From a virus, in IMG/VR virus record IMGVR_UViG_3300045136_000058, positions 1 through 26,417 of that record: a DNA stretch of 26,417 bases; one strand, written 5' to 3'. Below are positions 1 to 26,417 of this stretch, one piece after another. Position 1 is the first letter of the stretch. Each line of letters opens with the position of its first letter. The notes under the pieces were generated by a model, which made no database searches, had not been told where the DNA came from, and was given only the letters and a program-made list of their open reading frames with translations. The position numbers and the translations under genes were made by a program.

Positions 1-1694
1 TCCCATGCCGAGAAGAAACGGCCATCGTAGTTGTCAATTACCAAAGAGCTTGAACCTTTTAAACTTTTTATTTGAAAATTTTTCTTAGCTGTCTGGAAAA
101 TTTTTTGAAGCCGGTTGAAATTCTTGTGTGGTCTTAAGTTTAAATTGTAAGACCCAATATTTGGCGGCTGCCCATTTTGCGTCTCAATGATAAAAATATC
201 TTCATCGTAGCTCCAATCTTTTTCCGGGTCAATTGACAACCGCCTACCTTCTTCGATAACAAGTTGCTCACTAACAAAATCTGAAACAAGGTTAAGCGTC
301 GAGCCTATATTTTTGTTCGCATTTGTTGCAACAAAGCTGCCACCGGTTCGCAATCCTGGCAATGAGCTTTCATACTTAGAATATCCTATTTCAACAGTGC
401 TTATGTATTTTTGCAAATTTAACTTTAATGAAGGCTTCTCACGGAATACGATTTCGGCAAATACCTCATTATCGTACAGCGTTGCTACGTCAACGATGCG
501 GATGAGCTGCTCGTCATAAGTTAGACCGATAGGAAATATCTTTGCAAGGTTATTAAATAGCTTATCGAATGAAACTGCAAATGGCTTGCTCTGCGGTATT
601 CTAATCTGACGTCCTCGCATTATACGTGCATTAAATTGGTAGTCTATTTGCGGAAGTTGTGAATTGCAACCATAAATAGTTCTTCTTAAAGCCTCTTCAA
701 CTGTCAGTGATTCACGAGATAGCCAGTAGTATTGCGTTCTTGCTTCTACCTCAAAGTTTGTACCTTGAAAGACTTGAAAGAAACTACCATTGTAAAAGTT
801 AAAGTTTCTGGAAATTCCACCCAATCTAACAAGAACCATGTATAGGTATATTTTATCGCCTGGATTACAGTTGACTTCATAGTTGTTGAAATTGAAATCT
901 GCGTTTATTACACCTAAGACATCGTTAAATGTCGAACCTACCTGAATGGGTGCTTGTGCATTAACCTTTATGAAGCAACTTAGAATATAAGTACTTCCAG
1001 GCTGTGTGAATATTATTCTTGCACTGATTTTATTTTTGAAGATATATTTACCGGCATACTTCACATTGATAAAATACTTTTCTACTTCAAAAGGTGGCAA
1101 CTCGCTAATATTCATTCCATAGTTAAAGACCTCTTCGATATTGTTCTCTGCCGGTTCATAGTTTACCATCAAATAGAGTGTATTATTAGTAAGATTTGAA
1201 TAGGCAGAACGTAATTCTTTTAACACTTTGAAATTGTATATTATTTCAATCGGCGGCAAATCAATCTGAGAAACAACTGTATTAAGCTGCTGACCATCTA
1301 ATCCTAAAGCAGTAGCAGGCGTAATATCAAACTCAACACTTTTACGCTGTATCAACTTGCTCCATACATCTGTCTTCTTTATTCCACACTTTACACGAAG
1401 CAGGTTATTAAAATATGTTATCTCAGCGCTCGCAAGTTCAAGCAGGCCGGTAAGTACAAGCTCATCGTTAAGGTATATTTGAATACTATGACTACCATCT
1501 ATGTCTTGGTTAATTAAATGCAGTATGTATTCTGCATCATCGCCAACGAATACTGGCTCGAAGTTTGAGAAAAATATAACACCATGGTAATCATTATGCC
1601 GCTCAAGGTCAAGGGTAAAATCTTCCCAGCCAATAACATTTTTTAGGTTATTGCCATTCACTACGAACTTAATCTCAAGCGGATTAAGCACCAT
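1..1694 (-). CDS. Large distal tail protein, partial (3' end outside window)
   Basis: An open frame runs without a stop from an ATG at 1694 to the left edge, giving about 564 residues (begins MVLNPLEIKFVVNG). The start overlaps the end of the preceding gene by 11 nt, matching the tight packing of this operon. The protein is rich in beta-prone and aromatic segments with no signal peptide or transmembrane helix, typical of structural tail proteins. Its place, fourth after the tape measure gene, suggests a distal tail, baseplate-hub or tail-tip component. I recognise no catalytic motif. The phage structural role is inferred from position; the exact part is unknown. The C-terminus, where a receptor-binding domain might lie, is not visible. 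Confidence 0.8.
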   Translation of the reverse strand, partial: MVLNPLEIKFVVNGNNLKNVIGWEDFTLDLERHNDYHGVIFFSNFEPVFVGDDAEYILHLINQDIDGSHSIQIYLNDELVLTGLLELASAEITYFNNLLRVKCGIKKTDVWSKLIQRKSVEFDITPATALGLDGQQLNTVVSQIDLPPIEIIYNFKVLKELRSAYSNLTNNTLYLMVNYEPAENNIEEVFNYGMNISELPPFEVEKYFINVKYAGKYIFKNKISARIIFTQPGSTYILSCFIKVNAQAPIQVGSTFNDVLGVINADFNFNNYEVNCNPGDKIYLYMVLVRLGGISRNFNFYNGSFFQVFQGTNFEVEARTQYYWLSRESLTVEEALRRTIYGCNSQLPQIDYQFNARIMRGRQIRIPQSKPFAVSFDKLFNNLAKIFPIGLTYDEQLIRIVDVATLYDNEVFAEIVFREKPSLKLNLQKYISTVEIGYSKYESSLPGLRTGGSFVATNANKNIGSTLNLVSDFVSEQLVIEEGRRLSIDPEKDWSYDEDIFIIETQNGQPPNIGSYNLNLRPHKNFNRLQKIFQTAKKNFQIKSLKGSSSLVIDNYDGRFFSAW

Positions 1695-2073
1695 CGGCAG
1701 TAATATTTAGCGTAACTACTGTTACAGTTGTTCCAGAAGTTACATTGTCATCGTCAATAATTAAGTCAGCACCTGATTCACCGACAGAGAAGTCTCTGAC
1801 ATAAGTGCCGTTGGAAGACTTCATGCGAGCCCAACCTGCTACACCTGAAGCAACTGCAACAGCCGACCAAGTGCCGTTTTTTGACGCAACACCACCAGAA
1901 GCTGCACTGAATGCAGGGTTCGGGATGTTAATACTTACCAGCAGCGTACCGGTAGCAGCGTTGTTAGCAGATGCAGGCTGTGCACCTGTACGGATTTCAA
2001 GCGTACCGCCATTGAAGACCGCAAGCGAATCATTGAGCTGCTTGTTTCTTAGAGCTGTATTTTTCTTTATCAT
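1684..2073 (-). CDS. Small conserved phage tail-region protein (129 aa)
   Basis: 129 residues. A central segment 'GGTLEIRTGAQPASANNAATGTLL' type (about residues 22-46), followed by a small-residue-rich beta region with 'GVAGWARMKSSNGT', resembles a family of small proteins found near tail genes in many tailed phages, from memory rather than a search. No membrane helix, low charge and many Gly/Ala/Thr residues fit a compact beta-sandwich structural protein. Its start codon overlaps the previous gene's stop as ATGA (2070-2073), and its end overlaps the next start by 11 nt, so translation is probably coupled. Likely a minor virion or tail-tip protein; function unknown. Confidence 0.8.
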   Translation of the reverse strand: MIKKNTALRNKQLNDSLAVFNGGTLEIRTGAQPASANNAATGTLLVSINIPNPAFSAASGGVASKNGTWSAVAVASGVAGWARMKSSNGTYVRDFSVGESGADLIIDDDNVTSGTTVTVVTLNITADGA

Positions 2074-2501
2074 GGTATATTGAATTTAAAACTGTTTTTC
2101 AAAGTAAGCCAAACTTGAAGTAAATAGTTCGGGTATTTGTTGTTTAATTGACTTATCTCAAGGTTTTCTTCTTGAACCACATCAGCGCCCTCAACTTTGA
2201 TTTCGTTCATCATAAATATTTTTTTAATTAAAACCATAAAGAAAGCAGGCACCGGTTCAATCACTAGTAGTTGCTGCTCCTTCATTGTATTGGTAAGCTG
2301 AACAACCGTACCGCTGTTGAATTCCGAGCTCTCAATTGTCTCTTTAAACCTACGATGGAAAAAGGAAGCCTCGAGCCTAAGATTGAAGGCGTTGTAAAAG
2401 TAAGTCCCGAAAATAGGCCTGTCGTTGCGGTATGTTATCAGTACATACCTATCACTTTTTGGAACTATCTTCTGCTGCGATTTGAGTATTACCTTCTTCA
2501 T
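2070..2501 (-). CDS. Hypothetical tail-region protein (143 aa)
   Basis: 143 residues, start coupled to the upstream gene by an ATGA overlap (2498-2501). Basic N-terminus followed by alternating hydrophobic segments (YVLITYRNDRPIFG, about residues 19-32) and an FFMVLIKKIFMM patch near residue 87 that is too short and charged to be a secure transmembrane helix. No recognised domain. Position between two tail genes in a co-directional, overlapping operon supports a virion or tail-assembly role, but this is inference from context only. Confidence 0.7.
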   Translation of the reverse strand: MKKVILKSQQKIVPKSDRYVLITYRNDRPIFGTYFYNAFNLRLEASFFHRRFKETIESSEFNSGTVVQLTNTMKEQQLLVIEPVPAFFMVLIKKIFMMNEIKVEGADVVQEENLEISQLNNKYPNYLLQVWLTLKNSFKFNIP

Positions 2502-3157
2502 GATATATTAGTACATTGACCTGTTTCATTCTGTATGATTCCATTGATAACTATATACTTAATTCCAAAAACACCTTCTGCTATGATGCCAGTAAAAGTA
2601 AATGCAGTCGTAAGGGCTGCATCTGTGTACAGCTGTGTGCCAAAAACTAAATCACCTTGCCAATACAGTACTGTTGACATAGTGCATTCGTTTGGTTCAA
2701 GACCGAAAATTCGCTGATTGATGCTTATTATGCTTGAAGTAATCTCTTCACTTCCTTCAGTAAGGTTACCACTCAACAGAATGTCGTCCGTCAGGCTTAT
2801 CAGCGATTCGATACTTTCACCTCCTTCAACAATATTTCCATCAACCTCGATGTATTCGATTTCAACCTCGAGCTCAAAGCATCCATTGACAAGGCCATAT
2901 GTCTGCGGCTGGAATGAAGTGGTATAAACAATGTTATTACCTTCGATTGTTTTTATAAATGTCTGCGTAAATGTGTTACTGCCTTGCTTAATAAATAGCC
3001 TTGCTACGTATTCGATTGTATCGGTAAACTGTACATAAATCAAATCATCAACGTACCAGCACTGCACGAAGTCCTCATCCTTCATGTAATCTGGCAGTAC
3101 GTCAGGCCCTTTATCTGGGTCGTAAAATCTTACCGGGCAAAGTTCTGAAACCTTCAT
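2498..3157 (-). CDS. Tail protein immediately downstream of tape measure (219 aa)
   Basis: 219 residues, start overlapping the tape measure stop as ATGA (3154-3157). The N-terminal half (CPVRFYDPDKG, PDYMKDEDFVQCWYVDDLIYVQF) resembles proteins encoded just after the tape measure in Bacteroidota phages, recalled rather than searched. The C-terminal third (LYTDAALTTAFTFTG, about residues 177-191) resembles short beta modules with a YTDaaLT motif found in Bacteroidota surface and phage proteins. Acidic and beta-rich. In siphoviruses this slot normally encodes the distal tail protein, so a baseplate-type role is plausible but not shown. Confidence 0.7.
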   Translation of the reverse strand: MKVSELCPVRFYDPDKGPDVLPDYMKDEDFVQCWYVDDLIYVQFTDTIEYVARLFIKQGSNTFTQTFIKTIEGNNIVYTTSFQPQTYGLVNGCFELEVEIEYIEVDGNIVEGGESIESLISLTDDILLSGNLTEGSEEITSSIISINQRIFGLEPNECTMSTVLYWQGDLVFGTQLYTDAALTTAFTFTGIIAEGVFGIKYIVINGIIQNETGQCTNIS

Positions 3158-5748
3158 CCAAATATGGATTTGCGTTTAATTATCCTATTTCCATTGCTGC
3201 TGCTTATGACCTCGTACAAGGTAGTGCCGTTCTTGATATAATTCGGCGCTGTCTTGTACATGGCTTCTACCAGTTCACGGTTGCCCTGCATGACAATTTC
3301 TTTCAGTGATACAAAGTTATCACGTTTCGCAAACTCTTGTTTTGCAAGTATATCCATCGTGCGCTCGGTCGGGATAACTTCCGTTCCCTTCGGTAAGTTA
3401 ACGAGCGTTGGCACTCCAGGCGACAAGGCTACTTTATTGCCCTTCCGTATCAGTTCAGGGCCTTCTTCACCAACGATAGCAAGGCCGCCAGGCGCACTGC
3501 TTGTACCTTTTTTAAACTGAGGTATCGGCTGTGCAACGATTGCCGCAACTTGTGCTGCTCCCATCGCAGCCACGAAAGCTGCCAATATCGGGTTGGCTAA
3601 TACTTTGGTAACTTGAACAGCTGTATTTATTATTGCATTAAACACAGCCATTGCCTTCTCAATCTTAGCCTGCTGCTGTCTTTCACGCTTGCGCTTAGCT
3701 TCTAACTTCTCACGCTCAAGTTCTGCACGCTGCTGGATAGCTTGCTTTGCGGCTTCGTTATTGCCGGCAAGCAGCAATTCACGCTTCGCATTCTCATCTA
3801 CCTTAGCAATCTCGGCATCGAGTGCTGCAATACGTTTATCAGAAAGAGACTTAAAGAGTGCGCCAACGTTCGAGGTAAATTGATTGTATAACTCTTGTAT
3901 TTTTTCGAGCGTCTGTTCTACTTTTTCAACTGTCTTCTCTTCATTGCTCTGTATCTGCTCAAATATCGCATCGTTCAGTTGCTTGCGTAGTTCATATAGT
4001 TTTTTCTCAACATCCTCACGCTCTGAAGCTGTCAACTGCTCAAATCCAAGAAGTTTCTCCAAGCCTTCAATCTGCTTGGCAAGTACATCGTCAACCATTG
4101 ACTTCTTGACGTCTGCAATTCGCTTCTCTGCTTCTGCACGTGTTATTTCACCACGTATCGCAGCGTCTTGAATGGCTTTTACTTCTGTATCAATGCGCTT
4201 CTGAAGCTCAATAACAGCCTGCTCATTTACTTTTTTTATAGCTTCAATCTTGGCAAGCCTATCTTTTTCAATTCTTGCGTCCTCTTTCTTTTGAATCTCT
4301 TCTTGCAGACCTGTTATTTGAGAAGTTAGCATTTTTTGTGCTTGGAATCTTTCTGTCTGCAAGTTAATAAGTTCGGCTTCCCTTTGAGCAGCTGCTTCAT
4401 TGGCAGCTTTATCATTCTCAAACAAATCATCACGTTCTTTTAGTATTTTATTTTCTATTTCTTTAATCTCAATACGCTTATCATATAGCTTCTGAAGAGC
4501 TGCTTCAGCCTTTAATAATGCCTGCAATCTCTGTTCATCAGTCTTTGTTTTATCCGCAGCAGCTTCACGATTTTCTGCAATTTCTTGGTTGAGTTCAGCT
4601 TCTTCTTTCAAGAATTGCCGTTTCATTAGCATAAGTTCGTTCTCTCGCTTCTGCAAGTCAACGTTTGCCTTTACATTATTCTTTATCTTTTCGTAAGCAT
4701 CACTTAATACCGGTGCGAGTGCTTTCCCTGCTTCGACTGCTCCCTCGATTGCCCAAGCAACTGGCACGGTGCCACGTACCAAGTCTTCAACTGCTTGCCC
4801 GGCAGCTTTAGCTGCTTCTTTGAATTCACCTTTGAATAGCAATGCAAAAGCATTCCCAAGGCCTTTAAATCCTTTCAACGCAAGCTCTATTCGGCTGATA
4901 AAGAAGTCTTTGATTGCATTACCTAAGTCCTGAAACCCTTGCTTTATCTTTTCAAGAGAAAGATTGGAAAGTTCACGGCCAAGTGCGATCACCCAATCAA
5001 CAAATGTGTCAAACACAGCGCTCAAAGCAGCGACAATTACCTTGAGTTTCAGCGCACCATCCTCGGTCTTGGTGAAGTATGCTACAAGCGTTTGAATTAA
5101 GCCTATAATTGCAAACAGTGGGATTGATTTCAGCGACATGCTGAAGCCCTGAATGCCGCCTATTACACCTCTCAATGCAGGTATAGCGTCAATAATACTC
5201 TGTGTGTAGTTACCGACGTTTACATTGGTATTGCCGATAGAAGTTTGCAGCTTCTTATATTCCGCATCTTTCAATTTAATTTCATTTAATAACTTTCCAC
5301 CTATCTCAGCATTCTCACGCTCTGCTGCGGATAAGTTGCTGTATTGGTCTTTCAGCTTTTTTAATTCTAATCCCAGCCTCTTTATTGAGCCTTCTTGCGC
5401 TTGCGCTATCTGTCTATTCAGCTGCGCTTCCTTAGCTGCATCACGCTGCGCTTCTTTCACCGCCGCAAGTTTATCGGCTTGTTCAATATAAGCCTTGCTT
5501 GTGCGCATCTGTGCTTGTTCAATTTGCTTCTGTATCTTCTCAAATTCAGACTGCGCAGCGTTTACTTCCTTCGTGGCAGTAACTAATTGCTGAACTTCAG
5601 TTGCTTTTTTTATCTGCTCAGAAACAACTTGCATAGAGCCGGCAATCTTTGCGGCAACCTTTAACACCTCCTCCATATTCTTGGCAAGCACAAGAGGTGC
5701 CGTGAGCAAATCATCAGAAAAAAAATCTTCTCTATTTATTTTGCTCAT
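3154..5748 (-). CDS. Tail tape measure protein
   Basis: 864 residues, the longest gene in the window. Residues 1-180 are highly charged heptad-rich coiled coil; 183-255 hold hydrophobic segments (for example IPLFAIIGLIQTLVAYF at 209-225); about 380-690 is a second long Glu/Lys/Gln-rich coiled coil; 699-740 is Ala-rich and hydrophobic. The C-terminal part has FKKGT (745-749), IVGEEGPELI (758-767) and LPKGTEVIP (785-793), a motif set familiar from tape measure proteins. The family sets tail length and is ejected with the DNA. The start overlaps the preceding gene by 17 nt. With the common figure of about 0.15 nm per residue, the tail would be of the order of 130 nm, an estimate only. Confidence 0.95.
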   Translation of the reverse strand: MSKINREDFFSDDLLTAPLVLAKNMEEVLKVAAKIAGSMQVVSEQIKKATEVQQLVTATKEVNAAQSEFEKIQKQIEQAQMRTSKAYIEQADKLAAVKEAQRDAAKEAQLNRQIAQAQEGSIKRLGLELKKLKDQYSNLSAAERENAEIGGKLLNEIKLKDAEYKKLQTSIGNTNVNVGNYTQSIIDAIPALRGVIGGIQGFSMSLKSIPLFAIIGLIQTLVAYFTKTEDGALKLKVIVAALSAVFDTFVDWVIALGRELSNLSLEKIKQGFQDLGNAIKDFFISRIELALKGFKGLGNAFALLFKGEFKEAAKAAGQAVEDLVRGTVPVAWAIEGAVEAGKALAPVLSDAYEKIKNNVKANVDLQKRENELMLMKRQFLKEEAELNQEIAENREAAADKTKTDEQRLQALLKAEAALQKLYDKRIEIKEIENKILKERDDLFENDKAANEAAAQREAELINLQTERFQAQKMLTSQITGLQEEIQKKEDARIEKDRLAKIEAIKKVNEQAVIELQKRIDTEVKAIQDAAIRGEITRAEAEKRIADVKKSMVDDVLAKQIEGLEKLLGFEQLTASEREDVEKKLYELRKQLNDAIFEQIQSNEEKTVEKVEQTLEKIQELYNQFTSNVGALFKSLSDKRIAALDAEIAKVDENAKRELLLAGNNEAAKQAIQQRAELEREKLEAKRKRERQQQAKIEKAMAVFNAIINTAVQVTKVLANPILAAFVAAMGAAQVAAIVAQPIPQFKKGTSSAPGGLAIVGEEGPELIRKGNKVALSPGVPTLVNLPKGTEVIPTERTMDILAKQEFAKRDNFVSLKEIVMQGNRELVEAMYKTAPNYIKNGTTLYEVISSSNGNRIIKRKSIFG

Positions 5749-6285
5749 AATTACGAAGTTTAAGTTGCCTTAAATAACTATTGAACTCTGCTAACTTTAT
5801 CTTTTCGTTGACCGAGAAGCCTACATTCATTGACAGCCAGGCCAGCATTGTATAGAAGTCGGTCTGCTCACTTTCGTTATTGAATTTTTTTTCGATATTG
5901 TTTTTCTTCGTAATTATCTGAGAGCTTAAAGCATTTATTCGATGTGCAGCAGCTATCAAAGATTCTTGGTATCTTTCGCTATCAGTCGTATCAATTAAAA
6001 TACCGTTGCGCTTCAATAAATCTACCATACCTTTATCGTACTTAAACAGCAGGTAAGACAGCGCACTCTTCATTGTTAAAAAGTTAGCCATGGAAAGATA
6101 GTAGTCTTTCAATGTGAGCTTGTATACCGAAAGATTGCGTACGCCCGTGCTTTTCTCATTCTTTTCCAATATTTCTTCCCATGCCTTCATCAGTACGCTT
6201 TTTATTGGTATTCCGAACTTTACTAATAGCCTTAAATCTTTCTTATTGTTTATCTCAATAAATCTTTTCAGTGTTATCTCTTCAT
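5732..6285 (-). CDS. Probable tail assembly chaperone, frame disturbed at its start
   Basis: The open frame, which formally reaches an ATG at 6412, encodes 'YEEITLKRFIEINNKKDLRLLVKFG...' and ends RNYEQNK with TAG. It sits directly before the tape measure gene, where tail assembly chaperones are encoded, and the helical composition fits. The ATG at 6412 would give a 131-nt overlap with the preceding gene, unlike the 4-nt overlaps elsewhere. An ATG at 6285 forms the usual ATGA overlap with the upstream stop, but its frame stops after three codons. One extra A there would give MKEITLKRFIEIN, a convincing N-terminus. I therefore place the gene at 6285 with a -1 frame disturbance; the alternatives are the 6412 start or frameshifting from the upstream gene. 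Confidence 0.65.
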
Positions 6286-6716
6286 ATTTGTAAGGCTTGC
6301 ATAAGTAATTCGGTAAATTTCTGCCGCACCACAGCAGCAACTCTGTCTTTATTTTCTTTAGTAATACCAAAAATTTCTTCAGGTACATAACCTCTGTCTG
6401 CCAATTTCGCAAATATCAAATCCTTTTTTTTGTCGCTCGCATCAAACAGTACCGGAAACTTGTCAGTCAATAAAAAAAAGCTATTGTGAAATGCGCCTGT
6501 ATCTTTTAACTGCCATGGGCCCGGTCGCTTACCGTATACAAAAACACTTCCAGGTGAATAATCCGGAAGAAATTCACCTTTCGATGTCTTTCCTTCCAGT
6601 AGCTGCTCAGTGTTTACTTGCACGATTTCCGGTTCGGCAAGTTCAATCGCTTCAAGCATCAGACGCTCAACGTCTAATGCTTTGATTTTTGCGAGCGTAG
6701 CTTCAAACTTATCCAT
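6282..6716 (-). CDS. Tail completion / gp10-like neck protein (144 aa)
   Basis: 144 residues. The segment with GEFLPDYSPGSV and GPWQLKDTGAFHNSF (about residues 47-81) resembles the 'L.dTG.l..S' core of phage tail-completion and HK97 gp10-like proteins that join head and tail or finish the tail tube. Helical N- and C-terminal flanks fit that family's size. It follows the tail tube and the small membrane ORF, with which it overlaps by 43 nt, and precedes the probable chaperone. The family assignment is from motif impression and context, not a search. Confidence 0.65.
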   Translation of the reverse strand: MDKFEATLAKIKALDVERLMLEAIELAEPEIVQVNTEQLLEGKTSKGEFLPDYSPGSVFVYGKRPGPWQLKDTGAFHNSFFLLTDKFPVLFDASDKKKDLIFAKLADRGYVPEEIFGITKENKDRVAAVVRQKFTELLMQALQI

Positions 6717-6868
6717 ATGATGCAGAATAACACTAAGTTAACCACAGCAGCATCAAGGATAGTAGCAGAAGAAAAAAGCAAGGCAAGCGGAACATACACG
6801 ACATAAGTCGACAGCACCATACCTATGAAGAAGACAACAATCTCCGCCGCCTTGCTTTTGCCTTTCAT
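6674..6868 (-). CDS. Small two-helix membrane protein (64 aa)
   Basis: 64 residues with a basic N-terminus (MKGKSK), two hydrophobic helices at about 9-31 and 36-56, and a basic tail (LKLRSQKSKH). The ATG lies 3 nt after the tail tube stop and is in the same frame, separated from it only by TAA and one GAC codon. A membrane protein between the tail tube and the tail-completion gene is unusual. Topology and size would fit a holin-like or superinfection-related protein, but no family is recognised and no lysis enzyme is in the window, so function stays open. Confidence 0.6.
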   Translation of the reverse strand: MKGKSKAAEIVVFFIGMVLSTYVVYVPLALLFSSATILDAAVVNLVLFCIIWISLKLRSQKSKH

Positions 6869-6871
6869 GTC

Positions 6872-7708
6872 TTAAGTAACATTTATCTTCGCTACCTCTG
6901 CGCTGTATGGCTTGGTCAGCGTAGGTGCAGACAAGCCAATCTTCACAACGCTTTGCATCGAAGCACCTGTCAGTTTATACTGGCCAGGGTTCGCACCGGC
7001 AGTGATTGCAGGTGTTCCAACCGTTCCGAAGAACTGGAAGTCAGCAAGCACAAGCCCAGTGATTGGCGTACCGTCGCAAGTAGAGGTAACTGTGAAGGTA
7101 ATCTCCAGAGCACCGGTCTGGCTACCTGCAATAGTTACATCTTGAATGCGAGGCAAGGTATAGAACCAATCAGCTTTCAGCATATAGCCGTTGCGGTCAA
7201 GCTCTTTGTTATTGCGCAGTGCAAGAACAATCGGGCTCTTGGTTGCAACGCTTCCATCACTGAAGACAAGCTTCTCGGTATGCAGCAATTGAATACTGTA
7301 ACCGTAGAAGTTACCGGCGCTGTCTTTGGTTCCCATCAAGTTGCCTTCGTTGTCAAAGAGAAACGCACGGCCGCTCTTGGCTCTGTGTGTAAACATTGCC
7401 TTGTGCAGGCAGAGACTTTGAGCGATGTGGAACTTGAAACGGTAGTTACCATCCCGCACGTTCAGGTAAGACAGCGGCGTTTCATCATATATAGCCTCTT
7501 CGCTGATGTTTTCAAACATATCGAAATATGGCCATATATTAAACTCACCGTTCTGTTGTAAAGCCGAATTTTGCCAGAAGGTTTCATTACCTATCTGTGC
7601 AGGCGTGGCTTTGAAATCGTCCGATGTTACTATCATGGACGTAATAAGCCCTGGCAGGTCAATGCACTTGCCGGGCTTGAGTGGAATCTTGCGAATATCG
7701 CAGCTCAT
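6872..7708 (-). CDS. Major tail tube protein with C-terminal Ig-like domain
   Basis: 278 residues. Located between the connector-type genes and the tail-completion/tape measure genes, the usual slot for the tail tube subunit. The N-terminal ~185 residues form a beta-rich domain (CIDLPGLITSMIVTSDD, WPYFDMFENISEEAIYDETPLSYLNVRDG). Residues ~190-278 (DVTIAGSQTGALEITFTVTS... GLSAPTLTKPYSAEVAKINVT) look like an immunoglobulin-type domain such as decorates many siphovirus tail tubes. No membrane helix. Ends with TAA, after which the frame continues into the 64-residue membrane ORF. Tail tube role is strongly supported by order; the Ig-like call is from the sequence pattern. Confidence 0.8.
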   Translation of the reverse strand: MSCDIRKIPLKPGKCIDLPGLITSMIVTSDDFKATPAQIGNETFWQNSALQQNGEFNIWPYFDMFENISEEAIYDETPLSYLNVRDGNYRFKFHIAQSLCLHKAMFTHRAKSGRAFLFDNEGNLMGTKDSAGNFYGYSIQLLHTEKLVFSDGSVATKSPIVLALRNNKELDRNGYMLKADWFYTLPRIQDVTIAGSQTGALEITFTVTSTCDGTPITGLVLADFQFFGTVGTPAITAGANPGQYKLTGASMQSVVKIGLSAPTLTKPYSAEVAKINVT

Positions 7709-7713
7709 AGTTT

Positions 7714-8199
7714 TTAGCAGTTTAAAATGTTAATCTTTAAGTTAATAATCTCAATCGCATCCAGTGGGTCAGTAAATATCTGCTCCACATTTTTGTTGGT
7801 TTGCGATACACCCCAGAAAGGTCTATCTATCTTGGTATGCGGTGGCATGCTCAGCCAGCCACTCCAGTAGAATCCTTTCTTACGTAGCGCAATAAAGAAA
7901 GCAGAATAAATTGGGTAAAGGATTGGTTTGAATACATTAACATACCGCTGTTCAGCAGTGTAATTACGGTCAGTGTATTCAAGGATTGCCAAGTTAAGCG
8001 AATACTGATGCATCTTCCCGACAATAGTTTCCTCGAAGTCTTGCCGCAATGCAATCAGCGGATACTTGTCAGCCTTGTGCTTGTCCTGTTCTATTAGCAT
8101 ATTGGCAATTTCAAGCCGATGCCCGTGCAGGTATCCAATAGGCTTCGGGTAGTCAATCGCTTGCACAACTTCACGCATTCTATCAACCAACGCAATCAT
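7714..8199 (-). CDS. Probable tail terminator / neck protein (161 aa)
   Basis: 161 residues starting with an ATGA overlap at 8196-8199 and ending 5 nt before the tail tube start. The order, capsid then two ~160-residue proteins then tail tube, matches the adaptor/terminator block of siphoviruses. The mixed alpha/beta pattern (QYSLNLAILEYTDRNYTAEQRY, then a helix-rich PILYPIYSAFFIALRKKG) is compatible with a tail terminator fold. No diagnostic motif is visible, so the role is inferred from gene order. Confidence 0.6.
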   Translation of the reverse strand: MIALVDRMREVVQAIDYPKPIGYLHGHRLEIANMLIEQDKHKADKYPLIALRQDFEETIVGKMHQYSLNLAILEYTDRNYTAEQRYVNVFKPILYPIYSAFFIALRKKGFYWSGWLSMPPHTKIDRPFWGVSQTNKNVEQIFTDPLDAIEIINLKINILNC

Positions 8200-8681
8200 A
8201 TGGACAAGTTGTTAACGTACCCAAATTCCGACTGCTTAACTTCGTCATAATTACCGACAGCTTCGATGAACTTATAGAAGCTCTTCACCTTATCCGTTGC
8301 TTCGTTGTAATACTGTGCGCAGGTATAAGAAGAGCTAACTATCTCAGCGTTCTCGGTATCTGTCCGGGCGTGGCCTGTGCCAACAAAGTTTGACACGATG
8401 TTAGTGCGTATCCAAAGCTGATAGAGGTATGGCAGTACGAAAGATTTTGCACCCTCGTACTTATACCATACCCCATCAACCTGGTAATCTTTACCGTTGA
8501 TAAAGTCGACCCACTTAGGTGCGGTTTGATTCAGAACAAAAGCCTTGTAGCCATTGTAAGATAGCACCTTGATTAAATATTTTTCCTCCTCAACCGCAAT
8601 AAAGTTATTCAGTTGAATTAAAAGTCTATCCTTATTCGGGATGACATAAGGAAAAACAAAATCGTTGGCGCTAACTATCAT
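8196..8681 (-). CDS. Probable head-tail adaptor protein (161 aa)
   Basis: 161 residues, first gene downstream of the major capsid gene and 5 nt from it. The sequence has aromatic-rich segments (WVDFINGKDYQVDGVWYKYEG, about 57-77) followed by a helix (FVLPYLYQLWIRTNIVSNFVG). This resembles the 'W..l..G..y....y.Gl...l.y.iy' pattern of head-tail connector proteins of Bacteroidota phages, judged by eye. A role in binding the portal ring as head-completion adaptor is inferred from position and this pattern. Confidence 0.6.
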   Translation of the reverse strand: MIVSANDFVFPYVIPNKDRLLIQLNNFIAVEEEKYLIKVLSYNGYKAFVLNQTAPKWVDFINGKDYQVDGVWYKYEGAKSFVLPYLYQLWIRTNIVSNFVGTGHARTDTENAEIVSSSYTCAQYYNEATDKVKSFYKFIEAVGNYDEVKQSEFGYVNNLSI

Positions 8682-8686
8682 GGCTA

Positions 8687-9880
8687 TTAAGGAATGTTCA
8701 GACCATTAAGTGCAGCAGTGATGTCAGTTACCTTCCTGAATGCCGTTGCGTTGATGTTCTTAATCAACAGCGCAAGCCTGGTTTCGGCAAGCATCGTTAC
8801 AGCATTACGGACAAATTGGTTAGTTTGTTGACCAATTTCAACGGTCACATCACCCATCTGATACACAGTACCAAAGCGGAAGTCACCAACAAGCAGCGTA
8901 TTAGCTGCAACGCGTCCAGTCGGTATTACTTGTATACCATCAATCACACGGCCATCAGGCGTTGCAAAAGCAGGCATAACGTAGTGTCCATCACTTGCCT
9001 TGCGAGTGCGCACACGCAGCAGGTCAACTGGGTTGACAAGCGCTACGTTAGGATTGTAAATCCTGTCTTCATTGTCGGTAATGCTCACCGCAACAGCTGC
9101 AATCAGGTCGTAGATGTTTGCCTGCGTGGTGATTTGCGTAGGCGTAAATGCCGGTGCAGTGGTATACACACCTCTCAGCTGCGGGCTTGTACCGTTACCG
9201 CTGTACAATTGCTGGTCAACAGCAAGCGATAGGTCAAGACGAAGCAAAGACTCTACTTCACTGGCAAGGAAATCCAAATCTTGCAGTGACTGCTTTGCAA
9301 TCTCTGTCCATACGGCGATGGTTTCGAGCTTTACAAGTTGCTCTGTCCAGCTGTAATTAGCTTCAGGCTTAGCAGCAAGCTGTGCAGTCGGTGCAGCGGT
9401 TACCGTCCAAGCATCACGGTCGAAGTAACGGATAACGCCGTTGCTGTTAGGCGAAACCGTGCCCTGCTGGAACAAGCCCATAAGTTGAGGTTGTATTGTA
9501 GGGTAGTCGCCGATTTCAGCAAGCCTCATCGCAAGCGTGCTGTTGTTGAAAGATGCAGCGCTGATGGCTTTGTTTACCTTCAGATTGAAGCGCAGCTTCT
9601 CACCGCTCTGCAAGTTCTTGAGGCGGTCAGCGTGCTTGCTTAGCACCTTGGTGATGGTTTCGGGCTCTTCGTTCTTGCTTGCGATGAGCTCGTTGATTTT
9701 CATGCCTTGTGTTTCAACAGCTTTCTGAATCTCTTCAAGCTGCAATTTTGACACGAAATCCTTCACCATGTCAGTGAACTCATTTTTGGTAATTAGGCCG
9801 GCTTTGAGTTCGTCAACGGCCTGCTTCACGGCTTCTTTTGTCTTGCCGTTCAGCTCTTTCACAATGTTTTCAAGTTCCAT
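8687..9880 (-). CDS. Major capsid protein, HK97 fold
   Basis: 397 residues. Residues 1-100 are a charged, coiled-coil delta domain (LNGKTKEAVKQAVDELKAG...) of the type that acts as internal scaffold and is removed by the prohead protease. The rest shows HK97-fold hallmarks: FDRDAWTVTAAPTAQLAAKPEANYSWTEQ (N-arm/E-loop region), then KLETIAVWTEIAKQSLQDLDFLASEVESLLRLDLSLAVDQQLYSGNG, the long spine helix with the 'a.D..l..G.G' end, then NPNVALVNPVDLLRVR and a C-terminal RNAVTMLAETRLALLIKN. Encoded right after the protease, in the same frame across a TAA. The TAA stop is immediately followed by TAG, a tandem stop. Confidence 0.93.
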   Translation of the reverse strand: MELENIVKELNGKTKEAVKQAVDELKAGLITKNEFTDMVKDFVSKLQLEEIQKAVETQGMKINELIASKNEEPETITKVLSKHADRLKNLQSGEKLRFNLKVNKAISAASFNNSTLAMRLAEIGDYPTIQPQLMGLFQQGTVSPNSNGVIRYFDRDAWTVTAAPTAQLAAKPEANYSWTEQLVKLETIAVWTEIAKQSLQDLDFLASEVESLLRLDLSLAVDQQLYSGNGTSPQLRGVYTTAPAFTPTQITTQANIYDLIAAVAVSITDNEDRIYNPNVALVNPVDLLRVRTRKASDGHYVMPAFATPDGRVIDGIQVIPTGRVAANTLLVGDFRFGTVYQMGDVTVEIGQQTNQFVRNAVTMLAETRLALLIKNINATAFRKVTDITAALNGLNIP

Positions 9881-9892
9881 TTTTTGAGTGGT

Positions 9893-10750
9893 TTAGAAAG
9901 GGTTAAAATTTTTGATAATATACTTGACCTGCTCATCAACACTTGCGAGTGGTACAACGACCGGCTCTGCTTCATTGTGAGTGGCTTTACCTGCATATAG
10001 TGTAGGGGTGATTGGATGTGAGCCAAGCACAACCGCACTACCCTCTATATGTCTTGCTTCAGTTACTGCGAAGAAGAAGCCTTGCTCTTCTGCTTCGGCA
10101 ATATTAAGTACGTCGACCGAATATTTTTTCCAGTTAGCGTACTCTTCAGGATAGTTAGGGTCGTTAACTGCGAGGGATACTTTAATGTATCGCATGCCTA
10201 CGCTGTGATTCCTAACTTGCCCAGTAAGATAGCGCTCAAACATTTCTGTCTTATCATTACGAGGTATTACAGCATCGTAAATAAGCGCTTGCGTTTCGCC
10301 TGGCGCATCAATTCCAAGCTCTCGCCAAGACATGTATTTTGCAAACACGTGCACATCCTGAGTTATGAGGCCCTCCCATTCGTTCTTGTGGTCTTTGAGT
10401 AAGACGTTATATTTGTTCTCTTTTAAAGATTTATTCCACAGTCCATTTATGTGTACGTCGCCGTGCGAATCCATGTAGTTGGTCGTATTAACCACTGCTC
10501 GCACACGAATTCTATCAGGTATATCGGCTGGAATAAGCGAAGGCGAAGCCACGTATTTGATGGCAATGTCTTCTTTCTCATGGAAAATTTTTGGCGGATA
10601 GTACGTACTGATTGAATCACATTTTTTTATTTCGAATTTTTTTACATTCAGTACGTACTGCTTGTTTTCGACAAGCCAAGCTATCTTGTCGGTGCAGCCT
10701 TTCGGAAGTATCTCATCTAAACGCATACACATTAGCAAATTTTGACACAT
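9893..10750 (-). CDS. Prohead (capsid maturation) protease, HK97 U35/S78 type
   Basis: 285 residues from the first ATG; in-frame ATGs at 10732 and 10726 (MRLDEILPKG) are equally possible starts. Core motifs: YMDSHGDVH (92-100), NVLLKDHK with candidate catalytic His121, NHSVGMRY (181-188) with candidate nucleophile Ser183, and EGSAVVLGSHPITPT (236-250), the classical end of the protease domain. The enzyme assembles inside the prohead and removes the capsid scaffold domain. The N-terminal ~70 residues are an extra basic segment ahead of the conserved core. Its frame stays open across the TAA (TAA-ACC-ACT-CAA-AAA-ATG) into the capsid gene. Confidence 0.93.
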   Translation of the reverse strand: MCQNLLMCMRLDEILPKGCTDKIAWLVENKQYVLNVKKFEIKKCDSISTYYPPKIFHEKEDIAIKYVASPSLIPADIPDRIRVRAVVNTTNYMDSHGDVHINGLWNKSLKENKYNVLLKDHKNEWEGLITQDVHVFAKYMSWRELGIDAPGETQALIYDAVIPRNDKTEMFERYLTGQVRNHSVGMRYIKVSLAVNDPNYPEEYANWKKYSVDVLNIAEAEEQGFFFAVTEARHIEGSAVVLGSHPITPTLYAGKATHNEAEPVVVPLASVDEQVKYIIKNFNPF

Positions 10751-10886
10751 AATTGTTCACACGCTTAGCAGCTTCACCACGAAGCCGCTCAACCTCCTCT
10801 TCCGGAAGTTTCTTATTGCTCTCTTGCTTATCAGCTTTGCCTTGTTCGTCCTTGCGAACAACGACGATGGTTTCTTTCTTTCTCAT
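10713..10886 (-). CDS. Small charged protein between portal and protease (57 aa)
   Basis: A 57-residue frame starts at an ATG that overlaps the portal stop as ATGA (10883-10886) and ends with TGA at 10713, overlapping the start of the protease gene. It reads MRKKETIVVVRKDEQGKADK, then a Glu/Lys-rich helix and VNNYVSKFANVYAFR. The 4-nt overlap is this operon's usual coupling signal and the frame fills an otherwise empty gap, both arguing that it is real. Highly charged, no membrane segment, no recognised family. It may help capsid assembly, but only context supports that. Confidence 0.7.
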   Translation of the reverse strand: MRKKETIVVVRKDEQGKADKQESNKKLPEEEVERLRGEAAKRVNNYVSKFANVYAFR

Positions 10887-12028
10887 ATCGTTAAAAATTT
10901 ATTTACCTCTGCCCTATATTCTTCCGCTGTTATGATGCCATCACGAAGTAGCATTGAAAGTACCTCTATTCTTGACTTTAACATCTCGCTATGGATTTTT
11001 AGTTCGTCATTAAAGACATGTAGGTGTGAGTAGTCAAGTTTCAGTGAAGTACCGAACACTGAATTGAAGCCCGCTATCCATTCGTTAGCTTCGGGAATAA
11101 TGGTACGAATGAAAAAGCCTTTTTCTGCCTGGCGCTGATTCTCATACGTTGCACCTTTTTCACGAACTAACAAGTCAGCAGGTACGCCGTAGCGGTCTAA
11201 GATTTTTGCAAGACCGTCTTTCGCTTCTTCAAAAAGTCCAAGCCTATCAGGGCTGACGTTCATCTGAATGTAGCCAAGCGGCTTATTGCTCATGATGAGC
11301 TGATTCTGATTGCTCAGTAGGCCGTAATTATTTCGATATTGCTCCTGAATGCGCTTCTGCTCTTCTTCTGTAAAGTCAAGCATACCGGCAGCGTCCTTGG
11401 CGTTGTTATACAAGATACCGAGTGCGCCTCTGGATTTAATGATTACGCCTCGGCTTTCGTAAGCCCTTGCAATGTTATCAAGTACACATCTAAGCTGAAC
11501 GACAGGACTCTCACCTGTCAATTGTTCAGGTGTGCGGTTCTCGACAAAATGCAGGACGTTCTCTCGTTCGAGCTGCCTTGTTCCGATAGTATATGTTACT
11601 GTCGGCTGGTTAAGTAGATAATATTCGCGGCTTTCTTGCTTAACTTTTACCAATTGAGATGGCAGAACATATAATGCATAAACGCTGCTGCCGTTTGTTA
11701 CCCCGAAAGGGCGAAGCAGGTAGATAAATTCATTACCGTAAATCAGCCGCTGGATGTGCGCCGTGCGCATGAATTCGGCGAATGTCTGATACCAATTAGG
11801 GTTCTGGAACAGCTGTAAATATCTTTCATCTGATGGCTTGGTTGCGACTACTTTAGCAGAAGCAAAAGCCCTGGCACGAAGGTTTATGACCGTATTTAGT
11901 TCAGGAACCGATAAGTAATACTGATAAAGTTCTGAGTAGTAAGATGTGCCGATAGTGGTACCGATTGGCCATAGAAACCAACTGCTGGGAACAGATTTTT
12001 TTGCGAAACGCTTAAAAAATTTCAGCAT
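10883..12028 (-). CDS. Portal protein, HK97 family
   Basis: 381 residues. Family-typical features: an N-terminal basic/aromatic stretch, SVPELNTVINLRARAFASAKVVA (about 40-62, crown/wing entry), QRLIYGNEFIYLLRPFG, LYVLPSQLVKVKQ, then GESPVVQLRCVLDNIARAYESRGVIIKSRGALGILYNN and the stem/clip helices (GLAKILDRYGVPADLLVREKGATYENQRQAEKGFFIRTIIPEANEW). The portal dodecamer sits at one capsid vertex and binds the terminase during packaging. Slightly shorter than many HK97-family portals (about 400-450). Encoded downstream of the membrane ORF and a predicted promoter. Confidence 0.92.
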   Translation of the reverse strand: MLKFFKRFAKKSVPSSWFLWPIGTTIGTSYYSELYQYYLSVPELNTVINLRARAFASAKVVATKPSDERYLQLFQNPNWYQTFAEFMRTAHIQRLIYGNEFIYLLRPFGVTNGSSVYALYVLPSQLVKVKQESREYYLLNQPTVTYTIGTRQLERENVLHFVENRTPEQLTGESPVVQLRCVLDNIARAYESRGVIIKSRGALGILYNNAKDAAGMLDFTEEEQKRIQEQYRNNYGLLSNQNQLIMSNKPLGYIQMNVSPDRLGLFEEAKDGLAKILDRYGVPADLLVREKGATYENQRQAEKGFFIRTIIPEANEWIAGFNSVFGTSLKLDYSHLHVFNDELKIHSEMLKSRIEVLSMLLRDGIITAEEYRAEVNKFLTI

Positions 12029-12048
12029 CTAAGGCATAAAGTATGGGT

Positions 12049-12324
12049 TTATTCGTTTGCGTTTGAATTACTTTTCTTATACTCATAGTAACAAGCGACA
12101 CTAAAAAAAATGAAATTACATGCGATGGCGTAGTTTTCAAGACCGAAATAGTGCAGGAACACTGCTACGGCTAAAAAGGCCGCTGCGGTTTTAAAATTTT
12201 TTTCCAAAGTTAAGCCAGCAATGCCAATCGCAAAGGCGTAGAAAAAGATTGATATATCGAAGGGAAAGAAAACTGCAAGGAAGTTCAAGATAGAAAGCAC
12301 TGTGTAGATGCGGGTCTGGCTCAT
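12049..12324 (-). CDS. Small three-helix membrane protein (91 aa)
   Basis: 91 residues with hydrophobic helices at roughly 7-35 (LSILNFLAVFFPFDISIFFYAFAIG, possibly two short helices), 45-60 and 64-80, and a polar C-terminus (YYEYKKSNSNANE). Located between the large terminase and the portal genes, just downstream of a predicted promoter (12365-12396). Membrane proteins are not expected in packaging clusters; a holin-like or superinfection-exclusion role is possible by topology only. No family recognised. Confidence 0.65.
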   Translation of the reverse strand: MSQTRIYTVLSILNFLAVFFPFDISIFFYAFAIGIAGLTLEKNFKTAAAFLAVAVFLHYFGLENYAIACNFIFFSVACYYEYKKSNSNANE

Positions 12325-12364
12325 GGTTTAAAAATTTTTTTAAGACATAAGTTGTCTAACGCTT

Positions 12365-12396
12365 CAAAGGTAGATAAATTTTAAAATCAAATGCAA
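12365..12396 (-). promoter_or_regulatory. Bacteroidota-type promoter driving membrane protein/portal genes
   Basis: On the minus strand TTG (12394-12396 on the plus strand as CAA), a 21-nt spacer, then TACCTTTG (12365-12372 as CAAAGGTA) match the Bacteroidota -33/-7 consensus TTG-N19-21-TAnnTTTG. The expected transcription start, about 7 nt downstream, leaves a ~35-nt leader before the ATG at 12324. It lies in the only sizeable gap of the late operon and would separate packaging from morphogenesis expression. Consensus match only. Confidence 0.6.
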
Positions 12397-12404
12397 GTGT
12401 AGTT

Positions 12405-13604
12405 TCAAAAGTTAAATTCTTGTTTAAAATTTTTTCTAAACCTGGAAAGATTGCCCAGTACAGCCATCCTTACCGCATCCCAGAAGTGGTTGAAGTCGTC
12501 TTCAGGCTCATCAATTGCGATGCCTTTGACTACCTTATACCGGTAGGCATTTTGCTCGGCCATCGCATCTTTGTCTCGGACGATATTGAGTTTAAAATTT
12601 TTTAAAATACCAATCGAGAACTGAATAGTACCTGGTGCCGTGTTGGCAGCGTATACTTTGAAGCCAGCCCTTCGAAGCTCTGAGATAAAGGCCCTATTGC
12701 CATAATCACCCGACGGGTCTGCCCATACCGGTGCCTTGCCTGCATGCTGAGCTATCACCGGTGCGAGTTGCTGAACGCTGGGCGTAGGGGCGTAGAATAG
12801 GTTCTGGATGTATAATTTTTCGCCGTCCAAAAAAAGTTTAACAAGGCAGCTTGGTGAATTAGTATACCCAAAGTCAAGGCCGAACATAAGCTGCTCGGGT
12901 GGGCATTCCGGGAACTTGTCAATCCAAGTAACATAAGGAAATATCAGGCCTTCGGGTGCTGCTCTTTCACCTCGGCCCATGACAGCCCACATGTACGGGT
13001 CTGCGGTGCCGGCTTGAATGTTCTCTTCAATAGGCTCGTAGCTTAGAATTTTTTTTAGCTCGCCTTCTGAGATGTAAGGGTTATCAATGAACGTAGTTCG
13101 CAGCGTTGCCACGTCTGAACGCTTGTGTATGTTATCGTATATCCAGTGGTTGAGGTACTTAGGGTTGTAGTCCATCCACCAGAACTTGCGGCAGCGTTGT
13201 TCGACTTGATTGAATACTTCCTTTTTTATCTCAAGTGCCTCGTTGAAGTAAACAAAATCCGAGCCTACGCCCTGAAAAATGCGGTCGTTATCAGCGCCAA
13301 GAAATATGATTTTATTGGTAAACAAGTCGAATTTATGAACTTCTTGCCTATTGGCGAAAGGACTCGGAATGCCGAACATCGGCAGCCGGCGGTTGAAGTC
13401 TTCGTAGAGAGTAGTCTTGAAAGAGTTGTAAGTCTCACGAATGATTAAAAAAGTCTTGTTCTGAACGACGGCCGAACAAAGCCAGATAATGAAGTCGATA
13501 CTTGACCATGTTTTGCCGCTACGGCTCCCACCTTCCAGTACAACGCCCCGCTTTTTTTTCAAATACTGTTCTCGTAGGAATAATAAATTCTTGTTTACTT
13601 TCAT
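12405..13604 (-). CDS. terL: Large terminase subunit
   Basis: 399 residues, PBSX-type large terminase. ATPase domain: Walker A GGSRSGKT at 25-32, an adenine-side SFKTT, and a Walker-B-like strand FVYFNEA (117-123) with the NEA form common in this family. Nuclease domain: GLDFGY with Asp244, WADPSGD with Asp297 and HFWDAVRMA with Asp376, giving the three metal-binding acidic residues. It translocates and cuts concatemeric DNA at the portal. The start overlaps the small subunit stop as ATGA (13601-13604). Full length, no missing key residue apparent. Confidence 0.95.
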   Translation of the reverse strand: MKVNKNLLFLREQYLKKKRGVVLEGGSRSGKTWSSIDFIIWLCSAVVQNKTFLIIRETYNSFKTTLYEDFNRRLPMFGIPSPFANRQEVHKFDLFTNKIIFLGADNDRIFQGVGSDFVYFNEALEIKKEVFNQVEQRCRKFWWMDYNPKYLNHWIYDNIHKRSDVATLRTTFIDNPYISEGELKKILSYEPIEENIQAGTADPYMWAVMGRGERAAPEGLIFPYVTWIDKFPECPPEQLMFGLDFGYTNSPSCLVKLFLDGEKLYIQNLFYAPTPSVQQLAPVIAQHAGKAPVWADPSGDYGNRAFISELRRAGFKVYAANTAPGTIQFSIGILKNFKLNIVRDKDAMAEQNAYRYKVVKGIAIDEPEDDFNHFWDAVRMAVLGNLSRFRKNFKQEFNF

Positions 13605-14158
13605 TCATTGTCGGGCTCATTTGAATCTTCACTTGTCTTGCCGAAGGGAAACAAGCCGGCTACCGCTTCTCTTTGCGTCAATACGTGCTCGTGCTTAGTT
13701 GCAGCGTATGCGCCGTCCATCTTATTCAAGATGTCCATTGCACGTTGCCTGTCTCTTTCTGTTATGATTCGCTTGCGGCCGTCCGGTAGTGTTAAGATTT
13801 CAATATGCTGATTGCCGACTTTTTTTAAGTCAGTTGGCGCATTAACAATGAAACTGAGGTATTCCATACGTTCGAGGCGGCTCATGATATTTTTTTGTAT
13901 TTCTTTTGCTTCTTTCTCGATTCTTTGCATTACTTTTTCCTGTACAAGTTCGAGTTCTTTTTGATATTGAATTTCAGCATCACGAAGGCGTCGGTCGAAA
14001 GTTCTTACGCAGATATTTTGCCAGTTTTTGAAAAAATTTTCAATAATTTGAGCTCTATTTGCTCCTTTTCTGAGCATTTCAACTATGAAGCTTATCTGCG
14101 CTTGTTCATGTGGTTTTTTATGTCTGCCCATAAGGTTTACCGTTTCGTTTGATTTCAA
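13601..14158 (-). CDS. Small terminase subunit-like DNA-binding protein
   Basis: 185 residues immediately upstream of the large terminase gene with a 4-nt overlap. The N-terminus (GRHKKPHEQAQISFIVEMLRKGANRAQIIENFFKNW, about 11-46) has a helix-turn-helix pattern, followed by a long charged helix (DAEIQYQKELELVQEKVMQRIEKEAKEIQKN) suitable for ring assembly. Size, order and HTH-plus-coiled-coil layout fit a small terminase that recognises viral DNA. Overlaps the end of the methyltransferase gene by 41 nt; a later ATG (MGRHKKPH, 14131) would reduce that overlap to 14 nt. Confidence 0.8.
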   Translation of the reverse strand: MKSNETVNLMGRHKKPHEQAQISFIVEMLRKGANRAQIIENFFKNWQNICVRTFDRRLRDAEIQYQKELELVQEKVMQRIEKEAKEIQKNIMSRLERMEYLSFIVNAPTDLKKVGNQHIEILTLPDGRKRIITERDRQRAMDILNKMDGAYAATKHEHVLTQREAVAGLFPFGKTSEDSNEPDNE

Positions 14159-15344
14159 GCGATGGGTCGAGATTTCGCATGCGGTTGATGATTATCTGAC
14201 AGTATTGTGGTGATATTTCCATGCCGTAACATTTGCGTTTAAGTTGGTGGGCGGCAACCATTGTTGTGCCTGTGCCGCAGAATAAATCTAAACAACTTTG
14301 TACGCTAAAGTTTTCAATGAAATAAGCAGCAAACGCAATTGGAAATGTAGCTTTATGAAATTTTGAAAACTCTTTATCTTGTCTGCTTTTAATGAAAATA
14401 ATGTTTTCTAAATTGCCTCTAAATTTTTTAACACCTATTCTTCTTGTAGCACTTTCACCAAACACATAAACAAATTCAAATCTACTATTTAGTACATTAT
14501 CACACATTGCTGGCTCTGCTTGCATTTTATCCCAAATAATGTAATCGCAAAACCATTCTTTCATATCTGCCAAGTATTCAATTAGTGTTATTTTATTACC
14601 TGCTACCGATTGAACATTTACAAAAGAAAATATTGAATTTAGAACAGCATTTTTAGTGGATCGTTCCAATAATTGCAAATACTCAATAGCACTCTTATTA
14701 TCGCTATCGTTTTGATATTTCTGCTTATTACCGTTTGGCGTTCTACCTACGTTGTAAGGTGGACTATGAACTGTTATATCCGCTTTCTCTCCATTCATCA
14801 ATTTAGCCACGTGTTCGGCATTTGTGCTGTCACCGCAAAGTAATCGATGTGGGCCGATTTCAAATAAGTCACCTGGAACAATATCTGTTTCAATTTCTTC
14901 AGGTATTTCATAGTTATCTTCTGATGCTTGTAATTGAGTATTTTTAATTTCAAGTCCTAATTCCAAAGGCTCAATTCCGACCTCTTCGCAGACAACCTCT
15001 GCGACCTCAAGGTCTTCAACATAGTTATGCTTGGATACTGTATTATCAAGTATTTTCATTTTAGCGCCTTCTGGACTGTTAATATCCAGGTCAAGGCGCT
15101 GCACGACAACAAGTTCGTCGCCGGTTGTTTCCACTACTTTAACCTTGTTGATGCCAAGCTCTTCGCACTTTTTTACGGTTTTATTGCCAGCGATAAGAAT
15201 ACCGTTTTTATCCGCAAGCACCGAGCGTCCGGCACCAAGTTCTTTGAGTGATTTTTCGAGCAGCTGAGCACCATATTCGCTACCTTTGTTGATGTTCTTT
15301 TCGTCAAAGACAAGGTCTTGGAGCTGTTGAATTTTCTTTGCCAT
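14118..15344 (-). CDS. ParB-like N-terminal domain fused to DNA methyltransferase
   Basis: 408 residues from ATG 15344, chosen because it follows the upstream stop by 1 nt; an upstream in-frame ATG at 15455 would overlap that gene by 110 nt. Residues ~1-110 resemble the ParB/sulfiredoxin-like domain (KSLKELGAGRSVLADKNGILIAGNKTVKKCEELG). Residues ~155-395 are an amino-methyltransferase: motif IV HSPPYN at 193-198, then motif I DLFCGTGTT at 353-361 and GMEISPQYCQIIINR. Motif IV before motif I means the beta class; SPPY rather than DPPY is more typical of N4-cytosine enzymes, though m6A cannot be excluded. Phages use such orphan enzymes to mask restriction sites or mark their DNA. Target unknown. 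Confidence 0.88.
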   Translation of the reverse strand: MAKKIQQLQDLVFDEKNINKGSEYGAQLLEKSLKELGAGRSVLADKNGILIAGNKTVKKCEELGINKVKVVETTGDELVVVQRLDLDINSPEGAKMKILDNTVSKHNYVEDLEVAEVVCEEVGIEPLELGLEIKNTQLQASEDNYEIPEEIETDIVPGDLFEIGPHRLLCGDSTNAEHVAKLMNGEKADITVHSPPYNVGRTPNGNKQKYQNDSDNKSAIEYLQLLERSTKNAVLNSIFSFVNVQSVAGNKITLIEYLADMKEWFCDYIIWDKMQAEPAMCDNVLNSRFEFVYVFGESATRRIGVKKFRGNLENIIFIKSRQDKEFSKFHKATFPIAFAAYFIENFSVQSCLDLFCGTGTTMVAAHQLKRKCYGMEISPQYCQIIINRMRNLDPSLEIKRNGKPYGQT

Positions 15345-15345
15345 A

Positions 15346-15816
15346 TTATGCAGTGTAGTTTTGTAATTTCTCAAATTCGATAACACATACCAGTGGGTTT
15401 TCGTTCCAAGCGTTATCGCCGTGTATATTGTTCCAGAGTTCCTCAAACATTGCAATCATAAGTGGGTAATAGCCGATAGTGCTGTTTATACCTTCCGCTC
15501 TGAGGTCTTGTTCTGAAATATCATGCAGTCGTTCTTTTCGTACGTTCGTAACTTTGAGAAATAATCTGGCGGCATCTTTCGGCATGAAAATGCTTGGCCG
15601 CCATTTTATTTGCAACTTTTCAAGTTCTTGATAATTAAAATCTGCTTTGTAGATATAACTATCACCTTGTTTCGAATAAGTTTCCTTCACATATAACGTA
15701 TCGCCTTTCTGTATACGGCACTCTTCATCTAATTCAGAAGCAATGCGCCGTGTTTGAGTTTTTATTCCCGCTTTAATTGCTTTGACCATTTCGGTTGAAA
15801 AGAGTATTGACTTCAT
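15346..15816 (-). CDS. ASCH-domain protein
   Basis: 156 residues. 'MKSILFSTEMVKAIKAGIKTQTRR' at the N-terminus, 'KGDTLYVKETY', 'KWRPSIFMPKDAARLFLKVTNVRKERLHDISEQDLRAEGI' and 'NPLVCVIEFEKL' are the successive elements of phage-type ASCH proteins, a PUA-like fold linked to RNA or nucleotide binding. Between them lies the usual W-containing segment. It is the first protein gene of the leftward cluster, next to the tRNA genes and 1 nt from the methyltransferase. A role in RNA or modified-nucleotide handling is inferred from the fold, not shown. Confidence 0.85.
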   Translation of the reverse strand: MKSILFSTEMVKAIKAGIKTQTRRIASELDEECRIQKGDTLYVKETYSKQGDSYIYKADFNYQELEKLQIKWRPSIFMPKDAARLFLKVTNVRKERLHDISEQDLRAEGINSTIGYYPLMIAMFEELWNNIHGDNAWNENPLVCVIEFEKLQNYTA

Positions 15817-15830
15817 ATGGTGCTGATTTA

Positions 15831-15904
15831 GGACAGCTTATGGATTCGAACCAAGACCTCCCAGCGAAAAACGCCGGGCGTGCTACCGTTACACCAAAGC
15901 TGCC
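15831..15904 (-). tRNA. tRNA-like gene, probable Lys (UUU) with aberrant anticodon arm
   Basis: 74 nt. The 7-bp acceptor stem is complete (GGCAGCT with AGCTGTC), the D arm (GTGT/GCAC) is good, and the T loop TTCGAAT is canonical. The anticodon arm is 2 nt too long between D arm and variable loop. It folds either as a 5-bp stem with loop GTTTTTC or with a longer stem; both centre on UUU, which would read Lys. Position 37 is U instead of a purine, and only three of five T-stem pairs form. No CCA is encoded. Could be functional but altered, or decaying. Confidence 0.6.
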
Positions 15905-15909
15905 ATGTG

Positions 15910-15982
15910 AGCACCCTGCTGGAATCGAACCAGCGACCTACTGATTACAAGTCAGCTGCTCTACCAGCTGAGCTAAGGATGC
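15910..15982 (-). tRNA. tRNA-Thr (UGU)
   Basis: 73 nt folding as a standard cloverleaf: acceptor GCATCCT/AGGGTGC, D arm GCTC-AGCTGGTA-GAGC, anticodon stem GCTGA/TCAGT with loop CTTGTAA (anticodon TGT), 5-nt variable loop AGGTC, T stem GCTGG/CCAGC with loop TTCGATT, discriminator T. CCA is not encoded. The only fully canonical tRNA of the three; separated from its neighbours by 5 nt and 2 nt, so probably co-transcribed. Confidence 0.93.
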
Positions 15983-15984
15983 TT

Positions 15985-16060
15985 TGGGGCACCATGCGGG
16001 ACTCGAACCCACGACCTGGCGGATTAATTCCAGCCGCTCTACCAGCTGAGCTAATGGTGC
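15985..16060 (-). tRNA. tRNA gene with unusual anticodon loop (UUA by standard numbering), CCA encoded
   Basis: 73-nt body plus an encoded CCA (15985-15987). Acceptor GCACCAT/ATGGTGC is perfect, D arm GCTC/GAGC and T arm GTGGG/CCCGC good. Standard numbering gives anticodon stem GCTGG/CCGCC, with a C28-C42 mismatch, and loop AATTAAT, so anticodon UUA, which would pair with the stop codon UAA, and A instead of the near-universal U33. By resemblance to tRNA-Asn loops (GTTAA) the anticodon could instead be read as AUU. Identity is unresolved; tRNA nature is secure. Confidence 0.75.
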
Positions 16061-16062
16061 AC

Positions 16063-16097
16063 CGAGGCCGCCAAAAGAGTGCCTCGATGCAAATATA
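16063..16097 (-). promoter_or_regulatory. Probable promoter and leader hairpin of the tRNA/late transcript
   Basis: On the minus strand TATATTTG (16090-16097 as CAAATATA) matches the Bacteroidota -7 element TAnnTTTG and is identical to the -7 element of the rightward promoter at 16289-16296. No TTG lies at the usual -33 distance. Between it and the first tRNA is an inverted repeat CGAGGC/GCCTCG (16063-16068 and 16081-16086) that could fold in the 5' leader. A transcript starting here would run into the tRNAs and leftward genes. Confidence 0.45.
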
Positions 16098-16264
16098 AAA
16101 AATGGCAGAAAAGGGGCCGCTGCAGGTGTAGGGCACCCAATTGGGGGGGTCTTTGGGGGGTAAAAAACCGTAAAAAACCGCCCAAAAAGCGATTTTTTTT
16201 AAAATTTTTTCTGCCTGAGTATCAATGAGTTAGCTAATTTTTTAAAAAATTTTTTAGAAAAGAC

Positions 16265-16296
16265 TTGACACCTATATAAATATTTATATATATTTG
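16265..16296 (+). promoter_or_regulatory. Bacteroidota-type promoter of the rightward small-gene operon
   Basis: TTG at 16265-16267, a 21-nt spacer and TATATTTG at 16289-16296 match TTG-N19-21-TAnnTTTG. The expected start site at about 16303 leaves a ~48-nt A-rich leader before the ATG at 16351. An 18-bp perfect palindrome, TATATAAATATTTATATA (16273-16290), fills the spacer and overlaps the -7 element, where a regulator could compete with RNA polymerase. Consensus-based call. Confidence 0.7.
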
Positions 16297-16350
16297 TATC
16301 GTAATTGATAACCAAAAAAACAAATGTTAAACCTTAAAACAAAAAAAGCC

Positions 16351-16692
16351 ATGAAAACCAATGCAAACATCATCTTTAAGAACGAAAACCTTGAAGTTTT
16401 TTATCAAGTTGGCACCAATCCGAGAAACGGCGAAGCCAAAGCCATCAAAGTCAACTGCAAAGCCGTTAACCCATTCGATGGCAAAACTTACGAAAAGTAT
16501 GCAGGCTGGCTTGGCAAGACGCTTACGTTGCATGTCGGTGCAGAAACGCCCGGTTATATTTTTGATGCCGCGTGTAAACTAATCGCAAAACACAAAGCTG
16601 AAATTTTAGCTGCTGTAATTTCAGTTTTGCGCACAAAAGGCCATGAACGCCGTGCGAATGAATTCAAAGAATGCAATGCGGTTGCAGCTTAA
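16351..16692 (+). CDS. Hypothetical early protein (113 aa)
   Basis: 113 residues from ATG 16351. An in-frame ATG at 16324 exists, but 16351 is preferred because the local context (…gcc ATG AAAACC) matches the start context of the following genes in this operon. Sequence: MKTNANIIFKNENLEVFYQVG, then a Lys-rich middle (NPFDGKTYEKYAGWLGKTLTLH) and a helical C-terminus (FDAACKLIAKHKAEILAAVISVLRTKGHERRANEF). No recognised domain. First gene behind the rightward promoter; followed by a GC-rich hairpin. Confidence 0.75.
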   Translation: MKTNANIIFKNENLEVFYQVGTNPRNGEAKAIKVNCKAVNPFDGKTYEKYAGWLGKTLTLHVGAETPGYIFDAACKLIAKHKAEILAAVISVLRTKGHERRANEFKECNAVAA

Positions 16693-16708
16693 TTTAAGCA
16701 AAAATATT

Positions 16709-16735
16709 GGCCCGGCATATAGCCGGGCCTATTTA
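16709..16735 (+). terminator. GC-rich intercistronic hairpin, terminator-like
   Basis: Perfect 8-bp stem GGCCCGGC / GCCGGGCC around a 5-nt loop (16709-16729), followed by TATTTAAAA rather than a clean T-run. It lies 17 nt after the stop of the first early gene. It may be a weak terminator, attenuator or 3'-end stabiliser. Two further hairpins with similar stems follow genes of this operon. Confidence 0.55.
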
Positions 16736-16756
16736 AAACTCAAAACCCGAACAGTC

Positions 16757-16932
16757 ATGAAAACAGAACTTAAAAAACTCGAACAAACAACATAGACCAG
16801 TTTTTAAAAGTCTATACCCGGTACTGTGAAAAAACCGGCCGAAATATAGATACGGCTGGCTTTTACCTTGACGACTTGGTGAAGCATATTTCAATTTGCT
16901 ATGAAGAGTATGAGGACATATTAACTGTTTAA
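16757..16932 (+). pseudogene. Frame-broken copy of the small acidic paralogue family
   Basis: An ATG at 16757 encodes MKTELKKLEQTT and stops at TAG 16793. The -1 frame then continues as NNIDQFLKVYTRYCEKTGRNID... and ends EDILTV at TAA 16930. The joined sequence aligns with the N-termini of the next genes (MKTKLDAIRETL...EQFVQVYNRFCEL and MKTQLEAIIQQL...YQFVEVYNRYCEL). One missing base, plausibly in the AAAAAA run at 16771-16776, explains the break. The restored product (~58 aa) is shorter than its paralogues. Could be a true pseudogene, a frameshift-expressed gene or a sequence error. Confidence 0.75.
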
Positions 16933-16964
16933 CTCTTAATGTTTAACCCTTAACCCAAATAGTC

Positions 16965-17651
16965 ATGAAAACCAAACTTGATGCAATCCGTGAAACACTG
17001 CGCAATCTTGAAGATGAGCAGTTTGTGCAAGTGTACAATCGTTTCTGCGAGCTCAAGGGCTGGCAAGAAATGATGCTACTGGAAAACACTGAAGAGAACC
17101 TGCAGATGCTTCTTGATGCAGGCGGTGAGACAGTTAGCTACGACCCGAAAGACAAGTACATTTACTGTTCTAACCTTCGCGGTTCTATTAGGACAACCAG
17201 TTGTCCAGTATATCCTATCTATGATGATTACGATGAGTTTGTTGGTCATATTGATAGCTTCTATTTTGAATACAAGGACGTACTGCCGCTAACAACTTAT
17301 CAGCTGCAGCTGAAAGCCCCTCATGGTAATGAAAAGTATCGTGAGCTTTATTATGACCTTGAGGAAGCTGCAGAGGCTGCATTAGATGAGCTGGAAAGAT
17401 TGGAAAGAAGCTATCCGGATTTCGACAAGCAGCTTGAAACTAAGAAGCAGAACGATTTGATGTTCAACTCGGAATGGGCATGGAATAAATGCCGCTTCGA
17501 CCTTGAACTGTGCAAGTACGTTGGCGACGATATTGAAGAGTTCAAGCCGGAGGATTTCGAGGACATCAGGCATGGCAAGGATTTCGCCGAACGCTTCGAG
17601 ACTAATGGTTGGGCTGTTTCCAAAAAGTCGTTCTGGAATGAGCGTTGGTAA
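16965..17651 (+). CDS. Acidic paralogue-family protein (228 aa)
   Basis: 228 residues, very acidic, soluble. N-terminus MKTKLDAIRETLRNLEDEQFVQVYNRFCE is shared with the broken copy at 16757 and with residues 106 onward of the next gene. A second shared block is DPKDKYIYCS (about 61-70), matching RPEDKFFYME in that paralogue. The C-terminal part is rich in Glu/Asp/Trp/Tyr with a helical segment (YYDLEEAAEAALDELERLERSY). The pattern recalls small acidic proteins common in Bacteroidota phages and mobile elements, function unknown. Acidity could suggest DNA mimicry, which is speculation. Followed by a GC-rich hairpin. Confidence 0.8.
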   Translation: MKTKLDAIRETLRNLEDEQFVQVYNRFCELKGWQEMMLLENTEENLQMLLDAGGETVSYDPKDKYIYCSNLRGSIRTTSCPVYPIYDDYDEFVGHIDSFYFEYKDVLPLTTYQLQLKAPHGNEKYRELYYDLEEAAEAALDELERLERSYPDFDKQLETKKQNDLMFNSEWAWNKCRFDLELCKYVGDDIEEFKPEDFEDIRHGKDFAERFETNGWAVSKKSFWNERW

Positions 17652-17658
17652 CTGATTG

Positions 17659-17690
17659 CCCCGGCACTGTGCCGGGGTATGTTTAAAATT
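17659..17690 (+). terminator. GC-rich intercistronic hairpin, terminator-like
   Basis: Perfect 7-bp stem CCCCGGC / GCCGGGG around loop ACTGT (17659-17677), followed by TATGTTTAAAATTT. Placed 7 nt after the 228-residue gene and 17 nt before the next ATG. Same architecture as the hairpin at 16709, so probably the same regulatory or RNA-stability function. Confidence 0.55.
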
Positions 17691-17693
17691 TAA

Positions 17694-18614
17694 ATGGTAA
17701 ACCATATGAAAAAGAAAATTAACTCTTGGGGCCATACATTAAGACCCTTAACCGAGGAAGAGGTGCAGAGGCAGATAAGTGATGGTAAACGAATTTATAA
17801 AAACGTTTGTCATGAGATTGCAGTAAGATATGGTGAACAGCACTTTATCAATTTTGGGCGCCGTTGCCGTATTTCAAGCAAGTGTAAGAATCTGAGCGTA
17901 TATATGCTCAAATATTACTACATCACCGGCCGCAGAGGTAATGTGAGCTACGCTGAGAAGCCTATATGTGAAGAGCATGCAAGGAAGTATCAAAAAACCC
18001 AGATAACCATGAAAACGCAACTTGAAGCAATTATTCAACAACTCAATGAGATGGACGATTACCAATTCGTTGAGGTTTACAACCGGTATTGCGAACTTAC
18101 AGACAGTCCTGAGTTTATGATTTACGATAACTGTGTTAAGTTCTTCGATAAGCTGCAAGAATCTATGTCGGCTTATGAGATTTTTGATAGGCTCATAGGT
18201 GGATTTCGTCCAGAGGACAAGTTCTTCTACATGGAACGTGAAAGAAGTGGCTTTTTCCATTCCACAGACTATCCTAAAGATGCAATGAAATATCAGATGG
18301 AAGATATCGCAGAGCATATCCTGAATAATCAGGATGCGTACGCAGATATCTTCCAACGCAAGCAAAAGACAAAAAAAGTCTACGGTATAGCCTTACAATA
18401 TAAAGGCAGAATTGGATATTTAACCACTAATAACGATGGTGATTTTTCAATTACCGAAATTGTTGATGATGCCATCGTATTCGAGACTGAAGCGATGGCA
18501 CTTATGATTTTGCAATCTTTAAAGCCGATTGCGAATAAGCATGGTGCACTCGCTGGTTTATTTATTGCAAATTTTAAACCAAAAGAAAATGAAGACGATA
18601 AAAAAAATGATTGA
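17694..18614 (+). CDS. Fusion of a Cys-rich module with an acidic paralogue-family domain (306 aa)
   Basis: Residues 1-99 form a basic module with Cys39, Cys58, Cys64, Cys92 and His95 (C.ISSKC ... PICEEH), suggesting a small metal-binding fold. An alternative start is ATG 17706. Residues 100-105 (QKTQIT) are the translated equivalent of the untranslated leader that precedes the sibling genes. Residues 106 onward repeat the paralogue domain (MKTQLEAIIQQLNEMDDYQFVEVYNRYCEL, then RPEDKFFYME and MEDIAEHILNNQDAYADIF). The last ~80 residues (KKVYGIALQYKGRIGYLTTNN...) form a separate alpha/beta module. ATG 18009 may also be used, giving a 201-residue protein without the Cys module. Function unknown. 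Confidence 0.75.
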   Translation: MVNHMKKKINSWGHTLRPLTEEEVQRQISDGKRIYKNVCHEIAVRYGEQHFINFGRRCRISSKCKNLSVYMLKYYYITGRRGNVSYAEKPICEEHARKYQKTQITMKTQLEAIIQQLNEMDDYQFVEVYNRYCELTDSPEFMIYDNCVKFFDKLQESMSAYEIFDRLIGGFRPEDKFFYMERERSGFFHSTDYPKDAMKYQMEDIAEHILNNQDAYADIFQRKQKTKKVYGIALQYKGRIGYLTTNNDGDFSITEIVDDAIVFETEAMALMILQSLKPIANKHGALAGLFIANFKPKENEDDKKND

Positions 18615-18780
18615 CCTAAAGCCCGCAATCGCAAGGACGATTGACGACATGGCGTTGAATTACGGTACGTACGGCAAGAACTTAATCGAAGCCGTGGTTG
18701 AAGAACTTGCCAATACTGGCAAGGTTGAGAGCCTGGATAAGCTCAAATTTCGGTCACGTAATAAAAGGAAAAAAACGTAG
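18589..18780 (+). CDS. Small basic protein (63 aa)
   Basis: 63 residues from ATG 18589, overlapping the previous gene's 3' end by 26 nt. Starts MKTIKKMIDLKPAIARTIDDMALNYG and ends with a basic tail (LKFRSRNKRKKT). Predominantly helical; could be a small nucleic-acid-binding protein judging by charge, but no fold is recognised. A further in-frame ATG (18529) upstream is less likely because its product would start inside the previous gene's coding helix. Confidence 0.7.
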   Translation: MKTIKKMIDLKPAIARTIDDMALNYGTYGKNLIEAVVEELANTGKVESLDKLKFRSRNKRKKT

Positions 18781-18786
18781 ACGTTT

Positions 18787-18960
18787 ATGAGCAAGCAGCA
18801 GCAAGAGAAGCAGAAGAACAACGCAAGTGTTACTATTTATCTGTATTATGCAGGTACGTATGTTATGAAATACGAGAAGCTAACACGTCAAGAAGCTGAC
18901 ATCCTTCTAAGAAAGTGGAACAGTGTGCAATATCCTGGATGGTTAGCCAAGGAACAGTAA
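18787..18960 (+). CDS. Small protein closing the rightward early operon (57 aa)
   Basis: 57-residue frame, ATG 18787 only 6 nt after the previous stop and TAA at 18958-18960 immediately before a strong terminator. Sequence: MSKQQQEKQKNNASVTIYLYY, then a helical part (EKLTRQEADILLRKW) and VQYPGWLAKEQ. Spacing and the terminator directly behind its stop argue that it is genuine despite its size. No known family. Confidence 0.7.
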   Translation: MSKQQQEKQKNNASVTIYLYYAGTYVMKYEKLTRQEADILLRKWNSVQYPGWLAKEQ

Positions 18961-18964
18961 CACT

Positions 18965-19336
18965 TTAAGCCCCGTTTGTTCGGGGCTTTTTTATTTCGTA
19001 ATCAACTTTGAATTCAAAAAAATAATGCCCGCCAGGTATCTCAAGCACAAGTCTCATATCCTCTGAATCAATTAAATGCTTATTTGATTTTATTGCTTCA
19101 ATTATTATTTCATTATTTTTATTACCGTTCGTACTTAATATCAATTCGTATACACCTTCTTTTTTTTTGGTTATTTCAAATCCATCATCTTCAAAGTACC
19201 AACCATGCCGCAGAATATCGAATACAAAATACCACGCTGGTAAGTCATAGCAAGGCTGGTAATTTTCTAAAAATTCAATCCAGTCATTTGTCGGCTTGCC
19301 TTTCCAGTCAAATAAGTATTTTGGTATTTTCTGCAT
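18965..19336 (-). CDS. Hypothetical protein (123 aa)
   Basis: 123 residues, soluble, aromatic- and Lys-rich (LFDWKGKPTNDWIEFLENYQPCYDLPAWYFVFDILRHGWYFEDDGFEI at about 8-55; GGHYFFEFKVDYEIKKPRTNGA at the end). Last gene of the leftward replication-type module, after a 119-nt gap. Its 3' end coincides with the terminator of the convergent operon, an economical but unusual arrangement. No family recognised. Confidence 0.65.
   Translation of the reverse strand: MQKIPKYLFDWKGKPTNDWIEFLENYQPCYDLPAWYFVFDILRHGWYFEDDGFEITKKKEGVYELILSTNGNKNNEIIIEAIKSNKHLIDSEDMRLVLEIPGGHYFFEFKVDYEIKKPRTNGA
18967..18992 (+). terminator. Rho-independent terminator of the rightward early operon
   Basis: Stem AAGCCCCG / CGGGGCTT with loop TTTGTT (18967-18988), running into a six-T tract (18987-18992). 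It starts 6 nt after the last stop of the operon. The same bases encode the C-terminus (KPRTNGA) and stop of the convergent gene on the minus strand, for which the T tract is on the wrong side, so it should act on rightward transcription only. Confidence 0.88.
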
Positions 19337-19455
19337 ATCAAATCTGCGTTGCTGTATCTATATAGATTTTTATTTTTACGAATAAATATTTTCCAGATAA
19401 AAAATATCTAATATAAGCAGCACTGTTATTATTACTGCTATTGGTGCATTGAATC

Positions 19456-20211
19456 TTAACTTTGCTGTTTTTCATTCTTGCTGTCCATCATAAGCCACTC
19501 TTCAAACGATATACTTGGCCCTTCTATTCTTGCATCGTAAGTTTCACGCATCCACTGCCGGCGCAGTTCCATAGTGATGGCGTATTCCTCGTCGAAGTGA
19601 TACTGCTGACGTGGTGGTTTTTCCTGGCCTTCTTGTTTGATTTCTGCATCACTTATCGGTCGTACGTTCTTAACTTGAATTTTTGAAATCTCTTCCAGAA
19701 GCTGGTTTAAATATTTGTCAATTTTTTCTCGGTCTGTTACCGGTATATCGTATTCGGTTTTGTCGAGCTCTTCTTTCTGCTTTCTTATCTGCTCTTCTTT
19801 GACCTGGTAGAATTTTTCGTTGTACTTGTGCATCCATTCCGAAATAACTGAAATATCATAGCGGTATACTTGGCCATATTGCGAAGTGCAGCCGTACTTC
19901 AATGCGAGGTTGATGTCATCAATGCTCATGCCGGGGAAGGTTTCCACGATGATTTCAGCGTAAGCAAGCGCTTGGCCTTCTTTCAAGTTTCCTGAAACGT
20001 TCAGTAGATTGCCGTACTTTAGAATAAGGATTGCGACCGTGTTAACGATTTCCTTTTTGCTTGCACCGTTGTTGATTAAGTTCTGAATTGGTGAGCAGTT
20101 CTGTGCCTTGTAAATATCAGGTGCAAGGTTCCGGATTACTTTATCGTACTGCTTGCTGTTAATGAGGCTAACAGCCTGAATGCTGTATTCGTTGTATTTT
20201 TGGATTTGCAT
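19456..20211 (-). CDS. Replication-module protein (251 aa)
   Basis: 251 residues. N-terminal helical region, then GQALAYAEIIVETFPGMSIDDINLALKYGCTSQYGQVYRYDISVISEWMHKYNEKFY (about 80-136), which resembles a Bacteroidota phage/mobile-element family often found beside replication genes, recalled rather than searched. The C-terminal half is a charged helix (QVKEEQIRKQKEELDKTEYDIP) with a Gln/Glu-rich tail. Downstream of the DUF4373 gene in the same operon; a helicase-loading or initiation-accessory role is plausible from context. No nucleotide-binding motif is visible. Confidence 0.7.
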   Translation of the reverse strand: MQIQKYNEYSIQAVSLINSKQYDKVIRNLAPDIYKAQNCSPIQNLINNGASKKEIVNTVAILILKYGNLLNVSGNLKEGQALAYAEIIVETFPGMSIDDINLALKYGCTSQYGQVYRYDISVISEWMHKYNEKFYQVKEEQIRKQKEELDKTEYDIPVTDREKIDKYLNQLLEEISKIQVKNVRPISDAEIKQEGQEKPPRQQYHFDEEYAITMELRRQWMRETYDARIEGPSISFEEWLMMDSKNEKQQS

Positions 20212-20223
20212 TTTTTTATCTCG

Positions 20224-20411
20224 TTAATTTTTCTTTTTAAATTTATTTAAAGGTCGAGAAATTTCTCTGAACCATTCATTTAATGTCTTACACATTTCTT
20301 CTTCTTTACCTTTTACACTAATTATCCACTCACCACCATCGTGCCATATAGTGTATTGATATTTTGTATCTAATTCTATTTTAGAAGTTTTTTCATTTTT
20401 TTTATTTTCAT
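20224..20411 (-). pseudogene. Small gene with a -1 frame break at an A-run near its start (~62 aa restored)
   Basis: The frame reading TSKIELDTKYQYTIWHDGGEWIISVKGKEEEMCKTLNEWFREISRPLNKFKKKN ends with TAA at 20224 but has no ATG at its start. ATG 20411, 4 nt after the upstream stop, opens the neighbouring frame and stops early at TAG. Its codons ATA-AAA-AAA-ATG contain a perfect A AAA AAA slippery heptamer, and a -1 slip or one extra A joins both parts. Trp-, Glu- and Lys-rich composition looks like a real protein. Could be frameshift-expressed, a pseudogene or a homopolymer sequencing error. Confidence 0.65.
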
Positions 20412-20415
20412 ATTT

Positions 20416-20982
20416 TTAACGATTTACAATTTTTTGCAACTCATCAGCCCAGAAGATATTTCCGCTTGTATTCTGATTTGTTTTTCTTGGTGGCCACAAT
20501 CCAATCCAGCCGTTGCATATCGAGCGTTCAATTGAAGTGATGGCCTGCTGCTCTGATAGACTTGCAAGCATCTTCAGCTGCCGTGCTGCTGACATCTTTG
20601 TTACTGGTTTCTTTAACTCACGGCTTCGGTATTGTAGCCAATTATTCCACGCTTGCCTGAATCTTTCACCGTGAGGAAGCATCTGGATAACATTCGTTTT
20701 TTCTGGCTCCTTACGTGGTTTTTTCTGTTTAATATTCAGAAAAAAAAACTGTTCATCGTAATCAAATAGATTAAATTTTTTAATTACCGCCAGAACTTTT
20801 TCCTGCTCTACCTGCATGCTTGCAGCAAGTGCAGGGACGGTTGCGAAAGGCAGCTTACCGTTCGCCTCGTGCAGGCGTTCTACGAGAAACCAATAGATGC
20901 CGTAGCCTTCGATGCCTAATTCCGAACGCATCAACATGATGTTGATATCGTTGTAGGTGTCGGTGTGGTGCTTGATTATCAT
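20416..20982 (-). CDS. DUF4373-type phage replication protein
   Basis: 188 residues. The N-terminus (KHHTDTYNDINIMLMRSELGIEGYGIYWFLVERLHEANGKLP, about 4-45) is the hallmark of the DUF4373 (Lin1244/Lin1753-like) domain, a winged-helix-like module at the start of phage replication initiator or DnaD-like proteins. A Lys-rich linker (KQKKPRKEPEKTN) leads to a C-terminal helical part (FRQAWNNWLQYRSRELKKPVTKMSAARQLKMLASLSEQQAITSIERSICNGWIGLWPP) resembling the C-terminus of such initiators. It likely binds the origin or recruits the helicase. The candidate origin lies upstream at 21824-22509. Confidence 0.82.
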   Translation of the reverse strand: MIIKHHTDTYNDINIMLMRSELGIEGYGIYWFLVERLHEANGKLPFATVPALAASMQVEQEKVLAVIKKFNLFDYDEQFFFLNIKQKKPRKEPEKTNVIQMLPHGERFRQAWNNWLQYRSRELKKPVTKMSAARQLKMLASLSEQQAITSIERSICNGWIGLWPPRKTNQNTSGNIFWADELQKIVNR

Positions 20983-20988
20983 GGTTTT

Positions 20989-21240
20989 TTATTTAAATTT
21001 ACAGACTTGTACTTCAAAATTAAGAATTTCATCATCAAATAAGAATTCTTCTGGAATGATTTCTGGCAGCTTGTTTATTACCAAAATTGTAAGCAACCCA
21101 GCTGCTATACGGTTTTCAAATTTTTCAGCATGTTCCGGTTTTTTAGTAATTGAACTATCACGTGCAACAAAGTAGACATCTTCATCTTTACGTTTAATCA
21201 TTTTAATCATGACGCCATATCTGGTAATTTGTTTTTTCAT
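20989..21240 (-). CDS. Hypothetical protein (83 aa)
   Basis: 83 residues, start overlapping the previous gene's stop as ATGA (21237-21240). Basic N-terminus (MKKQITRYGVMIKMIKRKDE), a middle helix (GLLTILVINKLPEIIPEEF) that is only weakly hydrophobic, and a short C-terminus. No known family. Context: replication-type operon. Confidence 0.6.
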   Translation of the reverse strand: MKKQITRYGVMIKMIKRKDEDVYFVARDSSITKKPEHAEKFENRIAAGLLTILVINKLPEIIPEEFLFDDEILNFEVQVCKFK

Positions 21241-21551
21241 GGCTTATATTTGTTGAAATCAAAATTTCTAAGTTTGAAATAATATTCTACTGGAGGCCAT
21301 TTACCTTCTAATAATTGTTCGACTGTAACTCCAACAACTTTATCTATTGATTTCTCAATCCACAAATCAGAATAAGGATATTCACCAATAACTTTAATAC
21401 GTACATCTAATTGCCCAACCGTTGCGAAGAATTCTTCTTTGCTGACTTCTTCAAAGTTATTCAAATCAACGTTGTATTCAGCAAGTTCAAGCAATTTTTT
21501 AGAATCAATTTGCTTTGCCTCAATCTTTTTATCAAAGATATTCAGCTGCAT
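21237..21551 (-). CDS. Hypothetical protein (104 aa)
   Basis: 104 residues, acidic N-terminal half (MQLNIFDKKIEAKQIDSKKLLELAEYNVDLNNFEEVSKEEFF) followed by a beta-type region (DVRIKVIGEYPYSDLWIEKSIDKVVGVTVEQLL). The opening 'MQLNIFDKK' resembles short sliding-clamp-binding (QLxLF) or SSB-tail-like peptides, an impression only. Coupled by ATGA to the downstream gene and 8 nt from the upstream one. Confidence 0.6.
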   Translation of the reverse strand: MQLNIFDKKIEAKQIDSKKLLELAEYNVDLNNFEEVSKEEFFATVGQLDVRIKVIGEYPYSDLWIEKSIDKVVGVTVEQLLEGKWPPVEYYFKLRNFDFNKYKP

Positions 21552-21559
21552 ATGCGGAA

Positions 21560-21823
21560 CTATTGCAGGTTAACAATTTCAATCATGCGGCTATTCTCTT
21601 CGGTTTTGATTTTCAGATAACCAAACTGCTCAAGCTGCTTCATCAATTTACTGATGTAGTAGTAATTGATGTTTAACAGCTCTGCGATTTGGCTCTGGGT
21701 TATTTCCGGCATTTTCAAGAGAATGCCGTATAAGATTTTTGCGCTGAATGAAAGCCGAGAATCTTTCAGGATGCTGATAGGGATTTCGATGCTGTCCATA
21801 GGTGCTGTTTTAATCTGGAGCAA
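21560..21823 (-). CDS. Winged helix-turn-helix protein (87 aa)
   Basis: 87 residues; MDSIEIPISILKDSRLSFSAKILYGILLKMPEITQSQIAELLNINYYYISKLMKQLEQFGYLKI shows a winged-helix layout: helix, helix, recognition helix (about 50-64), then a beta wing (FGYLKIKTEENSRMIEIVNL). An ATG at 21799 (MDSIEIPIS) is an alternative start. Such domains occur in phage replication initiators and small regulators. First gene of the leftward operon, facing the repeat-rich region, so it may bind there and control its own operon or the origin. Confidence 0.75.
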   Translation of the reverse strand: MLQIKTAPMDSIEIPISILKDSRLSFSAKILYGILLKMPEITQSQIAELLNINYYYISKLMKQLEQFGYLKIKTEENSRMIEIVNLQ

Positions 21824-21896
21824 AAAAATACTTTTTTCTGCTTTAAAAAAAATTTTTGTCGATTTTTTTTTATTACTACTTTAATATATATCTAAC

Positions 21897-21911
21897 GATA
21901 GTAATACTATC
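21897..21911. promoter_or_regulatory. Inverted repeat upstream of the leftward replication operon
   Basis: GATAGT-AAT-ACTATC, perfect 6-bp arms with a 3-nt centre, 74 nt upstream of the winged-helix gene. Size and position fit an operator for a dimeric regulator, possibly the winged-helix protein itself. Inference only. Confidence 0.4.
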
Positions 21912-21951
21912 ATAAAAAAAAGTAAAGCTATTGCCAATATATCTCTTATAT

Positions 21952-22090
21952 GTTCTGCTACCTTTCTATTCTAAGGTTACCTGTAATAGATAGTAAGTAG
22001 TAAATAATAATATATAATATATACTATAAACAAGTTCTTTCTTTTCTTTTTTTTTTAGTTCTGCTAATCGTTCTAATAAAGGTTACCTGT
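21952..22090. repeat. Pair of 33-bp direct repeats 106 bp apart
   Basis: GTTCTGCTA-N12-AAGGTTACCTGT occurs at 21952-21984 and again at 22058-22090. Both outer blocks are identical and the 12-nt inner spacer has the same length but mostly different sequence, which implies selection on the blocks. AGGT-T-ACCT within the second block is itself an inverted repeat. The 106-bp offset is close to ten helical turns, so both copies face the same side of the DNA. Confidence 0.75.
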
Positions 22091-22118
22091 TACTTTTTTT
22101 TTCTTTTCTTTCTTTGCA

Positions 22119-22143
22119 GCGAAAAATCGACGAAAAATCGTCG
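22119..22143. repeat. Iteron-like GCGAAAAATCG repeats with CGACGA hairpin
   Basis: GCGAAAAATCG (22119-22129) is followed directly by ACGAAAAATCG (22130-22140), and the junction forms a perfect stem CGACGA/TCGTCG with loop AAAA (22128-22143). A reverse-complement relative with one more T (CGATTTTTTCGC) lies at 22213-22224. Short tandem motifs plus a hairpin are typical origin elements. Confidence 0.6.
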
Positions 22144-22394
22144 ATGAATTGCATTTCAATCGCTTGTCAATTGCTTTTTTGAATTTAAAAAATATAAATT
22201 AGTTTTAAGGCCGATTTTTTCGCATTAGAACGATTTTCTTTTTTCGCTAATATTTGTACTTGCCGAAATGAAATAATTAAACCTGGCACAAGCCATTGCG
22301 TTTGTGTGCGTTATCAAACATTTGGAAGAGTTGTGCTGAAAAGTTTTTTGTTGGGCCGGCCGGCGTTAAAAATTTTTTTAATGATTAGCATAAT

Positions 22395-22459
22395 TATATA
22401 TTTAAATATATATAGTTAGTTAGTGCGGCCTAAAAATTTTTTCGCAAAAAATTTTTTGC
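22395..22459. repeat. A/T palindromes and phased A-tracts upstream of the recombination operon
   Basis: TATATATTTAAATATATA (22395-22412) is an 18-bp perfect palindrome, and GCAAAAAATTTTTTGC (22444-22459) a 16-bp one. A-to-T junctions at 22436/37, 22451/52 and about 22466/67 are 15 bp apart. Such tracts bend DNA and melt easily. A further weakly similar palindrome lies in the 16273 promoter. Confidence 0.55.
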
Positions 22460-22509
22460 TTTAGAATTTTTTTTTAAATCTTTGCTCGTGTAATTCAACC
22501 ACAAAGCAT

Positions 22510-24366
22510 ATGGTAATCAAAAAAATCAAAATCAGCCAATTCAAGGGCATTCACGCACTTGAATTTGAACTCGGCCAAACGACAAGAATTTCAGGCCGCA
22601 ACGGTTCAGGAAAGACCACAATCCTTGACGCAATCTACTGGTGCTTATTCGGAAAAAACCTGGAAGACGCCAAAGATTTCGGCGTGAAGCCTTATGGTTC
22701 CAGGAACGCCGAGCCGACCGTAGAGTTGACAATTGATGTCAACGGTAAACAATTCAAGCTGCGCCGTACACTCAAAGAAAAGTGGACAAGGGTGCGGGGC
22801 GCTAATGAGTTGACCCTTACCGGCCACGAAACCGAGTACGCCGTGGACGATGTAATCGTCTCGGCTACACAGTTCAACGCTTTCGCTGAAGATATTACCG
22901 GCGGTGAGCAATTATTTAAGGTTCTAAGCTCACCTAAGTATTTTTCGAACTACTTTAATGTCAAAGAGCGCCGCAAGATGCTTGCCGAGGCGCTGGAACT
23001 GGCTCAGATTGAGCAGGCGCTCAAAAAACAGTACGAGCTGCCTGAAGATGTGGAAGGCCTGGCCAATACCGTACGGGCCAAGAAAGCACGGCTGAAGGAT
23101 GATTTGCAGCAGTTCCCAATACGTATCGCCGAGCTTGAGCACTCGATACTTGAAGTCCCGGAACATCAGAAGCTACTGGACGAGAAGCAGCAACTTCAGG
23201 CGTGGCTTCTCGAATTGAACTTGCAAGAGAAAGCAATAGCAGTGCATTCCGAGCAGCTGATGCAAGAATATAACCGCAAGCTGCAAGAGGTTGAGAAGCA
23301 GCGGCAAGCAATACGGAAGCAATTTATCGAGCTTGAAAACCGCAAGACACTTGCAATAACTAAGTATCAGGAAGATTTAGCAGTCTTCACCCATGCGCAG
23401 CGGCAATTTGAAGAGCTTCAAAGCCAGCTTGAACGCTATACACTTGAAAAGAATCAACTTGTTAGCGAGCTGGAAAGTCTAAGAAAGGAATTTCTGCAAG
23501 TCGGTAATGAAATATATCAACCGATAACTGGAGGCAAATGCCAGTACTGTGGGCAGCCGCTACCGGCCGAGAAGCTGGATGAGCAGAACCAGAAAATGCA
23601 GCTTGAGTTTAACGAAAGCAAGAGGCGGCGCCTTGCACAGATTGAAGAGCGAGGCAAGCTGGTACGTAAGCAAGCGGACGACCTTGAAGCAAGACTCGCT
23701 TCTATAACCTCGCATCTGAATGAACTCGCTTCTAAGATTAAACAGCCGCAAGAACCTGTTTTTGATGAACGTAAAAAACTTGAATTGCAGCAGCAGCTGG
23801 AAGCAATCAAAGACCCCGAACCGCCGGTAATCAGTACCAGCGACATCAGCAGCAAGCGTGAAGAACTTAATGCAAGGATAAATGCTATTGATGTGGAATT
23901 GGCGAAGATTGAAATCAATAACAAGACCCGTGCACGCATTACCGAACTGAATACGCAGTGGGGTGCGATGAGTAATGAACTGGCAGAGCTCGAACGACTG
24001 GAAATCAAGATTGACGAGTACAACGTTCGGCTCAGTCAGATGGTAGAAGATGTTGCCGTGCAACAAATCGGTGACCCGAACCTCAAGATAAGGCTGTACA
24101 AGGTACTTCTGAACAAGAACCTTGAGACAACTTGTGACATCGTGCTGGTGCAGGAAGGCAGGGAAGTACCGTTCAAAGACTTGAACCATGCCTCGCAAGT
24201 GCACGTCGGCTGCAAGCTGATACAGTTCCTGAGCCGCAAGCTGAACCGTCAAGCCCCGGTAATTATTGACAACGCTGAATCACTGAACCAATTACCGGAC
24301 GTGAGCGTACAAAAAATTGCAACTTTTGTTACAGAATCTGAAATGGAAATCGTAAATTTAAACTAA
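22510..24366 (+). CDS. Rad50/SbcC-like recombination ATPase with zinc hook
   Basis: 618 residues. Residues 1-150 form an SMC-type ATPase head with Walker A GRNGSGKT (29-36) and a Q-loop-like ATQFNAF (119-125). Residues ~155-330 and ~355-510 are coiled coils flanking a CQYCGQPL zinc-hook motif (Cys344, Cys347). The C-terminal head contains NHASQVHVGCKLIQFL where the LSGGE signature is expected, and Walker B VIIDNAE (584-590). The family tethers and processes DNA ends. It is shorter than cellular SbcC (~1000) and its signature motif is unorthodox. No SbcD/Mre11 nuclease gene is in the window. First gene of the rightward operon, 12 nt before recT. Confidence 0.88.
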   Translation: MVIKKIKISQFKGIHALEFELGQTTRISGRNGSGKTTILDAIYWCLFGKNLEDAKDFGVKPYGSRNAEPTVELTIDVNGKQFKLRRTLKEKWTRVRGANELTLTGHETEYAVDDVIVSATQFNAFAEDITGGEQLFKVLSSPKYFSNYFNVKERRKMLAEALELAQIEQALKKQYELPEDVEGLANTVRAKKARLKDDLQQFPIRIAELEHSILEVPEHQKLLDEKQQLQAWLLELNLQEKAIAVHSEQLMQEYNRKLQEVEKQRQAIRKQFIELENRKTLAITKYQEDLAVFTHAQRQFEELQSQLERYTLEKNQLVSELESLRKEFLQVGNEIYQPITGGKCQYCGQPLPAEKLDEQNQKMQLEFNESKRRRLAQIEERGKLVRKQADDLEARLASITSHLNELASKIKQPQEPVFDERKKLELQQQLEAIKDPEPPVISTSDISSKREELNARINAIDVELAKIEINNKTRARITELNTQWGAMSNELAELERLEIKIDEYNVRLSQMVEDVAVQQIGDPNLKIRLYKVLLNKNLETTCDIVLVQEGREVPFKDLNHASQVHVGCKLIQFLSRKLNRQAPVIIDNAESLNQLPDVSVQKIATFVTESEMEIVNLN

Positions 24367-24378
24367 ACTTTAACGCAT

Positions 24379-25254
24379 ATGGAACAGACGACAGTACCTA
24401 CTACTCAGAGGTTGAACATTTCTGAAATTGTGAACAAGCTGGAACAAACCGTTCAACAACTGCAAGAAAAAGGCAGCTTACAACTGCCGGCTGATTACAG
24501 TGCAGGTAATGCACTGCGTGCCGCAGCGCTGATATTGTCAGAGCTGAAAACAAAAGACGACAAACCGGTAACCGAAGCCTGCACCGGTGCATCAATTAAC
24601 AACGCACTGCTGCGCATGCTTACGTTCGGACTTAACCCTATGCGCAATCAATGCTACTTCGTACCTTACGGTAACGAGCTCGTGCTGATGGTTAGCTACT
24701 TCGGTAAACTTGCAATGGCAAGACGTGCAGGACTCGAGTTTATTAACCCGAACGTAGTGTATGAAGGCGATGACTTTGAGTACACCGTCAACCCTGATAC
24801 GGGTCAGAAGATTTTAGTCCGGCATAAGCAAGCACTGAAAAACATCAGCGATGACAAGATGCTTGGTGCTTATGCTATTTACCGGGTAAGCGGCATCACT
24901 AATATGGAAGTGATGACGGTAAAGGAAATCAAACAAGCGTGGCTGCAAGGTGCAGCGTATGGAAGAGAAGGCAAGAAGAGCACGCACGATAAATTCGGGC
25001 ATGAGATGGCCGTAAAGACCGTTATGAACCGTGCACTGAAGCGTGTAATAAATGCCAGCAGCGATGCGATGCAGCTCGGTTGGATTGATGATGAAGAAGA
25101 TATGGTTGAACAACCCGAAAGCAAGCTGGAAACCATCGAGCTGGAAGAGCCCAAGAATGAACAACAGCCGGTAGCTGAGATAAAGCAACAGGAAAGTAAG
25201 CCCGAAAAAGAGGCGCAAAATGCTGATAACCAGCAAGTTCAGTTGAGTTTTTAA
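24379..25254 (+). CDS. recT: RecT-family single-strand annealing protein
   Basis: 291 residues. The core (ALRAAALILSEL, SINNALLRMLTFGLNPMRNQCYFVPYGNELVLMVSYFGKLAMARRAG, about 45-118; ISDDKMLGAYAIYRVSGITNMEVMTVKEIKQAW; HEMAVKTVMNRALKRVINAS) is a textbook RecT/Bet-type sequence. The protein binds ssDNA and anneals complementary strands during phage recombination. The last ~55 residues are a Glu/Gln/Lys-rich, probably disordered tail ending VQLSF. Lies between the SbcC-like ATPase and an MBL-fold hydrolase, making a recombination module. Start ATG follows a 'gcat' context like the upstream gene. Confidence 0.95.
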   Translation: MEQTTVPTTQRLNISEIVNKLEQTVQQLQEKGSLQLPADYSAGNALRAAALILSELKTKDDKPVTEACTGASINNALLRMLTFGLNPMRNQCYFVPYGNELVLMVSYFGKLAMARRAGLEFINPNVVYEGDDFEYTVNPDTGQKILVRHKQALKNISDDKMLGAYAIYRVSGITNMEVMTVKEIKQAWLQGAAYGREGKKSTHDKFGHEMAVKTVMNRALKRVINASSDAMQLGWIDDEEDMVEQPESKLETIELEEPKNEQQPVAEIKQQESKPEKEAQNADNQQVQLSF

Positions 25255-25271
25255 TTAAAAAAAATGCAAAA

Positions 25272-26063
25272 ATGTCAAGTACAGAATTGTTTAAAAAACA
25301 TTTTGGTGACCAATCAGCAGTAGTTGATTTGAGGCACCCAAACATGGAAAAGTTCTTTAGTGAGCTTGCTCAAGAATGCTTGCTGGAAGAAATACCACTT
25401 TCGAGAATAGAATTCGCAGTGACCGGTACCGGTAGCAGCGGTAACGGCTACGTCCTGAATTACGACAACTACTCGATAGTAATTGAAGCAGGCCTGCCGT
25501 TTAAAAAAGTATTGCCTTTCGTACGAGGCATGATTCAACTGGTTATTGTTAGCCACGAGCACGGTGACCATGCTAAGTATCTGCCGGACTATAAGCTGCG
25601 AGGCTATCGCATCTTGACAAAGTACGGCTATGCTTCCGGTAGCCTGATAGTGAAGCCTTTCAAAGTGCAGCACGATGTCGAGACGTACGGCTACCTCATG
25701 AGGGTGCAAGACCACTACCTGGCATATATTACCGATGCTTTCGAGGCTAACTTTAAATTCACAAAACTTGACACGCTCATAATCGAAGCATCGTACGATG
25801 ATGAACTACTGGAAGAAAGTGGCTTGTCCGGTAGCATACCGCCGTTCCTGTATCAGCGCATAAAGCAGTCGCATCTTTCATTTCAGAAGTCAGTAGAGGC
25901 AGTGGCTCGTATTGAAAAAGACTGCGCACTGAAGAATGTTATATTTATCCATTTGTCAGCGCAGCGTTCGGACGAGAACAAGCTACTGAACATGGCAAGA
26001 CAAGTAACCGGTGCAAGAATCTACGTTGCAAGAAGTGGTGAAATTTACAAGTTAACTTTATGA
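25272..26063 (+). CDS. MBL-fold hydrolase, probable nuclease partner of RecT
   Basis: 263 residues. Metallo-beta-lactamase signature HEHGDH at 95-100, with further likely ligands His134 (VQHD), Asp155 (ITDAF) and His201 (SHLS). TGTGSSGNGYVL (51-62) and IIEASYDDELL are typical of the WalJ/YycJ-like MBL branch. A ~40-residue N-terminal extension precedes the fold. MBL genes next to recT are common in phages and presumed to supply a nuclease, an inference here. ATG 25272 chosen; an earlier ATG at 25264 is in another, short frame. Stop overlaps the next start as ATGA. Confidence 0.88.
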   Translation: MSSTELFKKHFGDQSAVVDLRHPNMEKFFSELAQECLLEEIPLSRIEFAVTGTGSSGNGYVLNYDNYSIVIEAGLPFKKVLPFVRGMIQLVIVSHEHGDHAKYLPDYKLRGYRILTKYGYASGSLIVKPFKVQHDVETYGYLMRVQDHYLAYITDAFEANFKFTKLDTLIIEASYDDELLEESGLSGSIPPFLYQRIKQSHLSFQKSVEAVARIEKDCALKNVIFIHLSAQRSDENKLLNMARQVTGARIYVARSGEIYKLTL

Positions 26064-26417
26064 AAAAGACTAAAACACAAACACACGTCGAGCGTATACT
26101 GATGGAAATACCGGATGCAAGGTATCATCTGGATTTGCTTTATGCTCTAGTCTGGATACGTGAAAGCAAAGCCAAGATAGTTAGTGAATTTTTAGCTGAA
26201 TTAAAAAGCAGCAAGCTCTCACATCCTGCCACGATAAACCGTTGGCGGCAGCGGATACTATCAAGCACGGGCATTAAGTTCAAGCAGCGACAAGACAGTA
26301 AGCCTCTTAAGTACGATATAAAGAAGATACTTGAACAGTTCCCGGAATATCGGGACAACGACCTCGCATTGATAGCTGATATTTGGGCCAACGACCTGAA
26401 AAAACTTGGCTATGCTA
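26060..26417 (+). CDS. Hypothetical protein, partial (3' end outside window)
   Basis: Frame opens at ATG 26060 with a 4-nt ATGA overlap to the MBL gene and is open to the right edge (119 residues visible). Basic and helical: MKKTKTQTHVERILMEIPDARYHLDLLYALVWIRESKAKI, then HPATINRWRQRILSSTGIKF, which could be a helix-turn-helix, and EQFPEYRDNDLALIADIWANDLKKLGYA. No recognised family. As part of the recombination operon, a replication- or DNA-related role is likely by context only. Confidence 0.7.
   Translation, partial: MKKTKTQTHVERILMEIPDARYHLDLLYALVWIRESKAKIVSEFLAELKSSKLSHPATINRWRQRILSSTGIKFKQRQDSKPLKYDIKKILEQFPEYRDNDLALIADIWANDLKKLGYA

Follow-up and report, generated by a model that had tools for sequence, protein, structure and literature searches.

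A two-copy bipartite repeat in a divergent gap of an uncultured phage, a possible replication origin and control region

Genomic context

The window, that is, the whole stretch of DNA analysed, comprises the 26,417 nucleotides of IMG/VR record IMGVR_UViG_3300045136_000058. It is a fragment of a tailed phage, with recognisable terminase, portal, major head protein, and tape measure protein, and the host probably belongs to the Bacteroidota. A 686-bp gap (21824-22509, 27% G+C) separates a leftward operon of replication type from a rightward operon encoding SbcC-like, RecT, and metallo-hydrolase proteins (Table 1). Besides a winged-helix and a Lin1244_N protein, the leftward operon encodes two short unknown proteins. 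The rightward cassette is also present in phages of Cellulophaga, Bacteroides, Porphyromonas, and Bacillota. Its metallo-hydrolase has a relative in a Porphyromonas phage that carries the annotation anti-Pycsar (Apyc1-like) nuclease; the protein of the window also gives a weak match to a cyclic-nucleotide phosphodiesterase model.

Elsewhere in the window, ARAGORN reports a stop-reading tRNA-like gene with anticodon UUA (15985-16060, - strand), clustered with tRNA-Thr and tRNA-Lys; on visual inspection, the anticodon arm of this gene looks imperfect. This odd tRNA raised the question of TAA recoding, but of the 32 gene models that terminate within the window, 16 use TAA as their stop codon, which makes genome-wide recoding unlikely. 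A DNA methyltransferase (14118-15455, - strand) has an N-terminal part that matches ParB-like proteins.

Table 1. Features of the divergent gap and of the operons on either side (window coordinates)
Feature	Position	Strand	Basis or remark
Lin1244_N (DUF4373-type) protein, 188 aa, C-terminal part like O-type replication initiators	20416..20982	-	profile matches
Winged-helix protein, 87 aa, first gene of leftward operon	21560..21823	-	profile matches; in-frame ATG eight codons in
15-bp perfect palindrome GATAGTAATACTATC, candidate operator near leftward start region	21897..21911	.	between leftward gene and copy 1
Copy 1 of bipartite repeat	21952..21984	+	GTTCTGCTA-CCTTTCTATTCT-AAGGTTACCTGT
Palindromic core AGGT-T-ACCT of copy 1, in right block	21974..21982	.	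motif search
AT-rich stretch between copies, 86% A+T, candidate DNA-unwinding element	21985..22057	.	nearest-neighbour energies
Copy 2 of bipartite repeat	22058..22090	+	GTTCTGCTA-ATCGTTCTAATA-AAGGTTACCTGT
GTTCTAATA, left-block variant in spacer of copy 2	22070..22078	+	
Palindromic core AGGT-T-ACCT of copy 2, in right block	22080..22088	.	motif search
Stem-loop ATCGACGATTTTTCGTCGAT then TTTT, terminator-like	22126..22145	-	about 1 such site expected by chance in stretch scanned
ATTAGAACGATT, exact inverted copy of 22066-22077 (AATCGTTCTAAT)	22224..22235	-	
Bacteroidota-type promoter-like site TTTG-N18-AATCTTTG, one mismatch	22455..22484	+	directly before rightward operon
SbcC-like ATPase, first gene of rightward operon	22510..24366	+	profile matches
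RecT-family annealing protein	24379..25254	+	profile matches
Metallo-hydrolase of SbcC-RecT cassette	25272..26063	+	

The repeat pair

The first-pass annotation described two spaced direct repeats with a 12-nt spacer at 21952-22090, lying 106 bp apart, and our analysis reproduced the coordinates, the blocks, the spacer, and the offset. The 33-bp element, GTTCTGCTA-N12-AAGGTTACCTGT, consists of two blocks (21 bases in total) and the spacer. It has exactly two copies in the 26.4-kb window, both non-coding, inside the gap, and on the + strand. At 10.5 bp per turn, their offset corresponds to 10.1 helical turns. The same annotation had noticed no other copy in the window, and this holds for a search of the whole window on either strand, exact or degenerate, where the next best matches retain only 15 of the 21 bases. 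The motif is also absent from the 6.3 kb that extend the window to the left in an identical sister contig (metagenome 3300044960).

Comparison of the two copies gives 21 identical bases of 21 in the blocks and 1 of 12 in the spacer; the 45 bases on each side match at 14/45 and 13/45 positions (27/90), for a background of 31%. Identity is limited to the two blocks and ends sharply at their edges. Since only the blocks are kept, with spacer and flanks at background, the pair does not represent a recent duplication of a 106-bp segment. The palindromic core AGGT-T-ACCT is confined, within the window, to the two copies. The gap contains 5 occurrences of GTTCT/AGAAC, where about 1 would be expected; the fifth is at 22224-22235, and another lies in GTTCTAATA of copy 2. 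The extra copies hint at an iterated half-site. A division of each copy into three 12-nt tandem iterons was judged by eye and found unconvincing.

In shuffles of the intergenic region, an in-register pair of 12 + 9 bases arose in 4 of 3000 cases with an order-2 Markov model and in 9 of 3000 with an order-3 model, the latter largely re-using observed words. With order-1 shuffles matched to the real blocks in base complexity and GC, the pair was seen in none of 20,000 simulated intergenic regions, and order-2 shuffles of the whole window gave none within 300 bp (0/200). The repeat pair is well beyond chance, in tests whose conditions were set after it had been seen. A coincidence within a long AT-rich gap, for which the order-2 and order-3 frequencies of 0.1-0.3% and a first reading that had scanned the entire window for oddities might speak, is quite improbable in view of the absence of pairs at matched complexity and in whole-window shuffles.

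DNA stability and promoter-like signals

Of the 614 windows compared in the gap, the 73-bp interval between the copies has the lowest stability. Nearest-neighbour energies place the stability minimum of the entire window at 21986-22057 for 72 bp and at 21984-22023 for 40 bp, both between the copies, and the least stable 100-bp stretch lies within or overlaps the same interval. An unwinding element with initiator sites on both sides would show such a pattern, although a promoter gap can also be AT-rich. GC skew is flat near the repeats and is confounded by gene direction. A search with stringent DnaA box patterns gave no match.

The motif GATAGTA/TACTATC has 3 occurrences in the gap. The scan for Bacteroidota promoters used the published consensus (TTTG/TAnnTTTG, PMC7366714) and gave the site before the rightward operon. 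A sigma70-like leftward site lies at 21937-21909, 15 bp from the end of copy 1, among sigma70-like sites that occur at chance level (4 found, 4.7 expected).

Candidate binding proteins

Among PHROGs, the winged-helix protein matches DnaD-like loader and replication-initiator families (E about 1e-5). It further has a weak match to phage O (E 0.004) and MarR/HTH_34-like matches, and regulator families top the Pfam and NCBIfam lists with similarly weak scores; no match to the RepA_N Pfam family was found up to E 5. Its single-sequence structure model is fair (pLDDT 79). The top Foldseek matches of this model are the N-domains of RepA initiators (4pta, 4pql, 4pt7; E about 4e-3). In VIA-align, RepA is tied in Z with LexA, MntR, and MarR, so the winged-helix fold cannot tell an initiator from a repressor. 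The 188-aa protein matches Lin1244_N (E 5e-10) and the O-like and initiation PHROGs (E 5e-8 and 7e-8); its structure model (pLDDT 37) is too poor for use.

Searches for relatives

Viral contigs contain no exact match to the bipartite motif. Relaxing the spacer and shortening the right block gave one match, a single copy in contig L182, apparently due to chance. Pairs of the core AAGGTTACCT were found in five records, none resembling the window region: those in L183, L185, and L187 look like repeats of longer segments and are probably coding, and those in L184 and L186 fall in an unrelated GC-rich GGTTACC array. The latter GGTTACC/GGTAACC arrays (L184 12400-12690 and L186 11320-11610), possibly iterons, lie in a GC-rich region of the two viral contigs and seem unrelated to the phage of the window. 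Among deposited phages, no DNA similar to the gap was found, apart from one match below E 0.01, in a Marinitoga virus (E 1e-4), located in the AT-rich interval that separates the copies.

The SbcC-like, winged-helix, RecT, terminase, and Lin1244_N proteins served as queries for relatives of the module. At the sensitivity used, no close relative was found in IMG/VR, GTDB genomes, or deposited phages, in scans that may omit records very near the window. RecT relatives reach at most about 48% identity, and homologues of the winged-helix protein, in the 48 records scanned, were found in two genomes only, with very weak matches. The terminase search gave the sister contig IMGVR_UViG_3300044960_000210, which is 100% identical over the 18.4 kb compared. 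It extends 6.3 kb past the left end of the window and ends at window position 20781, inside the Lin1244_N gene and before the repeats. Its extension carries a PAPS-reductase-like gene. The same search gave an 89% relative whose sequence spans structural genes only.

Interpretation

The repeats are probably bipartite sites bound by a protein, when the origin and operator readings are taken jointly. Of the proposals of the first-pass annotation, a bipartite protein-binding site remains the best fit, given the sharp edges, the palindrome in the right block, the lack of a shared RNA fold, and the winged-helix and Lin1244_N genes nearby. The initiator that it suggested becomes more credible through the position of the least stable DNA, between the copies; for the looping repressor, its other suggestion, the one piece of evidence is the spacing close to ten turns.

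Our preferred, still tentative, reading is that the gap may serve as the replication origin and control region of the phage, with two initiator or regulator sites bracketing an unwinding element. Binding at the repeats by an initiator or regulator, the identity of this protein, and the origin function are what we infer here, because the pair is beyond chance and conserved in its blocks alone, because the least stable DNA of the window lies between the copies, and because the gap is flanked by divergent operons, one of which encodes proteins of replication-initiation type. The RepA N-domains at the top of the Foldseek list point the same way, as does the hint of an iterated half-site given by the GTTCT copies (5 against about 1). 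There is also a tested precedent in the satellite PLE, where repeats between divergent operons are bound by a RepA_N initiator (PMC7145576). Against this reading, there are only two full copies and no stringent DnaA box, the structural match of the winged-helix protein is unspecific, with regulator families leading the lists, and AT-rich DNA is to be expected in any promoter gap. Iteron origins usually carry more than two copies.

Under the origin reading, a DNA-binding protein encoded by the phage, most plausibly the winged-helix protein or the Lin1244_N/O-like protein, would bind both 33-bp elements. Each site would comprise a AGGTTACCT core and, about two helical turns upstream, a GTTCTGCTA block on the same DNA face. 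Proteins on both sites might then contact each other across about ten turns, and this contact would strain and open the 73-bp AT stretch, where a helicase would be recruited. Occupancy of the sites may also control the leftward operon.

The main alternative, which we consider a real but lesser possibility, is that the two copies are operators of a transcription regulator, either an autoregulatory winged-helix repressor or an activator, possibly looped over ten turns and acting on the leftward operon, the rightward operon, or both, with no role in replication. The palindromic core in each copy, the additional palindrome at 21897-21911, the MarR/HTH_34-like matches of the adjoining protein, and a spacing close to an integral number of turns are all in line with it. 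So is the proximity of copy 1 to the leftward sigma70-like site, but that site is within chance numbers and not of the Bacteroidota type, and about 365 bp separate copy 2 from the rightward promoter-like site. Furthermore, operators alone do not account for the stability minimum between the copies. The repeats might instead be promoter or leader elements in tandem, or an RNA structure that recurs in a transcript of the gap; they are non-coding and on the same strand, and a terminator-like stem-loop lies nearby. Yet neither copy has a match of the TTTG/TAnnTTTG type, the RNA folds of the two copies differ from each other and do not surpass those of shuffled sequences (z -1.2 to +0.3), and an Rfam search gave no match in the repeat region, which leaves this explanation improbable. 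Integrase arm-type sites are paired direct repeats, and the pair could by this likeness be of the recombination or attachment type, or else a relic of duplication. We hold this to be very improbable: the proteins scanned in the window and its extension include no integrase (an incomplete genome with small ORFs partly scanned), and a relic would be expected to retain identity in the spacer and flanks, yet both are at background.

If the gap is an origin, replication of this uncultured phage would be controlled from between the replication and recombination operons, binding assays would have a concrete target, and the known iteron origins would gain a two-site, gap-flanking layout. An operator pair would represent ordinary phage regulation. 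It is unlikely, in our view, that the locus represents an undescribed origin layout. In such a layout, the 73-bp unwinding element would have a bipartite initiator site on either side, the two being ten turns apart, and the protein bound to both would be a winged-helix initiator that stands alone, separated from an O/DnaD-like partner.

Comparison with known systems

Seen against iteron origins, the window has an adjacent AT-rich unwinding element (the least stable 72 bp between the copies), a nearby initiator gene identified by family similarity alone, and candidate initiator sites repeated as two full copies plus partial GTTCT repeats. Lambda-type origins likewise combine initiator-type genes with repeats and an AT-rich stretch, and O-like PHROG and weak Phage_rep_O matches are found here. 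The lambda iterons lie inside the O gene, as a tight array beside the AT-rich region. Unlike these, the two sites of the window are 106 bp apart, flank the AT-rich stretch, and lie outside any gene.

RepA_N origins, such as those of PLE and of staphylococcal pSK41 and pTZ2162, are bound by a winged-helix initiator, and RepA N-domains are the top Foldseek matches of the window's winged-helix protein; in PLE, the repeats also lie between divergent operons. In PLE, a satellite in Vibrio cholerae, binding of the RepA_N initiator to repeats in the non-coding gap was tested experimentally (PMC7145576). However, the iterons of RepA_N systems are described as semi-palindromes whose inverted sub-repeats converge on a poly-A tract; the window's repeats lack such sub-repeats and have a 4+1+4 inverted core with a separate, non-inverted block. 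The window's protein also differs from RepA_N initiators in its length of 87 aa, without a C-domain and without a RepA_N Pfam match.

The looping operators of lac, gal, and lambda CI resemble the pair in having two identical sites near integral helical turns, but no promoter is convincingly placed at the window's sites, and the repressor is a candidate only. Finally, direct repeats of at least 10 nt are present in 12 of 38 other comparable AT-rich divergent gaps of phages and prophages (13 of 39 with that of the window). These repeats differ in sequence and spacing, and none has the motif of the window. Paired repeats in a divergent gap are an ordinary kind of feature, here with a private sequence.
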